DNA of 64,000 bases from Oscillospiraceae bacterium (GTDB taxonomy: Bacteria; Bacillota; Clostridia; Oscillospirales; Ruminococcaceae), in the NCBI GenBank assembly GCA_030539275.1, contig JAUNSK010000006.1:62001-126000 (forward strand). Direction: 5' to 3'. The notes under the pieces are model-generated. The model had not been told where the DNA came from. It did no database searches and saw nothing but the letters and a program-made list of their open reading frames with translations. Position 1 is the first letter of the stretch. Every line of letters begins with the position of its first letter. Of the stretch, positions 1-64,000 are shown piece by piece. A program made the translations under genes and the position numbers.

Positions 1-366
1 GTTTCGTCCGAAATAATTATAGGAATCTGTACATACTACAGCATCAAAAGTATCATGAGCAAACGGCAGATCCTCAGCATCTGCATGTACAGGAATGATT
101 TCGTGTGGAGTAAGCCCCATTTCATCAAAAAAATGCTTGTTGTCGGTCGGGTTGCTCCAGAGATCGGCTGCAATTACTTTGAACCCATATTCTTTTACAA
201 GAAATACGGATGTAAGGCCCTGCCCGCTCCCGAGGTCCATAACAAGTGAGTCAGCAGGAATAAGATGATCACTGAGAAGTTCTTCTTCAAGCTTTATCGG
301 GTTTGGTCCCATTATTTTTGAACGTATAAGTTCTTTGTCGTATTTTTTACTTCTGGTATAGATCAT
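1..366 (-). CDS. Class I SAM-dependent methyltransferase, 3' part cut by window edge
   Basis: The first 122 codons of a minus-strand gene run off the left edge of the window. The glycine-rich SAM-binding motif I (MDLGSGQG) lies near residues 46-53, and the acidic end of the next strand (AADLW) follows. A GPNPIKLEEELL segment precedes motif I; I associate it with a clostridial small-molecule methyltransferase family. The ATG at 366-364 overlaps the rsgA stop codon as ATGA, so the two genes are very likely translationally coupled in one transcript. The substrate cannot be told from the fragment. Confidence 0.8.
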   Translation of the reverse strand, partial: MIYTRSKKYDKELIRSKIMGPNPIKLEEELLSDHLIPADSLVMDLGSGQGLTSVFLVKEYGFKVIAADLWSNPTDNKHFFDEMGLTPHEIIPVHADAEDLPFAHDTFDAVVCTDSYNYFGRN

Positions 367-1442
367 TTTGTATTCCTCCTCTTGTCATTATCCCTGATGT
401 ATTTTCTGACGTTTTTCATTCCGCCGATTTCTTTGAACATATTACTGAGCTTTGCGTTTTCTATAGCTTTTGAATCAAGACCATTATACTGCGCTTCTCT
501 CTTTAATCTTCTGTAATTATCGATCCTGCGTGTATCGATCACACCGTCATTAAGAGCTTTGATAACTGCACAGCCGGGTTCATTTGTATGTGTACAGTCT
601 GAAAATCTGCACTGAGTCACAAGCTCTTCGATATCAGAAAATGCCGCCTCAACATTAGCACTGGCAATGCCTAACTCTCTCATGCCCGGGGTATCTATAA
701 CAGCAGCACCGCAGGGAAGCGAGAACATTTCACGGCTTGTTGTCGTATGATGTCCCTTGTCAAGCTTTCCGGTTTCGTTTGTTTTCAGCAGTTCTTCTCC
801 TGCAAGGAGATTTATGAGAGTAGACTTTCCGACTCCTGATGAACCAACAAACGATGCTGTAATTCCGGGTTTTGCAAAAGTTAGGATTTTTTCTTTTGTC
901 CCGCTGTCAAAAGCGGATGTGACTATAACATCGCACCACTTAGCAACTCGTCTGACTTCACTGAGTTTTTCACTTGCGTCTTCACACAGATCAGATTTAG
1001 TCAGGATCACTACAGGCTGAGCACCACTGTCAAGGCCTGTCGAGATATATCTCTCAAGTCGGCTGAGATTATAGTTGTTGTTTAGTGCCATACAGATAAA
1101 TATTACATCAATGTTTGCGGCTATTACCTGTGTCTGTACATCTGTACCTGCTGCTTTGCGCATAAATATGCTTTTTCTTGAAAGAACCTTATGGATAACT
1201 GCTCTCTGAGAACCATCCGGGACCGAGACCATTACAAAATCACCGACAGCCGGATACTGAGAAAGATCAGTTGATTCATATCTCAGCTTTCCTGAGATCT
1301 CAGCAAGTATCTCACCTGATTGTGCAGCTATTCTGTACAGGCCCTTGTGCTGGGATGTTACTCTTGCCGGAGTATATTCCGGGTACATAGATGCCTCATT
1401 TTTAAAGCGCTGGGTAAAACAATAGTCGTTTATAGTATTCAA
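363..1442 (-). CDS. rsgA: Ribosome small-subunit-dependent GTPase A (RsgA)
   Basis: RsgA is a circularly permuted GTPase that helps late maturation of the 30S ribosomal subunit. The order seen is diagnostic: an N-terminal OB-fold (residues about 25-90), G4 TKSD near 147-150, G1 GSSGVGKST near 200-208, G3 DTPG further on, and a C-terminal zinc knuckle with Cys/His spacing CRFSDCTHTNEPGC near 279-292. The length of 359 aa is normal. The start is a TTG at 1442 with GGAGG about 10 nt upstream; an ATG at codon 19 falls inside the conserved N-terminus and is less likely. The stop overlaps the downstream methyltransferase start. Confidence 0.93.
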   Translation of the reverse strand: MNTINDYCFTQRFKNEASMYPEYTPARVTSQHKGLYRIAAQSGEILAEISGKLRYESTDLSQYPAVGDFVMVSVPDGSQRAVIHKVLSRKSIFMRKAAGTDVQTQVIAANIDVIFICMALNNNYNLSRLERYISTGLDSGAQPVVILTKSDLCEDASEKLSEVRRVAKWCDVIVTSAFDSGTKEKILTFAKPGITASFVGSSGVGKSTLINLLAGEELLKTNETGKLDKGHHTTTSREMFSLPCGAAVIDTPGMRELGIASANVEAAFSDIEELVTQCRFSDCTHTNEPGCAVIKALNDGVIDTRRIDNYRRLKREAQYNGLDSKAIENAKLSNMFKEIGGMKNVRKYIRDNDKRRNTK

Positions 1443-1749
1443 TTTTTATTAACCTCCGAAAATAATAAATGTAAATCTGAATATATTGGAGGTATCATCT
1501 GATATTAAATGTTTAATACCTCCGGGACTGATACTATATCCGCTGAATTTAATATATTTAACATACACTGTTCCTCCTGATTTCTAAAAATTTCAGAATG
1601 CTCTGATAAAATAATTATATCTGACCTTATAAGCTTTGTCAATTAAGGGAAAACAAAAAGACAAAAAATATAAAAAAATTACTTAAAAGCCTTTAATTTA
1701 ATAATTAAATATGTTAAAATGGTTAAATAACAAAAAATGAGGTGACATT
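1443..1749. other. Divergent intergenic region with an inverted repeat
   Basis: This AT-rich spacer separates rsgA (leftward) from the ABC exporter operon (rightward), so promoters for both should lie here. An inverted repeat, GGAGGTAT at 1488-1495 and ATACCTCC at 1516-1523, could form a hairpin in the rsgA leader or act as a protein site. No T-run follows it, so it is not a convincing terminator. No coding signal was seen. Confidence 0.4.
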
Positions 1750-2793
1750 ATGGAACAAATAATCGAAATTAAGAACATCACAAAGGAATTCAAGGTCCTT
1801 AACCGACGTGAAGGCCTCAGTGGAAGTATCAGAGATCTGTTTTCAAGAAACTACAGCGCAGTGAAGGCGGTTGACAACATTTCTATGAGCATTTCACAGG
1901 GTGAGATCGTTGGTTATCTCGGACCTAACGGCGCCGGAAAATCAACAACTATAAAAATGATGACCGGCGTTCTTGAACCAACATCAGGTACTATACTTGT
2001 TAATGGTCATGTTCCGTATAAAAACAGGACGCAGAATGCGCAGGAGATAGGTGTTGTATTCGGACAGCGTTCACAGCTGTGGTGGGCACTTCCGCTTATC
2101 GAATCATTCAGGATCCTTAAGGACATTTATCAGATAAGTGATGATGATTACAACGGTATGCTTGAGTTTTACAAGTCACTTGTTGATATTGAACCTCTGC
2201 TGCATAAAACAGTAAGACAAATGTCGCTTGGGCAGAGAACACTCAGCGATATACTGGCAGCTTTTCTGCATAACCCAAAGGTTGTTTTCCTTGATGAACC
2301 TACTATCGGGCTTGATGTATCGATGAAGAGCAAGATACGCGTCCTTATTCAGGCACTTAATCAGAAGAAAAATACAACTGTAATACTCACAACTCATGAT
2401 ATGGGTGATGTTGATGCACTCTGCAGACGAATTGTTATTATTGATAAAGGAAAAATGCTCTATGATAACGATATTGAGCACTTAAGAGGCTTCTTTGGTT
2501 CATATATTACTCTCAAAGTCAGACTTTCTGATGTACCGGATGATGCAGATGCTGAAACTATGAAAAAAGAGGCGTCAAAACTTGAAGCTGAGCTTGAACA
2601 GAAGTTTTCAGATGATAAAAATCTTTCAGTCGGTGCCGACGAAGAGTGGCTGAGTATACTGATAGACAGAGATAAGCTTCAGATCATGGATGTTCTCAAC
2701 TTTATTCAGAGTAAACACAGTATAAAGGACATGAAACAGAATGAAATATCAACCGAAACGGTTATAAGGAAGATATATGAGGAGGGTGTGTAA
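1750..2793 (+). CDS. ABC-2 type transporter ATP-binding protein
   Basis: This is the ATPase subunit of an exporter. Walker A (GPNGAGKST) is at residues 58-66, a signature-like MSLGQRT near 158, Walker B (VVFLDEP) near 178-184, and an H-loop (TTHD) follows. The N-terminus has the extended form seen with PF06182-type permeases. A C-terminal extension of about 90 residues is probably regulatory. The GAGGTGAC ribosome binding site precedes the ATG. The stop codon overlaps the next start as TAATG, so this and the following two permeases form one operon. The substrate is unknown; the family exports small molecules or peptides. Confidence 0.9.
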   Translation: MEQIIEIKNITKEFKVLNRREGLSGSIRDLFSRNYSAVKAVDNISMSISQGEIVGYLGPNGAGKSTTIKMMTGVLEPTSGTILVNGHVPYKNRTQNAQEIGVVFGQRSQLWWALPLIESFRILKDIYQISDDDYNGMLEFYKSLVDIEPLLHKTVRQMSLGQRTLSDILAAFLHNPKVVFLDEPTIGLDVSMKSKIRVLIQALNQKKNTTVILTTHDMGDVDALCRRIVIIDKGKMLYDNDIEHLRGFFGSYITLKVRLSDVPDDADAETMKKEASKLEAELEQKFSDDKNLSVGADEEWLSILIDRDKLQIMDVLNFIQSKHSIKDMKQNEISTETVIRKIYEEGV

Positions 2794-3596
2794 TGAAACT
2801 GAAAAAGTATTTCACTCTTACCAAGGCAGGAATTATGGAATCACTCCATTTCAGGATAAGTTCGCTCGTTCTTCTGGCCGGTAATCTTATATATCTTGTT
2901 ATTATATATTTTCTCTGGAAGGCTATATATGCGTCAGCCGGTACTGAAGAAGTCAGCGGTATGACATTTTCTGATACGCTTATCTATCTTGTTCTTGCAA
3001 GTTCAATTTTTACATTTATGGAAATGTATCTGGTGTGGCAGATGGGGCGTGATATTCAGACCGGGAAGATCGTTCTCGATCTTATAAAGCCTATGCATTA
3101 CAGGAACTTTGAATTCTGGTCACTGTCAGGAAATGTTGTTATGTCATTTATCATGACATTTATTCCTACTTTCATAATAATTGATATAATAACACACGGC
3201 AGGATCCATCTCGGATTTAATCTGCTTTTTTTCCTTTTGTCCGTTGTCATGGGTATAATAATTAACTTTAATATTGATTTTTTTATAGGAACAGTTTGTC
3301 TGTACACCCAGTCGATATGGGGGATCAACATTATGAAGGAAGTAATCGTTCTATTGTTGTCAGGTGCAACTATTCCTATAGCATTTTTCCCTGAGCCGCT
3401 CAAAACCATAGTATCTTATCTGCCGTTTCAGTCTATATACAATGCGCCGCTGACTATCCTTATTGAAAATGATATGCCTGCGTCAAAGCTTGCTGCTATA
3501 CTTCTTACACAGCTTTTCTGGGTGTGCGCAGTATCAGTTATCAGCAAACTATTCTGGCACAGATCACTTAAAATCATTACAGTGAACGGAGGCTGA
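2793..3596 (+). CDS. ABC-2 family transporter permease (PF06182-like), first subunit
   Basis: This 267-aa integral membrane protein has about six hydrophobic segments, the first near residues 20-45. An amphipathic stretch around residues 85-105 (GRDIQTGKIVLDLIKPMHYR) is the conserved cytoplasmic motif of PF06182 permeases. Its start overlaps the ATPase stop by one base, which implies coupled translation and subunit partnership. It probably forms a heterodimeric channel with the next gene. I see no clue to the cargo. Confidence 0.85.
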   Translation: MKLKKYFTLTKAGIMESLHFRISSLVLLAGNLIYLVIIYFLWKAIYASAGTEEVSGMTFSDTLIYLVLASSIFTFMEMYLVWQMGRDIQTGKIVLDLIKPMHYRNFEFWSLSGNVVMSFIMTFIPTFIIIDIITHGRIHLGFNLLFFLLSVVMGIIINFNIDFFIGTVCLYTQSIWGINIMKEVIVLLLSGATIPIAFFPEPLKTIVSYLPFQSIYNAPLTILIENDMPASKLAAILLTQLFWVCAVSVISKLFWHRSLKIITVNGG

Positions 3597-3604
3597 TATG
3601 TAAT

Positions 3605-4408
3605 ATGAAAAAGAAAAATGCAGGCTTTTATCTGAAAATATACGGAAAAATTCTGGCCCAGGATCTTAAGAGCAAAATGAGCTACCGTGCTGATTTTATT
3701 ATATCAACGATAGGTATGATCTTCACCAATATATCGGGATTTATTTCGTTCTGGATTCTTTTTAAAAACTTTCCTTCAATAGCAGGCTGGAGCTATCATG
3801 AAATGCTGTTTTTATATGGTTTCTCACTGGTTGCTCTTACTCCGGTACAGTGTCTGTTCGACAACAACTGGAATCTGCGGGGATATGTATATTCGGGTGA
3901 TTTTATAAAGTACTGTTTCAGACCGATAAATATCTTCTTTTACTATATGTCAGAAGTATTTGATATCAAGGGACTCGGACAGCTTGCTTTCGGACTGGGA
4001 ACGATCATTTACTCCTGGAACAGGATGGGCCTTGATGTCAGTGTACTGATCATTTTAAAAATGATACTGTTTCTTATCACAGCATCTCTGTTTATGATAG
4101 CACTGATGAATCTGGCGGCATCCACATGTTTCTGGATGATCAACACAGGATATGTAATGGTTATTGCTTTCAAGTTCAAGGATTATTCAAGATATCCCGG
4201 TACAATATTTAACCCGGTATTCAGGTTCATTTTCACATTTATTATACCTATAACATTTATCGCATATTATCCGAGTCTTGTTATTCTTCGACCTGATGCA
4301 GTTCCGGCTTTATCCTGGCTGTCTCCGGTTATCGGATGCCTGTTTTTCTACTTAAGCTATAAGGTATGGATGAAGGGAGCAACGGGCTATAACGGAACAG
4401 GATCATAA
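3605..4408 (+). CDS. ABC-2 family transporter permease (PF06182-like), second subunit
   Basis: This 267-aa protein has six predicted membrane spans and the same architecture as its upstream neighbour. A related cytoplasmic motif (YVYSGDFIKYCFRPINIFF) lies near residues 97-115. It follows the first permease after only 8 bases, with the ribosome binding site inside that gene's end. The two permeases and one ATPase match the usual ABC-2 stoichiometry. A clear intrinsic terminator follows, closing the operon. Confidence 0.85.
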   Translation: MKKKNAGFYLKIYGKILAQDLKSKMSYRADFIISTIGMIFTNISGFISFWILFKNFPSIAGWSYHEMLFLYGFSLVALTPVQCLFDNNWNLRGYVYSGDFIKYCFRPINIFFYYMSEVFDIKGLGQLAFGLGTIIYSWNRMGLDVSVLIILKMILFLITASLFMIALMNLAASTCFWMINTGYVMVIAFKFKDYSRYPGTIFNPVFRFIFTFIIPITFIAYYPSLVILRPDAVPALSWLSPVIGCLFFYLSYKVWMKGATGYNGTGS

Positions 4409-4440
4409 TGGTTATACATATAATAACTATATTTTAATAA

Positions 4441-4478
4441 AATCGCCGTATAAGTTTTCTTGTACGGCGATTATTATA
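4441..4478 (+). terminator. Intrinsic terminator of ABC-2 operon
   Basis: AATCGCCGTA pairs with TACGGCGATT across an 11-nt AT-rich loop, followed by a TA-rich tail. It sits 33 bases after the last permease gene. Confidence 0.8.
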
Positions 4479-4814
4479 TTTACTCAGTATATTTAATAGC
4501 CGCCTTGCCACCTGAGAGTCTTGTTTATTCACATCCTGTTGTATTTGTTATCAAAATACAGCAACTTTTTTAATTACTTTTGTTAAAAATTACTTGCGTT
4601 TGAAATAATGTTATAATATAATAAAATTATATCATCATTGTCAGAAATACAATATTAAGTATATTACCTTAAGTCTTTGTGTAGTTTTTTAAGATTATTT
4701 CAGTGAATACATAACTCTATACAAATCATTTCTGTTAATAGTTTTCTTTATATTTTGTTGCTTGTCGGCAGAGGGAGGCGATGAGGGAGTTAAAGAGGCT
4801 GTACTAAAAACTGA
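4479..4814. other. AT-rich intergenic region, no gene seen
   Basis: About 340 bases of AT-rich sequence precede the peptidase gene. I found no convincing coding signal or RNA structure. Purine-rich tracts near 4770-4800 resemble ribosome binding sites but no plausible gene follows them. Confidence 0.4.
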
Positions 4815-4847
4815 TTGTGTTATAGAACAGTTAACAAAATCATACTG

Positions 4848-4883
4848 AAAGGATGTGAAGATACAGAGAACTGTATCGAAATA
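4848..4883 (+). promoter_or_regulatory. Strong ribosome binding site separated from the ATG by a small hairpin
   Basis: AAAGGATGTGAAG (4848-4860) is too far from the ATG at 4884 for normal initiation. Between them ATACAG-AGAA-CTGTAT (4861-4876) can fold into a six-pair tetraloop hairpin that would shorten the effective distance. Whether initiation really uses this arrangement is an inference. Confidence 0.35.
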
Positions 4884-7808
4884 ATGAAAAACAAACTTAT
4901 TAATAAGCTGTTTTCAAGTATACTCGCTGTATCTGTTGTAATCGCAGGTATGCCGCTGCCTGCCGGTACTGCAACGTTAGCGGAAAATACAAACACGCAG
5001 CCGGAGAAATCAGACAGCATATTGGTTAAAGAGAAGAACTATGAGTCCGGCGTTTTGGCAGAAAAGTGGGTCGATAAGAATGAAAATGAATTTGTTCCGG
5101 ATCTTGTTCCTGAATATGGTGACTGCTTTGGCTTCATTCCGGAAAAATACGATCTTAGAGACTACAACCGGGTGCCGGATAAAATAAGAGATCAGGGAAG
5201 TACCGGTTCCTGCTGGGCACATGCGGGATTGTGCAGCGTAGAAAGCAGTATGATCACTAAAGGGCTATGCGGTACAGATATTGATTTGTCTGAAGCACAT
5301 CTTGCATACTTTACATACTGCAGGTATAGTGAGGATCCTGAAGACGTGTTTTATCATCTTGGAGACAATATGGGAATAAATAAAGGATATAACGCAGCAG
5401 GTAATCCAAAAACTGTACTTTATTCTCTTATATGCGGGATAGGTCCTGCCCTGGAAACCGAAGAGAATTACATAACATTCAAGCCCGAATTTGATGAAGA
5501 TCAGAGATATAATTCTGTTGCAGCAGTTAAAAATTTTCAAGAATACTCTTCATATGATACTACGGCAATAAAATCTGCCATTATGGAGTACGGTGCAGTA
5601 ACCCTGGGATTAGGTCTGCCTATTTCAAAGCATAGTGCAGCAATATATAATCCTGCAATCAATCACGAAGGCCATGAAGTTGCGGTCATTGGCTGGGATG
5701 ATAATTACCAGAAGGAAAACTTCAGTTCAGTTCCTGAAAACCAGCCGCCGGAAGACGGAGCCTGGCTGTGCCGCAACAGCTGGGGCGATAACGCCAACGA
5801 TAACGGATACTTCTGGCTATCGTACAATAACGCTGACATGTATAATATCAGTTCCTTTGAAATGGAGGAAAAAGATTATGAACAGATCTATCAGTATGAT
5901 CTTGAATACAGCATGGCTTTTCTTCCCTCACAAACAACACAGGGAACAGTAATCGGCAACGTATTTACTGCTGACAGTAACGAAGCAATAAATGCAGTGT
6001 CTTTTATTACACTGGCAGCTGATACTCCCTATACAATAATCATTCGTTCTGATGTTGAAAAAGGAAAGCCTGTAAGCGGTAATGTGTTATTAGTACAGGA
6101 TGGTTTTTCACAATATACCGGATATCACAAAACAGATCTGGATAAGCAGATATTTATTGAGAAAGGAACCACATTTTCTGTTTCTATTATGCTTTCCAAA
6201 GGACGTGATCTGGGCCCGGCTGCTTTAAATCGCAATATCGGATTCGACAATTCCTTTTTTGGCCATTTTAATCTGAATGATCCGGATCTGAATTCCTCCA
6301 ATACAATATGGCGCGACGATGCCGATAATATGGCAGCCTGCGTAAAAGCATTTTCAAATAATGGGATACCTGTCAATTCTGATATTTTTCCCGATGCGGA
6401 TTTCAGAAAATATCTCAGCAGTAATGCCGATACAGACTCAGATGGAATATTAAGTGACGAAGAATGTGCAGCCGTTACTCAGATCGATCTGAAATCATAT
6501 TCAGTGTATTCACTAAAAGGCATTGAATACTTTACAGAACTCACAAGCCTTAAAATCAGCGGACAGCATATTGTAAGCCTTGATCTTTCCGGAAACACAA
6601 AGCTCACAAAAGAAAATGTAAGCTCATATATGTGTTTGAGAGATTATGAAGAAGAATTTGAATGTTCTGAGCTGGATCAGCTTGGCATCGACACTGCAAA
6701 GATCACAAATCTCACAAATGCTTATATTGAAAACGGGAAACTATCACCGATGATCGAAGAACCCGGAATTATATCGTATCGTTATGACTGCGGCAGCGAC
6801 ATCTCAGTCTTTATTCAGATAAATATGAAAAAAGGCGTTACTCATAATAAATATTACTCATATGCACTAAGAGGAGCTGCAAGTGAGGAATGGCACTGGG
6901 TAAAATGTCATGACTGCGGATATTTATCTCAGAGCGATCATGCATTTGAGGATCACACATCGGAGGACGGAGTATTCAAGACAAAGAGGTGCACATTATG
7001 CGGATGGATAACTCCGCTGGCTTCTCATTTTGATGTTGACCACGATGCTGAGAGCTGTCAGGTATGCAAGCATATCAATGGTGATGGATCAGCGCATTCA
7101 TATGGTGACTGGAAACCGTACAGCAACAACGATATCAAGCCGTGCCATTACCAGGAATGTTTTATATGCGGACTTAAGGAATATGCCGGACATGAATTCG
7201 GAGAGTATACAGACAACGGTGACGGGACACACAGCAGAACCTGTAAAGTGTGCGGGTATGTTGAAAATGCAGAACATGATATGGATCAACCAGTTGAAAA
7301 AGATAGAAATTTTCATACGGTAAAGTGTACGAAATGCTCATGTTCAGAAGAAGTTCAACATAATTGGGTGCCTGTACAAACAGCTTTCCCTCGTGAAGGC
7401 AAGCATTTTAAAAAATGTGCAGACTGCATGGCTGGTCTTTATTTAGAACCTCACAGTGTAGAATATGTTGAAACCGAAAACGGAAAGCACAGGCATATCT
7501 GCACATTCTGCAAAGAAACATTATGGGATGAACATTATTATTGTTATATAGATGATGTACTCCACTGTTCAGATGAGCCTATGGTAACTGACGATCCTGA
7601 TGAGCATTTAACTCACGCTGCTCCCGTATTTATAGCCGGTGATGTGAACAACGACGGCAGGATCAATGTATCCGATGTTGTATTGTTTAACAGATATTTT
7701 CTTGGGACAACAACGCTTGCTTCATGGAATAATGCCGATCTGAATGAAGACGATAGCATTAATATCTATGATATTGTGATGCTGAAAAATCAGTTATTGC
7801 AAACTTAA
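4884..7808 (+). CDS. Secreted C1-family (papain-like) cysteine peptidase with C-terminal dockerin
   Basis: The 974-aa exported protein starts with a signal peptide (MKNKLINKLFSS..., hydrophobic core to about residue 33). The papain fold shows the oxyanion Gln and catalytic Cys110 (QGSTGSCWAH), His264 (EGHEVAVIGW) and Asn298 (CRNSWGD). Next comes a region beginning FPDADFRKYL with a short leucine-rich segment (about 495-575). Then four or five Cys-x-x-Cys/His-rich repeats (about 665-890) could bind metal. A type I dockerin with two calcium loops (DVNNDGRINVSD, DLNEDDSINIYD) spans about 918-973. The dockerin implies cohesin docking in a cellulosome. An upstream TTG at 4815 would add 23 residues, but the signal peptide favours the ATG at 4884. 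Confidence 0.88.
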   Translation: MKNKLINKLFSSILAVSVVIAGMPLPAGTATLAENTNTQPEKSDSILVKEKNYESGVLAEKWVDKNENEFVPDLVPEYGDCFGFIPEKYDLRDYNRVPDKIRDQGSTGSCWAHAGLCSVESSMITKGLCGTDIDLSEAHLAYFTYCRYSEDPEDVFYHLGDNMGINKGYNAAGNPKTVLYSLICGIGPALETEENYITFKPEFDEDQRYNSVAAVKNFQEYSSYDTTAIKSAIMEYGAVTLGLGLPISKHSAAIYNPAINHEGHEVAVIGWDDNYQKENFSSVPENQPPEDGAWLCRNSWGDNANDNGYFWLSYNNADMYNISSFEMEEKDYEQIYQYDLEYSMAFLPSQTTQGTVIGNVFTADSNEAINAVSFITLAADTPYTIIIRSDVEKGKPVSGNVLLVQDGFSQYTGYHKTDLDKQIFIEKGTTFSVSIMLSKGRDLGPAALNRNIGFDNSFFGHFNLNDPDLNSSNTIWRDDADNMAACVKAFSNNGIPVNSDIFPDADFRKYLSSNADTDSDGILSDEECAAVTQIDLKSYSVYSLKGIEYFTELTSLKISGQHIVSLDLSGNTKLTKENVSSYMCLRDYEEEFECSELDQLGIDTAKITNLTNAYIENGKLSPMIEEPGIISYRYDCGSDISVFIQINMKKGVTHNKYYSYALRGAASEEWHWVKCHDCGYLSQSDHAFEDHTSEDGVFKTKRCTLCGWITPLASHFDVDHDAESCQVCKHINGDGSAHSYGDWKPYSNNDIKPCHYQECFICGLKEYAGHEFGEYTDNGDGTHSRTCKVCGYVENAEHDMDQPVEKDRNFHTVKCTKCSCSEEVQHNWVPVQTAFPREGKHFKKCADCMAGLYLEPHSVEYVETENGKHRHICTFCKETLWDEHYYCYIDDVLHCSDEPMVTDDPDEHLTHAAPVFIAGDVNNDGRINVSDVVLFNRYFLGTTTLASWNNADLNEDDSINIYDIVMLKNQLLQT

Positions 7809-7987
7809 ATTTCAGGAGCAGGGGCTCCTCAGCACCTGATGAGGTGAATGTCAAGTCCTTTTTTCGATTTGTATGGCCCATAGCGTATCCGCCTTTACAT
7901 ACCTGCGAAAAAGAGGTATAATAAACAAAAGTCAACGATATATCGGAATATGCAGGAAACGTGAATTATGAACTCGGAGATGAATAC

Positions 7988-8124
7988 ATGCTCAGACTAA
8001 GACCATATCGGAGAAATGACAGCAAACATATAAAGCAGTCAGTTTTACCGAAAATGGCAGGAATACGATTTATGATTTATGCGGTGAGAAATGGAAAAGC
8101 ATAGAAATGGAGATATGTCGGTAG
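7988..8124 (+). pseudogene. Relic of a GNAT acetyltransferase gene: both ends present, middle missing
   Basis: The first frame reads MLRLRPYRRNDSKHI, which fits the start of a clostridial GNAT protein. After a shift of frame at about 8033 the text reads VSFTENGRNTIYDLCGEKW followed by KSIEMEI, which fits the C-terminal strand of the same family. The middle, more than 100 residues including the acetyl-CoA loop, is absent. The recognition is from memory of the family, not from an alignment. It lies next to an accessory-looking block. Confidence 0.45.
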
Positions 8125-8305
8125 ATCCCGGTTTTTTGAGCTGATAAAACTGAATATTTACAAAGGAGTAAGGCTAAATAGTTTGGCTGTTTATTTCTCG
8201 CCCAAAGGAGTATTCTATGAGGGAACAAACCATTCGCAAATCGCCTTAACATGGGACTTTACAGTTATATACGAAATGGCGAAAGCGTGGAGAAAAGCTC
8301 ACTGA
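8111..8305 (+). other. Unassigned coding-like remnant
   Basis: A 64-codon open stretch has no start codon but protein-like composition (for example SPKGVFYEGTNHSQIALTWD). I do not recognise it. It overlaps the end of the GNAT relic in another frame and ends before a terminator. It may be another decayed gene fragment, or chance. Confidence 0.2.
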
Positions 8306-8380
8306 GCGTATCTCCGGCAAAGTCAATGGCAAGACATCACCATGAGGATTTGCATTGACGTTGGATAAACAATAACAAAT

Positions 8381-8435
8381 AAGCTCACCTCGGTAGTGCT
8401 TCCTGAAAGCATAAAACGCGGTGAGCTTTTCTATT
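8381..8435. terminator. Stem-loop terminator at the end of the redox operon
   Basis: AAGCTCACC (8381-8389) pairs with GGTGAGCTT (8420-8428). A T-rich tail follows on the plus strand and an A-rich stretch precedes it, so it could act in both directions. It would terminate the leftward operon ending at 8439. Confidence 0.65.
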
Positions 8436-8438
8436 TTA

Positions 8439-9104
8439 TTACACCGCTTTTCCGGTAAAGTATCCGATACATCCGAACATAACCGTCATAGCGGTATAAT
8501 CTATAATATACAGCAAAGTGCTTTTACTGAAATCATAAAAGACAAATTGCGTTTTAAGAAACATATAATCAATAATTCCGTAGCCGATAAATCTATATAG
8601 TCCATATAGCGAGATGAGAATAACCGATATGCGAGAAATAATTGACGGTATTCTCATTGGAGTTTTTGAATATGCCTGAAATCTGCTAATCATCATATTC
8701 CAGTGCATACCTGTATGAAATCCCATAAGGACAAAACCCCAGTATGATGCTATCAAATGAAGTAGTCGTGCCGATTGCTGACCAAAGTTAATATGCAGGA
8801 ATGAAAAAACATAACCTGACATAACGATTCCGCTGCACATAAGCACAAGCATTACAATAAGCAAAAGAATATCGGTAACAGCTCCAATGACGCGCAAAGC
8901 ATTATATTTCCCTTTGAATATAGTTTTATGCCATGATAGATTCAATATGTGATGTAACATGAAAATAAGCAGCATTGCAACGCCGAGCCATTCATGCAGG
9001 CACTTGCCAATCAACGAATACGTCATCAAAAGCGGTAAAAGCATAAGCATTGCTATATCAGCAGCGGTTTTTATTCTTTTCTTAACCGACATGGCTTTAT
9101 TCAT
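8439..9104 (-). CDS. DUF4405-type multi-helix membrane protein, possible heme-binding electron carrier
   Basis: The 221-aa protein has six hydrophobic segments with histidines placed inside them (HEWLGV, HHILNLSWH, LLHLIASYW, GFHTGMHW). This resembles the DUF4405/cytochrome b561-like pattern, in which histidine pairs hold heme. It is the last gene of the redox operon and its start overlaps the flavodoxin gene's end by 8 bases. A plausible role is passing electrons across the membrane to or from the exported flavodoxin-like partner. The heme binding is an inference from the histidines. Confidence 0.65.
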   Translation of the reverse strand: MNKAMSVKKRIKTAADIAMLMLLPLLMTYSLIGKCLHEWLGVAMLLIFMLHHILNLSWHKTIFKGKYNALRVIGAVTDILLLIVMLVLMCSGIVMSGYVFSFLHINFGQQSARLLHLIASYWGFVLMGFHTGMHWNMMISRFQAYSKTPMRIPSIISRISVILISLYGLYRFIGYGIIDYMFLKTQFVFYDFSKSTLLYIIDYTAMTVMFGCIGYFTGKAV

Positions 9105-9804
9105 TGATGTTCAATTCAGCAAGCCACTCCTCAACAGCCGCAGATGTTGTGTCCCTGTCATTTTGTGCAGTTTTTCCCTCAATTGAAAACCCATCCGTTA
9201 CCGTTGCGCCGGGACATTCCGATTGAATACTGCTTACAGTAGAGGAAAGTCCGCTTCCTGCGTGAGTGCAGAATGGAATGATTGTTTTCCCCGAAAAATC
9301 ATAGCTTTCCAGAAAGGTGTAAACGGGCATTGGCATATCGCCCCACCAATTTGGATATCCGAGGAAAATAATGTCATAATCTTCGAAATTATCAACTGTC
9401 GCGGTAAGTTCCGGACGGGCATTATCCCTTTGTTCCTGCTTTGCCTCGTCTGTACATTCATCATAAGAGGTGGGATATGGCATTGTCCTTTCAATTTCAA
9501 AAAGCGTACCACCGTTATTTTCGGAAATCATCTCCGCTACAATGCAGGTATTGCCCTTTTCAATTGTTCCGACGCCGTAATTCTCTCCCTCACGGGAAAA
9601 ATACGTAATCAATATCTTGTTTGTCTGTGTTTCGTTCATCAAATCACCACTTTCTGAAGTAGATACAGTTGTGTCAACGGGGGTTGTAGTCTGTTCTTTT
9701 TCCGTGCTGCTTTCCGTAGCCTGATCTAAAGGCGCGCTGCTGGTGCAGGCGGAAAAGGTAAATAACATCATAAAAAACAAGAGTGCCGATATAGCCTTTT
9801 TCAT
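9097..9804 (-). CDS. Flavodoxin-domain lipoprotein
   Basis: A lipoprotein signal peptide ends in the lipobox FSAC (Cys near residue 20). A Ser/Thr/Glu-rich linker runs to about residue 60 and a flavodoxin fold follows: ILITYFSREGENYGVG for the FMN phosphate loop, LGYPNWWGDMPMPVYTFLE for the middle loop, and FCTHAGSGLSSTVSSIQ near 185. Lipid-anchored flavodoxins of this sort occur beside SDR, AKR and cupin genes in clostridia. The gene sits 4 bases after the SDR gene and overlaps the DUF4405 gene, consistent with a membrane redox pair. Confidence 0.85.
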   Translation of the reverse strand: MKKAISALLFFMMLFTFSACTSSAPLDQATESSTEKEQTTTPVDTTVSTSESGDLMNETQTNKILITYFSREGENYGVGTIEKGNTCIVAEMISENNGGTLFEIERTMPYPTSYDECTDEAKQEQRDNARPELTATVDNFEDYDIIFLGYPNWWGDMPMPVYTFLESYDFSGKTIIPFCTHAGSGLSSTVSSIQSECPGATVTDGFSIEGKTAQNDRDTTSAAVEEWLAELNINE

Positions 9805-9808
9805 AGAA

Positions 9809-10636
9809 TTACTCCTTTATATCCGTAGACGCCGCCGTTTCACCTTGTGTTTCATAATCGGCAATGCGTTCCTTTAGCCTTGTTATCGTTGCGTCAAGTG
9901 CCTGTGAGCCCAGCACCATGCGAAGCGGCGCAGGGAATTTCTCCGCACTTTCGATCATTCTTTCTGCCATTTTTGCAGGGTCGCCGACAGCAAGTCCCTT
10001 TGTCTTGTCGAGCATATTCAGAAAGCCGTGACAATGCTCGTATTCAGGGGTCAGCTTTGCAACCTTTGCGCTGCCGTAGCGGAATTCGGTTCTCGCTCCG
10101 CCCGGTTCAACAATGGTAATACCGATGTTAAAAGGAGCAACCTCCTGTGCGACTGACTCGCAAAAGCCCTCAATGCCGAATTTTGTTGCGTGATACATAG
10201 AATTCGCGGGATATGCAACCTGACCGCCGTAAGAGGAAATCTGAATGATTCTTCCGTCGCCCTGTTTGCGAAGATAGGGAATACTATTCTTGATAAGCAT
10301 AATTGAGCCTGTCAGATTTGTTGCGATGATATGATTTATCTCGTCCTCTGAAAGCTCTTCCGCAGCACCGAATAATCCGTATCCTGCATTGCTGACAATA
10401 ACATCTATTTTGCCGTGTCTTTGAAAAGCGGTATCCACAACCGATTTTATCGCAGTTGTATCAGTTACATCAAGCATAACACAATCAAAAGTATCGGGGT
10501 ATTTTTCAATAAGGCTTTGTACTTTTTGCTTGTTCCTGACCGTGCCGACAACCGTATTTCCACTATCAAGAAGCTGTTTGGTCATTTCCAGACCAAAGCC
10601 GCTTGAAACGCCTGTAATAAGCCATGTTTTACTCAT
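9809..10636 (-). CDS. Short-chain dehydrogenase/reductase (SDR)
   Basis: The 275-aa Rossmann enzyme has the nucleotide-binding TGVSSGFG motif at residues 8-15, a D-V-T-D stretch after the third strand, NAG in the fourth strand, a Ser in ISSYGG, and catalytic YHATK. This is the classical SDR pattern, NADPH-preferring judging from VRNKQK after strand 2. The substrate is unknown. It lies within the leftward redox operon, 12 bases after the cupin gene. Confidence 0.9.
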   Translation of the reverse strand: MSKTWLITGVSSGFGLEMTKQLLDSGNTVVGTVRNKQKVQSLIEKYPDTFDCVMLDVTDTTAIKSVVDTAFQRHGKIDVIVSNAGYGLFGAAEELSEDEINHIIATNLTGSIMLIKNSIPYLRKQGDGRIIQISSYGGQVAYPANSMYHATKFGIEGFCESVAQEVAPFNIGITIVEPGGARTEFRYGSAKVAKLTPEYEHCHGFLNMLDKTKGLAVGDPAKMAERMIESAEKFPAPLRMVLGSQALDATITRLKERIADYETQGETAASTDIKE

Positions 10637-10648
10637 TTTATCTACTCC

Positions 10649-11071
10649 TTAATCAAGCTTGTCGTATTCGTTATCACTTACCGCTTCGCACCATTCGGTA
10701 TGTGTATTTTCTCCTGGTACTTCAACTGCGAGATGTGCAAACCAGCTGTCTTTTGCCGCACCGTGCCAATGCTTGACACCTGCGGAAATCACAATGCTGT
10801 CACCCTGATGAAGTTCTATCGGCGCTTTGCCAAACTCCTGATACCAGCCTCGTCCTGACATACAAAGAAGAATTTGTCCACCGCCCTGGTCTGCGTGGTG
10901 AATGTGCCAGTTATTGCGGCATTTCGGCTCAAAGGTCACATTGAAAATCCCAACGCCTGTAGTTGTAACGGGGTTAAGGTAACTCTCTCCCACGAAATAT
11001 TTCGCATAAGCCTCATTCGGATTTCCGATACCGAATAGTCCTGCTTTTTCAAAATCATTCATTGTAATCAC
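10649..11071 (-). CDS. Small cupin-domain protein
   Basis: This 140-aa single-domain cupin has the metal-binding motif 1 (NNWHIHHADQGGGQILL, then E-x-x-G spacing altered) and motif 2 (PIELHQGDSIVISAGVKHWHGA). Small cupins of this kind often sit beside CMD-domain proteins and aldo/keto reductases. The function is probably binding or isomerising a small redox-active molecule, but it is not determined. The spacing is 3 bases after the AKR gene. Confidence 0.85.
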   Translation of the reverse strand: MITMNDFEKAGLFGIGNPNEAYAKYFVGESYLNPVTTTGVGIFNVTFEPKCRNNWHIHHADQGGGQILLCMSGRGWYQEFGKAPIELHQGDSIVISAGVKHWHGAAKDSWFAHLAVEVPGENTHTEWCEAVSDNEYDKLD

Positions 11072-11074
11072 TCC

Positions 11075-11929
11075 TTAGTCGGCAGGCGTAAAGGCAGCTA
11101 AATTCTTTTCCTGCTCTGCCAGCGTCATATTAAAGAAACGATTTCCGCAGTCAAGGGAGTTTATTTTATTCATTTCGTCCGCTGTCAGCTGAAAATCGAA
11201 CACATTAATATTTTCTTTCATGTGCTGTGGATTTGTGGTTTTCGGGAAAACAACATTTCCCTCTTGAATATGCCAGCGAAGAATAATCTGTGCATTTGTT
11301 TTCTTGTATTTATCCGCAAGCTCCGTAAATATTTCTTCATTAAGCAGAACTGCGTCCGCATGACCGAGCGGATACCAGCTTTCAATAATTGTTCCGTATT
11401 TCTCAATGCGTTTTTTCAAAGAGTTCTGTGCATAGTACGGGTGACATTCAACCTGCAAAACGGCTGGCTTTATCGTTGCCGCTTCACATAATTCCTCAAG
11501 CCTGTCACTTTCAAAGTTAGAAATGCCGATAGATTTAACCTTTCCCACAGCAACCGCTTTTTCCATGTCGCGCCATGCGCCGAGATAATCTCCGAACTGC
11601 TGATGCAATAAAAGAAGGTCAATATAATCGGTATCAAGCCTCCCCAGCATTTTGTCAATACCGTCAAGCGTTTTGCCCTCGCCGTATTCGCTGGGCCAAA
11701 GCTTTGATGTGATGAAAATATCACATCTTGCAATGTCACTTTTGCGGACAGCTGCACCTACTCCACGTTCATTCTGATAAGCGTGGGCGGTGTCAATGTG
11801 ACGATAACCCATAGCGAGAGCTTGTGAGCAGGCATTTTCCGTTTCCTTATCGCCGTTTATCATAAATACGCCAAGTCCGAACTGGGGGATACTTTCTCCG
11901 TTGTTCATTGTAATATAAGTCTGTTTCAT
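11075..11929 (-). CDS. Aldo/keto reductase
   Basis: The 284-aa NADPH-dependent TIM-barrel reductase has the catalytic tetrad in family positions: Asp and Tyr in GYRHIDTAHAYQNE, Lys in FITSKLWPSEYG, and His in LLLLHQQFGD. The C-terminal cofactor motif (VVFPKTTNPQHMKENI) is also present. I place the start at 11929 because AAGGAGAATAAT sits directly before that ATG; an in-frame ATG 14 codons upstream lies inside the preceding gene. Carbonyl substrates are likely, but the specific one is unknown. Confidence 0.9.
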   Translation of the reverse strand: MKQTYITMNNGESIPQFGLGVFMINGDKETENACSQALAMGYRHIDTAHAYQNERGVGAAVRKSDIARCDIFITSKLWPSEYGEGKTLDGIDKMLGRLDTDYIDLLLLHQQFGDYLGAWRDMEKAVAVGKVKSIGISNFESDRLEELCEAATIKPAVLQVECHPYYAQNSLKKRIEKYGTIIESWYPLGHADAVLLNEEIFTELADKYKKTNAQIILRWHIQEGNVVFPKTTNPQHMKENINVFDFQLTADEMNKINSLDCGNRFFNMTLAEQEKNLAAFTPAD

Positions 11930-11939
11930 ATTATTCTCC

Positions 11940-12692
11940 TTACTTTTCAGCCGCTTTATTGACGCATGCAAGAGCGTTCAGGCTTCTCGGATAGCCAATG
12001 TACGGCAGGCATTGTGAAACAATTTTGATGAGAAACGCTTTATCGTTTCCAATTCTCATATTTGCGGCAGCGTGGGATGTAAGCTGCGGTTCACATCCGC
12101 CCTGCGCCGACAAAAAGCAGAATGTAAGCATTTCTCTTTGCTTGTAATCAAGACCGTTTCTTGTGTAGTAATCGCCAAAGCAGTTATCCGCAAGCCACAG
12201 ATTTATGTGACGTACTTCTTCAGCACCCGACTTGTAGAATTCCCTCATTCCGTCGCCGAAGATGTCAACCTGTGCCTGTATCCCTTCTTCAAGCCTTGTT
12301 TTTGTGGTAGTTGTCGCCTGATGTTCAAGCGGTAGCTTTATTCCTTTTGCGGTCAGAAATTCGTTTACCGCTTTCAGAAACGGAAAAGCTCTGCCTATGC
12401 CGAGATATGCCACTGATTGATAAACAAGTTCCTTCATTTCCACTGCGGTCACTCCGAAATTCATTGCAGGGGACAAAAGTGCCTTGAATTCATCTATACC
12501 CTGACAGCCGACAAGCGTTGCAAGAATTGCAAGAAATCTTGTTTTATCGTCCAAGTCGTCGTGGTTTGCTACCTCGTCAAAGGCAAAATTATCAAATCGC
12601 TCGATAAATTCGGGGTCTGTTTCAACAAAAGTTGAAGTGCAGTCGGGAAACATTCTTTCGTGATATTTCCTTGCTTTTTCTGTAATGTTCAT
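11940..12692 (-). CDS. Carboxymuconolactone decarboxylase-family protein (two CMD repeats)
   Basis: The 250-aa protein contains two CMD/AhpD-like helical repeats, about residues 35-115 and 150-240. Each has the hydrophobic pattern around LAILATLVGCQG and MLTFCFLSAQGG. A classic AhpD CxxC pair is not obvious, so peroxidase activity is doubtful. It sits 10 bases upstream of the AKR gene and 11 bases after the FMN reductase gene. CMD plus cupin plus oxidoreductases is a recurrent arrangement whose pathway is not known to me. Confidence 0.85.
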   Translation of the reverse strand: MNITEKARKYHERMFPDCTSTFVETDPEFIERFDNFAFDEVANHDDLDDKTRFLAILATLVGCQGIDEFKALLSPAMNFGVTAVEMKELVYQSVAYLGIGRAFPFLKAVNEFLTAKGIKLPLEHQATTTTKTRLEEGIQAQVDIFGDGMREFYKSGAEEVRHINLWLADNCFGDYYTRNGLDYKQREMLTFCFLSAQGGCEPQLTSHAAANMRIGNDKAFLIKIVSQCLPYIGYPRSLNALACVNKAAEK

Positions 12693-12703
12693 TTCAGTTC
12701 TCC

Positions 12704-13237
12704 TTATCTGATTGATTTTCCTGCTTCATACGCTTTTTGCATAGCCGGAAGCTTTACAATTTCGCCCTTTTCCCATGCACCTGTGCCGCTTATTACGCCG
12801 CACTCTTTTGCATTCGGCAGGCAGGCAAGAAATCCTCTAAGTCCCATCAATGTTCCGTCAAGAGCATTGCTTTCGGTATCTGCGGCAGTTGCAATCAGCC
12901 AGAATTTCTTATCCTTTATATCAAGATAATGCGGCAGACAGCGGTCAATCATCATCTTCATCTGTGCGTCCATACAATAAAAATACACGGGCGTTGCAAG
13001 CACAATCACATCGGCAGTCATCAGCTTATTCTGAATTTCACCCATATCATCATTAATAGCACAGGTATGACTGTTACCGCAGTAATAACACGCTTTACAT
13101 GGTGAAATATTCATTTTCGTCAGATTGATTTTTTCTGTTTCATTCCCGCTTTCCTTTGCACCTCTGATAAATTCATCACATAGAATATCGGAATTACCGC
13201 TGATACGCGGACTTGCGTTAATTACCAAAACCTTCAT
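12704..13237 (-). CDS. NADPH-dependent FMN reductase / flavodoxin-family protein
   Basis: The 177-aa flavoprotein shows the FMN phosphate loop INASPRISGNSD near residues 5-16, an iron-sulfur-like CKACYYCGNSHTC cluster near 47-59, and a VLATPVYFYCMDAQMK loop. This is the iron-sulfur flavoprotein type of NADPH-FMN reductase. The ATG at 13237 has AGGAGGATATAG in front and is preferred over an upstream ATG 14 codons earlier. It is the first structural gene after the LysR gene and probably heads the operon. Confidence 0.87.
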   Translation of the reverse strand: MKVLVINASPRISGNSDILCDEFIRGAKESGNETEKINLTKMNISPCKACYYCGNSHTCAINDDMGEIQNKLMTADVIVLATPVYFYCMDAQMKMMIDRCLPHYLDIKDKKFWLIATAADTESNALDGTLMGLRGFLACLPNAKECGVISGTGAWEKGEIVKLPAMQKAYEAGKSIR

Positions 13238-13378
13238 ACTATATCCTCCTGTTTTTATACTCTCATTATATCTAAGCAACTAAAAATCAGCAATTCCGAT
13301 TTAATATGTGTCAGATAAGTATAGCTAATGCGAAATAAAACCGCCGCAAACGAAATGCTTCGGATGCAGCGGCAAATA

Positions 13379-14266
13379 TTATTGTTCAAATGTCCTTTTC
13401 AGTATATTGGCAAACTCCTGATAATAGCTGTCCGTCTTTTCCATTGACCAGTAGGCGTAGTAATTTTTCCGATATGGTTTTCCGTCCTTATAAAGCGGTA
13501 TACGTCTGATCGTCATACCCATCTGCGGAAGATTATTCACTCCCTCCAAAAGAAGAAAACCACGGTTTGCGGAAACCTGAATGCGAGCATCCTCAAGGTT
13601 ATTTGCGGTCAGATAATCGCCCTTAAAATCAAGATAATTGCTGAAATAGTCCTTTTCCTGCACATCGTGTTTCTGGTCAGTTATCAGAATACACGGCGTT
13701 TTCACAAGCTCTGATATTTCCAGAGAAGTTTTTGTGGAAAGAGGATTTTTTGAGGATAACTCTATATGCACATAAGCTGAAAATACGGGAAAGTTATGAA
13801 AGGTTTCCGAGAATGCACGGCGTTGGTCACTGAACGACATATCAATAGATTTTGTACTGTGAAATTCGTAAAGCTGTTCGTGCGTACCGCTTACAATTTC
13901 AATATCGATATCGGGATACTCCTCTGTGAAATCGGCAACAGCCCTGTGAAGCTCCGTTCCGATATATCCGTTAATATAACCTATGCGGAGCTTGCGGCGG
14001 TTTTCTTTTTCAATTGCCGCGGTTTTTTTGCAGATGTTATCTATCTCGTCAAGCACGCCTACACACCTTGAATAAAAAAACTCGCCTGCCTGCGTAAGGT
14101 GAAATTTTCTGTTTTCACGGACAATCAGCCTGACGCCAAGCTCGGCTTCAAGGCTTTGAATTTGCTGCGAGATTGCGGATTGCGAAATATAGCATTCCTC
14201 TGCGGCTTCGGTAAAACTATTCTTCTCCACAATCGCCGCGAAATATCTCATTTGCCGTAAAAGCAT
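13379..14266 (-). CDS. LysR-family transcriptional regulator
   Basis: The 295-aa protein has a typical LysR N-terminus: MRYFAAIVEKNSFTEAAEE then ISQSAISQQIQSLEAELGVR, the winged helix-turn-helix at residues 6-60. A substrate-binding domain fills residues 90-290. It lies immediately upstream of, and on the same strand as, the seven-gene redox operon, with a 141-base gap that could hold its operator. It most likely senses a redox-active or carbonyl compound and controls that operon. Confidence 0.9.
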   Translation of the reverse strand: MLLRQMRYFAAIVEKNSFTEAAEECYISQSAISQQIQSLEAELGVRLIVRENRKFHLTQAGEFFYSRCVGVLDEIDNICKKTAAIEKENRRKLRIGYINGYIGTELHRAVADFTEEYPDIDIEIVSGTHEQLYEFHSTKSIDMSFSDQRRAFSETFHNFPVFSAYVHIELSSKNPLSTKTSLEISELVKTPCILITDQKHDVQEKDYFSNYLDFKGDYLTANNLEDARIQVSANRGFLLLEGVNNLPQMGMTIRRIPLYKDGKPYRKNYYAYWSMEKTDSYYQEFANILKRTFEQ

Positions 14267-14627
14267 GATGTTTTCTCCTTATCACAGTAATTTCATAATC
14301 CCTGCTTGCAATACATTCATTATAGCACGATATGAGCTCTTTTTCAATTTAATTATTATGTTGAATATAAAGAAAAGCAATAGGTTTTGATATCTCACAT
14401 TCAATAGAAATTTGTGCAAAAATACTTCTGCGGAATCCGTATTTGACAGCAAGTATAATTTTCGTCAGATAACGCCGAGTGTCCAGACAGATACTATGCT
14501 TGCCAGTATGCCAAATCCGTCCTGCAGGACTTTAGTATTTTCTCAATGAGTCGTTGACAGATGCTTTTTTGCTGAAAAGCATTTCGGACAATAGCGTTCC
14601 TGCGATATAACTGCAGGTGAAAATAAG
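14267..14627. other. Intergenic region, nothing recognised
   Basis: This stretch separates the LysR gene from the sirtuin gene. An ATTATAG-type box near 14315 could be a leftward LysR promoter. I see no open frame, stable hairpin or repeat of note. Confidence 0.35.
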
Positions 14628-15500
14628 TCATTTCTTTATATCAGCCACAACTTTTGCAATATCCTCGTCAATACAAATCGACCTATTTTCAATCTGCATA
14701 GCCGTATATGCTTCACCCTTGTTGATACAAGCGTAAGCCGCATGCGGATTATCTGCCGTCATTTGCAGAAAGGGAATTTTAATAATGACAGGAGTATTAC
14801 TCCCAACACCAAGCTCAAAAAACAATATGTGCTGATTTTCACGGCTGCGCAAAAAATTTTCATAACGGCTTGAAGCTTCATACCAACCTGCGTCCTGAAC
14901 AAATTTATCATCACAGCGTAAATTCATTGTCATGGGCTTATTACAAATCGGACAGCGTGGAATCAGTTCTGTTGGAATTTTCATATTTGTCTGACGCAGA
15001 ACCATTTGCTTTATAAGCCCGGCATTATCGTATGTCCTGCTTTGACAGCCGTCGGTGCATTGAAATAGACCGTAGTCGCCTTGTGTATAAAACAAACGCT
15101 TTTTATCAAAGCCTGTAAGCTGAAACTGATGGTCAACATTCGTTGTCAGCACAAAATAATCCTTGTCCTTGACAATGGACAAAACGTCAGAATACAGCCT
15201 GCCCGGTTCTGTTTCGTAACGGTTGTAATAAATCTGGCGTGACCACCATGCCCAGTATTCCTCAAGCGTTTCGTATGGATAAAATCCGCCCGAATACATA
15301 TCTGTTATGCCGTATTTTTCTTTAAAATCCGAGAAATACCTGTCAAAGCGTTCCCCGCTGTATGTGAAGCCTGCGGCTGCGGAAAGCCCTGCACCTGCAC
15401 CGATTATCACTGTGTCACAGCTTTCAAGTTCTATTTTCAGCCTTTCTATTTTCTGCGAGTAATTTTCTGTATATTTCATAGTCTTGATTTTTGAAAACAT
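14628..15500 (-). CDS. Class M sirtuin (SirTM), probable protein ADP-ribosyltransferase
   Basis: Sirtuin landmarks are GAGAGLSAAAG (34-44) for NAD binding, TTNVDHQ with Asn121 and Asp123, and zinc cysteines C148, C152, C183 and C186. The residue where deacetylases carry the catalytic His is Gln140 (FYTQGDYG). That substitution marks macrodomain-linked SirTM enzymes, described as ADP-ribosylating a lipoylated GcvH-like protein. The AAGGTGATATATA site supports the start at 15500, so the gene overlaps the macrodomain gene by 77 bases, implying coupling. No gcvH-L or lipoate ligase gene is beside it here. Confidence 0.85.
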   Translation of the reverse strand: MFSKIKTMKYTENYSQKIERLKIELESCDTVIIGAGAGLSAAAGFTYSGERFDRYFSDFKEKYGITDMYSGGFYPYETLEEYWAWWSRQIYYNRYETEPGRLYSDVLSIVKDKDYFVLTTNVDHQFQLTGFDKKRLFYTQGDYGLFQCTDGCQSRTYDNAGLIKQMVLRQTNMKIPTELIPRCPICNKPMTMNLRCDDKFVQDAGWYEASSRYENFLRSRENQHILFFELGVGSNTPVIIKIPFLQMTADNPHAAYACINKGEAYTAMQIENRSICIDEDIAKVVADIKK

Positions 15501-16227
15501 TATATATCACCTTGATTTTACTGTTGGTTTCTTCTTTGTATTTCGCTATCGTTTTTACTGCAATTTCTGCCGCCTTGTCGTTTGGAAAACGAAAAACACC
15601 CGTAGAGATACAGCATAACGCAATGCTATTCAGACCGTTTTTATCTGCAAGAGAAATACAGGAGCGATAGCAGGAGGCAAGCCTGTCGCATTCCGTTTCT
15701 GTAAGTCTATCATACACAATCGGTCCGACGGTGTGTATCACATATTTGCTTGGCAGATTATATGCGGAGGTGATTTTAGTGTTGCCTGTCGGTTCATCAT
15801 ATCCTTGCTCACGCATCAATTCTGCACAAGCAAGACGAAGCTGTATTCCTGCATAGGTGTGTATGGCGTTATCAATACAACCGTGACACGGCTGAAAACA
15901 ACCGAGCATTCCGGAATTCGCTGCATTGACAATTGCATCGCAGGCAAGCAGAGTAATATCGCCCTGCCATAAATACAAATCATTTCTGACAGGTGTTAAA
16001 CAGTTTAATTCCGTAATCCCTCTCGCCGCAGTTTCTTCTTTCAGATATTCATCCTGAACAGACAGAAATTCATCGTTTACGGTAATAGGCAATCGTACAT
16101 TAAGCAAAGACCTCAGCATTTTTTTCTGCTCTGCCGTATCTGTCGGAATTGTTGAGATTCCGCTATATTTCGGTTGCTCACTTAAAAGCTCCTGTATCAG
16201 AAAAATACGCTTTTCTTCGTTTGTCAT
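15424..16227 (-). CDS. Zinc-containing macrodomain protein-ADP-ribose hydrolase
   Basis: The 267-aa protein has an N-terminal helical extension, then a macrodomain from about residue 75. Key features are GDIT (89-92), AIVNAANSGMLGC (98-110), a Cys/His cluster at 109-117 (GCFQPCHGC) as in Zn-macro enzymes, IHTVGPI, and a glycine-containing STGVFRFP loop. Zn-macro proteins paired with SirTM remove the ADP-ribose that SirTM adds, giving a reversible switch. It starts after AAGGAGCGAAT and is the first gene of the pair. Confidence 0.88.
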   Translation of the reverse strand: MTNEEKRIFLIQELLSEQPKYSGISTIPTDTAEQKKMLRSLLNVRLPITVNDEFLSVQDEYLKEETAARGITELNCLTPVRNDLYLWQGDITLLACDAIVNAANSGMLGCFQPCHGCIDNAIHTYAGIQLRLACAELMREQGYDEPTGNTKITSAYNLPSKYVIHTVGPIVYDRLTETECDRLASCYRSCISLADKNGLNSIALCCISTGVFRFPNDKAAEIAVKTIAKYKEETNSKIKVIYNVFKNQDYEIYRKLLAENRKAENRT

Positions 16228-16244
16228 ATTCGCTCCTTATCCAC

Positions 16245-16276
16245 AAAAGCCCCGCAGAAAAATGCGGAGCTTTTTT
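16245..16276. terminator. Stem-loop terminator between MBL-like gene and macrodomain gene
   Basis: AAAAGCCCCGCA pairs with TGCGGAGCTTTTTT around a six-base A-rich loop. It would end the leftward MBL-like transcript. Confidence 0.6.
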
Positions 16277-16287
16277 ACTGATTATAC

Positions 16288-17085
16288 TTATGCGAAGAAA
16301 AATCCTGCCGTCATTTCAAGATAGTTTTCACCGCCGTATCCTTGAAATTTCTTCTTGCATTCAGCCTTGAACTCATAAGGTGTTAAAACTGTTTTAGCAA
16401 CTGCTTTCAAATCCTTGAGATAGGCAATTTTTACTTCAACGTCCTTTAAATCCTCAGGTGTATAATGTGATGTGAGAACAAGCGTATAGTCGTTTTTCAG
16501 ATATCCGTCTAGCTGACTGATAATTGCATCTGCATGACCTGCACCAGCAACGATGGAGTGGCAGTCGTGACCAAGCATATGTGTGTAAACGGCATTAATT
16601 TCGGGAATTTCTATGTCAAATGCATCTGACGTAATGGTAATGTTGAAATCAATTCCGCCGATTGTGACCTTACCTGCTTCAATATAGTTCGTAACGGTGT
16701 AAATGTTGTTGTCGAAAATCTCGCCGAATGCACCAGTGAAGTTTTTGATAAGTCCAGCACCGCCGCCGTTGTGTCCGTATTCGTCGGCATTTTTAGTAGC
16801 ATACACCTTGGTTCCCTGCATGAATTTTGCACCTGCCATATGATAGGCGAGCAAAAGTCCCTCAACCTTTAAGCCGTTATCGGAAATGTACGTTTTAAGT
16901 TCATTTTCATTGTCGTAAAAGCATGGTGCTTCAATGATTACCGCTTTTTCATCCTTTTCAACAATGAAAACCTCGTCGTCGATGAAATCGTTGGTTTTGT
17001 AAGCGTGGAGCTTAACAGTGCCAAAATCGTACACGTTCATTTCGCCTTTTCCGAGTGTTACCTTTGTAAATGTGTTCTTGTTCAT
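16288..17085 (-). CDS. Metallo-beta-lactamase-fold protein lacking the usual metal motif
   Basis: The 265-aa protein has the start of an MBL fold: a duplicated strand pattern and DEVFIVEKDEKAVIIEAPCFYDN near residues 29-50. The HxHxDH motif expected after the next strand is replaced by LLLAYHMAGAKF, so hydrolase chemistry by the usual two metals is unlikely. The ATG at 17085 follows GGAGGTATTCATT; an in-frame upstream ATG has no site. It is divergent from an HxlR regulator gene, which probably controls it. Confidence 0.6.
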   Translation of the reverse strand: MNKNTFTKVTLGKGEMNVYDFGTVKLHAYKTNDFIDDEVFIVEKDEKAVIIEAPCFYDNENELKTYISDNGLKVEGLLLAYHMAGAKFMQGTKVYATKNADEYGHNGGGAGLIKNFTGAFGEIFDNNIYTVTNYIEAGKVTIGGIDFNITITSDAFDIEIPEINAVYTHMLGHDCHSIVAGAGHADAIISQLDGYLKNDYTLVLTSHYTPEDLKDVEVKIAYLKDLKAVAKTVLTPYEFKAECKKKFQGYGGENYLEMTAGFFFA

Positions 17086-17298
17086 AATGAATACCTCCGT
17101 ATTGTTGTTGTGAGAACTTGACTTTCCGTCCCTGTAACTATATAATAATGTCGTAGAGCTAATTTGTAAAGTAAGCACTTTATTGTGCCGTAGTTACCTT
17201 TTGGATACTAATGGACAGTTACCGCAAGGATACTATTTGACAAATACGGGGTTTTATAAGAATATGTGTCTGAGATAATATTTTCAGGAGGATATAAA

Positions 17299-17619
17299 AT
17301 GGAAAGAGAATTACCGGCTTGTCCTGTGGAAACAACGCTGCTTCTCATAGGCGACAAATGGAAAGTCCTGATATTACGTGACCTTTTGGACGGAACAAAA
17401 CGCTTCGGAGAACTAAAAAAATCAATCGGAAATGTCAGTCAGAAAGTTCTGACGTCACAGCTACGTGATATGGAGGCAAGTGGACTTGTTTTGCGAAAGG
17501 TGTATGCAGAGGTTCCTCCGAGAGTTGAATATACGTTGACTGAAACGGGTTACAGTCTGAAGCCGATACTGGATGCAATGCTTATATGGGGCAGCGATTA
17601 TAAGAAGAATAAACACTGA
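17299..17619 (+). CDS. HxlR-family winged-helix transcriptional regulator
   Basis: The 106-aa protein has the HxlR signature: CPVETTLLLIGDKWKVLILRDLL at the N-terminus, RFGELKKSIGNVSQKVLTSQL as the recognition helix, and VPPRVEYTLTETG in the wing. The start at 17299 has GGAGGATATAAA ahead of it. Its 213-base divergent spacer with the MBL-like gene is the natural operator region. HxlR proteins often sense aldehydes, quinones or redox state, which would fit the redox operon nearby. Confidence 0.9.
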   Translation: MERELPACPVETTLLLIGDKWKVLILRDLLDGTKRFGELKKSIGNVSQKVLTSQLRDMEASGLVLRKVYAEVPPRVEYTLTETGYSLKPILDAMLIWGSDYKKNKH

Positions 17620-17728
17620 TGTTGACAATCGTAAAATTCACTTATCCAAATTATTCAAACTCTCAGCACGTAAAATTTCATTTATAGAATAACTGAACGA
17701 AGTAAAGTCAGTGCTTGTTTTTTACTCA

Positions 17729-17854
17729 ATGAAATATCCATGTATTCTATGTCGGGACAAAGGCGAAACTTATAGCCAGATTGCTGAACAACTCCAACCA
17801 GATATTTTGATTGAGGATGACTGCAGGAGCATTAGTGGATCGAATTACAGATAA
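17729..17854 (+). pseudogene. Short relic resembling the C-terminal part of a HAD-like hydrolase family
   Basis: A 41-codon open stretch reads MKYPCILCRDKGETYSQI and then PDILIEDDCRSIS. I recall the run of acidic residues after DILI from a small HAD-like family whose members are about 190-200 aa. No ribosome binding site and no N-terminal half are present, so this is a fragment. It marks the right edge of the accessory block. The identification is tentative; the rest of 17620-18180 holds nothing I recognise. Confidence 0.3.
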
Positions 17855-18205
17855 AACCGACAATTTCTCAGAAATAAAGCATAAAAATTAATGAGAGAAG
17901 TGTGAATAACGCTTCTCTTTTTCTATGCCTGAAAGAATGTAGTTAAGCCTTGGTTTGAATAGAAAACCAAACAAAGATCGTATTACTGAGATAACCAGCA
18001 AATTTAAAACAGGAATTAAGAACCTGGTAAACGGTGGTAATATCAAAAAATCCCTTGGTATAATGTTTAAATAAAATGGCCTTAAATGTCTGACAATATG
18101 GTATAATAGATGAAATCGATAATTTTTTTTATACCTGTAATATCTCCTCACATTTGTTGTCTTATATTTACGAACGGATAATATCTGATTTAAGGAGGGA
18201 TCGTT

Positions 18206-18766
18206 CTGAGGGATGAAGAGATCATAGAGCTTTTCTTTGACAGAAATGAATCTGCGATAAAATATACAAGAGAAAAATACTCAGGCTACTGTTTTCACAT
18301 TGCTGAAAATATTCTCCATGATCATAACGACTGTGAAGAGTGTCTAAATGAAACGTGGTATCATGTCTGGAAAGCGATACCTCCTGAGAGGCCGGTTTGT
18401 TTTAGGGCATATATTGCAAAGATAGTAAGAAATCTGAGCTTCAACAGATATAAGTCTGCAAACTCGCTCAGACGCGGGGGAGGACAGACTGAGCTTGTTC
18501 TTCATGAACTTGAGGAATGCATTGCATCGGCTCATGACACACAGGAGAATATTTCATTATCAGAGCTTAAAGAGTCCATTAACAGATTTGTACGCAAACT
18601 TCCTCATAGAGAAGCTGATATATTTATAAGACGATATTTTTTTGCTGAGACACCAGAAGAGATAAGCCGCAGATACAGTATTAATTCAAATAATGTCTGT
18701 GTCATATTATCAAGAACCCGTTCAAAGCTTAAAAAAATGCTGGAGAAGGAAGGGTATAATGTATGA
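18206..18766 (+). CDS. ECF-type sigma-70 family RNA polymerase sigma factor with a CTG start
   Basis: The 186-aa protein carries sigma region 2 (ECLNETWYHVWKAIPPERPV then FRAYIAKIVRNLSFNRYKS) and region 4 (KLPHREADIFIRRYFFAET, then EEISRRYSINSNNVCVIL as the helix-turn-helix). No ATG, GTG or TTG is available: an in-frame TAA lies at 18191. AAGGAGG (18192-18198) sits 7 bases before CTG at 18206, the best start. The stop overlaps the ATG of the next gene (ATGA), the usual coupling of ECF sigma factor and anti-sigma. Confidence 0.85.
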   Translation: MRDEEIIELFFDRNESAIKYTREKYSGYCFHIAENILHDHNDCEECLNETWYHVWKAIPPERPVCFRAYIAKIVRNLSFNRYKSANSLRRGGGQTELVLHELEECIASAHDTQENISLSELKESINRFVRKLPHREADIFIRRYFFAETPEEISRRYSINSNNVCVILSRTRSKLKKMLEKEGYNV

Positions 18767-19758
18767 AAAAAGAAGATCTGTTTGAATGTATCGGAGGCAT
18801 AGACGATGATCTGATAACAAGAAGTGAGAGTAAACGTGTGATATCAGTTAAAAAACTATGTGCTGCCGCAGCTTGTTTCGCGGTTCTGGTGAGCGGGTGT
18901 GTTTTTGCAGGCAAATTTTTATCTGGTTCGTCTGGTTCTGTTGTAATGAATCCGGATTCTTCTGTATCTGGAATACTGGAAAGCTCGCAGATAAGCGAAA
19001 ATCCTGATAAAGTATCATCTGAAGGCTCTGTAACTGTCCCTGAAATCAAACTTCCTGAAAACGACGGTACTGCCTCAATGGACATGATCGGACTGATTGT
19101 CTATAAAGGAAAGGTATATACACAGACACAGTATTATCGGGGTGAAGACGCAGAAAGGATCAATTCTCTGGTTGGCGATTATCTGGGTCATGCAAAAGGC
19201 GGTATTGATGAATGGTCAGACCAGGATGATTATGCAGAAGAGCTTGCTTCAACCAATCAGGGCAATGTTTACTCTGTTCGCGGATATGAAACAGATTTCA
19301 GGATATGTATTAAAGATACGTATCAGGATGAAGATGGGGTAACTGCACAGACAGTAGAATTTTTTGAAAATCTGAACGGTATCACACTTACGCTTGGCAA
19401 AGACCTTTTTGAGGGCCGCCTTAAGATATCGCAAAAACTTAACTGTCTTAAATATTTAACACACGATGACTGGAATAACAGCGAAGAAAATTATATTGAT
19501 CTCAGTAATGTTTCACCTGAGAAAATACAGGAGTTTATATCTGAAGTCGACAATGCAGAATTTGAATATGTCTGGGAGTCAGACAAAGATTTTTACAATA
19601 AAGAAAAGCAGGCACATCTGTTCATAACTCTTGATGATCAGACTGTAGTTGAACTGAGGCTTCTTGAAGGCGGATATGTCGGCTACCAGCATCTCGGATG
19701 GTATTTTGTAAAGATACCCGGAGAAACGTTTGATGAAGTATTTAATGTATGTCAGTAA
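18763..19758 (+). CDS. Putative membrane-anchored anti-sigma factor / sensor
   Basis: The 331-aa protein begins with a short cytoplasmic segment typical of clostridial anti-sigma proteins (MKKEDLFECIGGIDDDLITR). One membrane span follows at about residues 29-50, then a Ser/Gly/Pro-rich linker and a large extracellular domain with no family I recognise. Its start overlaps the sigma factor stop, so it most likely holds that sigma factor inactive until an external signal arrives. A strong terminator follows. Confidence 0.75.
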   Translation: MKKEDLFECIGGIDDDLITRSESKRVISVKKLCAAAACFAVLVSGCVFAGKFLSGSSGSVVMNPDSSVSGILESSQISENPDKVSSEGSVTVPEIKLPENDGTASMDMIGLIVYKGKVYTQTQYYRGEDAERINSLVGDYLGHAKGGIDEWSDQDDYAEELASTNQGNVYSVRGYETDFRICIKDTYQDEDGVTAQTVEFFENLNGITLTLGKDLFEGRLKISQKLNCLKYLTHDDWNNSEENYIDLSNVSPEKIQEFISEVDNAEFEYVWESDKDFYNKEKQAHLFITLDDQTVVELRLLEGGYVGYQHLGWYFVKIPGETFDEVFNVCQ

Positions 19759-19800
19759 AAAGATATCCTGCTTTTAAATTTGAAAACAGAGTATGAAAAA

Positions 19801-19834
19801 ACTCCGGCTGCCGTTGCTGACAGCCGGAGTTTTT
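19801..19834 (+). terminator. Intrinsic terminator of the sigma/anti-sigma operon
   Basis: ACTCCGGCTG pairs with CAGCCGGAGT around a 10-base loop, followed by TTTT. It also lies between convergent genes and may serve yjdF. Confidence 0.85.
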
Positions 19835-19851
19835 AATATAATGATTTCACA

Positions 19852-20271
19852 TCAGTGACCTTTGTGCCTTTTGAGCTTTTTTTCCTGTCTGAGAGAGAAC
19901 TGTCTTTCTTTTTCGGCTTCGCGTTCTTCACGGGATCTTTCCTTGTGTTCAAGCTTGTTTTGCTCCTGAAGAAGCTTCATAGCCTGCTGGGATTTTGTTC
20001 CCGAGTAAGGGCTGCTTACCTGCTTGTTGATCTCTCTCTGCATCCGCTTCGGATTGATCTTTTTTTCATCTGACTTTTCGCAGTCAATAACAGGTGAAAA
20101 CCTGAGACGATGCCAGTTGTTAAGCAAAAACTCGTATATTTCAGCATTCGCAGGTTCGGCTCCGAATACTACCTTTGCGGCTTCGTATTTTTTGCCCTGT
20201 GTCCTCTCAAATATACCTACCCAGAAAGGATCTTCAAAAAATACAGTAAAGACTGACTTAATGCTATCCAT
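19852..20271 (-). CDS. yjdF: YjdF-family (DUF2992) RNA-binding-like protein
   Basis: The 139-aa protein has the YjdF N-terminal domain (FTVFFEDPFWVGIFERTQGKKYEAAKVVFG, residues 8-37) and NWHRLRFSPV near 52-61. A very basic, Gln/Glu/Lys-rich helical tail (about 95-139) is typical of the family. The biochemical role is not established; the family is known for regulation by a dedicated riboswitch, and a structured leader is present here. GGAGGTCATATA precedes the ATG. Confidence 0.85.
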   Translation of the reverse strand: MDSIKSVFTVFFEDPFWVGIFERTQGKKYEAAKVVFGAEPANAEIYEFLLNNWHRLRFSPVIDCEKSDEKKINPKRMQREINKQVSSPYSGTKSQQAMKLLQEQNKLEHKERSREEREAEKERQFSLRQEKKLKRHKGH

Positions 20272-20277
20272 TATATG

Positions 20278-20402
20278 ACCTCCTTTTAAAAACTCAACGA
20301 AGAACGGACAACCAAGGAGGCAGGTTACTGACAGCGTAATGCGCTGCTCCCGGACTACCTACCGGGACGTGTTTTTATCTTCGCTTTAATGTGTATATTA
20401 TA
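20278..20402 (-). ncRNA. Probable yjdF (azaaromatic-sensing) riboswitch with its promoter
   Basis: The leader of yjdF is compact and structured. Read on the minus strand it has a CCCGG...CCGGG hairpin, then a CAGCG-CATTA-CGCTG hairpin, then GTAACCTGCC, and it ends near the ribosome binding site. A TATAAT box sits at 20397-20402 just upstream. yjdF RNAs lie directly upstream of this gene in many Firmicutes and bind planar azaaromatic compounds. The call rests on gene association and these hairpins; a covariance-model search was not run. Confidence 0.7.
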
Positions 20403-20431
20403 CCATAAAAATCTTATAGCTTCAACCGGAG

Positions 20432-22597
20432 TTACATCATTTTAATGAAAATATTCCTGAGCTGACAGAAATCAAGTACATTCACCTTAGAGTCATTATT
20501 TAAATCTGCGCAAAGAAAAGTCTCATCATCAAACTGCCTGATGCCGAGCAGAAAATCTCTGAGATACATGATATCTGCTGCATTAACGGATCCGTCTTTA
20601 TTAATATCACCTACAGGATAATCCTCAGCCTGTACACCGTAAACCTTTATCTCAGCTATATTGCAGCAGTAAACACTATCCTTGTTTTCACTTCCGGCCG
20701 GAGGAGCACCGTCAGGAACCTCATAACGTATATATCTTACTTTCTTTCCGGTTACCTGCTGTGTGATAAAGTTAAGCCCTGTAGTCGGAGCCTGTGGGAC
20801 AGTATAGACCTTCTCCCAGTTCTGACCGTCTGAGGATACAAGGATTGATGCATCAACACAGCGGTATTCATATCCTGATCTCGGTGCATAGGCTATTGAA
20901 TCTAGGTTATATTCATTTTTAAGATCGATCATTACCCATCCGTTTCCTACACCGTCAAAGAAACTTGAAAGATTGCCGTCAACTGTCTTTGTACAGTCAT
21001 TTGCTGAGTTCTGCCATGGTGCTGAACCTGATACCTGATCGGACGTGATCTTTATCTCATTGCTTAATTGAGCTTGAGTTACATCATCGATAATATAGGT
21101 AGTTACAGAGTTAGGAATAAGTGAAGCGGTAAATCCCGAACCATCAGTATTTATGGGGGCAAGCTCTTTCCAGTTCTCGCCGTTTGTCATGCTGCCGCTT
21201 GTTCGTACTGCCTGAACGCTGCTTCCGATACTGCTGAACTGTGCAAGATCAAAGTTTATATCCTTATTGCTGCCTGATGTATTCATAGCGACTATAACGA
21301 GCTGATCATTTTTCTCATCATATGCAGCCATCGTACCGTCTGCGGACCTGAGAATTACTGAACCCGGACGGATATATCTTGAAAACTGACCGAAGGCATA
21401 ATATTTTTTTGTAGTTATAATTGTATTGTTGTCATGATCTGCAACAGCGAGTCCCCAGAAACCTCCGCTTGTATCAGGCATTCCTGAGTCCTTTTTACCG
21501 TTGTAGCCAGCGGCACATATGTGCTTGTCAATAGCCTGCCACAAAACCCATGCACTGCAGTCAAGGTTTTTGCAGTCAGTCATTATTCTTTCAGACAGCC
21601 ATAGTGCACTGCCCATCTGACCGGCATTTGTACCGGCTGTTCCTGAACCGTCGACCTCACTCATCCATAGATTTTTATTGTTTGCAAGTGCGGTATCACG
21701 CAGAGCAGTTCTTTTTGATCCGCCGTATGTATGGGTATCGATTCGTGATATCAGGTTTTTGGCACTCTGGGAGAGAGCATTGAATGCATCGATCTGAGTA
21801 TCGATACTGGTCTCATCAGTTCCGCAGATCGCAATATCTGACTGACCGTATTTAGACAGTGCGTCTGATAATAATGTGATCATTTTTGATTCGCTGTCTC
21901 CGATATCAAAGTGACAGCCTTCCTGTTTCGCACTGTATGCTGACCAGAAGTTTGTATAAGGTTCATTAAAGGCTTCTACGCTCTGGACCTTCACACCCCA
22001 TGTATTCTGATAATGTTCGCATACCTTCGCCAGATAATCTGCAAAATCATCATAGCAGTCATCTCGCAGATTGTTCTTTCCGGGATCTGTACCTCCAGAT
22101 GTACATCCGCTTTTCGTCATGTAGTATGGCGGGGAATTTGAGAACATTTCTACTATAAGGTCATTTTTGCAGGCGCCAATTGATTTGAGAAGTACATTTC
22201 TCTGACTGGCATCAGCAGACCAGTCATATGTAACATTTCCGTTGTTGTATTTAGTGTAACCGGGCATTGCAGAATCGGTCCTTGTAATGTGATCGTGTGA
22301 AGGGTCATCGCCGCCGCCAATATTATATCTTGCTATGTTCATTCTCAGACCGCTGTCCCCGAAGAACATTTCGGCTGCCTGAGAGGAGAGGGAGTCCGAA
22401 TATCCGATTCGGTTAGCCCACCAGCACAGTGATGTTCCCCAGCCTTCAAATACACCATCATTGATAAGGGACTTTGAATACGGTGAAATTGATACAACGG
22501 CTGCCGCCTGTAAGTGAACTCCAGACGGATATACAGCGGTAAGGCTCAATGACATTACAGCAGCAAGAATACCTGAAAAAAGTCTGCTTCGCTTCAT
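20432..22597 (-). CDS. Secreted GH30 glycoside hydrolase with discoidin-like module and dockerin
   Basis: The 721-aa protein has a signal peptide (about 1-32), then a GH30 catalytic domain with side beta-structure to about residue 510. The N-terminus GWGTSLCWWANRIG resembles GH30 galactanase-type enzymes more than xylanases. The probable acid/base is Glu212 (EAFNEPYTNFW) and the nucleophile Glu314 (LWMSEVDGSG). An F5/8 type C (CBM32-like) module spans about 515-655. A type I dockerin (GDINKDGSVNAADI, DLNNDSKVNVLDF) closes the protein. A GGAGGAAAAATAA site precedes the ATG. Beta-1,6-galactan in side chains is a likely substrate class. Confidence 0.88.
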   Translation of the reverse strand: MKRSRLFSGILAAVMSLSLTAVYPSGVHLQAAAVVSISPYSKSLINDGVFEGWGTSLCWWANRIGYSDSLSSQAAEMFFGDSGLRMNIARYNIGGGDDPSHDHITRTDSAMPGYTKYNNGNVTYDWSADASQRNVLLKSIGACKNDLIVEMFSNSPPYYMTKSGCTSGGTDPGKNNLRDDCYDDFADYLAKVCEHYQNTWGVKVQSVEAFNEPYTNFWSAYSAKQEGCHFDIGDSESKMITLLSDALSKYGQSDIAICGTDETSIDTQIDAFNALSQSAKNLISRIDTHTYGGSKRTALRDTALANNKNLWMSEVDGSGTAGTNAGQMGSALWLSERIMTDCKNLDCSAWVLWQAIDKHICAAGYNGKKDSGMPDTSGGFWGLAVADHDNNTIITTKKYYAFGQFSRYIRPGSVILRSADGTMAAYDEKNDQLVIVAMNTSGSNKDINFDLAQFSSIGSSVQAVRTSGSMTNGENWKELAPINTDGSGFTASLIPNSVTTYIIDDVTQAQLSNEIKITSDQVSGSAPWQNSANDCTKTVDGNLSSFFDGVGNGWVMIDLKNEYNLDSIAYAPRSGYEYRCVDASILVSSDGQNWEKVYTVPQAPTTGLNFITQQVTGKKVRYIRYEVPDGAPPAGSENKDSVYCCNIAEIKVYGVQAEDYPVGDINKDGSVNAADIMYLRDFLLGIRQFDDETFLCADLNNDSKVNVLDFCQLRNIFIKMM

Positions 22598-22770
22598 TTA
22601 TTTTTCCTCCATAATATTTCTGCTGATTTCTGAAAATGCAGTATTTATTTTTTAAATATTGTATATTGTCGATACATTGTAATCGTTTACTAAAGTATCT
22701 GACAAAAAAATAATACAACCGGCATTTATCAGAAGAGTCAGCTGATGTAGTAGATATCCAATTTATTATC

Positions 22771-22799
22771 ATTATATCATGCAGGAAAAATATAGTCAA
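22771..22799 (-). promoter_or_regulatory. Promoter of the GH30 gene
   Basis: On the minus strand TTGACT (22799-22794), a 17-base spacer and TATAAT (22776-22771) form a near-consensus vegetative promoter. It would give a leader of about 165 nt before the GH30 start. Confidence 0.75.
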
Positions 22800-22867
22800 T
22801 ATTTATATATACAAATAACCAATACTATTTTTTTCTGATAGTTTTGTATAAATATTATTGCTGTATC

Positions 22868-22896
22868 TTGAAGAAGTTGTAAGAAAAATATATAAT
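22868..22896 (+). promoter_or_regulatory. Promoter of the NADAR gene
   Basis: TTGAAG, a 17-base spacer and TATAAT match the housekeeping consensus. The NADAR start lies about 45 bases downstream. The rest of the 22598-22941 spacer shows only this and the opposing GH30 promoter. Confidence 0.7.
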
Positions 22897-22941
22897 ACAT
22901 TTATGAATCTTTATTTTTATACTGTTTGAAAGGAGACAGCT

Positions 22942-23487
22942 ATGAAGTACAATAAAAATGATCTGATCTTATCAGTAAAAAACGGCAGGGAAACACAGTA
23001 CATATTTTTCTGGGGACATACTCCTGATAAAGGTGGAAAAATAAAAAAATCATGTCTCAGCCAGTGGTACAAATGCACTTTCACTGTTGAAGGCACAGTT
23101 TATCATACAGCAGAACAGTACATGATGGCACAGAAAGCACTTTTGTTTGGGGATAAAGAAATATTCAGCCGTATTATGCAGGCAAAAGAGCCGGATGAAT
23201 ATAAAAAGCTTGGCAGAATGATACGCGGATTTGATGAGAAGATATGGGCTCAGAACCGCTGTAATATCGTGATCGCCGGCAACACAGCAAAGTTTTCACA
23301 AAATGATGATCTGAAGAGCTTTCTTGTGTCTACAGGTGAAAAAGTACTGGTTGAAGCCAGTCCGTATGATAATCTTTGGGGTATAGGAATTAATGCTTCA
23401 GATGATGACTGTAATGATCCGGAAAAATGGCCGGGTGAAAACCTTCTGGGATTTTGTCTTATGGAAGCCAGGGATAATCTTAAGTAA
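22942..23487 (+). CDS. NADAR-family (YbiA-like) N-glycosidase
   Basis: The 181-aa single-domain protein has the NADAR hallmarks: IFFWGH near the start, LSQWYKCTFTVEGTVYHTAEQYMMAQKA (residues 40-67) with the conserved Glu, an ILNxNxxKF-equivalent VIAGNTAKFSQN, and the C-terminal ENLLGFCLMEAR. NADAR enzymes cleave N-glycosidic bonds, and some remove ADP-ribose from guanine in DNA or act on riboflavin intermediates. It stands just upstream of an NAD salvage operon, which suggests a link to ADP-ribose handling. AAAGGAGACAGCT precedes the ATG. Confidence 0.9.
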   Translation: MKYNKNDLILSVKNGRETQYIFFWGHTPDKGGKIKKSCLSQWYKCTFTVEGTVYHTAEQYMMAQKALLFGDKEIFSRIMQAKEPDEYKKLGRMIRGFDEKIWAQNRCNIVIAGNTAKFSQNDDLKSFLVSTGEKVLVEASPYDNLWGIGINASDDDCNDPEKWPGENLLGFCLMEARDNLK

Positions 23488-23544
23488 AAAATGTACTTTT
23501 TCAAAAGTAAAATTTGTGAGTAGTTACAAAAATTTTTTTATGTA

Positions 23545-23573
23545 TTGACTTAGTAGCAAAAATATACTAATAT
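23545..23573 (+). promoter_or_regulatory. Promoter of the NAD salvage operon
   Basis: TTGACT, a 17-base spacer and TAATAT form a good promoter whose -10 box ends 5 bases before the perfect palindrome described next. Confidence 0.7.
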
Positions 23574-23578
23574 ATAGT

Positions 23579-23609
23579 TGTAGATAGTATTAAATTAATA
23601 CTATCTACA
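23579..23609. promoter_or_regulatory. Perfect 31-bp palindromic operator, probable NrtR-like binding site
   Basis: TGTAGATAGTATTAA (23579-23593), one central base, then TTAATACTATCTACA (23595-23609). All 15 pairs match. It sits right after the -10 box and 21 bases before the repressor-like gene, where bound protein would block transcription. As RNA it would also form a hairpin, but no T-run follows, so an operator is the more likely reading. Binding by the adjacent Nudix-like regulator is an inference. Confidence 0.7.
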
Positions 23610-23630
23610 GAAAAGAGATGATAAAACTAT

Positions 23631-24332
23631 ATGGAAAACCGGAGTTACGTAAGTGAAGAGGAGTTTCTTAGTGAGTATGACGGAACAAGGTTTGAAAAGC
23701 CTTCAGTTGCAGTAGATCTGCTGATATTTACTATAGAAGACAACAAGCTAAAAGTATTGATGGTAAAGCGTAATAACTATCCGTTCAGGGGATGTCTGTC
23801 ACTTCCGGGAGTATTTGTGAATATCAATGAAACTCTTGATGAAGCTGCAAAACGTGCACTCAGACAAAAAGCTGGTATCGAAAATATTTATCTTGAACAG
23901 CTTTATACATGGGGAGATATAGACCGTGATCCGAGAATGAGGATCATATCGGTTTCATATCTGGCTCTGGTACCAAAAATTAAGATTCAGTCACACGAAC
24001 AAACAGCTGACAGCGCCGGGCTGATTTCTCTTGATGAAATTTCTGATGAAAAAAATCAAATAGCATTTGACCACAGGAAGATCATATCATATGCGAGAGA
24101 ACGTATAAAGAATAAAGTTGAATATACAAATATAGCATTTGAATTTCTGCCACAGGAATTTACATTGCCGGAGCTTCAGATTGTATATGAGATCCTGCTT
24201 GGAAAAAAGCTTTATAAAGCAAATTTCAGAAAAAAAGCAGCGTCACTTATAATGCCCACCGACAGAATGACAACTGGTGATGCACACCGTCCCAGCAGAT
24301 ATTACACACTTAGGAAAAACGGAGATGAATGA
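23631..24332 (+). CDS. NrtR-like transcriptional regulator with a degenerate Nudix domain
   Basis: The 233-aa protein has an N-terminal Nudix fold (about 22-150) and a C-terminal winged helix (PQEFTLPELQIVYEILLGKKL, about 178-198) as in NrtR regulators of NAD metabolism. The Nudix box at about 60-83 has lost its catalytic residues: the REUxEE core reads RALRQK, and the leading Gly is Val. It should therefore bind an ADP-ribose-like ligand without hydrolysing it. It heads the NadR-PnuC operon behind a perfect palindrome, consistent with autoregulated repression of NAD salvage. Confidence 0.82.
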   Translation: MENRSYVSEEEFLSEYDGTRFEKPSVAVDLLIFTIEDNKLKVLMVKRNNYPFRGCLSLPGVFVNINETLDEAAKRALRQKAGIENIYLEQLYTWGDIDRDPRMRIISVSYLALVPKIKIQSHEQTADSAGLISLDEISDEKNQIAFDHRKIISYARERIKNKVEYTNIAFEFLPQEFTLPELQIVYEILLGKKLYKANFRKKAASLIMPTDRMTTGDAHRPSRYYTLRKNGDE

Positions 24333-24336
24333 CACC

Positions 24337-25356
24337 ATGAAATATAACTGCGGAATGTATGGTGGAAGCTTTAATCCACTGCATCTCGGACACATCAGAT
24401 GCATAATAGAAGCCGCAAATCAATGTAGGATACTAATTATTGTTCTTAGTCACGGAACAAACAGAAATGAAATTGATGTGAGAGTAAGATACAGATGGCT
24501 CTATACTCTGACAAAACACCTGCCGAATATCAGATTGTTCGTCATGTCAGATGATGCCGGAACAAAATCAGCTTATACAGAGGACTACTGGGAAGAGGAC
24601 GCAGCTAAGGTCAAAAAATTTGCAGGAGAGAAAATAGATGCTGTATTCTGCGGAAGTGACTACGATGAGAACAGCTTCTGGGGTAAATGTTATCCGGATG
24701 CGCAGCTGATTATCATACAGAGAAACGGAATTTCCTCAACACAGATACGAAATGATATTTACGCTCACTGGGACTGGATTCCTCAGACTGTCAGGCCATA
24801 TTTTGTAAAGAAAGTACTGCTTATAGGCGGTGAGAGCACAGGAAAATCAACGCTCAGCATAAATCTTGCTGAATACTACAACACAAATTATCTTGAAGAA
24901 GTCGGACGTGATATCTCCGAACGCTCCGGAACTGACACAATGATGCTTCCCGGGGACTTCACAGATATACTGCTTGAACATAAAATGCGTGAAAAACAGG
25001 CTGCAGCCTTAAGCAACAAAATACTGTTCGAAGACACTGACTGCCTGATAACATTGTTCTTTTTAGGTTTTCTTGAAGGAAAGGATAAGGAGAGAAATGC
25101 TGACCTGGCTGCTGCTATATCACAGCTCAACAGCTATGATCTTATTTTGTTTCTGGAACCGGATGTTGAATTTGTTCAGGACGGTGACAGAAGTGAAATA
25201 ATTGCAGCAGACCGTTCAAAATACAGTGAAGAGATCAAAGCGATATACAGAAAATATGATTTTAAGTTTCAGACTGTATCCGGCAGCTATCAGGAGCGTT
25301 TCCTGAAGGCAACAGAGCTTGTTGATAAAATGATCGCGAAGGAGAGACAGTTATGA
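24337..25356 (+). CDS. nadR: NadR-like bifunctional NMN adenylyltransferase / ribosylnicotinamide kinase
   Basis: An N-terminal nucleotidyltransferase domain has GGSFNPLHLGH at residues 9-19 and an ISSTQIR motif near residue 132. A C-terminal P-loop kinase has GGESTGKST near 165-173. Together they make NAD from nicotinamide riboside through NMN. The helix-turn-helix of enterobacterial NadR is absent; regulation is presumably by the upstream NrtR-like gene. GGAG at 24321-24324 abuts an ATG at 24325, so the ATG at 24337 is preferred; either overlaps or nearly touches the preceding gene. The stop overlaps pnuC as ATGAG. Confidence 0.9.
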   Translation: MKYNCGMYGGSFNPLHLGHIRCIIEAANQCRILIIVLSHGTNRNEIDVRVRYRWLYTLTKHLPNIRLFVMSDDAGTKSAYTEDYWEEDAAKVKKFAGEKIDAVFCGSDYDENSFWGKCYPDAQLIIIQRNGISSTQIRNDIYAHWDWIPQTVRPYFVKKVLLIGGESTGKSTLSINLAEYYNTNYLEEVGRDISERSGTDTMMLPGDFTDILLEHKMREKQAAALSNKILFEDTDCLITLFFLGFLEGKDKERNADLAAAISQLNSYDLILFLEPDVEFVQDGDRSEIIAADRSKYSEEIKAIYRKYDFKFQTVSGSYQERFLKATELVDKMIAKERQL

Positions 25357-26048
25357 GTACAGCAGAAAAGATAAAAAAATATATGACACCCTTCCAGTGG
25401 TTTGAGGTACTGGCAGTTATCGGATTTACACTTTACTTTGCAATAATAGACAAGGAAAACCCACTTTGGTATCTTATCATTAATTCATTGGCAGCAATAT
25501 GCGGAATTTTCTGTGTCGTTCTGTGTGCAGCAGGAAAGAAATCACAGTATTACTGGGGATTTGTAAATATTGCAGCTTACATAGTAGTTGCGTGGATGAG
25601 CAGGTTTTACGGTGAAGTAATGCTAAACGGTCTGTATTATCTTCCTACACAGTTCATAGGAATGTACTTCTGGAAAAAACACTACAGTGAAGAAGTTCAG
25701 GCTGTCAAATGCAAAAAAATGAGTCCGTTAGTGACAGTATTGTTCCTGATACTGTCCGGAGTATCTATCTGGCTTTACAAGATGCTCCTGTCAAGGCTCG
25801 GCGGAAACTGTGCATGGCTTGACAGCACAAGTACTACATTCTCACTTATTGCAAACGTTCTGATGGTTCTCAGATACCGTGAACAGTGGGTACTATGGAT
25901 CATAGTCGATGTTGTTACTGTTATTATGTGGTTTATAGCAGGAGACTGGATAATGACTACCATGTGGGCGGTGTATCTGCTTAATGCCTGCTACGGACTT
26001 TACACATGGACTAAGATGAACAAGACAGAAAACACAGCAAATGAATAA
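25353..26048 (+). CDS. pnuC: PnuC nicotinamide riboside transporter
   Basis: The 231-aa membrane protein has about seven hydrophobic helices and PnuC motifs: WFEVLAVIGF early, YVVAWMSRFYGEVMLNGLYYLPTQFIGMYFW in the middle, and the C-terminal QWVLWIIVDVVTVIMW. It imports nicotinamide riboside by facilitated diffusion, with trapping by the NadR kinase encoded immediately upstream (4-base overlap). The three genes form a complete salvage unit. Confidence 0.92.
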   Translation: MSTAEKIKKYMTPFQWFEVLAVIGFTLYFAIIDKENPLWYLIINSLAAICGIFCVVLCAAGKKSQYYWGFVNIAAYIVVAWMSRFYGEVMLNGLYYLPTQFIGMYFWKKHYSEEVQAVKCKKMSPLVTVLFLILSGVSIWLYKMLLSRLGGNCAWLDSTSTTFSLIANVLMVLRYREQWVLWIIVDVVTVIMWFIAGDWIMTTMWAVYLLNACYGLYTWTKMNKTENTANE

Positions 26049-26066
26049 CCCACAACTTTATAACCT

Positions 26067-26219
26067 CCCCTGAAAGGGGAGGGGGACCGCGCAGCGGTGG
26101 AGGGGTTGGTACAAGGCCTTAAGCTGAGAGGTCAATACGTGATCAAACAGCAGTGGAGGGGTTGGTACAGACTCAGAAACCCCTCAGCCGCCTTCGGGCG
26201 GCAGCTCCCCTTTCAGGGG
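26067..26219. repeat. Palindromic intergenic element (REP/MITE-like) of 153 bp
   Basis: The element has perfect 15-bp terminal inverted repeats, CCCCTGAAAGGGGAG (26067-26081) and CTCCCCTTTCAGGGG (26205-26219). A 17-bp direct repeat, GTGGAGGGGTTGGTACA, occurs at 26097-26113 and 26153-26169. AACCCCTC and a GCCGCC-TTCG-GGCGGC hairpin complete the right arm. It is GC-rich amid AT-rich flanks and noncoding. I recall similar proline-box-like palindromes scattered through clostridial genomes. A site duplication was not obvious. Confidence 0.7.
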
Positions 26220-26250
26220 CGCCTGTAATGAAAATTATTAAGGAGTAATT

Positions 26251-26784
26251 ATGTCACATATTTATTTTACAAGACACGGTCAGACTTACTGGAATGTTGA
26301 GAATAAGATCTGCGGGGCTACTGATATTGCTCTGACTGAAACCGGACACCTGCAGGCACAGGAGCTGGGTAAAAAAATTCTGAGTGATGGGTTGAAAATT
26401 GATATGATCCTTTACTCACCACTGATACGTGCCCATGAAACAGCCGGACACATTTCAGAAATAACAGGTATTCCGATGCGATGTGAACAAAGGTTAAAAG
26501 AACAGAACTTTGGCAGATTTGAATCAACTCCGAGAGATGGCAGCGAGTTCAGGGAATCAAAGACACACTTTATAGACAGCTATGAAGGCGGAGAATCAAT
26601 GTTCAGACTCGCCCAGAGAATATATAACCTGCTCGATGAGCTTAAAAAAGATGATAAAACCTATCTTCTTGTAGCCCACAACGGAATTGCAAGAGCAGTG
26701 AAGTCATATTTCTGTGACATGAGCAATGCTGAGTACGGTTCGTTTGGCATCAGCAACTGTGAGATATTAAAATTTGATTATTGA
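26251..26784 (+). CDS. Histidine phosphatase superfamily protein (phosphoglycerate mutase-like)
   Basis: The 177-aa protein has the phosphohistidine motif TRHGQTYWN at residues 6-14, a second conserved region (SPLIRAHETA, about 56-65) and the acid/base His in VAHNGIARAV near 142. This fits a broad-specificity phosphatase of the CobC/GpmB type. It follows the palindromic element and has AAGGAGTAATT before the ATG. The substrate is not evident; proximity to NAD genes is the only hint. Confidence 0.88.
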   Translation: MSHIYFTRHGQTYWNVENKICGATDIALTETGHLQAQELGKKILSDGLKIDMILYSPLIRAHETAGHISEITGIPMRCEQRLKEQNFGRFESTPRDGSEFRESKTHFIDSYEGGESMFRLAQRIYNLLDELKKDDKTYLLVAHNGIARAVKSYFCDMSNAEYGSFGISNCEILKFDY

Positions 26785-26789
26785 AAAGA

Positions 26790-26826
26790 CCGCCTGTATA
26801 AGCCATTGATAAGCTTACACAGGCGG
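26790..26826. terminator. Bidirectional stem-loop between convergent genes
   Basis: CCGCCTGTATAAGC (26790-26803) pairs with GCTTACACAGGCGG (26813-26826), with one mismatch. It separates the phosphatase gene from the converging RecQ-like pseudogene. The T-tracts are short. Confidence 0.7.
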
Positions 26827-26831
26827 CCCGT

Positions 26832-28858
26832 TTATTCTTTTCTGAGATAAATATCAGGGAGAACTATATTCCATTCACTTGAGTCTTCCTTGTCTGTCCA
26901 CTTTACGATAAATCTTATTTCTGCCTTGTATATCCGGTAGCCTTTTTTATAAAGGCCTGCGAGCTTTTGAGTGAACTGGCCGGAGTACAGTATCACATTG
27001 ACAGGCGTACCGGTCTTATATGTTGCAAGCATTCTGTTGTGTGCTGAAAGTTCATCGCCGCTCATCAGCAGTGAAATAGTTTTCTGAACATGTATATTTT
27101 CAAAAAATCCAAGATTAATATCTCTGTGAGAAAGCGGATATACGATTTCCTGCGGCTCGTCATAGCTTCGGGGGTCACGCAGCTTCTGTGTATTCTGAGC
27201 TCTTATATGATCAAAAAGTATGTTATAGCTACTATTATCTGAATATCACCGCGGATGAATGCGTCCTGATTGCTGATCTTTGTCTGGGGATCCATTTTTC
27301 CGTTAAATGCTGCCGCATTGAATCCGTCGTTCTTAAGCTTTAGTGCAAGCTCAAGAGTCTTTTTAGTTCTTGAAGCATATACAATAGTCGGACAGTTTTT
27401 GCTTTCGATGAGATTTCGCATCGTTATGTACTTTTCATCAGCAGTCTCCTGATGCAGAACCTCATATCTGAGGTTTGTCCTGGCCGAACCTGTAGCAAAC
27501 AGCGAAAGATCAAGTCCCAGCTTAAGTTTGAAATATTCTCTGATATCACTTATTACCTTCTGTTTAGCAGTTGCTGTGAAACAGGAAACAGGTATGGTAA
27601 AACTGAGATCTTTCTTTTTCATCAGTTCTGTAATGAAATCTGCTATATACAGATAATCGACACGAAAATCCTGTCCCCAGGCAGAAAAACAATGTGCCTC
27701 ATCGATAACAAATCTTGCTATACTTCTGGATAGAAGCAGTTTTTCGATCGTCTTGCTTCTCAGTGATTCAGGTGAAATATACAGCAATGATGCTCTGCCG
27801 TCAGCTATTGCTTCAATTGCATCTGCTCTCTCAAGAGGGCTCAAAAGTCCGTTAATAGTAACGGCATCATAAATTCCAAGTGAACAAAGATTGTCTACCT
27901 GGTCCTTCATCAGAGACTGAAGAGGGGAGATTACTACTGTCAAAGCACCATAAGATTCACCTGCCATAATGGCGGGAAGCTGAAATGTCAGGGATTTTCC
28001 TCCTCCTGTCGGAAATACTGCAAGCAGAGAGTTATTGTTTACAGCGCTCTCACATGCTCTCTTCTGAAGTGGTTCTCCGTTATATATTCTGAAGCTGTCA
28101 TATCCGAATATATCCTTAAGCCTTACACCAACATCAAGCTTTTCATTACAGTACCTGCAGCTCTGGTGACAGGGAACTGCCCTGAGACAGCGCATTACAT
28201 AACTAACAGCAGGATATTTCTTTAATACCCAGTGAGGCATAACTGTAGATTTATTTTCAGTACTAACCTGTGACAGACAGTAGGCAAGTTCTGTCGGATA
28301 CATTTTAATAAGCGAATTAAGGTCTGCATTTTCACATATGAGACCATAAAACACCTGTCCTATCAGCTTTTTTAAGTCTGCACCGCTTGAACTGCAGTTC
28401 ATGAATTTAAAAAATCCATAAAACTCTTTTTTGTCATAGAGAAGCTGACAGTATATATCCCTGACGGCAAGCTGCAGATCAGAAAATGTGCTTACTTCCT
28501 CAAAAAACAGATCCATTGCTTTAACTGCATCGTTGTATGGATTACTCAGTTCTTCATCAGAAATCTTATCATCCTTGCTGAGACTATGAAAAAGTTTGTC
28601 AGGAAACAGCAGAGGTGACAGATACAACGTATCCACTGCATAAGAGATGTCTGTTGTATTTACCAGATCCCCGATATATCTGAGGTCGTGTTCTATTAAA
28701 TTATGTCCGCAGATATATTCTGCGCCGCTGATAAACCTGACAAAATCACCAGCTGATGCCGAATGCAGCTTTGAATGATCCGGTTTTACCCCACCGTAAT
28801 CAAGAACCTTTGATTTCTCAGGATTTACTTCAGTATCGATAAATACTATAGATTTCAT
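26832..28858 (-). pseudogene. RecQ-like helicase with N-terminal exonuclease domain, internally deleted
   Basis: From 28858 to 27203 the frame encodes a DnaQ-like exonuclease start (VFIDTEVNPEK) and a RecQ helicase first half: Walker A FPTGGGKS near residue 283, DEAHCFSAWGQDFR near 386. It stops abnormally after DIQIIVAI, where RecQ proteins continue into the NAFGMG motif. A second frame (27240 to 26832) then reads SYNILFDHIRAQNTQKLRDP..., ending at PDIYLRKE. This resembles the far C-terminus of the long clostridial RecQ-like proteins. The middle, including helicase motifs V-VI, is missing and the join is out of frame. The N-terminal 551 aa could still be made, but not as a working helicase. 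Confidence 0.7.
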
Positions 28859-28899
28859 AAGTAACCCCTGTTATCCCTGCAGTGTTAAGTGCAATAATT

Positions 28900-29499
28900 T
28901 CAGTTAAGATTTATTTTATAATTCTGAAGTGATTCTTTATCATCTATAAAACCATTGACGGTTACAGTATAGCTTCCTTCAGATTTATTTTTATCAAATG
29001 AATAACTTTTATCGGATGTCTTGACAGTAAGAACTTTTTTTGCAATGATCCCGTGCTTTTCACAAATGTTTATGTAATTATAACTATCATGTTCTTCCCA
29101 GACGATCAGCGTTTTTTTACCGTCAGGAAGATCAGCCCATGTTTTGGAGTAGGTGGTTCCGTAAACCATCAGCTGTCCAAAAATAACAAGCAGCAGCATT
29201 CCGATCGTAATAAACGTAATCGTCAGGTATCTGTCAGTTCTTTTATCTTTGTTTTTCAGGCATCCGATGTAAGATATAACTGAGCCTATTATCATAATAA
29301 CAATAAAAAAAGCTGAAATAGTCCCGTTCCCGATAAAACCTTTTCCTATCTGCAGTTCATACTTCATATACTTGAATATCTGCCATACTATGTTGAATAA
29401 AGTAAAAGCTGCCAGACCAAATGCAATGAGAAATTTTCCTCTGACAAACAACAGATCTGCGGTTTCGTTTTCTGAATAATAATCATATTTTCTTTTCAT
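28900..29499 (-). CDS. Uncharacterised membrane protein
   Basis: I do not recognise this 199-aa protein. It has three predicted membrane spans (about 25-45, 61-80, 90-110) and a C-terminal extracytoplasmic domain of about 85 residues rich in Lys, Ser and aromatic residues. A GAGGTCACAAT site precedes the ATG. It lies 41 bases upstream of the RecQ-like pseudogene on the same strand and may share its transcript. Confidence 0.6.
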   Translation of the reverse strand: MKRKYDYYSENETADLLFVRGKFLIAFGLAAFTLFNIVWQIFKYMKYELQIGKGFIGNGTISAFFIVIMIIGSVISYIGCLKNKDKRTDRYLTITFITIGMLLLVIFGQLMVYGTTYSKTWADLPDGKKTLIVWEEHDSYNYINICEKHGIIAKKVLTVKTSDKSYSFDKNKSEGSYTVTVNGFIDDKESLQNYKINLN

Positions 29500-29698
29500 A
29501 TTGTGACCTCTGATTTAATCTCATAAAAAATTGAGACATAACTTTATGCTATTATACCATATTTTTAATAAAAGTACAACCAAAAAGAAACAAAATAAAA
29601 TAATATATATCAATTCACATATTAATATATAATAACTTATACCGTTATGAATATACTATATAAATTTGTCCATATGGCGGCAAAAAGGTAATATATTA

Positions 29699-29728
29699 TT
29701 GCATTTAACTTTCATTTTGTGGTATAAT
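29699..29728 (+). promoter_or_regulatory. Promoter for the KptA gene
   Basis: TTGCAT, an 18-base spacer and TATAAT (29723-29728), with TGTGG before the -10 box. The leader to the ATG at 29861 is about 125 nt, with no clear riboswitch. The rest of the 29500-29860 spacer is plain AT-rich sequence. Confidence 0.6.
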
Positions 29729-29860
29729 CTGAAGTAATAATTTTATATGTACTGCTGCACTGTCAATCAAACAGTATCAGTCGGATCTCTGACATTCCAG
29801 ACATAAACAAATGACGGGGTCCATTATATAAAAATGACTGCAAAAAAAGGAGAGACAACC

Positions 29861-30403
29861 ATGGACTATACACAATTAAGCAAGGAAATATCATATGCTC
29901 TGAGACACAACCCGCAGGCCTATGGTCTGAAGCTTGACGAAAACGGATGGGTAGACGAGAACATGCTTCTTCGTGCGCTGCATAAAAACGAAAAATTCAG
30001 GCGTGTTACATCAGATGATATAAAGAACGCAGTTAAAAGTTCAGACAAAAAACGTCATGAGATCAAGGACGGAAAAATAAGAGCATTATATGGCCATTCA
30101 GTTTCAGTCAGGATCGAAAAGGAGCTCTCAGAACCACCTGAAATTCTGTATCATGGTACTGCGAGGGATTCTCTTGCTTCGATAATTAAAACCGGGCTCA
30201 CATCTCAGTCAAGACAATATGTCCATTTATCCACAGACACTATTACTGCATTGAATGTCGGCAAAAGGCATGACAGTAAGCCTGTTATGTTAAAAATTGA
30301 TGCGAAACAAGCCTGGGATGACGGAGTGAAATTTTATATCGGCAACGATAAAGTATGGCTGGCTGATGAGATACCGGCGAAATATATTTCAGTTAAACTC
30401 TGA
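29861..30403 (+). CDS. kptA: RNA 2'-phosphotransferase, Tpt1/KptA family
   Basis: The 180-aa protein has the Tpt1/KptA layout. An N-terminal winged-helix part reads SYALRHNPQAYGLKLDENGW with the Arg-His pair. A C-terminal ADP-ribosyltransferase-like fold includes LYHGTARDSLASIIKTGL and YVHLSTD. The enzyme transfers an internal RNA 2'-phosphate to NAD+, releasing nicotinamide and ADP-ribose cyclic phosphate. Bacteria lack the usual tRNA-splicing substrate, so its role is open. The start at 29861 has AAAAGGAGAGACAACC ahead of it. Confidence 0.92.
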   Translation: MDYTQLSKEISYALRHNPQAYGLKLDENGWVDENMLLRALHKNEKFRRVTSDDIKNAVKSSDKKRHEIKDGKIRALYGHSVSVRIEKELSEPPEILYHGTARDSLASIIKTGLTSQSRQYVHLSTDTITALNVGKRHDSKPVMLKIDAKQAWDDGVKFYIGNDKVWLADEIPAKYISVKL

Positions 30404-30478
30404 AAACTATACTTGATTTTTACGCAGCATACACTGACGGGATCATTCAGATTATTTAAAACACAACAGGAGGGACAT

Positions 30479-31078
30479 ATGGACTTAGAAAAATTTCTTG
30501 AGGAAAGTTTTTATGTTGATTACGAAAATGAGAATATTATAAGTAAAGCAGAAGAACTGTTTTCACAGCAAATGAATGCAGTTCAAAAAGCAAAAGCAGC
30601 ATATGAATTTGTACGTGACGAAATACCTCATTCCTTTGACAAGCAACCGGCTGCTGTAACAGCCCGTGCATCTGATGTGCTACGGTATAAAACAGGAATA
30701 TGTCATGCAAAATCAAATCTTCTGGCAGCACTTCTGAGATCACAGGGAATACCGGCAGGATTTTGTTTTGAACATATAACGCTCGTAAATGATGACAGCA
30801 TGGGATACTGTCTGCACTGCTATAATGCAGTTTATCTTGACAGCAGATGGATAAGACTTGATGCAAGAGGAAATAAAGAAGGCATAAATGCACAGTTTTC
30901 AGTTGATAAACCCGTGCTTGCATATATTCCAAGGCCTCAGTATGATGAATACTTCATAAAAGGAATATTCAGCTGTCCGGATACGGGAACAATGAAAATG
31001 CTCGAAAATGCGAAAACACTTGAGGATATTATGGAGAACATACCTGACTGTATGTCAATTGAACCGGATATAATATAA
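30479..31078 (+). CDS. Transglutaminase-like cysteine protease-fold protein
   Basis: The 199-aa cytoplasmic protein has the transglutaminase-like triad region: Cys in KTGICHAKSNLLAALLRSQGIPAGFCFE (about residues 74-101), His in HCYNAVYLDSRWIRLD and the following Asp. No signal peptide or membrane segment is seen. The ATG at 30479 follows AGGAGGGACAT. The family includes peptidases and amide hydrolases; the substrate is unknown. It follows kptA by 75 bases and may be cotranscribed. Confidence 0.85.
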   Translation: MDLEKFLEESFYVDYENENIISKAEELFSQQMNAVQKAKAAYEFVRDEIPHSFDKQPAAVTARASDVLRYKTGICHAKSNLLAALLRSQGIPAGFCFEHITLVNDDSMGYCLHCYNAVYLDSRWIRLDARGNKEGINAQFSVDKPVLAYIPRPQYDEYFIKGIFSCPDTGTMKMLENAKTLEDIMENIPDCMSIEPDII

Positions 31079-31164
31079 TTAATCCATAAAAAAATTACAT
31101 GATCAGTTATTTCATTGACCCCGGAGATAATTAGTGTTATACTTATAAAAATCAGCATAATAAA

Positions 31165-32181
31165 ATGCAAAATGAAAGTGAAAAAATAATGAATAGTAAA
31201 AAAAGCAATAAAAAGCCCGGATATCTGAAAAACAACAACAATCCGGAGAAAAACAGATACGCAGGAAAAAGCGGCGGCAAAGCTCATGACTTATCAAAAA
31301 AGCGTCAGCCAAAACCTGCAGCTGAATTTACTGCTGACAAAGAAGCGTACCTGCGTGACTTTCTTATCAGCAGACTTCCCGGAAAATCATTTAACAAAAT
31401 CAAGTCCCTGCTGTATCATAATCAGGTAATGGTAAACGGTACTGTAATATCAAAGTATGACTATCCTGTAAAACCAGGTCAGAAGATCACAATACAGATG
31501 CACGGAGTAAAAGATACTCCGGGAAGTGAGTTCCTCGATATTGTTTATGAAGATGATGAAATTATTGTCATCAATAAACCTGCAGGACTTCTGACTATAG
31601 CAACTGATAAGGAAAAGGAAATGACTGCATATCATTTTCTTACCGAGTTTCTTCGTGAACGTGACGGCCTTGAAAGGATATTTATTGTTCACAGGCTTGA
31701 CAGAGAAACGTCCGGATTAATTATGTTTGCTAAAAATGAAGATATAAAGACAAAATATCAGGAAAACTGGAATAAACTGGTTTCACTCAGGGAATACACA
31801 GCAATAGTAAAGGGACATATGCCAGAGAAAAAAGGAACAGTCAGATCATGGCTCAAGGAAACTACAACACATCTTGTTTACTCAACCAATGATGAAAAAG
31901 AAGGAAAGCTTGCCATTACAAATTATGAAGTAATAAAAGAAAATGATGAGTATTCGATGCTCAGGGTAACTCTTGATACAGGGCGTAAAAATCAGATACG
32001 TGTCCACATGAAGGACCTCGGCACACCGATTGCAGGAGATAAAAAGTACGGCGGCGGCAGCTGCTCACTTAAAAGGCTTGCACTACATGCCGGAAAACTA
32101 ATTGTAAGACATCCTGTTACCGGAAAAGAACTTATTTTTGAGGCTAAGCCTGAAAAAGCTTTTTTACACTTTGTCAGATAA
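31165..32181 (+). CDS. RluA-family pseudouridine synthase
   Basis: The 338-aa protein has a long, very basic Asn/Lys-rich N-terminal extension (about 1-55), an S4 RNA-binding domain (about 60-120) and the RluA catalytic domain. The catalytic Asp is in HRLDRETSG near residue 179. Further motifs are VINKPAGLLT, TGRKNQIRVHM and GDKKYGG. It isomerises uridine in 23S rRNA or tRNA; which site is not evident. The charged extension is odd for the family and may start internally at the ATG at 31189. A clear terminator follows. Confidence 0.9.
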   Translation: MQNESEKIMNSKKSNKKPGYLKNNNNPEKNRYAGKSGGKAHDLSKKRQPKPAAEFTADKEAYLRDFLISRLPGKSFNKIKSLLYHNQVMVNGTVISKYDYPVKPGQKITIQMHGVKDTPGSEFLDIVYEDDEIIVINKPAGLLTIATDKEKEMTAYHFLTEFLRERDGLERIFIVHRLDRETSGLIMFAKNEDIKTKYQENWNKLVSLREYTAIVKGHMPEKKGTVRSWLKETTTHLVYSTNDEKEGKLAITNYEVIKENDEYSMLRVTLDTGRKNQIRVHMKDLGTPIAGDKKYGGGSCSLKRLALHAGKLIVRHPVTGKELIFEAKPEKAFLHFVR

Positions 32182-32194
32182 AATTAATAATTTT

Positions 32195-32229
32195 AAAGCT
32201 CCGGATCGTTTTATTACATCCGGAGCTTT
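32195..32229 (+). terminator. Intrinsic terminator after the pseudouridine synthase gene
   Basis: AAAGCTCCGGAT pairs perfectly with ATCCGGAGCTTT around an 11-base loop. It is almost symmetrical and could stop transcripts from both sides. Confidence 0.82.
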
Positions 32230-32239
32230 GGTTTATCAT

Positions 32240-32427
32240 ATTACGCAGATAAGTAACAGATTTCAGATTTTTATCCGATGTGAATGCACCATCTGCAATT
32301 TTTGTAACTGGCAATTTTGCAATATCAGAAGGAACACATACTGTATCAGATGATCGGTTTAGCCTGTGATCTCGATATGATCATCAGACACTTCATAGAC
32401 AAGAGCAGTTATCAGATTCTTACTCTG
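32240..32427 (-). pseudogene. Relic of a third BspA-like LRR gene
   Basis: Read leftward, the sequence gives LVYEVSDDHIEITG, then after a one-base shift LNRSSDTVCVPSDIAKLPV followed by TKIADGAF and SDKNLKSV. This matches position by position the early part of the adjacent LRR protein at 33968-35602 (VYDVFDDHTEITG, then GLPVTKIERCAF and SEIKSV). It has no start codon, carries a frameshift, and begins only 9 bases after the stop of the neighbouring LRR gene. It is the remnant of a third tandem copy. Confidence 0.75.
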
Positions 32428-32435
32428 TACGATGA

Positions 32436-33929
32436 TCACAGCCATTGTACAGGTCCGAGATGAACATCATCTTTCATTAAAAATTGTTTCAAAGTTGCCA
32501 GATCAGCCAGGTTAATAATTCCGTCACCGGTAACGTCAGCACTAAGTCTGGCTTGATCATTCATATCAATATCGCCAATAAGGAATAATGACAGAGTGGT
32601 AAGATCATTCATTTCGATTATGTTGTTTAAGTCTGTATCTCCGTAAAGTATATTCTTGTCATCCGGATTATCGGTACCGATCTCAGCAAATTTGTAACCG
32701 CAGTTCTTCGCGTACTTCTGAGCAGTGGACCCATTATATCCATGGATAGTTCCGGAATAGCCGCATGTTGGCCCCTTGATACCGCCTGAAAGCCTGCCAT
32801 TCTCGTCAACATAGTCATATAACACTATTGCTTCCGGATAAGGGCAGTAATCCGAAATGGTACATGGGGCTACACTGAGCTGTCCGTTGTCTATCTCACA
32901 ATCAGCATTCATAACAGTAACATCCTTAAGGTTTTTACATCCTGCAAATGAACCGTAGCCTAAGTATTTGACACTTTCAGGGATTATTACTGTGCTCATT
33001 CCGGTATCTGTAAATGCCAGACGTTTTATATTACTCAAAGAAGACGGAAGGCTGATCTCAGTCAGCGGAGTAGACGAGAATGCTTTTTCACCGATTTCCT
33101 TCAGCTGAGCAGGCAGCGTGACATGCTTCAGATTTTTACAGTCTGAAAAAGCACTGAATCCAATAACAGCTGTCTGTTCAGGTACTTCGTATGAATCATT
33201 TTTTAGTCTGCCGGGATATCTTATCAAAGTCGACATATCTTTGTTGAAGAGTACTCCGAATTTGCTGCTGTAGTACTTGTTATCAGCTGATACATTAAAT
33301 TCGCTGACCTGACTGAAGTATTGTATGGCATCCTGTGAAAAATGCTTCATTGAAGAAGGAATATTTACAGTTTCTACACTGTTGAATGTTTTAACAGGAG
33401 TTGAATAGAATCCTTCACAGAAGCCGACAGCTGAGTCTTTCAAAGTAAGTTCTGTATCCTGATAGGCTGAACCTTTATAAGCATACACATAGTTTCCTAC
33501 GTAAACAAAACCGCTTTGCTGACTGTCAGCAATTGCAGTATCATCAAATGCCTGGGCTGATATTTCTGTTACACTGTCAGGAATATCAACACTTTCAAGT
33601 AATTTACAATCCTGAAATGCCTGATAGCCGATCGATCTTAATCCTTCCGGGAGAATTACTGATTTCAGTGTTTTTGATGATTGAAACGCATAGTCATCTA
33701 TTCTGGTGACATTAAGACCGTCAATAACAGCAGGTACAGTTACTTCTTCTTCAAAACCTGTATATTGTTCTATCTGTATTTCTCCTAACCATATAGTGTA
33801 CGCAAAATGTTCATAAATACTGGCGGCTGAAACCGTTGTTATGCAGGATGGTTCTGTAACGGCATCAATGCCAAGCGGAGATATCATGCCAAGTAATAGT
33901 AATATGGCAATGATTTTTTTGTTTCTCAT
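32436..33929 (-). CDS. Secreted BspA-like leucine-rich repeat protein with dockerin (copy 2)
   Basis: The 497-aa protein has a signal peptide (about 1-32), then LRR_5/BspA-type repeats of about 23 residues. Examples are AFQSSKTLKSVILPEGLRSI and AFQDCKLLESVDIPDSVTEI. A C-terminal dockerin (about 430-485) has loops DLNNIIEMNDL and DVTGDGIINLADL. The tail HLGPVQW resembles its neighbour. BspA-type repeats are associated with surface adhesion or protein contacts; the dockerin suggests it is carried on a cellulosomal scaffold. It is a tandem paralogue of the next gene, 38 bases away. Confidence 0.85.
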   Translation of the reverse strand: MRNKKIIAILLLLGMISPLGIDAVTEPSCITTVSAASIYEHFAYTIWLGEIQIEQYTGFEEEVTVPAVIDGLNVTRIDDYAFQSSKTLKSVILPEGLRSIGYQAFQDCKLLESVDIPDSVTEISAQAFDDTAIADSQQSGFVYVGNYVYAYKGSAYQDTELTLKDSAVGFCEGFYSTPVKTFNSVETVNIPSSMKHFSQDAIQYFSQVSEFNVSADNKYYSSKFGVLFNKDMSTLIRYPGRLKNDSYEVPEQTAVIGFSAFSDCKNLKHVTLPAQLKEIGEKAFSSTPLTEISLPSSLSNIKRLAFTDTGMSTVIIPESVKYLGYGSFAGCKNLKDVTVMNADCEIDNGQLSVAPCTISDYCPYPEAIVLYDYVDENGRLSGGIKGPTCGYSGTIHGYNGSTAQKYAKNCGYKFAEIGTDNPDDKNILYGDTDLNNIIEMNDLTTLSLFLIGDIDMNDQARLSADVTGDGIINLADLATLKQFLMKDDVHLGPVQWL

Positions 33930-33967
33930 ATTACATTCTCCTTTTTCACATAGATCATTATGTTTAA

Positions 33968-35602
33968 TTATTTAAAATATTCTGCCAGTCCCAGGTGAAC
34001 GGGTTCTTTCATTATATATTGCTTGAGCATCGAGAGATCAGCCAGGTTTACCATACCGTCAGCTGTTACATCTGCATTTATTAGAGCTTCGGGATGCATG
34101 TCACAGTCTCCGATAAGATGAAGGGACAGCGTTGTAAGGTCTGACATATCTATAGTACCGTTTAAGTCCATATCACCGTATCCGGCGTTCTTTGAATTGC
34201 TTTTATCGCTGATCTCAGCAAAGGTATATCCGCAGTACTCAGCATACTTCCGGGCAACGGAGTCAGCATATCCATATATTATTCCGTCAAAATGCCAGTC
34301 AGGATCCTTAATGCCGTTATAGTAAGGATTATAGGAAACATATACTCCTTCAGGTTCGGGAGTCGTGACACATCTGTTGCTTATGGTGTAGTTTGACATA
34401 AATGATGAGTCTATATTCATACTGCAGTCAGGATTAAGTATAGTAACACTACCAAGTGAACTGCAATTTGCAAATGAAGCATAACCTATCGCGGTTACGC
34501 TTTCAGGAAGAGTTATTTCCCTGAGGCTGGTTGAGCTGAATGCATATTTTCCGATAGTCTCAAGAGAAGAAGGGAGGATGATATTACTGATCGGATCACT
34601 GTAAAATGCATATTCTCCTATAGTTTTAACAGTATCAGGAAGTTCAATATTACGTAACTTAGTACAGCTTCCAAAAGCATTTCTTCCTATTTTTTCAATA
34701 CGATCAGACAGATTTATGTCTGTAAGTGAATCACAACCTTGAAAAGCATAGCCGCCTATTATGACGGTCTGTTCAGGAACCGTATACGATGTGTTCTTAT
34801 TGCTGGATGAATATACTATGAGTTCTGTCATGTCTTTGCTGAAAAGAACACTTCCTGTGCTGGTAAAGCAGCTGTTTTCATCAGAAACATTGAATTTACT
34901 GACATCTTTGAACAAATAACCGAATGTGGATGGCAGACTCTTTAAAGAAGCAGGTATATTAACTGTGGTTATATCGGAAAATGAATCACGGTTTGTGTAA
35001 TTAAAAATCTCAGAAAAACCGGTTGTTCCTTCTTTAATGGTAAATTCTGCAGTTGACTGTGCTGGCTTTTTGTACGAATATACGAGATTTCCGGCATAGA
35101 CAGGACCTTCCGGCTGACGGTCAAACCATGCTGTGAAATCAAATGCGCTGTATCCGATATATTCAAGAGTGTCCGGCAGCGTAATATTTTCAAGCGCTGA
35201 ACAGCGGTAAAATGCATCTGATTCGATACTTGTCACACTGTCAGGAATCATAATATCTTTAAGTGAAGTGCATTCAGAAAATGCCGAGTCTCCGATATAC
35301 TTTACGGAGTCAGGAATTATTACGGATTTTATCTCACTGTTATTGCTGAATGCACAGCGCTCGATTTTTGTAACAGGTAACCCGGCAATAACAGAAGGGA
35401 TTGATAAAGTATCTGCTGATCCTTTATATCCTGTTATCTCTGTATGATCGTCAAATACGTCATATACATAACCGCTGTCAGGATCTGACTCAGTCTGAGA
35501 TGCTGAAATCGTTAAAAATGAACTGTCGCTGACTGGTATCCGGGCTGCTGCAAAAACCATATTCAGTGCAATAACAGCTGATATAATTTTTTTAATATTC
35601 AT
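33968..35602 (-). CDS. Secreted BspA-like leucine-rich repeat protein with dockerin (copy 1)
   Basis: The 544-aa protein is the upstream member of the tandem pair. It has a signal peptide (about 1-34), a VYDVFDDHTEITG lead-in, eight or more LRR_5 repeats (AFSNNSEIKSVIIPDSVKYI and similar), and a dockerin near 475-535 (DLNGTIDMSDL, DVTADGMVNLADL). The tail is EPVHLGLAEYF. GGGAGGAATCAAT precedes the ATG. It probably heads the LRR transcript. Sequence differences between the copies are moderate, so the duplication is not recent. Confidence 0.85.
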   Translation of the reverse strand: MNIKKIISAVIALNMVFAAARIPVSDSSFLTISASQTESDPDSGYVYDVFDDHTEITGYKGSADTLSIPSVIAGLPVTKIERCAFSNNSEIKSVIIPDSVKYIGDSAFSECTSLKDIMIPDSVTSIESDAFYRCSALENITLPDTLEYIGYSAFDFTAWFDRQPEGPVYAGNLVYSYKKPAQSTAEFTIKEGTTGFSEIFNYTNRDSFSDITTVNIPASLKSLPSTFGYLFKDVSKFNVSDENSCFTSTGSVLFSKDMTELIVYSSSNKNTSYTVPEQTVIIGGYAFQGCDSLTDINLSDRIEKIGRNAFGSCTKLRNIELPDTVKTIGEYAFYSDPISNIILPSSLETIGKYAFSSTSLREITLPESVTAIGYASFANCSSLGSVTILNPDCSMNIDSSFMSNYTISNRCVTTPEPEGVYVSYNPYYNGIKDPDWHFDGIIYGYADSVARKYAEYCGYTFAEISDKSNSKNAGYGDMDLNGTIDMSDLTTLSLHLIGDCDMHPEALINADVTADGMVNLADLSMLKQYIMKEPVHLGLAEYFK

Positions 35603-36054
35603 ATTGATTCCTCCCTGGAGATTTTTTGTCGGTCAATTAATTATTTCTACATAAGTAATACTTTAAGGGATGTATAAAAGCTACAGATGATTTACTAATT
35701 ATTGAAGAAAAGAATAAACAAGGAAACCGACCTGCATTTTCATCATCGGGCATAATGTACTTTGCCATTTATGAGGATCAGCTGAATACACAATACAATT
35801 GCCGGTAACATAAGCACTGTATAAAGTAAATGAATTAAATTATCTTAATAAAAATGGAAAATAAATACAACTAATGATTAAACGTGATAATGCTTATTTT
35901 TGAATCTGCCAGTACCTAAAGGTTGCAAAAATCATCATTTTTGTGTAAAATAGTATATATAACTCTGATTCATTTCAATTTTTAAACTTGTATAGCTTCT
36001 GTGCTGATGTCAATGATTAATATATAATTAATTTCAATGAACCGGGTGATATAT
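35603..36054. other. Divergent intergenic region, no gene seen
   Basis: About 450 bases of AT-rich sequence separate the leftward LRR genes from the rightward defence-like operon. A TATAAT box at 36023-36028 is a reasonable -10 for the latter, though its -35 is weak. I saw no structured RNA or repeat. Confidence 0.4.
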
Positions 36055-36489
36055 ATGAGATTATGGTCATGGCAGCTGCTGCCTTATCTGCCGGATCTTC
36101 AGCTGCGCGGTCAGCTCATGGAACTTGTCGGGCTTATGCATGAATGGCGTGACAAGGGGACGACCAATCATCTTGTAGTCAATAAAGTTATGGAGTATCC
36201 AAAAAGTGAATTATCAGGATATTTCAAATATTATAAAGACATTATGAGACGCAGATATGGCAATAATCTTGATAAATATATAGCAGAGTTCAGAGATTTT
36301 TCCGGTCCGGCGCACCACAAGGATTCATTTTTTGATGGCTGGCATGACCGTGAATACATGAGAGTCTGCATGGCAAATCTCTATGAAAAATACAGGTTTG
36401 GTGTAGGTAAATCACGCATCACGCAAGAGCAGTGGGAAGTTCTGTGTATCGGATATAAGAAATATACAGGTGAGGATTACAAAATATAA
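36055..36489 (+). CDS. Pyrimidine-dimer glycosylase/endonuclease V-like protein (Pyr_excise family)
   Basis: The 144-aa protein opens MRLWSWQLLPYLPDLQLRGQ, close to the MRLWHxxLIPxLPxxQLxGQ opening of bacterial T4 endonuclease V-like proteins (TIGR02328/PF03013). The family cuts at UV-damaged or otherwise altered bases. The ATG at 36055 has GGGTGAT in front and starts exactly at the family's first residue; an ATG 18 bases upstream adds an unmatched MNRVIY. It lies 18 bases before the jetD remnant, so it may share the Wadjet-like transcript. Link to defence is an inference. Confidence 0.8.
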   Translation: MRLWSWQLLPYLPDLQLRGQLMELVGLMHEWRDKGTTNHLVVNKVMEYPKSELSGYFKYYKDIMRRRYGNNLDKYIAEFRDFSGPAHHKDSFFDGWHDREYMRVCMANLYEKYRFGVGKSRITQEQWEVLCIGYKKYTGEDYKI

Positions 36490-36507
36490 AAAAACAGCGG
36501 GGCAGTT

Positions 36508-36977
36508 ATGGACATAAGAACCTATATTAAGGATTCCAGAAATAAGACCTTTACTCTGACTCAGCTGATGCAGGCTTCCGGCGTAAAAAATGAGGAAGAA
36601 CTGTTCAGAATAATTACGGCCTGTACTGATTCGGGCGATATAGAGCCGGTAAGGGCTTCAGGAACAAACGGAAACAGAAAATATCCTTTGTAAATAAAAT
36701 ACAGAAAAAAAGAGAACAGGAACACTCAGTTACCAATGTAAACCCTGAGCTTGATATAAATGCATTTGTTCCGGCATATGAAAAAATGCTGGAGCTTTCT
36801 GCCGGGATCAGGCTGCCTGACAGCGCAGACATGAGAAATGTCCCGGTCGAGACGGATTTTATAGAAAAATCATTTGACTCTGAAGCAGCCCGCAGGATAA
36901 CAGACCTGCTAAGCGCAAACAAACGGCTTCCACAGGAAATTGTAACTTACAAATATCTATGTACAACTATGAAATAA
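36508..36977 (+). pseudogene. Decayed jetD: N- and C-terminal ends kept, nuclease core deleted
   Basis: From 36508 the frame encodes a helix-turn-helix-like N-terminus (MDIRTYIKDSRNKTFTLTQL...NRKYPL) and stops at TAA 36691-36693. The codons after it continue IKYRK, so the stop stands where JetD relatives have Tyr (LYNKYR). In another frame, from about 36741, the text reads NPELDINAFVPAYEKMLELS and ends RLPQEIVTYKYLCTTMK, matching my memory of JetD C-termini. About 150-155 codons remain of a usual 370-400. The TOPRIM nuclease region is gone. It sits where jetD stands in D-A-B-C operons, 13 bases before jetA. Confidence 0.6.
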
Positions 36978-36990
36978 AGAAAGGTATAAA

Positions 36991-38541
36991 ATGAACCTCG
37001 AAATTAGCGAAATACTTGACGGCTTTGAACAGCGAATGAAATATATGAGTATCGTGAGGTGCCTTACAGAGCATACACGTCCTGATGTTATACGGGATAT
37101 TATCAGCGACGACGATATGCTCAACAACTGCATTATGGCGGTGCTTGTTTACATAATGGAACATAATCTGAGATATGACGCTGAATGTACAATTGACAAT
37201 GTATCCTCTTTTCTGCGTGAATTTCTTATTCTCAACGAAACAGATCCTGAAAGTTCTCCGGTACTAGCAAAGTACATAGTAGTAAACGTGCTTCAGAACA
37301 GCGGTATTATTCATGAGTTTCCTGTGTTCAGTCCGCTGACAATGAAGTGTGAGAAAATAAATATCAGACTTATCAATGATGTCAAAGGACGTTATCATCT
37401 TACTGATGACGCATATGAGTTTCTGTTTCGAACCAAGGAAATTGACAGTGAGCTTGACTTTTCGGTTGCCCGTTTCAAGCTGCATGAGCTTTTAAAGCGT
37501 GGAAATTACAACGATGCCCTCAGGCAGAGCAGGGAGCTTGTCAGCAAGATAAGAACCATGAAATCAGGTATCAATGACTTTATACAGAGATGCCGTGAAA
37601 ATATTTCACAGATCCTCATAGATGAATATGAAAAGATCATAAACAAGATACATACCATACTCAGTGAAGAAAGCAATGAGCTTGAGTCACTTGAGAAAAA
37701 TGTTCAGCTTACTCTGGATGCCATGAACCAGACAGATGAATACAACCGTGAGAATAATATCATCAACCAGAACATCAGATCAATGAACGAGATAGTATCA
37801 AATATCAGAATTGCTATCAATGAACAGCGTTCGCTTATGAACAGGCAGTACGATCTGTCAAAACAGTATCAGCAGCTTCTTCTAGACAATATGTATATCA
37901 GAAGCTATAAACGGTTCAATTTAGAACAAGAGCTTCTGGATGTATTCCGTAAAAAAGGCAGTGATACAGACAAGCTGTGTGATTTTGCACAGTTTATTCT
38001 CGGACCGTTCGGGAAACCACGCCTGAAAAAATATTTCAGTATCAGTGACTTCTATGACAAACAGAGCCTGACTGATAAGGAGTTAAGTGACAATGAAATA
38101 GTCCTTGAATCAGAAGATGACCAGGCAGCAAAATTAATTGACAGACGAAATGAGCTGCATCTTGGAATAATAAAAAGTCTTTTCATTTATATACAGGATC
38201 ATTCAAGGTTTACAGTAAGTGAATATCTTCACAGTCTGACACTGGAGGAGTTTGAAAACTACTGTGACGAACAGCTGCTTCCAGGCGTACTGCTTGCGCT
38301 GTACGATACAGGACGTATAGATATTGACAGCTGGAAAAGCACTCCTAAAACCATAATAGAACCTAACGGAGAATTTGAACTGGCATGGTGCCTGAGCAGA
38401 CTTCCGGATGAACTGCTTGAAATAAATGCTGTAAATATTATATGGAGTGATAAAACAACATTAATGAATATTTCTGACGGGGAGCGTCAGAGAAAAATTG
38501 AAATAACTGATTTTATAATAGAGGTGTCAGCAAATGAATGA
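36991..38541 (+). CDS. jetA: Wadjet-like JetA (kleisin-type subunit, DUF5716-like)
   Basis: The 516-aa cytoplasmic protein has an N-terminal winged-helix-like region (about 1-150), a long central coiled coil (about 170-330, rich in Glu, Asn, Ile and Leu with heptad spacing), and a C-terminal globular domain. This is the layout of MukF/JetA-type kleisins that bridge SMC heads. I equate it with the DUF5716 family found beside DUF6063 and SMC genes in clostridia. AAAGGTATAAA precedes the ATG. It overlaps jetB by 8 bases. The JetA name rests on gene order and architecture. Confidence 0.75.
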   Translation: MNLEISEILDGFEQRMKYMSIVRCLTEHTRPDVIRDIISDDDMLNNCIMAVLVYIMEHNLRYDAECTIDNVSSFLREFLILNETDPESSPVLAKYIVVNVLQNSGIIHEFPVFSPLTMKCEKINIRLINDVKGRYHLTDDAYEFLFRTKEIDSELDFSVARFKLHELLKRGNYNDALRQSRELVSKIRTMKSGINDFIQRCRENISQILIDEYEKIINKIHTILSEESNELESLEKNVQLTLDAMNQTDEYNRENNIINQNIRSMNEIVSNIRIAINEQRSLMNRQYDLSKQYQQLLLDNMYIRSYKRFNLEQELLDVFRKKGSDTDKLCDFAQFILGPFGKPRLKKYFSISDFYDKQSLTDKELSDNEIVLESEDDQAAKLIDRRNELHLGIIKSLFIYIQDHSRFTVSEYLHSLTLEEFENYCDEQLLPGVLLALYDTGRIDIDSWKSTPKTIIEPNGEFELAWCLSRLPDELLEINAVNIIWSDKTTLMNISDGERQRKIEITDFIIEVSANE

Positions 38542-39238
38542 AAAAGCTCTGATGATCTTCAGACAGCTGCTTAAAACCGGGATGATATCAAGAAATGATA
38601 ATCCTGAGTTATGGAATGATTTTGAAACTGCTCAGGTCCGCGAGGCACTTGATGTGCTCAGAAAACAGCTTGACTTTGATATTTACCGGGCATCAGACCG
38701 TGCATATCTGATACCGGAAGAGGATAATGTTATATTCAGCAAGGACAATATGGATTTCAGACGTGATATAAGATCAGGAAATGATATAAAGATCACTGAT
38801 CTGTATCTTCTCAACTACATGTCAATGTATCTTCTGTACGAATTTTTTCATGGAGAGGGTGCGGAACCTTTATGCAGGGATTTTGTAGAGCAGGATGATT
38901 TTATCAGCATTTTTACAAGTCACTGTGAATCTGTCAGCCTGAGAAAATCGGATGCAGATGACATCAGTGATAAATACAGCATTAATTTCTGCAAAATGGC
39001 TGATCAGTGGCTTACAAAAACATATGGTGAACCTGACAGCAGACAGATCGCTACAAAAACAGGATGTCTTAACAGAGTGCTCATCAAAATGAGAAATGAA
39101 AATCTGTTTATTGATGACAACAACATGATAGTTCCTACTCAGAAGCTAAAGGATATCATGCCTTATTTTCTAAGAAAAGAAAGAACAGCTTCAATTCACA
39201 GATTTTTAGGAGGTCAGGACAATGCCGCAGATCAGTAA
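38534..39238 (+). CDS. jetB: Wadjet-like JetB (small bridging subunit, DUF6063-like)
   Basis: The 234-aa protein is predicted to be a tandem winged-helix protein, the MukE/KITE-like partner that binds kleisin and SMC. It begins EKALMIFRQLLKTGMISRND, has a central LYLLNYMSMYLLYEFFHGEG helix, and a C-terminal LNRVLIKMRNENLFIDDNN segment. It overlaps jetA by 8 bases and jetC by 17 bases, so the three products are made in step. I recall the family as DUF6063, always adjacent to DUF5716 genes. Confidence 0.75.
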   Translation: MNEKALMIFRQLLKTGMISRNDNPELWNDFETAQVREALDVLRKQLDFDIYRASDRAYLIPEEDNVIFSKDNMDFRRDIRSGNDIKITDLYLLNYMSMYLLYEFFHGEGAEPLCRDFVEQDDFISIFTSHCESVSLRKSDADDISDKYSINFCKMADQWLTKTYGEPDSRQIATKTGCLNRVLIKMRNENLFIDDNNMIVPTQKLKDIMPYFLRKERTASIHRFLGGQDNAADQ

Positions 39239-42200
39239 GATAAGAGTAGTTAACTGCTGGTACAATAACGGAAAAAGACTGATACCGGATGAAACCTTTG
39301 ATTTTCTGTCTCCGTCTGCTCAGCCGAACAATACCCTGATCGCACTGGCAAACGGAGGCGGAAAGTCAGTTCTTGTACAGATGATGCTTCAGCCTGTGTG
39401 TCCTCTCAGGAGTCTCGGCAGAAGGATAGGGGACTATTTTGAAAAGGCCAGTGACCACTGCTACATACTGCTCGAATGGAAACTCGATGGTTCTAACGAG
39501 TATCTGCTGACCGGTATCTCTATCTCTGCCGGTGCAAGAACAGACAGTGAGGATGAGAATGAAAATAAAACACGAACTCTGAAGCATTATACATTCACAG
39601 CCAAATATATCCCGTCAGGCACCAGTGACTATACACTTGACAATCTGCCTCTCTCATCTATGGAAAACGGACAGTTTAAAGCTCAGTCATTCTCATTTGT
39701 AAGGGATCTTGCCAAGAATAAAAATAATATAACTGTTTTTTCAGACAGTGAACATGAAAAATACCGTCACGAACTGCTTAACCACGGCATCTCAAGATTT
39801 GAGTGGGAAAATGTCATCAGTAAGGTAAACCTTGTTGAGGGAGGACTCATAAAATATTTTGAAGCCTTCAGGACTTCGGACTCACTTATCAATAATCTCC
39901 TTATCAAAACTATTGAGGATAACCAGAACAGCAGCGGTGATGATCAGTCACTTAAAAATCTGTTTATTAATTACTCTGGAGAATACAGTAGGTTGAGGGA
40001 AAACGAGGAACGCCGCGGGTTTGCTGCACAGGTAAGAGATGAGATCACAGGTAAGCTTACCGGAGTTGAACATCTGCGGGAACTCAGTGATGAGCTTGCG
40101 TCATCACAGGCTGTTATGCGTGGTTTCATCAAAGCACTAGGAGTAAAGTATCAGCAGCTGCGAAAATCAGAAGATGATATTGCCCGGAAGACAGCATCAC
40201 TCAAAGATGATATCAGGCATCTTAGGTTTGAAGAGGCTTCACTTGTTTACTATAAAGCTGATTCGCTGTATTCTGACGCCGATGCTGAATATATTAAGGC
40301 ACTCAATAAACTTGAGGATACTCAGTTTAATTATAATGATACTGAAAAAAAGCTCAGGATAATGAAATGTGCACATGAAAACGATCAGATCAGAAGACTG
40401 ACAGGTGAAAAACAGGGTGCTGCCATTGCGATCGATCAACTGAGCGGAAATTCTGAATATCTCAACAGATCTCAGAAGCTTGGATATTCAATATATTTTA
40501 AAGCTGATAAAGAAGCTAAGGAAACTGATTTTTCAATTAATGATCTGAATAATAAAATCATCGAATCTGATCAGGTGCTGGAACAGGCAAAAAAACAGAA
40601 AAAGGAACTTCAGACGCAGTACAGCAGAATAAAATCTGAAGCTGACACCATGAGCGGAAGACTTATCAGTTTAGATGAGTCGATCTCAAAGAAAGCAGCG
40701 ATGCTGGAACTTGATCTGGTCAGGAAACTTGATGCTAGTTATCAGACTGACTGTATAACTGATGAAAGAAAAAAACTTGAGGATCGTCGCAATGAGATCT
40801 GTGAAGAAAGACAGTCTCTGTGCAATGAAAAAGCAGAGCTTGAGAAGAGAAAAAAAGAGATCATAAAAGAAGAAATTGCGCTGACTGTTAAAATAAATGA
40901 ACTTAAGGCAAGCATTGACGTGCAGGAAAAAAATCTTGATGAATATAATACTGCTTCTGAGAAGATAAATGAACTCTGTCAGCTCTTCTCACTGCCGGAC
41001 GACAGCATTTATAACGGCAGACTTACTCAGGTGATTTTAAATGCTGTAAAACAGGTAAAGGCAGAATCAGAGGGAATAAGCCACCGCATTATTCTTCAGA
41101 ATGAGCAGATAGAGGCTGCAAAAAAAGGTTGTCTGCATATACCTCATGCAGTACTAAAGTATCTTGATTCGACTTCAATAGAATACCAGACATGTGAAAA
41201 GTATTTAAGAAGCGGTTCGTACAGTAAAGAAAAAATTTCTCAGATGCTGACCATCATGCCTCAACTGGCATTTGGAATTGCGGTGTTTGATGATGACTAT
41301 GAAAAGATACTTGCAGACTCGTCAGCTCAGTGGCTGCCATGCGTTGTTCCTGTTTTCAGATATGACGATATTGCAGAATGTGCCAAAGGAAATTCGGTTA
41401 TATCTAACCGCATGATCTCTTGTTATTCAAAAAGATATTTTGATGATCCTGACGGATGTTGCCATGATTTTGAAAACAGCCTGAATTCATTGAAAGAATC
41501 CTATAACTTTCAGCAGGATCGTATCAAAAAGCTTGATGATTATATCGGGATCTGCAGCGCGTTTACATATGCAAGCGATTTTAAGGAAAAACAGACACTG
41601 AAAATTCAGTCAATAAAAAATGATATTTCAAAAGCTAACACAGAGCTTTCGCAGACACAGGCAAGTGCCGGAAAAACGGATGAGCGCATAAATGAAATCA
41701 CTGTGCTTTCAGGAAATCTTGATAAAGAAAGCAATGCAGTTAATTCTGAGCTGAGTTCACTTAACGAGCTTTTTCAGGATTGTGAAAACTGCCATAAATA
41801 CCTTGAAGAAATATCAGCTATGAGCTCACAGCTCAAAGACATTGAAACACGCAGCAACAAGGCTGAGCAGATCATCAGTGAACAGACGGCCGTAAGCGGA
41901 GATCTGAAAGCTTCTCTCAGAAACGCAGCAGAGATCAAAAGCAAGCTGAACGGATACTTAGAGCAGTTCAGGGATTATAAGCCAACAGAAATTTTAGACG
42001 ATGATATAGAATCTCTGATTTCACAGCTCAGTAAACTCAATGAAAACCAGAACAAAAGCATTGAAGAACTGAATAAAGTGATTGAAAGGTGCACCGGTGA
42101 GATCAGCCGATGCAGAAAAGAAATCAGCCGTCTTGGTATAGAAGAAGAACTGTATGCCGGAGTAATGTATTCAGGTGAAAGAGAAGAGGAACTGATAAGT

Positions 42201-43586
42201 CAGTGTGATAAACTGAATAATGAGAAAAAAACTATTGAATCTGATAAAAATGAAAAGTATGAGACAAGAATGAAATTAATGTCAAAGAGGGAAGTAGCTC
42301 AGGAAAAACTATATGATTTTTCTCCTGATAAAACTCCTCTGTCTGTAAATGAAATATCAGACTGCATTCATAAGGATGTCATCAGAGAAAAGAACTCGCA
42401 GCTCAGCGGATATATTGATGAGTCGGAAAAGATCAATAAGAAAGCCGGAGAAATAAAAATAATACTGGATTCACAAGGTGATTATACGAAAGATTTAAAT
42501 CTGCGTATAAATACAGTTGAGATAGAAAGTGACCCGTCCGCACAAAGACAGCGTATTTCAGACCTGATAGCAAAAGCTTCAAAAGAATTCAGTATTGCAG
42601 AGCATGATTTCAGGCAGGAAATTGATGAGATGAAAAAAAGGCTTGATAAAAGAGATGATTTTGCTCAGGTATTTGATGATATATATTCTGTTATAGCAAG
42701 AGAAAGTGAAGACGGTGACAAATATAGAACACTCAGCGTTCATATGCAGGATCAGGCAGCAACTCTGAGTAAGCTTATTAATGCACTTGATACTGATCTT
42801 TCAAAGCTTGATGAGAAAAAAGAATTTCTTATAGAACAGTGTCAGCGGCAGGGAAAATATATTTACGATGAACTTAAAACCATATCTGCTGGTTCAAAGG
42901 TCAAAATAAACGGTCACAGTACACCTGTTGTCATGCTAAAGCTTGATCTGAATGAAGAAATTGATGAAAGTGCTGCGAGGTCACGCATTGAGACAGAAAC
43001 TCAGACAGGTATCCGTGAATATCTTGATGCGGTTGAAAAAAATGATGATGAAACTTCGCTTATGAAAATTGCAGACAGGATAGTCAGCAGCAGAAATCTT
43101 CTGAACAAATACACCGGAAGAGACAGCATTTCAGTCAGGGTCTACAAGATCGATGTCAACGAAAAGAACGGAACGTACAGAACCTGGGAACAGTCACTTG
43201 TCAAAAACAGCGGTGGTGAGTGCTTCGTAGTCTATTTTTCAGTTTTACTTTCTGTTATGAGCTACGCAAGATCATCCGAAGCATGTGCGTCAGCACCGGG
43301 AATAAAAGCCGGAAGTGTACTCATCCTCGACAATCCATTCGGCGCGATCACTTCATCCCATCTTCTCGAACCGATGTTCCAGATAGCCCGAAAGTTCAGA
43401 GTCCAGCTCATATGTCTGTCCGATATCAGCAAATGCAACATAACAAAATGCTTCGATACCGTAATCAGAATAACGATCCGAAAACTTCAGTTCTCAAACT
43501 ACGAGATATTAACCCCCGAACGCGACGACCAGCTAGAACAAACCGAACACGCCTTCTACAAAACCCAGCAAATAAGTATGTTCTGA
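39222..43586 (+). CDS. jetC: Wadjet-like JetC (SMC/MukB-type ATPase)
   Basis: The 1454-aa SMC-like ATPase has Walker A ANGGGKSVLVQMM near residues 43-55, very long coiled coils on either side of a central hinge-like globular region (about 620-760), the ABC signature VKNSGGECF near 1328-1336 and Walker B GSVLILDNPFG near 1363-1373. All ATPase motifs are intact. In Wadjet systems this protein extrudes DNA loops and, with JetD, recognises and cleaves plasmids. AGGAGG at 39208 precedes the ATG, inside jetB. Here the nuclease partner is broken, so loop extrusion without cleavage is the most it could do alone. Confidence 0.85.
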   Translation: MPQISKIRVVNCWYNNGKRLIPDETFDFLSPSAQPNNTLIALANGGGKSVLVQMMLQPVCPLRSLGRRIGDYFEKASDHCYILLEWKLDGSNEYLLTGISISAGARTDSEDENENKTRTLKHYTFTAKYIPSGTSDYTLDNLPLSSMENGQFKAQSFSFVRDLAKNKNNITVFSDSEHEKYRHELLNHGISRFEWENVISKVNLVEGGLIKYFEAFRTSDSLINNLLIKTIEDNQNSSGDDQSLKNLFINYSGEYSRLRENEERRGFAAQVRDEITGKLTGVEHLRELSDELASSQAVMRGFIKALGVKYQQLRKSEDDIARKTASLKDDIRHLRFEEASLVYYKADSLYSDADAEYIKALNKLEDTQFNYNDTEKKLRIMKCAHENDQIRRLTGEKQGAAIAIDQLSGNSEYLNRSQKLGYSIYFKADKEAKETDFSINDLNNKIIESDQVLEQAKKQKKELQTQYSRIKSEADTMSGRLISLDESISKKAAMLELDLVRKLDASYQTDCITDERKKLEDRRNEICEERQSLCNEKAELEKRKKEIIKEEIALTVKINELKASIDVQEKNLDEYNTASEKINELCQLFSLPDDSIYNGRLTQVILNAVKQVKAESEGISHRIILQNEQIEAAKKGCLHIPHAVLKYLDSTSIEYQTCEKYLRSGSYSKEKISQMLTIMPQLAFGIAVFDDDYEKILADSSAQWLPCVVPVFRYDDIAECAKGNSVISNRMISCYSKRYFDDPDGCCHDFENSLNSLKESYNFQQDRIKKLDDYIGICSAFTYASDFKEKQTLKIQSIKNDISKANTELSQTQASAGKTDERINEITVLSGNLDKESNAVNSELSSLNELFQDCENCHKYLEEISAMSSQLKDIETRSNKAEQIISEQTAVSGDLKASLRNAAEIKSKLNGYLEQFRDYKPTEILDDDIESLISQLSKLNENQNKSIEELNKVIERCTGEISRCRKEISRLGIEEELYAGVMYSGEREEELISQCDKLNNEKKTIESDKNEKYETRMKLMSKREVAQEKLYDFSPDKTPLSVNEISDCIHKDVIREKNSQLSGYIDESEKINKKAGEIKIILDSQGDYTKDLNLRINTVEIESDPSAQRQRISDLIAKASKEFSIAEHDFRQEIDEMKKRLDKRDDFAQVFDDIYSVIARESEDGDKYRTLSVHMQDQAATLSKLINALDTDLSKLDEKKEFLIEQCQRQGKYIYDELKTISAGSKVKINGHSTPVVMLKLDLNEEIDESAARSRIETETQTGIREYLDAVEKNDDETSLMKIADRIVSSRNLLNKYTGRDSISVRVYKIDVNEKNGTYRTWEQSLVKNSGGECFVVYFSVLLSVMSYARSSEACASAPGIKAGSVLILDNPFGAITSSHLLEPMFQIARKFRVQLICLSDISKCNITKCFDTVIRITIRKLQFSNYEILTPERDDQLEQTEHAFYKTQQISMF

Positions 43587-43600
43587 CCCCCGTTTTCCTA

Positions 43601-43872
43601 TGAATCACCGAAGGTTCAGGGCGACCGGAAAGCCCTGATCGCCTCCGCAGAGGCGAAACTTCTGAAAGACAATAAAAACTATTTATATCTGTAAAAACTA
43701 TGAATCACCGAAGGTTCAGGGCGATCGGAAAGCCCTGATCGCCTCCGCAGAGGCGAAACTTCTGAAAGATAATAAAAACCATTTATATCTGTAAAAACTA
43801 TGAATCACCGAAGGTTCAGGGCGACCGGAAAGCCCTGATCGCTTCCGCAGAAGCGAAACATCTGAAAGACAA
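43601..43872 (+). repeat. Three tandem copies of an exact 100-bp repeat with two conserved hairpins
   Basis: Units start at 43601, 43701 and 43801 (the last about 72 bp). Each begins TGAATCACCGAAGGTTCAGG and contains CAGGGC...GCCCTG and TCGCCTC-CGCA-GAGGCGA hairpins. Copy 3 changes the second stem to TCGCTTC-CGCA-GAAGCGA, altering both sides so that pairing is kept. The GC-rich cores are separated by an A/T-rich linker. It lies between jetC and a GNAT gene. There is no spacer variation as in CRISPR. The function is unknown; it may be structured RNA or a REP-like array. Confidence 0.85.
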
Positions 43873-43899
43873 TTCTAAACATATTAAAAGGAGACAACT

Positions 43900-44358
43900 A
43901 TGACAATCACAAAAATAACACTCCAGACCTATGACGAGGCCATCACCCTTGTAAAAAGAGTATTTATGAAATTTGAAGCCCCCGAATACCCCGAAGAGGG
44001 TATTAAAACCTTCATGGATTTTGTAGATAACAAAGCTGAGGCATCGCAACTCGAAATGTACGGTGCATTTGTCGACAATACTCTCGCCGGAATCATTGCA
44101 ACCCGCATGAGCGGCAAACATATCTCATTATTCTTCGTAGATGAAAAATATCAGGGCAGGGGAATAGGCAGTGCTCTGATGAAATACATGATTAATCGTA
44201 ATGAAAATGAGTATATAACAGTAAACTCGTCACCCTATGCCGTAGAAATATATAAAAATCTAGGCTTTAAAGCAATGGACAAAGAAAAAATCACTGACGG
44301 CATCAGATATACCCCTATGAAGTACAGAAATACAGGTATGACTGATTTTAATAATTAA
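43900..44358 (+). CDS. GNAT-family N-acetyltransferase
   Basis: The 152-aa protein has the acetyl-CoA binding motif A (ISLFFVDEKYQGRGIGSALMKYM, about residues 76-98) and motif B (VNSSPYAVEIYKNLGFKAM). It is a single-domain acetyltransferase with no visible substrate clue. AAAAGGAGACAACT precedes the ATG. It starts 28 bases after the 100-bp repeat array and ends before a terminator, so it may be its own unit or the tail of the upstream operon. Confidence 0.9.
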   Translation: MTITKITLQTYDEAITLVKRVFMKFEAPEYPEEGIKTFMDFVDNKAEASQLEMYGAFVDNTLAGIIATRMSGKHISLFFVDEKYQGRGIGSALMKYMINRNENEYITVNSSPYAVEIYKNLGFKAMDKEKITDGIRYTPMKYRNTGMTDFNN

Positions 44359-44379
44359 AACTGTAATGTAAAATATAGA

Positions 44380-44424
44380 AACAGCATTGGGTACATATTT
44401 TTATGACTCAATGCTGTTTTATTT
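44380..44424. terminator. Stem-loop terminator between convergent genes
   Basis: AACAGCATTG (44380-44389) pairs with CAATGCTGTT (44409-44418), followed by TTATTT. It separates the GNAT gene from the converging ABC permease gene. Confidence 0.72.
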
Positions 44425-44454
44425 ATAGGTTTATATAACTTTAAAAGAATATTA

Positions 44455-45186
44455 TTATGCAAGTCTCGGTTTGTTCTTCCATCTGATATTAACGGCCATA
44501 AAAATAATACCAAAAATAACATAGCACCCTCTTGCAGCCAGCCATATAACATTGTATGTAAAATCCGGCTCACCGTCATTATTCACAGGAAGTGTCAGAG
44601 GATATGATGAAAAGAACCGGGAACCAAACAGATCATATGCACCGGTTGATCCTGCAAAACCTAAAGCAAATGATATGATTATCAGCAGATAAATAAGGCT
44701 CTGATGTATTCTTCCCAGAAGACTGCCAAGTGATGAAATAAACACGAAACAAGGAACTGTCACAAGTATGCAGGGCAAAAAATAGTCACTGAAACTGTAA
44801 TAATGAAAACAGCACATAAAGAATATTATATTCACAGCAGATGTCAGGACAACAAAAATTATGAAGCTCGCAAACAGCACGGCGCAGCGGATAAACTGTA
44901 TCTGTGTATCTGTCACCGGTGCAGCCAGAATCAGTTTTTCAGCTGTCTTTTGTTGCTTACTATAATACTGCGCCTGTATAAGAAGTATAGCAGCAATTTC
45001 GAACGGAAGTATTTTACCTGCAAAAGTACAGAAACTCCATACTGAAAACGGCGCTGTATATGCAATTCCCTGAATAATATCTGTTGTGAATGTGTACCAT
45101 GCATACACCAGATTTGCAAGCAGCATTATAAGAAAAAACCAGCTGAATACAAATCGTCTCAGCTCATACCAGAAAGCTTTAATCAA
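44455..45186 (-). CDS. ABC-2 type transporter permease, small subunit
   Basis: The 243-aa protein has six hydrophobic helices in ABC-2 arrangement, the first at about 12-32. A cytoplasmic loop reads QQKTAEKLILAAPVTDTQIQF. It overlaps the large permease gene by 8 bases and is the last gene of a three-gene operon with the ATPase at 47349-48209. The loop motif resembles bacitracin or lantibiotic-type exporters and those found with M1-peptidase fusions. The cargo is unknown. Confidence 0.75.
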   Translation of the reverse strand: MIKAFWYELRRFVFSWFFLIMLLANLVYAWYTFTTDIIQGIAYTAPFSVWSFCTFAGKILPFEIAAILLIQAQYYSKQQKTAEKLILAAPVTDTQIQFIRCAVLFASFIIFVVLTSAVNIIFFMCCFHYYSFSDYFLPCILVTVPCFVFISSLGSLLGRIHQSLIYLLIIISFALGFAGSTGAYDLFGSRFFSSYPLTLPVNNDGEPDFTYNVIWLAARGCYVIFGIIFMAVNIRWKNKPRLA

Positions 45187-47344
45187 GTGACAGCGCCTCC
45201 TTACTTAATCCACAGTAATCAAGAAAATCCTTGAATGAAATTTGTTTTAAGAGATCCTCAGATATGCAGTCAGAATACATTTGTCTGATGATCTCATCCA
45301 TTTTTTCTGAGCCGACAAGTTTTTCTGCTTTAATAATCATGAGAGGAAGTCGTGCACAAAAGTTTGTTTCGTTATTTTCGGCCGTTATACTCTGCTGATA
45401 TCTCTCAGGAAGATATTTAAGGTATTCCGGATGACGGTTATAAAATTTTTTGCTTTGAGAGTCTACAGCCTCCTGCCATTTATCTATATAGTATTTCTTA
45501 ACATACAATTCACCGTATTTTTCTTTTTGAATGCGATATAAACTGTAATACTCAAATCCTATACTAGACCAGAGTTCTTCATTTTTACAGCGCAGGCCGC
45601 CATATCTCGTCCACTTACTGACAACGGATAGGATAATGTAATCATTTTTGTGTATATTGTTTTGATTGGTCGCTGATGTGTAAGACGGAAAATAATCCTC
45701 AGTCCATTCAATCACGTCCGGGCTTACATATGTCACTCCACTTTTTTGCATAAATGCCAGTTGCTTTTCATCAGTATATTTAAGCTCTCCTATATGCCTG
45801 AGACAATAATCATAAGCTTCACATATAGCCTGTTCAACATTGTAATCTTTTATTGTTTTCTCAAAATCCTTTTGATAGATCAGGTTAATGTCTGTGTCTG
45901 AAGCAGTTAATGTGTCAGTGACCATATCTGCTGCTGTAAAGTCAACAAAGTCATTTTCCCATTTTCCTGTCCAGGTTTTTGTCCCATCCCCGTTATCTGT
46001 ATAATCTGTCATTGCTTTATAGTTCAGATAAGGACTAAGTTTTCCAGGTATAGTTACATCAATAGTACTGGCAAGACAGTTGCTGACATTGAGCTCAGGC
46101 AGTAATCCTTGTTCTCCAAAAGTTATATAGTTATTATCTATGCAGCGGGCATAAGTGTAATATTGAAAGCGGTTCTCAGTAGTCGGCATTCCTTCATATT
46201 CAATTACCAGTGTAGTACCCTGTGTATATGGCAGTGTAAAATATGTACAGCATAAGTCATCTACAACTTTCTTGTCTGTTCTGTAATCAACATTCAGTCC
46301 GTCATAAGTCATTTTTGTTATTTTATATCCCGGATTGAGAGCAAGCAAAGTCTCGTTCCTGAAAGGGTATGCTAACTGATATTCAGCTCGTACTGAAACA
46401 GTACCATGCAGTGGGTTTGTTTTTACTTCAAAATGTGAATCATCAATATAAGACACATCATATAGATAATCATCCCATAAATACTTAAAGTCATAATCTT
46501 CAGGTCCATGGTCAATAAACGGCTGATGCTTCCAGAGACAAGTGCCGGAAACAATGAACGCAGCTGCAAGGATGAGAATATAAACTTTCTTAATCCCTTT
46601 CCATATCGATGCGATCAGATTTTTCTGATATTTTCGTATGCACATCAAAGAAAACAGCCATAAACCAGCCGAGAAACAAATCCATATTATTCTCGTGTAT
46701 AGTCCGATACGCAGCGGCCAGTAACTTAAAAAGTAATCCGAAAGTAAACCAGATATTGGATTGAGCCATCGCATAAAATAATTATTTTCTGCAAACTTAC
46801 TCAGACTCATACAGCATAAGAGGGCATACAGGATTACAGAAAGATCAGTACGTTGGGTTATATTATAGATACCATTAACAAACAGGACAGACATACACCA
46901 TGTCGGAAGAGTAAAAATAAAAAAATATGCTAAATAAAAGCCCGGATTAAATATATGTCCCAGCCTGACAGCTGTGAAGGGCAGGTAAAGAAGAGAGCAT
47001 ATCACTGCAGCCATTGATGAAATAGTAAGCATGGCGAGCATTCGTGCTGTTGAATAAATAACCGGCGAAATAAATGATGCAATAATGCTGTCAGCTTTAT
47101 AACTTCTGATACGTCCGGCATCATATATTGAAATACAGCCGAACAGCAAAGAACCCACTAAAGCTGCTGTCAGCACAGGATATGCAATATACAATTGAGT
47201 CAGCATTGCGTCACCGGTCCAGGTACGTTTATAGTATAAGTATCCTGACAGCGGAGAGAACAGACATAATATGCAAACTAACCAGACAGGTTTAGACAGC
47301 ATAAGTCGTTTCAGTTCAAGCTTATATATTGACAACAGTTTCAT
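45179..47344 (-). CDS. ABC-2 permease fused to a degenerate M1-peptidase-like domain
   Basis: The 721-aa protein has an ABC-2 membrane part (six helices, about residues 15-265) and a large extracytoplasmic region from about 290 to 721. The latter resembles the M1 aminopeptidase domains fused to ABC permeases in other bacteria, but the zinc motif HExxH is absent; the aligned region reads ILSVVSKWTRYGGLR. The domain is thus probably non-catalytic. The start at 47344 follows GGAGGAATAGCGTA; an ATG 20 codons upstream lies inside the ATPase gene. Confidence 0.6.
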   Translation of the reverse strand: MKLLSIYKLELKRLMLSKPVWLVCILCLFSPLSGYLYYKRTWTGDAMLTQLYIAYPVLTAALVGSLLFGCISIYDAGRIRSYKADSIIASFISPVIYSTARMLAMLTISSMAAVICSLLYLPFTAVRLGHIFNPGFYLAYFFIFTLPTWCMSVLFVNGIYNITQRTDLSVILYALLCCMSLSKFAENNYFMRWLNPISGLLSDYFLSYWPLRIGLYTRIIWICFSAGLWLFSLMCIRKYQKNLIASIWKGIKKVYILILAAAFIVSGTCLWKHQPFIDHGPEDYDFKYLWDDYLYDVSYIDDSHFEVKTNPLHGTVSVRAEYQLAYPFRNETLLALNPGYKITKMTYDGLNVDYRTDKKVVDDLCCTYFTLPYTQGTTLVIEYEGMPTTENRFQYYTYARCIDNNYITFGEQGLLPELNVSNCLASTIDVTIPGKLSPYLNYKAMTDYTDNGDGTKTWTGKWENDFVDFTAADMVTDTLTASDTDINLIYQKDFEKTIKDYNVEQAICEAYDYCLRHIGELKYTDEKQLAFMQKSGVTYVSPDVIEWTEDYFPSYTSATNQNNIHKNDYIILSVVSKWTRYGGLRCKNEELWSSIGFEYYSLYRIQKEKYGELYVKKYYIDKWQEAVDSQSKKFYNRHPEYLKYLPERYQQSITAENNETNFCARLPLMIIKAEKLVGSEKMDEIIRQMYSDCISEDLLKQISFKDFLDYCGLSKEALSLD

Positions 47345-47348
47345 TACG

Positions 47349-48209
47349 CTATTCCTCCCTGTGAATACAGTACAGGTAAGCATCTTCAAGTGTCGGCTCT
47401 GCATCCTGTGTAAAAAAAGGCATCTGATGTGCTACAATACGGTACTGTATACCGTCAGATACATTGATCTTTGATATAACATGACACTTGTCCGGCAAGT
47501 CCCTTTCAGAAGCTGCTGTAAAAGTACCGACATGACCCTTTGCCTTACATATAAGATCTGACGGTGAGCCATCATAAAGTATCATTCCGTCATATATAAC
47601 GAGAACACGGCTGCACGCAGCCTGGACATCCTCAACAATATGAGTCGAAAGCAATACTATTTTATCCTGTGCCATATCAGAAAAAATATTACGGAATCGG
47701 ACACGTTCTTCAGGATCAAGGCCAACTGTCGGTTCATCAAGAATCAGCAGCTGCGGGTCACCTGTGATTGCCTGGGCAATTCCCACACGCTGACGCTGTC
47801 CGCCTGACAAATTTCTGATGCGGACTTTTTTATATTCGGTTAAGCCGGTTTTCTCGATTACTTTCTCAACTGCTTTCCTGTCTTTTATGCCTTTCAATGC
47901 TGATATGTAGTCAAGAAACTGCCAGACAGTAAGTTCATCATACAAACCAAAACTCTGCGGCAGGTATCCAAGCTGTGATTTCAGTTTCTTTTCCTGAGAA
48001 AGCAGCGGTTTGCCATTAAGCATGATTTTTCCTTTGGTAGGGATCAGTCCGGCGATCAGCAGCTTCATCAGCGTTGTTTTTCCTGCACCGTTCGGACCAA
48101 GTATTCCTATAAATCCGTTATCCTGTGCGTGAAAAGATATGTCCGCAAGTGCTTTTTTACCTGACGGGTATATCATTGTAACATTTTCTGCATCCAGTTG
48201 CATAGTCAA
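47349..48209 (-). CDS. ABC transporter ATP-binding protein
   Basis: The 286-aa ATPase has Walker A GPNGAGKTT near residues 38-46, the Q-loop YLPQSFGLYD, signature NLSGGQRQRVGIAQ near 132-145, Walker B LLILDEPTVGLDP, and H-loop STHIVEDVQ. The C-terminal 70 residues form a small regulatory domain. It drives the two permeases that follow, 4 bases away. The type matches BcrA/CcmA-like drug or peptide exporters. Confidence 0.9.
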   Translation of the reverse strand: MTMQLDAENVTMIYPSGKKALADISFHAQDNGFIGILGPNGAGKTTLMKLLIAGLIPTKGKIMLNGKPLLSQEKKLKSQLGYLPQSFGLYDELTVWQFLDYISALKGIKDRKAVEKVIEKTGLTEYKKVRIRNLSGGQRQRVGIAQAITGDPQLLILDEPTVGLDPEERVRFRNIFSDMAQDKIVLLSTHIVEDVQAACSRVLVIYDGMILYDGSPSDLICKAKGHVGTFTAASERDLPDKCHVISKINVSDGIQYRIVAHQMPFFTQDAEPTLEDAYLYCIHREE

Positions 48210-48352
48210 TTTTGGTATAATCAGATCATCTCCCGGCAGGAGATCAGATTACACATTTCCTTTCTGAAAAATATATATGTAATGTAGATACTTCGGTTTA
48301 TCCTCAGTGGAAAACAAGGAAGTGCCGGGGTGCGGTCACAGCGCAGATGTTA

Positions 48353-49888
48353 TCATTTCTTATAGTACTCAAGAAAAAAGGTCCTGAACATTTCCGGAAT
48401 ATACTCATAGTGATTAGAACCCTCATAGATCTTACATTCGACTGAAGATATCCCATATGTTTTCATTCTTTCCATGAGGTTTGAAACTCCTTCAAGAGTA
48501 GAGTCATTTTCACCGTAATACTGTGCGTAATCCGCATCTTCATTTTCTCCGCCGGACACGTAAATAGATTTTTCAAGTCTGTCATTTCTGTCAAAATATC
48601 CGTACTCGGATTTGTATTCGCCGTTATTATTAAAGTAAGGAGACCAGAAGGCAGGACTTCCTATAATGTAATTATGAAATGGCTGATTTGCGTACTGATC
48701 TGAATTAAATGCAGCATAGTGAGTAAATACTCCGCCAAGCGAATGTCCGTATAGTGTGGAATGTTCATAATCAATTTTGTATTCATCACCCAGGTACGGC
48801 ATAAGATTATCGGTAATGAAATTCAGAAACTGTTCTTTTTTATCGCAGAAATACTCTCCTCTGATACCGTTATCTGTTCCATCAATACTGAAGTCATAGC
48901 CTATGCTCACCAGAAGTACATCCTGTGTTTCTTTGTTCTTCATCATTTTTCTCAGTGCCGGATGATCTCCGAATCTCCATACGCCATCTGTCATAACAAA
49001 CACAGGATAAGTTTCTGATTTATTAAAATCAGGCGGGAGCGTCACATGAACGATAAATGTTGTATCAAGCTCCTCATCATATACGGATATCTCTTTTACC
49101 GAATCGATAATTTCCGAAACCTCACTGGCATTAAATTCCCAGTTGTTCTTCGCATCCGTTGTAGCAGAATAATCAATGGAGTCAATATGTATGTCTGTTA
49201 CCTCATATGTTTTATTGATAACGCTGTCAAAAATAACAAGCATATCATTATATTCCTGATCGGCCTCTTCCTGAGTCATTAGTCCGTCTGACACATCTTT
49301 ATTTATATATTCTCTGTACCATGGTTTGAATTCCTCAAAGTTATTGAATTTACATTCTTCGGGTCTGTCGTTATTCTCTGAGTCTGCAGCAGAGCTTGCG
49401 GTCTGCATCACAGAATATGACATCTGACCGCCGTCATAATTATAAGGAGGCATAAATCCTGAATACCTTCTGCCGTCAATAACTACCGTTCGTATGCTCT
49501 TAATGTCATCATTTATCATTGCCTTATATGACATGGTATAGTTATTGTATTGTTCTTCTTTGAACTGCGATTTAACATCACTTTGCCGGATCCACTCAAG
49601 ATAATCGTTGCCATCCCACACATCGATCTGTACAACCTGTTTATCTGAAGGGGAATCCGAAGTATCAGACTCATCCTCATCAAGCAGCGAGAATCTGCCT
49701 ACAGAAACACTGCTTTTTTCCTTTTGACTCATATAGTTTACAAGTTTTTCAGACTGCTGTCCGATAACGCTGCTGCTGTTGGCATTGCTTTCAGGTGGTG
49801 ACGGTTCTTTCTCATTTTGGGCACAAGCTGATAAACTGATCAGTACTGTCATGGATAATAATAATGCTGCAGCTCTTTTCTTTTTCAT
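48353..49888 (-). CDS. Esterase-like alpha/beta-hydrolase lipoprotein
   Basis: The 511-aa exported lipoprotein has a lipobox near residue 21 (LISLSAC). An acidic Ser-rich linker leads to an N-terminal domain of unknown type (about 60-255), then an esterase-D/IroE-like hydrolase domain (about 275-511). The nucleophile is Ser383 in GHSLGG, the acid is probably in SGGENEDADY, and the His is in EGSNHYEYIP. Substrates could be acyl or feruloyl esters or siderophores; none is shown. It precedes the ABC-2 operon on the same strand, 143 bases away. Confidence 0.82.
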   Translation of the reverse strand: MKKKRAAALLLSMTVLISLSACAQNEKEPSPPESNANSSSVIGQQSEKLVNYMSQKEKSSVSVGRFSLLDEDESDTSDSPSDKQVVQIDVWDGNDYLEWIRQSDVKSQFKEEQYNNYTMSYKAMINDDIKSIRTVVIDGRRYSGFMPPYNYDGGQMSYSVMQTASSAADSENNDRPEECKFNNFEEFKPWYREYINKDVSDGLMTQEEADQEYNDMLVIFDSVINKTYEVTDIHIDSIDYSATTDAKNNWEFNASEVSEIIDSVKEISVYDEELDTTFIVHVTLPPDFNKSETYPVFVMTDGVWRFGDHPALRKMMKNKETQDVLLVSIGYDFSIDGTDNGIRGEYFCDKKEQFLNFITDNLMPYLGDEYKIDYEHSTLYGHSLGGVFTHYAAFNSDQYANQPFHNYIIGSPAFWSPYFNNNGEYKSEYGYFDRNDRLEKSIYVSGGENEDADYAQYYGENDSTLEGVSNLMERMKTYGISSVECKIYEGSNHYEYIPEMFRTFFLEYYKK

Positions 49889-50021
49889 GTTCGATACATC
49901 TTCTTTCGATTATAATTAATATTTTACTGCGGGCTGAAATATTTACAGGTTACCCTATGAATATATTATACCAGATTCTGTGCAGACTGAATCTGTAGTT
50001 TATGTGAAGATTTAAGTGAAT

Positions 50022-50058
50022 AAAAAATAAGGAAGCATCGTATTAAACAGATGCTTCC
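50022..50058 (-). terminator. Intrinsic terminator of the first two-component operon
   Basis: On the minus strand GGAAGCATC, a 10-base loop and GATGCTTCC are followed by TTATTTTTTATT. The stem includes the last codons of the histidine kinase gene. Confidence 0.85.
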
Positions 50059-51398
50059 TGTAAAAACACACAGAATTCTACTCCGTCAGAGGTATTTGTA
50101 ACGGAGTAATCTATATGATATGTTTCAAATATCATTCTTGTAATATATAGTCCAAGCCCGCTCCCGTGCTTGGTTTCCTGATTGACACGGTAAAATGCCT
50201 CAAAAATATGGGGGAGATGTTCTTCGCTTATATGGGCAGGAGAGTTCACAACGCGCAACCTGATGTTATTATTTTCTTTATATAATTTAATGCTGACTCT
50301 TCCATGTTCCGGCGTATGGATAACAGCATTTGACACGATATTAGAAAATGCTTTCTTCAGAAGCATTTCATCCGCGCATACCAGAAGACCGGTTTCAATA
50401 TTCTCTGAAACAGAAACCAAAGAAGTGTCAGTAATGTCTCTGCAGTCATCTATAACAGACAGTAACATTTCCGAGATATCAAAAGGCAGAAGTATCTGAT
50501 CATCTGACATATCAAGATGTGAAACAAAAAGAACTTCTCTGATAAAGCTGTTAAGAGACTGAAGGATCTCTGAACTTCTGGCAAGATACTTGTCTGTGTC
50601 CTTATATACTCCGATATGAGCCTGCATTCCTTCAAGCTGACCAATGACAATGGCAACAGGCGTTTTAAGTTCATGAGAAACTCCGGAAAAGAAGAGCATT
50701 CTCCTGCGTTCACGTTCCTTTTCTATAGAAATCTCATCCTCAAGCAAATGATTTTTCTGATCAAGGCTGTCGAGTGCCTCATGCAGTTTATCTGACAGTT
50801 CATTTATACTTTTTGAAAGCATTCCTATCTCATCATCCCGGACATCCGGACAGTACCAGCTGAAATCAAGCGCTGCCATTTTTCCGGCTATGTTGTTGAT
50901 TCTGAGTATCGGACGTGTTGTATAACGAGAAAATATCCAGGCAGTTATCAGAGAAAGCAGAAGAATAATACATGTTACAAATGGTATGCTCAATATAACC
51001 GCATGCTGAATTTCATCGCGGCGCTGCATGTCCGGACTGACAATAAGGACATATTCAGAGTCTGAATCTGCAAATCTGAACGGATATTCTGTACCCTTCA
51101 CAGGCGGGACACCGGTATATTTAAATGTAAACATGCTTACAGACTGATATTTATTATCCAGAAGAGAGACCTCGGCACCGGTTGCTCTGATAAAATCAGT
51201 AAAGAGAGATTCGCTGTCACTCTTTTCGGTAACCATGAGCTGTGAAACAAGTGCCTCTGATTCTGAGGCAAGGCATTTTCCGGAATTACTGCTGTTTATG
51301 TAGGGAAGAAACATGCATATGCAAAGATAAGCAAGAGAACAGACAGTAACCGATAATGCAAGCAGCAGCAGATATGTTTTTTTAGTCAGTTTCTTCAT
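50043..51398 (-). CDS. Sensor histidine kinase (first two-component system)
   Basis: The 451-aa membrane kinase has a first span (about 10-32), an extracytoplasmic sensor (33-135), a second span (136-158) and a HAMP-like linker. A HisKA domain has the phosphoacceptor His242 (SHELKTP). The ATPase domain has N box (NIVSNAVIHTPEH) and G box (HGSGLGLYI). The start overlaps the response regulator stop by 4 bases. The neighbouring esterase and ABC-2 operon on the same strand are candidate targets. Confidence 0.92.
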   Translation of the reverse strand: MKKLTKKTYLLLLALSVTVCSLAYLCICMFLPYINSSNSGKCLASESEALVSQLMVTEKSDSESLFTDFIRATGAEVSLLDNKYQSVSMFTFKYTGVPPVKGTEYPFRFADSDSEYVLIVSPDMQRRDEIQHAVILSIPFVTCIILLLSLITAWIFSRYTTRPILRINNIAGKMAALDFSWYCPDVRDDEIGMLSKSINELSDKLHEALDSLDQKNHLLEDEISIEKERERRRMLFFSGVSHELKTPVAIVIGQLEGMQAHIGVYKDTDKYLARSSEILQSLNSFIREVLFVSHLDMSDDQILLPFDISEMLLSVIDDCRDITDTSLVSVSENIETGLLVCADEMLLKKAFSNIVSNAVIHTPEHGRVSIKLYKENNNIRLRVVNSPAHISEEHLPHIFEAFYRVNQETKHGSGLGLYITRMIFETYHIDYSVTNTSDGVEFCVFLQEASV

Positions 51399-52063
51399 AT
51401 ATTCTCATTTCTCAGTTTATATCCTACTCCACGCACTGTATCGACCTGTACCGAGTCACTGAGCTTTTTCCGGATATTTTTAATGTGAGTATCAACTATA
51501 CGTGTGTCATCATAGTATTCATATCCCCAGATCGTATCAATAAGTCTTTTTCTTGTTACTACTTCGCCCGGGCATTTCATAAGTTCCAGAAGAATCTGAT
51601 ATTCACGAAGTGTGAGTTCAACAGGATTTCCGCTGACACAGACTGTATGAGCTTTTGTATCAAGCTGTATATCACGGAATATGATCGTCTGAGGCTGCGA
51701 CTGTACAGTTCGTCTCAGTACAGCATTTACTTTCTGGATCAGCAGCGTCATTGACACAGGTTTTGTAATATAATCATCTATATTCATGTCATAGCCCCTG
51801 ATCTGGTGCTCTTCACTTTCAAGTGCGGTCAGCATAATAACCGGTATATCCTGCGAAGCACGGATCCTCCTGCAGACTTCGTATCCATCCAGTTTTGGAA
51901 GCATAAGATCGAGCAGAATAAGATCAAATCCTGTTCCAAGTGCAATATCAACCGCTGCTTTGCCATCAAAGGCAGCTGTTATCTCATGTCCCGCGTTTTC
52001 CAGAAAGTTAATAAGCAGCTCCTGATAATCCGGGTTATCCTCAGCTATAAGTATTTTTGCCAT
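51395..52063 (-). CDS. OmpR-family response regulator (first two-component system)
   Basis: The 222-aa protein has a receiver domain with acidic pocket (AEDN near 8-10), phosphoacceptor Asp52 (LLDLMLP) and Lys in DYITKPVS. A C-terminal winged-helix DNA-binding domain (about 128-222) contains LTLREYQILLELMKCPGEVV and VDTHIKNIRKKL. It is paired with the downstream kinase. GAGGTGGGAATA precedes the ATG. Confidence 0.93.
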   Translation of the reverse strand: MAKILIAEDNPDYQELLINFLENAGHEITAAFDGKAAVDIALGTGFDLILLDLMLPKLDGYEVCRRIRASQDIPVIMLTALESEEHQIRGYDMNIDDYITKPVSMTLLIQKVNAVLRRTVQSQPQTIIFRDIQLDTKAHTVCVSGNPVELTLREYQILLELMKCPGEVVTRKRLIDTIWGYEYYDDTRIVDTHIKNIRKKLSDSVQVDTVRGVGYKLRNENI

Positions 52064-52252
52064 ATTCCCACCTCATAAAAAAATTGTACGAATAACATAT
52101 ATTTTACCACATCACAGAAAATCATTCAAGTGAGAAAATACATAGGATTTTTTACGTCTGTTACGCTTATATTCTCATTATTTATTAATTAATAAAAATC
52201 ATGTATTGATTTCTTATATAAGCAGATAATACTATTATGTGAGGTGATAATA

Positions 52253-52687
52253 TTGGAAAGTAATGATACAGTCAAACTGCTGCGTGAATGCGATGCCGGA
52301 TCAAAAATGGCTGTCTCAGCAATTGATGAAGTTCTTGAAAAAGTCACAAGTGAAAGGCTGAAAACCGATCTAGCTGAAAGCAAAGCTCATCATACAAAGC
52401 TTGGGAATGAAATCCATAATATACTCAATGAATACGGGGTAGAGGATAAAAATCCTAATCCGATGGCAAAGAGTATGTCGTGGATCAAAACAAGTGTCAA
52501 GCTCGGAATAGATGAAAGCGACAGTACTGTAGCCGATCTTATAACAGATGGCTGCAATATGGGTGTAAAATCGCTGCATCGTTATCTCAATCAATATCAG
52601 GCAGCTGACTCAAAGTCAAAGAGTCTGTGTAATGAACTGATTGATATTGAGAGTCATCTGTGTGATGATATGGTACGTTATCTCTGA
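52253..52687 (+). CDS. Small four-helix protein, DUF2383-like
   Basis: The 144-aa all-helical protein resembles ferritin-like DUF2383/PA2169 proteins: four helices with LLRECDAGSKMAVSAIDEVL, a central SKAHHTKLGNEIHNIL, and DESDSTVADLITDGCNMGVKSL. The start is a TTG at 52253 with GAGGTG at the right distance; a GTG at 52244 would overlap that ribosome binding site. The function is unknown; the family is often stress-induced. It stands alone between two leftward two-component operons. Confidence 0.65.
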   Translation: MESNDTVKLLRECDAGSKMAVSAIDEVLEKVTSERLKTDLAESKAHHTKLGNEIHNILNEYGVEDKNPNPMAKSMSWIKTSVKLGIDESDSTVADLITDGCNMGVKSLHRYLNQYQAADSKSKSLCNELIDIESHLCDDMVRYL

Positions 52688-52696
52688 TTTATATTA

Positions 52697-52743
52697 AAAG
52701 AACAGCTGCTCTGAGCTAAATGATTCAGGGCAGCTGTTCTTTT
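52697..52743. terminator. Bidirectional terminator between convergent genes
   Basis: AAAAGAACAGCTGC pairs perfectly with GCAGCTGTTCTTTT, with extra pairing inside. The T-run on each strand allows termination both of the helical-protein gene and of the converging kinase gene, whose last codons lie in the stem. Confidence 0.85.
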
Positions 52744-53762
52744 GGAAGTACGACGGTAAAGCATGTACCGCAGCCTTTTTTGCTTTTTACGCTTATATCT
52801 CCGCCGTGCAGAAATACTATTCGTTTTGCAAGAGTAAGACCAAGTCCGTTTCCGTTGGTTGAGTGGGAAGGATCACACTGATAGAACTTTTCAAATATAC
52901 GTTTCTGTTCATCCTCGTCCATTCCTTGTCCGCTGTCACTGATAAAGACAGTAACACAACTGTCATTTTCACGCAGTGATACACGGAGTTCACCGTCATT
53001 GTCTGTAAACTTAACAGAGTTACTGATAAGGTTCTGCCAGACCTGAGCCAGCAGTTCCTGGTTTCCTGTGTACTCAACTATATCAAGATCGACATCCAGC
53101 TCAAAATTTTTGGAAGTCCATTCGTTTTCATACAGAAGAATAGTCTGCCTTAACTGCTCATCAAGAGAAAACTGTTTTTTGTCAATATTTATCTCCTGAT
53201 TTTCAAGCCTCGAAAGAAGAAGGATGTTTCCGGTCAGTCCGGAAAGACGCTTTGTATTGAAAATAATCTTTTTAATATATGCATCACGTTTGGTGTCATC
53301 AAGCTTTTTGTTCTGAAGAAGTGTTGCATAACCTTCTATTGCAGTAAGAGGTGTTTTGAATTCATGAGAAACATTGCTTATAAAGTCATCTCTGAGCATC
53401 TCAGTATTTGCGAGTTCTCTTGTCATGATATTAAAATTGTGTGCCATACTTCTGAGTTCTTCAGCACGGCTGTTTTCACTCAGAGTTACATTAAAATTTC
53501 CTTTTGCTATTTTCTTTGTCGCATCGTTGATCTGGATAATTCTCGAAACCAGACTTCTTCCGATTATTTTAGAAACGACCGTGCCTGTGATAATGCTGAC
53601 GACAGCGAATGACAGTATAAATAATTCCATGCTCTGCAGACGTATAAGTCCGAAGTTAAACATTATCATAGTAAGCAGTCCGATAATACCCATTGTCAGA
53701 GTAAGAATTACAAAAATCATAACTGAGAACATAGCGGTTATTTTTATTTTCCTTTTATTCAT
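52725..53762 (-). CDS. Sensor histidine kinase (second two-component system)
   Basis: The 345-aa kinase has two close membrane spans (about 10-60) with almost no external loop, suggesting it senses the membrane or a partner transporter. Then come a HAMP domain (about 65-115), HisKA with His133 (SNVSHEFKTP) and the ATPase domain with N box (LISNSVKFTDN) and G box (GNGLGLTLAK). The short-sensor design is typical of kinases that work with ABC transporters. The divergent ABC gene at 54583 is the obvious partner. Confidence 0.92.
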   Translation of the reverse strand: MNKRKIKITAMFSVMIFVILTLTMGIIGLLTMIMFNFGLIRLQSMELFILSFAVVSIITGTVVSKIIGRSLVSRIIQINDATKKIAKGNFNVTLSENSRAEELRSMAHNFNIMTRELANTEMLRDDFISNVSHEFKTPLTAIEGYATLLQNKKLDDTKRDAYIKKIIFNTKRLSGLTGNILLLSRLENQEINIDKKQFSLDEQLRQTILLYENEWTSKNFELDVDLDIVEYTGNQELLAQVWQNLISNSVKFTDNDGELRVSLRENDSCVTVFISDSGQGMDEDEQKRIFEKFYQCDPSHSTNGNGLGLTLAKRIVFLHGGDISVKSKKGCGTCFTVVLPKEQLP

Positions 53763-54432
53763 GCTTTTTCACTGCCTTATATCCAAGACCTCTCACCGTA
53801 ACGATCTCAAAGTCCGGGTTATTTCTGAATCTCTCCCTTAGCCTGCTGATATGAACCTCAAGTGTGTGAATATCAGCATCAGAGTCCATTCCCCAGATCT
53901 CATCAAAGATCTGTCTTCTGGTAAATATCCTGTCAGTATAGGAAACCAGCTTATACAAAAGAAAAAATTCCTTTTGCGGAAGTATTGTTTTTGAACCGTC
54001 ATACTCAACACTCAGAGAATCACAGTTCAGAATAGTGCCTCCTATCTGAAAAGTGCGGTCACTTACTATTTTTGCACGTCTCAGAAGGGCGGCAACTCTC
54101 CATATCATTTCATTTACATCCACAGGCTTGACCATATAGTCATCCGTACCTGCAAGAAAGCCTTCCTGCTTGTCCTTTATATTATCTTTTGCTGTTATCA
54201 TGAGTACAGGAAGAGTAAAGTCGGCATTTCTCAGCTGCCTGACCAGTTCATATCCATTCATTACAGGCATCATAATATCAGAGATAATCAGATCAATATA
54301 TTCGTGATCAAATATTTCAAGAGCTGCCGCACCGTTTGGAGCAGCAATAGGATTATAGCCATTGTCAGAAAGAACAGTGCAGAAGAGTTCACATAATTCT
54401 TTGTCATCTTCAACTACTAAAATATTAAACAT
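53755..54432 (-). CDS. OmpR-family response regulator (second two-component system)
   Basis: The 225-aa protein has a receiver with acidic EDD at 8-10, phosphoacceptor Asp52 (IISDIMMP) and Lys in DYMVKPVD. A winged helix has LPQKEFFLLYKLVSYTDRIF and LEVHISRLRERF. GGAGG at about 54445 supports the ATG at 54432 rather than one 5 codons upstream. The stop overlaps the kinase start by 8 bases. It is divergent from the fused ABC transporter and probably binds the direct repeats in front of that gene. Confidence 0.93.
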   Translation of the reverse strand: MFNILVVEDDKELCELFCTVLSDNGYNPIAAPNGAAALEIFDHEYIDLIISDIMMPVMNGYELVRQLRNADFTLPVLMITAKDNIKDKQEGFLAGTDDYMVKPVDVNEMIWRVAALLRRAKIVSDRTFQIGGTILNCDSLSVEYDGSKTILPQKEFFLLYKLVSYTDRIFTRRQIFDEIWGMDSDADIHTLEVHISRLRERFRNNPDFEIVTVRGLGYKAVKKHE

Positions 54433-54524
54433 TACTAAAACCTCCATGTAACATTATATCATGGTTTTAGCTTTTTCATAGAGAATTTTATAAAAAATAA
54501 ATAATATTTCTTAAAAATTTTATT

Positions 54525-54558
54525 AGTTGAGGAAGAGTTGAGGAATTTATGATATAAT
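54525..54558 (+). promoter_or_regulatory. Promoter of the fused ABC transporter with a direct-repeat activator site
   Basis: AGTTGAGGAA occurs twice, at 54525-54534 and 54536-54545, an 11-bp period. TATAAT lies at 54553-54558, so the repeats cover the -35 position. Tandem repeats one helical turn apart over a poor -35 are the usual site for OmpR-family activators. Binding by the adjacent regulator is an inference. Confidence 0.7.
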
Positions 54559-54582
54559 AAAAACTGAAAAGGAGGCTGCAAT

Positions 54583-57351
54583 ATGCTACAGATAAAAAAT
54601 ATCTCAAAAAAATATGTAACCGGCACACTTATACAGAATGCACTAAAGGATGTAAGTCTTAACTTCCGTGACAACGAGTTTGTTGCTATACTTGGTCCGA
54701 GCGGATCAGGCAAAACAACTCTGCTCAATATTATCGGAGGTCTTGACAGATATGACAGCGGAGACCTTATCATCAATGATATTTCTACAAAAAAATATAA
54801 GGACCGTGACTGGGATTCATACAGAAATCATACAATCGGCTTTGTTTTTCAGAGTTATAATCTTATACCTCATCAGTCAGTTCTCTCAAATGTCGAACTC
54901 GCACTGACTATATCGGGTATTTCAAAGAAAGAACGAAAAGAACGCGCAGTCAGTGCACTTAAACAGGTAGGCCTTGGAGAACAGCTTCATAAAAAGCCTA
55001 ATCAGATGTCAGGCGGTCAGATGCAGCGTGTTGCCATTGCAAGAGCTCTGGTCAACAATCCGAGGATTCTGCTTGCAGATGAGCCGACAGGCGCACTTGA
55101 TACAGATACGAGTGTTCAGGTAATGGAACTGCTGAAAGAAGTTGCAAAAGACAGACTGGTTATCATGGTTACACACAATCCTGAGCTTGCAGCCGAATAC
55201 GCTACACGTACAGTAAAACTGCGTGACGGAATGATCACAGATGATTCAGATCCGTTTACAGTAGACAAAAAGCATGCTGAAAATGCCGGCCATAAAAATA
55301 TGGGCAGATCCTCAATGAGTCTTCTTACTTCTTTGTCACTGAGCTTCAACAATCTGCGTGCCAAGAAAGCAAGAACCATACTTACAGCATTTGCAGGTTC
55401 AATAGGCATTATTGGAATAGCACTTATTCTTTCACTTTCAAACGGTGTTAACACCTATATTCAGGATATACAGCGTGAAACGATGGCTTCTTATCCGATC
55501 TCAATATCTCAGGAAACTGTTGATTTTTCAAGCATTATGGGTACTGGTACCGATAATCAGAATCAGGACAGCCATGAAGAGCATGAACTGGATGCCATTT
55601 ATTCAAACAGCATAGGACTTCAGATGGCAAATGAAGTCACATCGAGTCTTACAAAAAACAACCTGACACAGTTCAAAAAATATCTTGATGACCCTGACAG
55701 TGAAATAAACCAGTACCTCGGAGAAAACGGAATAATCTACTCATATGATGTTCCGTTCGGGATCTACTCAAGAGATGAAACAGGAAAACTCATTGATGCA
55801 AACTATAATGCATTTTCTATGGAAGCTATGAAGCCGGGTGCAACCGGTGCTCTTGGTGAAGTGCAGAAAACAATGATGGGCAATATGTCATCTATGATTA
55901 AAAGTTCATCCGGAAACATGGTATCCTCAGATATTTTTGATGAACTGCTGCCAGGAAAAGACGACAATCTTGTGAGCAAGGTTACTACTGACAGCTATGA
56001 TGTTCTGGCAGGCAGCTGGCCTGAGAGCTATGATGAAGCTGTACTTGTACTTGACCGTAATAACGAAGTTCCCACCGCTGCACTGTATGCACTCGGAATG
56101 CTGCCAGACGGCGAATACGAGAACATCCTTGATGCAATAAATTCCGGTGAGAAGCTTGACATCAAAACATTCAGCTGGAAGTATGATGATATTTTCGACA
56201 AAACATTTTATCTTGTACCGTCATGTGATAACTATGAAAAAAATGCGGACGGAACATTTGACTATATAGCAGATGATAAGCTGAAGCTTGAAAAGCTTGC
56301 TGAAAACGCTGTTAAAATTAAGATATCAGGAATCATACGTGCGAAAGAAGACGATGATGCAAATGCAGATATAACCGGTGCTGTTGCTTATACACATGCA
56401 CTGACACAGCATATTATCGACTATGCAAACAACAGTGAAATAGTCAGTGCACAGAAAAACAGCCCTCAAGTCAATGTCCTCAATGATATGCGTTTTGAAC
56501 CGGATGATGATAAGACAAAAATCAAAGATGCTGTCGAGTATATTTCATCTATGGGCATATCAGACAAAGCATCGATGTATTCGAGTATGGCAGCAATGAT
56601 GTTTATGAATGATCCTCAGCAGCTGTCTTCTATGGCTTCTATGGATGAAACAATGCTTGCTGACATGATGGATAAATATCTCTCACAGCCTGATGATGAA
56701 ACTCTTCTTATGATATATGATCAGTATATATCACCCGGAACATATGATGAGAATATGAAAACATTCGGATATATCAGTACTGATGCTCCTTCATCCATAA
56801 GCATTTACGCAGACACGTTTGAGGCAAAGGATTCGATTGCTGACTGCATTACAAAGTACAATGAAACAGCAGACCAGAAGAACAAGATCGTTTATACGGA
56901 CTTTGTAGCAATGATGACATCATCAATTACAACCATTATAAATACAATTTCCTATGTTCTTATTGCATTTGTCGCTGTCTCACTTATCGTTTCATCGATC
57001 ATGATCGGAATTATCACTTATATTTCTGTTCTTGAAAGAACAAAGGAAATAGGAATACTTCGTGCAATAGGCGCTTCAAAGAGAAACATTTCACAGGTAT
57101 TCAATGCAGAAACATTTATTATCGGACTGTTGTCGGGACTTCTCGGCGTAGGAATATCAAGACTTATTCTCATCCCCGGAAATGCCATAATCCATAAAAT
57201 TCTCTACACAGACACAGTAAACGCTATCCTTCCTCTGAAGGCTGCAGTTATTCTTATACTGCTGAGTATCATCCTTACACTTATCGGCGGTCTTATTCCT
57301 TCAAAGAAAGCATCCAGAAAAGATCCTGTTACTGCTCTCAGAAGTGAGTAA
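54583..57351 (+). CDS. Fused ABC transporter: MacB/LolD-like ATPase plus FtsX-type permease
   Basis: The 922-aa protein starts with an ATPase: Walker A GPSGSGKTT at 38-46, signature MSGGQMQR near 142 and Walker B LLADEPTGALD near 163. A permease follows with one span at about 268-292, a large external domain (about 300-770) rich in Asp, Ser and Met, and three spans at about 785-915 in FtsX arrangement. It ends LIPSKKASRKDPVTALRSE, as FtsX/MacB proteins do. Such transporters beside a short-sensor two-component system usually mediate peptide-antibiotic resistance or lipoprotein and peptide export. Confidence 0.9.
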   Translation: MLQIKNISKKYVTGTLIQNALKDVSLNFRDNEFVAILGPSGSGKTTLLNIIGGLDRYDSGDLIINDISTKKYKDRDWDSYRNHTIGFVFQSYNLIPHQSVLSNVELALTISGISKKERKERAVSALKQVGLGEQLHKKPNQMSGGQMQRVAIARALVNNPRILLADEPTGALDTDTSVQVMELLKEVAKDRLVIMVTHNPELAAEYATRTVKLRDGMITDDSDPFTVDKKHAENAGHKNMGRSSMSLLTSLSLSFNNLRAKKARTILTAFAGSIGIIGIALILSLSNGVNTYIQDIQRETMASYPISISQETVDFSSIMGTGTDNQNQDSHEEHELDAIYSNSIGLQMANEVTSSLTKNNLTQFKKYLDDPDSEINQYLGENGIIYSYDVPFGIYSRDETGKLIDANYNAFSMEAMKPGATGALGEVQKTMMGNMSSMIKSSSGNMVSSDIFDELLPGKDDNLVSKVTTDSYDVLAGSWPESYDEAVLVLDRNNEVPTAALYALGMLPDGEYENILDAINSGEKLDIKTFSWKYDDIFDKTFYLVPSCDNYEKNADGTFDYIADDKLKLEKLAENAVKIKISGIIRAKEDDDANADITGAVAYTHALTQHIIDYANNSEIVSAQKNSPQVNVLNDMRFEPDDDKTKIKDAVEYISSMGISDKASMYSSMAAMMFMNDPQQLSSMASMDETMLADMMDKYLSQPDDETLLMIYDQYISPGTYDENMKTFGYISTDAPSSISIYADTFEAKDSIADCITKYNETADQKNKIVYTDFVAMMTSSITTIINTISYVLIAFVAVSLIVSSIMIGIITYISVLERTKEIGILRAIGASKRNISQVFNAETFIIGLLSGLLGVGISRLILIPGNAIIHKILYTDTVNAILPLKAAVILILLSIILTLIGGLIPSKKASRKDPVTALRSE

Positions 57352-57364
57352 CATATAAATAAAT

Positions 57365-57403
57365 AATCCGGAACAGAATAAATTTTCTGTTCCGGATTTT
57401 TTT
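57365..57403. terminator. Strong terminator between convergent genes
   Basis: AATCCGGAACAGA pairs perfectly with TCTGTTCCGGATT around an 8-base loop and is followed by seven T. It lies between the ABC gene and the converging GH18 gene. Confidence 0.9.
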
Positions 57404-58949
57404 AATGTTTTAAAAGCATTGCCTTTAAAAGCATAAAGTCTATAATGTTTATTTGTCCGTCCTGATTTATATCTCCGCTTTCAAAGCTTTCATCTGAAAG
57501 TTCTCTTACCCCAAGCAGGTATTCCTTCATATAAACCATATCCGCAGCAGTAACACTTGAATCAAGATTAATATCACCGATAAGAGCAGGATCATCAGTC
57601 TGAGTTTCTTTGAGAATAACGTCCTTAATAACACTTAGAAGCGAATAATCACCCTGAGCATCCTGAGATATCTCCCAGATCATAATTCCGCCGTATCCGG
57701 AAGCCAGATCACATTTTTTTCTTATAGTATCTGTGCCGTTATAGGCAATTGAGTTATACAGATCCTTATCTGCATATGATGCTGACTGGGCGATTATATC
57801 CTTGTAGGCCATATATGATTTAAATGTGACATAACCTGTGTCCGGATCAAAGCCTCTGCCGTAAAACGGAACACCGAGTACAAGCTTGTCTCCCGAAACG
57901 CCTCGCTGTATTCTAAAGTAATCGAGACATTCGATGGCATAATTGTATGTACTGTGATTTTCCTGACTCAGGTCATTGTCATAAGCCATAATATTCAGAA
58001 AATCAAAGCTTCTGAGTGTTTCGTTGCTGTATTTTGCTGATATGTAGGGGGAAACGGCTGATGTGATGAGTAGATTGTTCTCACTGCACATTGTTCTCAA
58101 ATGAGAAACCCAGTCAGCATAATAATCCCAGAATACCGCATCAACATCACCTTCAATATCAAGATCGATCCCATCCAGATCATATTTTTTTACGTATTCA
58201 AGAATCTTTGAACTGAATGCTGCTGCAGACTGTGAATTTCTTATAAGTGCCGGGTAATTTCCTGATCCTCCTGCACCTCCGAGTGATGCAAGTACTTTTA
58301 CGCCGTTTTTATGCGCTGTGTCAACTATTTCATTGAAGTAATTGTCAGGTATATAGCATGATAAGTTTCCGTTTGTATCAGGATTGCAGAATGCTATATT
58401 AATATGGGTTAGTGCTGAAAAATCAAGTGTCCTGTATGTCGAATATGACCAGTCCGGAAGATATCCTACTACTCTTGACTCCGTTGTCTCTTCAGACTTT
58501 AATGATTCAAAATATTCGCGCGTTACAACAGAAATATCGTATACTGTAACAGCAGTATTCTGGGCAGTTAAATTAAGTGCATTGACTAGCTTTAAATCTT
58601 CTGAGAAAGATTTTTTCATGTCCTCATATGAATAGTACAAAGTATCATCAATATTTGCACATGGGAATACTTTTGCCCATATACTCTGACCCGTCCATGA
58701 CTGGAGAACAAGTGCTGGTGATGACCTCGCATCACATTTTACAGATATCATGTTTTTCTCGTTGAGGAGACTTGTATCCGGGCTGCTGATAGTTACTGCT
58801 GTAGACCAGGCTTTTGCATATTCGCTGCCGCTGAAAAGGTTCTTAACCAGTCCGTCTGAAACTGAACATATTTCTGACGGATTTATATGTAAAACGAGTG
58901 CAGCAGAAATAGCAGCCGATAGAAATCTTTTGATTACTTTTTTTAACAT
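57402..58949 (-). CDS. Secreted GH18-family glycosidase with dockerin
   Basis: The 515-aa protein has a signal peptide (about 1-25), an unassigned N-terminal beta-domain (about 40-150) that may bind carbohydrate, and a GH18 barrel (about 158-445). The catalytic motif DGIDLDIEGD carries the acid Glu266. ASLGGAGGSG and the late LGVPFYGRGF strand also match. A C-terminal dockerin (about 455-513) has DINLDSSVTAADM and DINQDGQINIIDF. Chitinase or endo-N-acetylglucosaminidase activity on fungal or bacterial glycans is likely. GGGAGGTAATC lies upstream of the ATG. Confidence 0.9.
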   Translation of the reverse strand: MLKKVIKRFLSAAISAALVLHINPSEICSVSDGLVKNLFSGSEYAKAWSTAVTISSPDTSLLNEKNMISVKCDARSSPALVLQSWTGQSIWAKVFPCANIDDTLYYSYEDMKKSFSEDLKLVNALNLTAQNTAVTVYDISVVTREYFESLKSEETTESRVVGYLPDWSYSTYRTLDFSALTHINIAFCNPDTNGNLSCYIPDNYFNEIVDTAHKNGVKVLASLGGAGGSGNYPALIRNSQSAAAFSSKILEYVKKYDLDGIDLDIEGDVDAVFWDYYADWVSHLRTMCSENNLLITSAVSPYISAKYSNETLRSFDFLNIMAYDNDLSQENHSTYNYAIECLDYFRIQRGVSGDKLVLGVPFYGRGFDPDTGYVTFKSYMAYKDIIAQSASYADKDLYNSIAYNGTDTIRKKCDLASGYGGIMIWEISQDAQGDYSLLSVIKDVILKETQTDDPALIGDINLDSSVTAADMVYMKEYLLGVRELSDESFESGDINQDGQINIIDFMLLKAMLLKH

Positions 58950-59095
58950 AAAAAATAGATTACCTCCCTGTAATAATATTTAATTTTACCATGGATAATT
59001 TATATATGTCAATCATAGTTTACTGGATATAACATAGTTAATTAAATGAAAGCAAGGCGTAATAATATGCCTGAAAATAACATCAGGATATTTAC

Positions 59096-59123
59096 TTGAC
59101 TATTAATTCAGGTATGTTATAAT
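59096..59123 (+). promoter_or_regulatory. Promoter of the MATE gene
   Basis: TTGACT, a 16-base spacer and TATAAT form a near-consensus promoter about 40 bases before the ATG at 59163. Confidence 0.7.
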
Positions 59124-59162
59124 TATTCCTGCCGTGTACTTAAATAACTATTCGGAGGTAAT

Positions 59163-60485
59163 ATGAAACAAACAGCTTTTCTAAAGGAATATATTAAATA
59201 TGTAAGTGTAAATGTTCTCGGAATGATAGGATTTTCCTGCTATGTCCTGGCAGATACATTTTTTGTTGCTCAGAAACTTGGTGCAAACGGTCTGGCGGCA
59301 CTTAATTTCAGTATTTCAATATTCAGTATCCTTCAGGGATTAGGTCTTATGGTCGGAATAGGAGGAGGGACAAGATTTGCAATACTGCGGAGCTCCTCGT
59401 CTGAAACGAAACGAAACGCAGTTTTCTTTCAGTCGGTCCTTCTTGGATTGTTAATATCAGCTGTATTTATACTTATAGGTCAGTTCCTTACACGACCGAT
59501 CGGCATGCTGCTTGGTGCAAGGAGTGATACACTTGAACTCACTGTAGTATATCTTCGCATAATGCTAAGCTTTGCTCCGAGTTTTGTGCTAAACAACATT
59601 CTTATGTCATTTGTACGCAATGACGCAAATCCCGGTCTTGCAATGACTGCAATGCTCATAAGCAGTTTCTCGAATATTTTACTTGACTATATCTTTATCT
59701 ATCCTCTGTCTATGGGGATATCGGGTGCGGCTGTAGCTACAGGTATCTCTCCTCTTATCAGCATGGGGATTCTTATGCTGCACTTTATTAAGAAGAAAAA
59801 CTCATTTACCCTAAGTAAATCACAGGCTTCTCTGCGTATGCAGCTGGATATACTCAGACTCGGAGTATCTGCCTTTATAAGTGAACTGGCTTCAAGTATT
59901 ACTTTGATAACCTTTAACTATATTGTACTAAGACTGGCAGGCAACACCGGTGTTGCAGCATACGGAGTAATTGCAAATATTGCACTTGTGGCATCAGCCG
60001 TATTTACAGGTGCAGCACAGGGAATGCAGCCTCTGGCAAGCAGAAGCTTTGGAAGATCTGACAGCAGTTCACTTCGTAAAATCAGGCTGTACAGCACTGT
60101 ATTCTGTATTATTGCTGCAGCATTGATCTATACCGGCATATTTATGTTTACCCGGACAATTGTTCATGTATTTAACAGTGAATCAGATGCTTACCTCAAA
60201 CAGATAGCCGAACCTGGTCTGAGAATATACTTTATCGGATATTTCTTTGCAGGACTGAATATAGTCGGTGCAGCATACCTGAGTGCTACGGAAAAACCAG
60301 GCAATGCAGCAGTCATATCTCTGCTGCGAAGCAGTATCATATTAGTTCCCATGGTAATTCTTATGGGCAGCATACTCAGACTTAACGGTGTCTGGCTGTC
60401 TTTTGTTCTGACAGAATTCTTAGTCTGTATATTATGCGTATTCTTTATTATAAGATCATATAAAGCCAAAAGAAACGTATGCTGA
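59163..60485 (+). CDS. MATE-family efflux transporter
   Basis: The 440-aa membrane protein has twelve predicted helices in two related halves. MATE motifs include the first-helix region VNVLGMIGFSCYVLADTFFV, GIGGGTRFAIL after helix 2, and GAAQGMQPLASRSFG in the second half. It exports cationic compounds against sodium or protons. A CGGAGGTAAT ribosome binding site precedes the ATG. It stands as a single gene with its own promoter. Confidence 0.92.
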   Translation: MKQTAFLKEYIKYVSVNVLGMIGFSCYVLADTFFVAQKLGANGLAALNFSISIFSILQGLGLMVGIGGGTRFAILRSSSSETKRNAVFFQSVLLGLLISAVFILIGQFLTRPIGMLLGARSDTLELTVVYLRIMLSFAPSFVLNNILMSFVRNDANPGLAMTAMLISSFSNILLDYIFIYPLSMGISGAAVATGISPLISMGILMLHFIKKKNSFTLSKSQASLRMQLDILRLGVSAFISELASSITLITFNYIVLRLAGNTGVAAYGVIANIALVASAVFTGAAQGMQPLASRSFGRSDSSSLRKIRLYSTVFCIIAAALIYTGIFMFTRTIVHVFNSESDAYLKQIAEPGLRIYFIGYFFAGLNIVGAAYLSATEKPGNAAVISLLRSSIILVPMVILMGSILRLNGVWLSFVLTEFLVCILCVFFIIRSYKAKRNVC

Positions 60486-60652
60486 TGTGATACCACCTAT
60501 ATACAAATATCAACAATTCCATTTTTGTTCTTTATTGACTTTTCCTGAGTGATATGTTATCATTATATTAAATTACATTATATTATTATTTTTTTACATA
60601 ATATATCATATTCAAACTAGTTACTATAATATTTGTGATAAAGGGTGGTTAT

Positions 60653-60997
60653 ATGAACAAAAAACTTATTAATCTGAAAAATGCCGGATGTGCGATCGAT
60701 TCTGCGCTTGACAGAACGCTAAATGACGACGAATTTCTGCTGACATGCATTAATCAGGCGCTCGTTGACAACAATTTCAATGATCTGGGGGATGCATTGA
60801 AAAAGGAAGACTTTAAAGCAGCATTTGAATACTCGCATACTCTGAAGGGGATACTTGCTAACGTTGGTCTTACTCCGCTGTACGATATTATTGTCCAGAT
60901 CGTCGAACCGCTGAGAAAAAACAACACTGCGAACCTGACAGTCAAATATAATGCTCTGATAGTTGAGAAGCAAAAGCTTTCGCTTCTTACAAAATAA
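60653..60997 (+). CDS. Stand-alone histidine phosphotransfer (HPt) protein
   Basis: The 114-aa helical protein has the HPt active-site motif AFEYSHTLKGILANVGL near residues 59-75, with the phosphoaccepting His. Surrounding helices match the four-helix HPt fold. Such proteins relay phosphate between a hybrid kinase and a response regulator. No hybrid kinase or chemotaxis gene is adjacent, so the partner lies elsewhere. AAAGGGTGGTTAT precedes the ATG at 60653. Confidence 0.85.
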   Translation: MNKKLINLKNAGCAIDSALDRTLNDDEFLLTCINQALVDNNFNDLGDALKKEDFKAAFEYSHTLKGILANVGLTPLYDIIVQIVEPLRKNNTANLTVKYNALIVEKQKLSLLTK

Positions 60998-61023
60998 GAT
61001 CATTATTCATTCGTTAATATTAA

Positions 61024-61061
61024 AAATAAGTGTTCTCCGTATCAGGAAGAACACTTATTTT
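61024..61061. terminator. Terminator after the HPt gene
   Basis: AAATAAGTGTTCT pairs with AGAACACTTATTT around an 11-base loop and is followed by a short T-rich stretch. Confidence 0.8.
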
Positions 61062-61218
61062 CGAGCTTTTTTTCTTTGATTCATTATCTGATATTACTTA
61101 GCATATGTTGTTTTTGCTCATGTTGCTTTAATTTGCTGATTATGGTATAATAAATTATTACTTGTCTTTTATTTTACTCTGATACAAAAAACCTGCAGGT
61201 TATAAATATTTTATTTAT

Positions 61219-61509
61219 TCAGACAGTCGGGAGACTGCTCAGATTATTATTTTCAATACCATCAGGAATTGATTTAAGATATTCGGTGTCACCGCGGTGA
61301 GATATTCCTACACCTTCAATGCCGCCCTGTCTTGCAAGTTCAATTGCCTGGGATTTGTCAAGAATCGTATCATCTGAAAGACGATAACCGCAAACCTTGC
61401 CGCCTTCTTTAACAAGGCCCGTAATACTTCTTGCTCCGGGTTGCGGTGTTGGTATTGAATCAAGAGTATTTTTTGCAAGCATTGCTGTATAATCGTTTTG
61501 GTTCATCAA
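61219..61509 (-). CDS. DUF3892-family small protein
   Basis: The 96-aa protein has the DUF3892 pattern: ITGLVKEGGKVCGYRLSD, then ILDKSQAIELARQGGIEGV and a short GDTEYLKSIPDG end. These proteins are widespread in Firmicutes and of unknown function; they are predicted to be small beta-rich soluble proteins. AAGGAGGGATCTTG lies before the ATG codons at 61509 and 61506. It stands alone between two plus-strand genes. Confidence 0.8.
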   Translation of the reverse strand: MMNQNDYTAMLAKNTLDSIPTPQPGARSITGLVKEGGKVCGYRLSDDTILDKSQAIELARQGGIEGVGISHRGDTEYLKSIPDGIENNNLSSLPTV

Positions 61510-61607
61510 GATCCCTCCTTTATTATTTATATCTTGCTCATATGATTTTTATTTATACACCTGCTATCTTTATACTATCTGTTCTAAAATTGTAAAAGGT
61601 GATTGCT

Positions 61608-62069
61608 ATGTTTCTCAGATATATAAGAGCTACAAAATTTGATGCTCAGCTTCTAATTGAACTCAATAATAAGGCTTATCATTCGGATTTCATAAAATTT
61701 AAAAAATGTCCGGGTTATGGAATGTGCAAAGAAAATATGGAGATATCATTAAACAGACCGGACGTAGAAAAGTATATAATTTTTGATTATAATATTCCTG
61801 TCGGAAGCTTCAGTATTCAGAGACTCGGCAAAGGGAGGTATTATATAGGAAATCTTGTAGTCATTCCTGAAAATCAGAACTGCGGAATAGGTTCACAAAC
61901 TATAGATTTTATTCTTGATTACTACAGTGACTGGAAAAATATTTCTCTTATAACTCCGGCTCAGAAAAAAGAAAATATTTATTTTTATGTACAGAAATGT
62001 GGTTTCAGGATCAGGAAGATCACAAAAGACAGCGGTATCGACGTTGTCGTTCTTGTAAAAACAAGATAA
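61608..62069 (+). CDS. GNAT-family N-acetyltransferase
   Basis: The 153-aa protein opens MFLRYIRATKFDAQLLIELN, a usual GNAT start. The acetyl-CoA region (YIGNLVVIPENQNCGIGSQTIDFILDYY) falls at about 84-111, and a C-terminal ENIYFYVQKCGFRI strand completes the fold. AAAGGTGATTGCT supports the ATG at 61608; a GTG 9 bases upstream overlaps this site. It precedes the glycosyltransferase gene by 27 bases and is probably cotranscribed with it. Confidence 0.88.
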   Translation: MFLRYIRATKFDAQLLIELNNKAYHSDFIKFKKCPGYGMCKENMEISLNRPDVEKYIIFDYNIPVGSFSIQRLGKGRYYIGNLVVIPENQNCGIGSQTIDFILDYYSDWKNISLITPAQKKENIYFYVQKCGFRIRKITKDSGIDVVVLVKTR

Positions 62070-62096
62070 TACAAACATCAGATTGGAGACAACAAA

Positions 62097-63866
62097 ATGT
62101 CTGTAAAACAAACAGATCAGTCAGGTAAAATTATTTCTTCGGAATATGCCGGATGTATATTAGATGCTCTTGGTAAGCATCCGTATATCTTCATTTTTCT
62201 GATATGCATTATTCTTAATCCGTTTTATTTAGGACAGATAACAAACGCACCTCAGAATTCGCTTATATTCTCAGTTTTTTTATTATCTGCACTGATTGTA
62301 TCTCTTATCGTCCGTGCAGGAGTCTGCGGAATATTTGATAAGAAAGAATCTGCTGTACTCTCAGCGGTATCAGTTATTATCATTTTCCTCCTTAGCGCAT
62401 TGTATACAAAATCACAATACAAGGGGCTATGGATAATAGCTTCCGGAAGTTTCTTTTTGTGTGTTTTCTGCTGGCTTCTTAAAAATAAAATCAATAAGCA
62501 GAAGGTTTATTCACTGATGATTATCGGTCTGAGTTTTATTCAGAAGTTTCATTATGTCCTGTACACAACTATTTATGAAAGACAGCATGATGCAGGCAGT
62601 TTTGACGGAGGAAGCGGACACGCAGGTTATATAGGATATCTTCTTTCAAACCACATGCTTCCGGATTTTGATGTAAGAGATGTATGGCAGTTTTCTCACC
62701 CTCCGCTTCATCATACAATATCTGCTCTCTGGATCGGACTGAGTGAAAAGATCTTCGGCATTTCACCTGAAGCTGCTCAGGAATCGATACAGACACTTAC
62801 ACTTTTTTATGCTATGGCAATAATAATAACATCATACAGGATTCTCAGATACTTCAGGGTCAACGGTGCAGCACTTTATATCCCGCTTGCTGTAATAGCT
62901 TTTCACCCTTCATTTACAATGTTTTCAGGAAGCATCAACAATGATGTTCTTTCTGTAGCTTTTATGACAGGTGCTGTTTACTGTACGCTCAGATGGTACG
63001 ATGATCAGTCTATGAAAAATATAATTAAAATTGCCATATGCACTGGACTCGGAATGATGACAAAGCTTTCAGCTGCTCTTTGCGCTCCTCCGATAGCTAT
63101 AGTTTTCCTGGTGATTTTTATAAAGAAATTCAGAACAGATGCAAAGAAATTAACAGGTCAGTTTATTTCTTTTGCAGCGGTTTGCGTTCCGCTTGGATTA
63201 TGGTTTGAAATTAAAAACTATATTGCATACGGGATTCCGATAACATATGTCAATAAACTTGACAAAAACATAATGCAGTATATCGGTGATCAAAGCTATA
63301 TATCAAGGATAACAGATTTCTCAGCAGCTTCGTTCAACAGTGTTTTTGAACAGTGGCTTAGTGCCGATGAAAACGGTATACAGTATGGCTATAATGAGCA
63401 CAACCCACTGATTGCGCTCCTGAAGAATTCCATATTCGGTGAATACATCAATGAAAATGCGCTGTGTAATAATGTATTAATTATTTATGTCTGCCGGATA
63501 CTTTTCTGGACAGCAGTAATTTTAGCAGCGTTCGCTCTTATATCAATGATAATTATGTGCTTTCGTAAATGCCGGATGAAGTCTCTGCTCAAAGTATTTT
63601 TTATTTCATTCTATACTATAATGATTGCGAACTTTTACAAAATGGCAGCAGATTATCCGTTTACCTGCACACTCAATTTCAGATATATTACACCAACAGT
63701 AATTACCGGTGCTCTGTTTACAGGCTTGCTTATCCAGACACTTACAGATACAAAAGCCCGGTCATTAAAAGCTGTCGTGATCTCATTGTCAGTTCTGACA
63801 GTATTGTTTGCAGCAGCATCTGTTCTTGTATTTACAGTTGTTGTTTACCCGGAACCTGATCATTAA
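62097..63866 (+). CDS. GT-C fold glycosyltransferase (GT39/ArnT-like) membrane protein
   Basis: The 589-aa protein has eleven to thirteen membrane helices. The first large loop holds an acidic motif (QHDAGSFDGGSGHAGYIGYL, near 161-180) and FSHPPLHHTISALW (about 202-215), as in dolichol- or polyprenyl-phosphate-sugar-using GT-C enzymes. It probably transfers a sugar from a lipid carrier to protein or cell-wall polymer outside the membrane. A GGAGACAACAAA site precedes the ATG. The exact substrate is not evident. Confidence 0.82.
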   Translation: MSVKQTDQSGKIISSEYAGCILDALGKHPYIFIFLICIILNPFYLGQITNAPQNSLIFSVFLLSALIVSLIVRAGVCGIFDKKESAVLSAVSVIIIFLLSALYTKSQYKGLWIIASGSFFLCVFCWLLKNKINKQKVYSLMIIGLSFIQKFHYVLYTTIYERQHDAGSFDGGSGHAGYIGYLLSNHMLPDFDVRDVWQFSHPPLHHTISALWIGLSEKIFGISPEAAQESIQTLTLFYAMAIIITSYRILRYFRVNGAALYIPLAVIAFHPSFTMFSGSINNDVLSVAFMTGAVYCTLRWYDDQSMKNIIKIAICTGLGMMTKLSAALCAPPIAIVFLVIFIKKFRTDAKKLTGQFISFAAVCVPLGLWFEIKNYIAYGIPITYVNKLDKNIMQYIGDQSYISRITDFSAASFNSVFEQWLSADENGIQYGYNEHNPLIALLKNSIFGEYINENALCNNVLIIYVCRILFWTAVILAAFALISMIIMCFRKCRMKSLLKVFFISFYTIMIANFYKMAADYPFTCTLNFRYITPTVITGALFTGLLIQTLTDTKARSLKAVVISLSVLTVLFAAASVLVFTVVVYPEPDH

Positions 63867-63870
63867 AGAA

Positions 63871-63915
63871 TACAGTCCTCAGAACCTGATATAATTCTGA
63901 GGACTGTATTTTCTG
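63871..63915 (+). terminator. Terminator after the glycosyltransferase gene
   Basis: TACAGTCCTCAGAA pairs perfectly with TTCTGAGGACTGTA around a 10-base loop, followed by TTTTCT. Confidence 0.85.
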
Positions 63916-64000
63916 TATGACATTCAGGTATTAACAATATTTTTAACTTCTCATAATGATTCTCTTCATTGGACAAATTCCTTCGCTTATGTTATACTAG

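Follow-up and report, generated by a model that had tools for sequence, protein, structure and literature searches.

A type III Wadjet operon with intact jetA, jetB and jetC and a nuclease gene reduced to its two ends, probably by recent loss

On the forward strand of the window (the whole stretch of 64,000 nucleotides that was analysed, from an Oscillospiraceae bacterium), five consecutive genes lie between positions 36037 and 43586: a small gene, a broken jetD, jetA, jetB and jetC. The features are as follows.

36037..36489, + strand: small pyrimidine-dimer glycosylase-like gene (Pfam PF03013, E 6.4e-07, above cut-off)
36508..36690, + strand: jetD remnant, N-terminal piece (PADLOC JetD3, E 6.2e-06; alignment with intact JetDs)
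36691..36693, + strand: in-frame TAA at the usual Tyr position of intact JetDs (alignment)
36694..36731, + strand: N-side homology running out with IKYR at 36705, followed by the deletion junction (alignment)
36732..36977, + strand: C-terminal piece of the jetD remnant, in a different frame and closed by jetD's own stop (PADLOC JetD3, E 1.2e-10)
36991..38541, + strand: jetA, kleisin-like subunit, intact, 516 aa (PADLOC JetA3, E 1e-117)
38534..39238, + strand: jetB, KITE-like subunit, intact, 234 aa (PADLOC JetB3, E 1.4e-61; Pfam DUF6063, E 3.1e-35)
39222..43586, + strand: jetC, SMC-type ATPase, intact, 1454 aa (PADLOC JetC3, E 1.1e-111; ATPase motifs)

An initial annotation, made from the letters of the sequence, had described jetA, jetB and jetC as full-length and overlapping. 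The open reading frames lie where it had placed them, with overlaps of 8 bases between jetA and jetB and of 17 bases between jetB and jetC, and they cover the JetA3, JetB3 and JetC3 profiles of PADLOC near full length. All three profiles are type III Wadjet families, and the genes are adjacent and in order. The ATPase motifs that had been read in jetC were also recovered by alignment, in columns that are invariant with five relatives: Walker A (N44 G45 G46 G47 K48), the signature (N1329 S1330 G1331, with E1333) and Walker B (L1367 I1368 L1369 D1370 N1371). Judged from its genes, the operon is a type III Wadjet system in the order D-A-B-C, in which a full-length JetD is absent. Immediately 3' of jetC, a 100-base unit is repeated 2.8 times (43598-43873), and a 28-base core of this repeat has three further copies in the genome with at most two mismatches, on C9, C13 and C43.

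The initial proposal that the two pieces before jetA are the ends of JetD is borne out by profile matches. The N-terminal piece has 61 codons, corresponds to the winged-helix-like first part of JetD and matches positions 3-59 of the 346 in the JetD3 profile, whereas the C-terminal piece matches positions 262-342, or approximately residues 261-340 in the numbering of the JetD of locus L069. The expected replacement of a tyrosine by a stop was found as well, as the window reads NRKYPL-stop-IKYR where L091 has NRNYPLYIKYR, and intact JetDs mostly have Y at this position. The two pieces are in different reading frames, and about 185-195 codons between them are gone; the deletion junction and the frame change lie somewhere in about 36706-36731. 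As originally read, the C-terminal piece contains RLPQEIVTYKYLC, followed by TTMK and the stop at 36975-36977. Residues E186, N187, K188, D189, D247 and D249 (L069 numbering), which are invariant in 32 sequences, all fall within the deleted part, and the TOPRIM catalytic residues (E plus DxD: E186, D247 and D249) are consequently missing from the remnant. In a structural comparison, the predicted model of an intact JetD copy aligned best to MksG, JetD and Topo VI-A, and JetD profile A2, searched against the sequences of solved structures, hit none with an E of 10 or less. The jetD of the window is a pseudogene that lacks the catalytic part. In Bacillus subtilis, plasmid suppression requires all four Wadjet subunits.

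Searching with jetA in the genus (11 genomes) recovered, apart from the operon of the window itself, a distant relative in one of the 10 others, and a family sample of 396 genomes, own included, returned distant relatives in 8 others. The closest jetA, jetB and jetC among the relatives found share 39.5, 44.8 and 30.1% identity, respectively. Nine relative loci were extracted, of which eight include the jetD position and one (L020) starts inside jetA. Seven of the eight carry a single jetD of 329-353 aa directly before jetA, which is matched by the window pieces in BLAST. At the remaining one (L018), a 348-aa protein occupies the jetD position, without a BLAST match, yet it aligns with JetDs. 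A jetA scan of the genome contig collection for same-species strains found nothing, nor did a jetC scan of viral contigs.

A wider survey consisted of a jetC-profile scan of an 84,980-genome collection, in which 373 relatives were found and the best 80 kept, corresponding to 74 distinct loci; some of these duplicate loci from the genome search (e.g. L017 and L043). A gene was considered intact when one open frame covered at least 88% of the profile, a definition that the jetC of L062 passed though it lies in two frames. Eight loci were excluded from the jetD count because their contig starts within the operon or right in front of it (L027, L030, L037, L058, L062, L067, L092 and L093). Among the 66 assessable loci that remained from these best relatives, jetD is whole in 64. 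The two exceptions are L088, in which it is interrupted, and L087, in which it is absent together with jetA and jetB although upstream DNA is present. In the clostridial locus L088 (4317-4467), about 150 stop-rich bases break jetD just before the GDID motif; jetA and jetB are whole, and jetC is open up to the contig end. L087 (6000-10050) carries jetC without D, A and B, and an upstream open frame resembles a transposon-type gene, as judged from its translation. Other subunits are broken too, with jetC split in L062, L089, L090 and L091 and jetA split in L031, although many of the survey loci stem from metagenome assemblies, where an apparent frame error may be spurious. The jetC of L076 stops 129 bases short of the contig end and was counted neither way. 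Hence, a broken jetD beside sound jetABC is rare, yet not rarer than breaks in other subunits. The comparison with D-A-B-C relatives, which the initial annotation had suggested, accordingly showed a whole jetD there, both before jetA in the extracted loci and in nearly all of the assessable survey loci, and no relative bearing the same short jetD gene intact was seen.

It had also been suggested to look for another jetD elsewhere in the genome. A whole-genome search with the JetD3 family (PDLC00592), run to E 10, found none besides the two remnant places, and JetD_C (PF09983) had no match under the same limit; as a control, all four intact type III JetDs tested matched PF09983 above the cut-off. 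The genome is in 49 contigs and 96.16% complete, and an extra jetD hidden in an assembly gap is possible. Within this assembly, SMC, kleisin and KITE genes stand without a nuclease partner, as in MksBEF. Matches to the plasmid replication protein PF01446, sought as a mark of plasmid tolerance, numbered zero in the genome and likewise zero in the controls, which makes this result uninformative.

It is very improbable that JetABC has recruited another DNA-cutting enzyme, be it the upstream PF03013 gene or a nuclease at another place that escaped recognition. Eighteen bases separate the end of the PF03013 gene from the jetD remnant, which follows it on the + strand, and the gene is perhaps co-transcribed with the jet operon. 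Of the 61 related genomes searched, the 60 others gave no match to it. It also had no match in any of the 74 survey loci. As it matched in neither set, it is no usual partner of Wadjet. Its family name, moreover, suggests base-excision repair, and it scores 33.1 bits against NCBIfam TIGR02328, for which the cut-off is 121.15 bits.

The window contains another gene that has been reduced in a similar manner. A RecQ-like helicase gene (26838-28858, - strand), about 8 kb from the broken jetD, is represented by its two ends in different frames: the open frame 27203-28858 keeps amino acids 1-544, and another frame keeps about 1478-1588, as compared with homologues of 1590 and 1592 aa. The match to RecQ covers residues 247-548 of the 27203-28858 product, the N-terminal part of which we take to be exonuclease-like in appearance. 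At a strict cut, this gene was matched in 3 of 60 other genomes, of which two homologues were extracted and the third is a shorter open frame (851 aa). That two genes separated by about 8 kb have both been cut down to their ends points to decay of this stretch by deletion, an assembly fault being the less likely alternative. In the latter case, the break in jetD would be an error of assembly or sequencing and the gene would be whole in the living strain, an explanation in whose favour the contig number and incompleteness of the genome can be cited along with the RecQ-like gene. However, both the nonsense codon and the deletion of about 185-195 codons would then have to be false while the adjoining jet genes are uninterrupted, and we consider an artefact improbable. 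Elsewhere in the window, an overlapping gene pair (14628-16227, - strand), which presumably resembles Sir2-type and macrodomain proteins, had no match in PADLOC, and a gene at 22942-23487 (+ strand) matched the PADLOC candidate defence family PDC-M42C with E 8.8e-47.

The state of the remnant gives an idea about the age of the loss. Of the 14 positions at which 90% or more of 67 intact JetDs agree, 13 are retained, as are 19 of 22 positions at 80% conservation, where the median of intact JetDs is 95%; at this lower cut, drift of the remnant is likely to be under way. Because the remnant still holds most of the conserved JetD positions, the loss of jetD appears to be recent relative to the distances between the surveyed operons. 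The motor genes keep most of their strongly conserved positions (49 of 53 in jetA, 26 of 28 in jetB and 101 of 110 in jetC) and rank, counted from the lowest conservation, 15th of 70, 21st of 74 and 12th of 70, respectively. Their conservation is thus in the lower part of the intact range, but inside it, and recent loss predicts the same. In a midpoint-rooted tree built from the concatenated sequences (64 tips), the root-to-tip path of jetABC is 1.71 against a median of 1.90, the ninth shortest, which counts in favour of a recent loss. Conservation and path length show long-standing constraint and have no bearing on constraint after the loss.

The number of lesions was also considered. For the 6,612 bases of jetABC (25 overlapping bases counted twice), the probability of being lesion-free was calculated as 0.37 at 0.1% and 0.007 at 0.5% neutral divergence with an assumed indel-to-substitution ratio of 0.1; ratios of 0.05, 0.1 and 0.2 were assumed, and every indel was taken as a lesion. 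Under these assumed rates, 6,612 bases without a lesion are rare beyond about 0.5% neutral divergence, and therefore either the loss is quite recent or jetABC is still selected. Furthermore, jetABC is a target 6 to 14 times larger than jetD, and at least two lesions are found in jetD and none in jetABC. Under uniform decay, the chance that the second lesion hits jetD is 6.6-13.5%; the restriction of the damage to jetD is thus mildly unexpected and hints weakly at selection on jetABC.

Selection could have kept JetABC as an SMC motor that works without a nuclease, as has been proposed for MksBEF; it might, for instance, help to organise the chromosome or impede plasmids without cleaving them. 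In addition to the lesions being restricted to jetD within the operon, the uninterrupted reading frames of jetABC and the kept ATPase motifs of jetC would agree with such a function, and a precedent exists in the jetABC of Stenotrophomonas maltophilia, mostly without jetD and with more than 95% average identity among strains (PMC11680222). Nevertheless, the 66 assessable loci of the 74 kept from 373 relatives include no group of type III operons in which jetABC is intact and jetD is missing, the only similar case being L088 with its interrupted jetD. The remnant is still JetD-like, and there may have been too little time for intact jetABC to signify selection. Besides, an ordinary canonical SMC is encoded at C45 of the genome, and no vacancy for such a motor is evident. 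A retained motor is therefore unlikely, albeit with some weight. The intact motor as such is accounted for by recent loss and equally by selection.

Of the two options offered by the initial annotation, a very recent loss or a retained function, the analysis leans towards recent loss. The locus is probably a type III Wadjet operon in which ordinary mutation inactivated the nuclease gene fairly recently and the motor genes have not yet decayed. Most likely, this is what the JetD-like remnant, the decay of the RecQ-like gene nearby and the breaks of jetA and jetC in the survey together reflect. Through a nonsense codon, an internal deletion of about 185-195 codons and a frame change, jetD has been cut back to its ends and has lost the TOPRIM site. 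JetABC may still be made, as jetA has its own start 13 bases past the former stop of jetD. The complex could then still load onto DNA and extrude it, yet it would not cleave plasmids, so that the anti-plasmid function would be lost. For the jetABC genes, the time so far would have been too short for decay. That the system has been disarmed by loss of its nuclease, as was initially supposed, agrees with the deleted catalytic part, with the relatives that have a whole jetD and with the search of the genome for a second JetD.

If jetABC is under selection, the strain would be caught mid-step between plasmid defence and a nuclease-free SMC complex, a transition that has been proposed for MukBEF and MksBEF in the available text of a review (PMC10586767). 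In the likelier case of simple decay, it would be another natural knock-out of a defence operon. For annotation, caution is advisable, since a tool scoring jetA, jetB and jetC alone would call a Wadjet system that does not cut.

Among known systems, a jetABC that lacks jetD has already been published for type I Wadjet (PMC11680222). A keyword search of the literature found no report of a type III counterpart, which is weak evidence of absence, and the accessible portions of PMC10512200, PMC8954581, PMC12786226 and PMC7251935 make no mention of jetABC without jetD. With type III Wadjet, the operon of the window shares the D-A-B-C order, the overlaps, the sizes and the A, B and C family matches, whereas its jetD is a pseudogene that has lost the catalytic part. 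The S. maltophilia Wadjet I likewise has jetABC without a working jetD; in the portion of PMC11680222 that is accessible, the form without jetD is the commoner variant, is termed probably inactive and belongs to a type I system conserved in one defence island across strains. In contrast, the window holds a type III operon, in one genome, with jetD remnants still visible. MksBEF of Pseudomonas aeruginosa is an SMC-kleisin-KITE complex likely born of JetD loss, with a reported role in chromosome segregation, according to the available parts of PMC10586767 and PMC7485682; it is without a nuclease as in the window, where a segregation role would be hypothetical.
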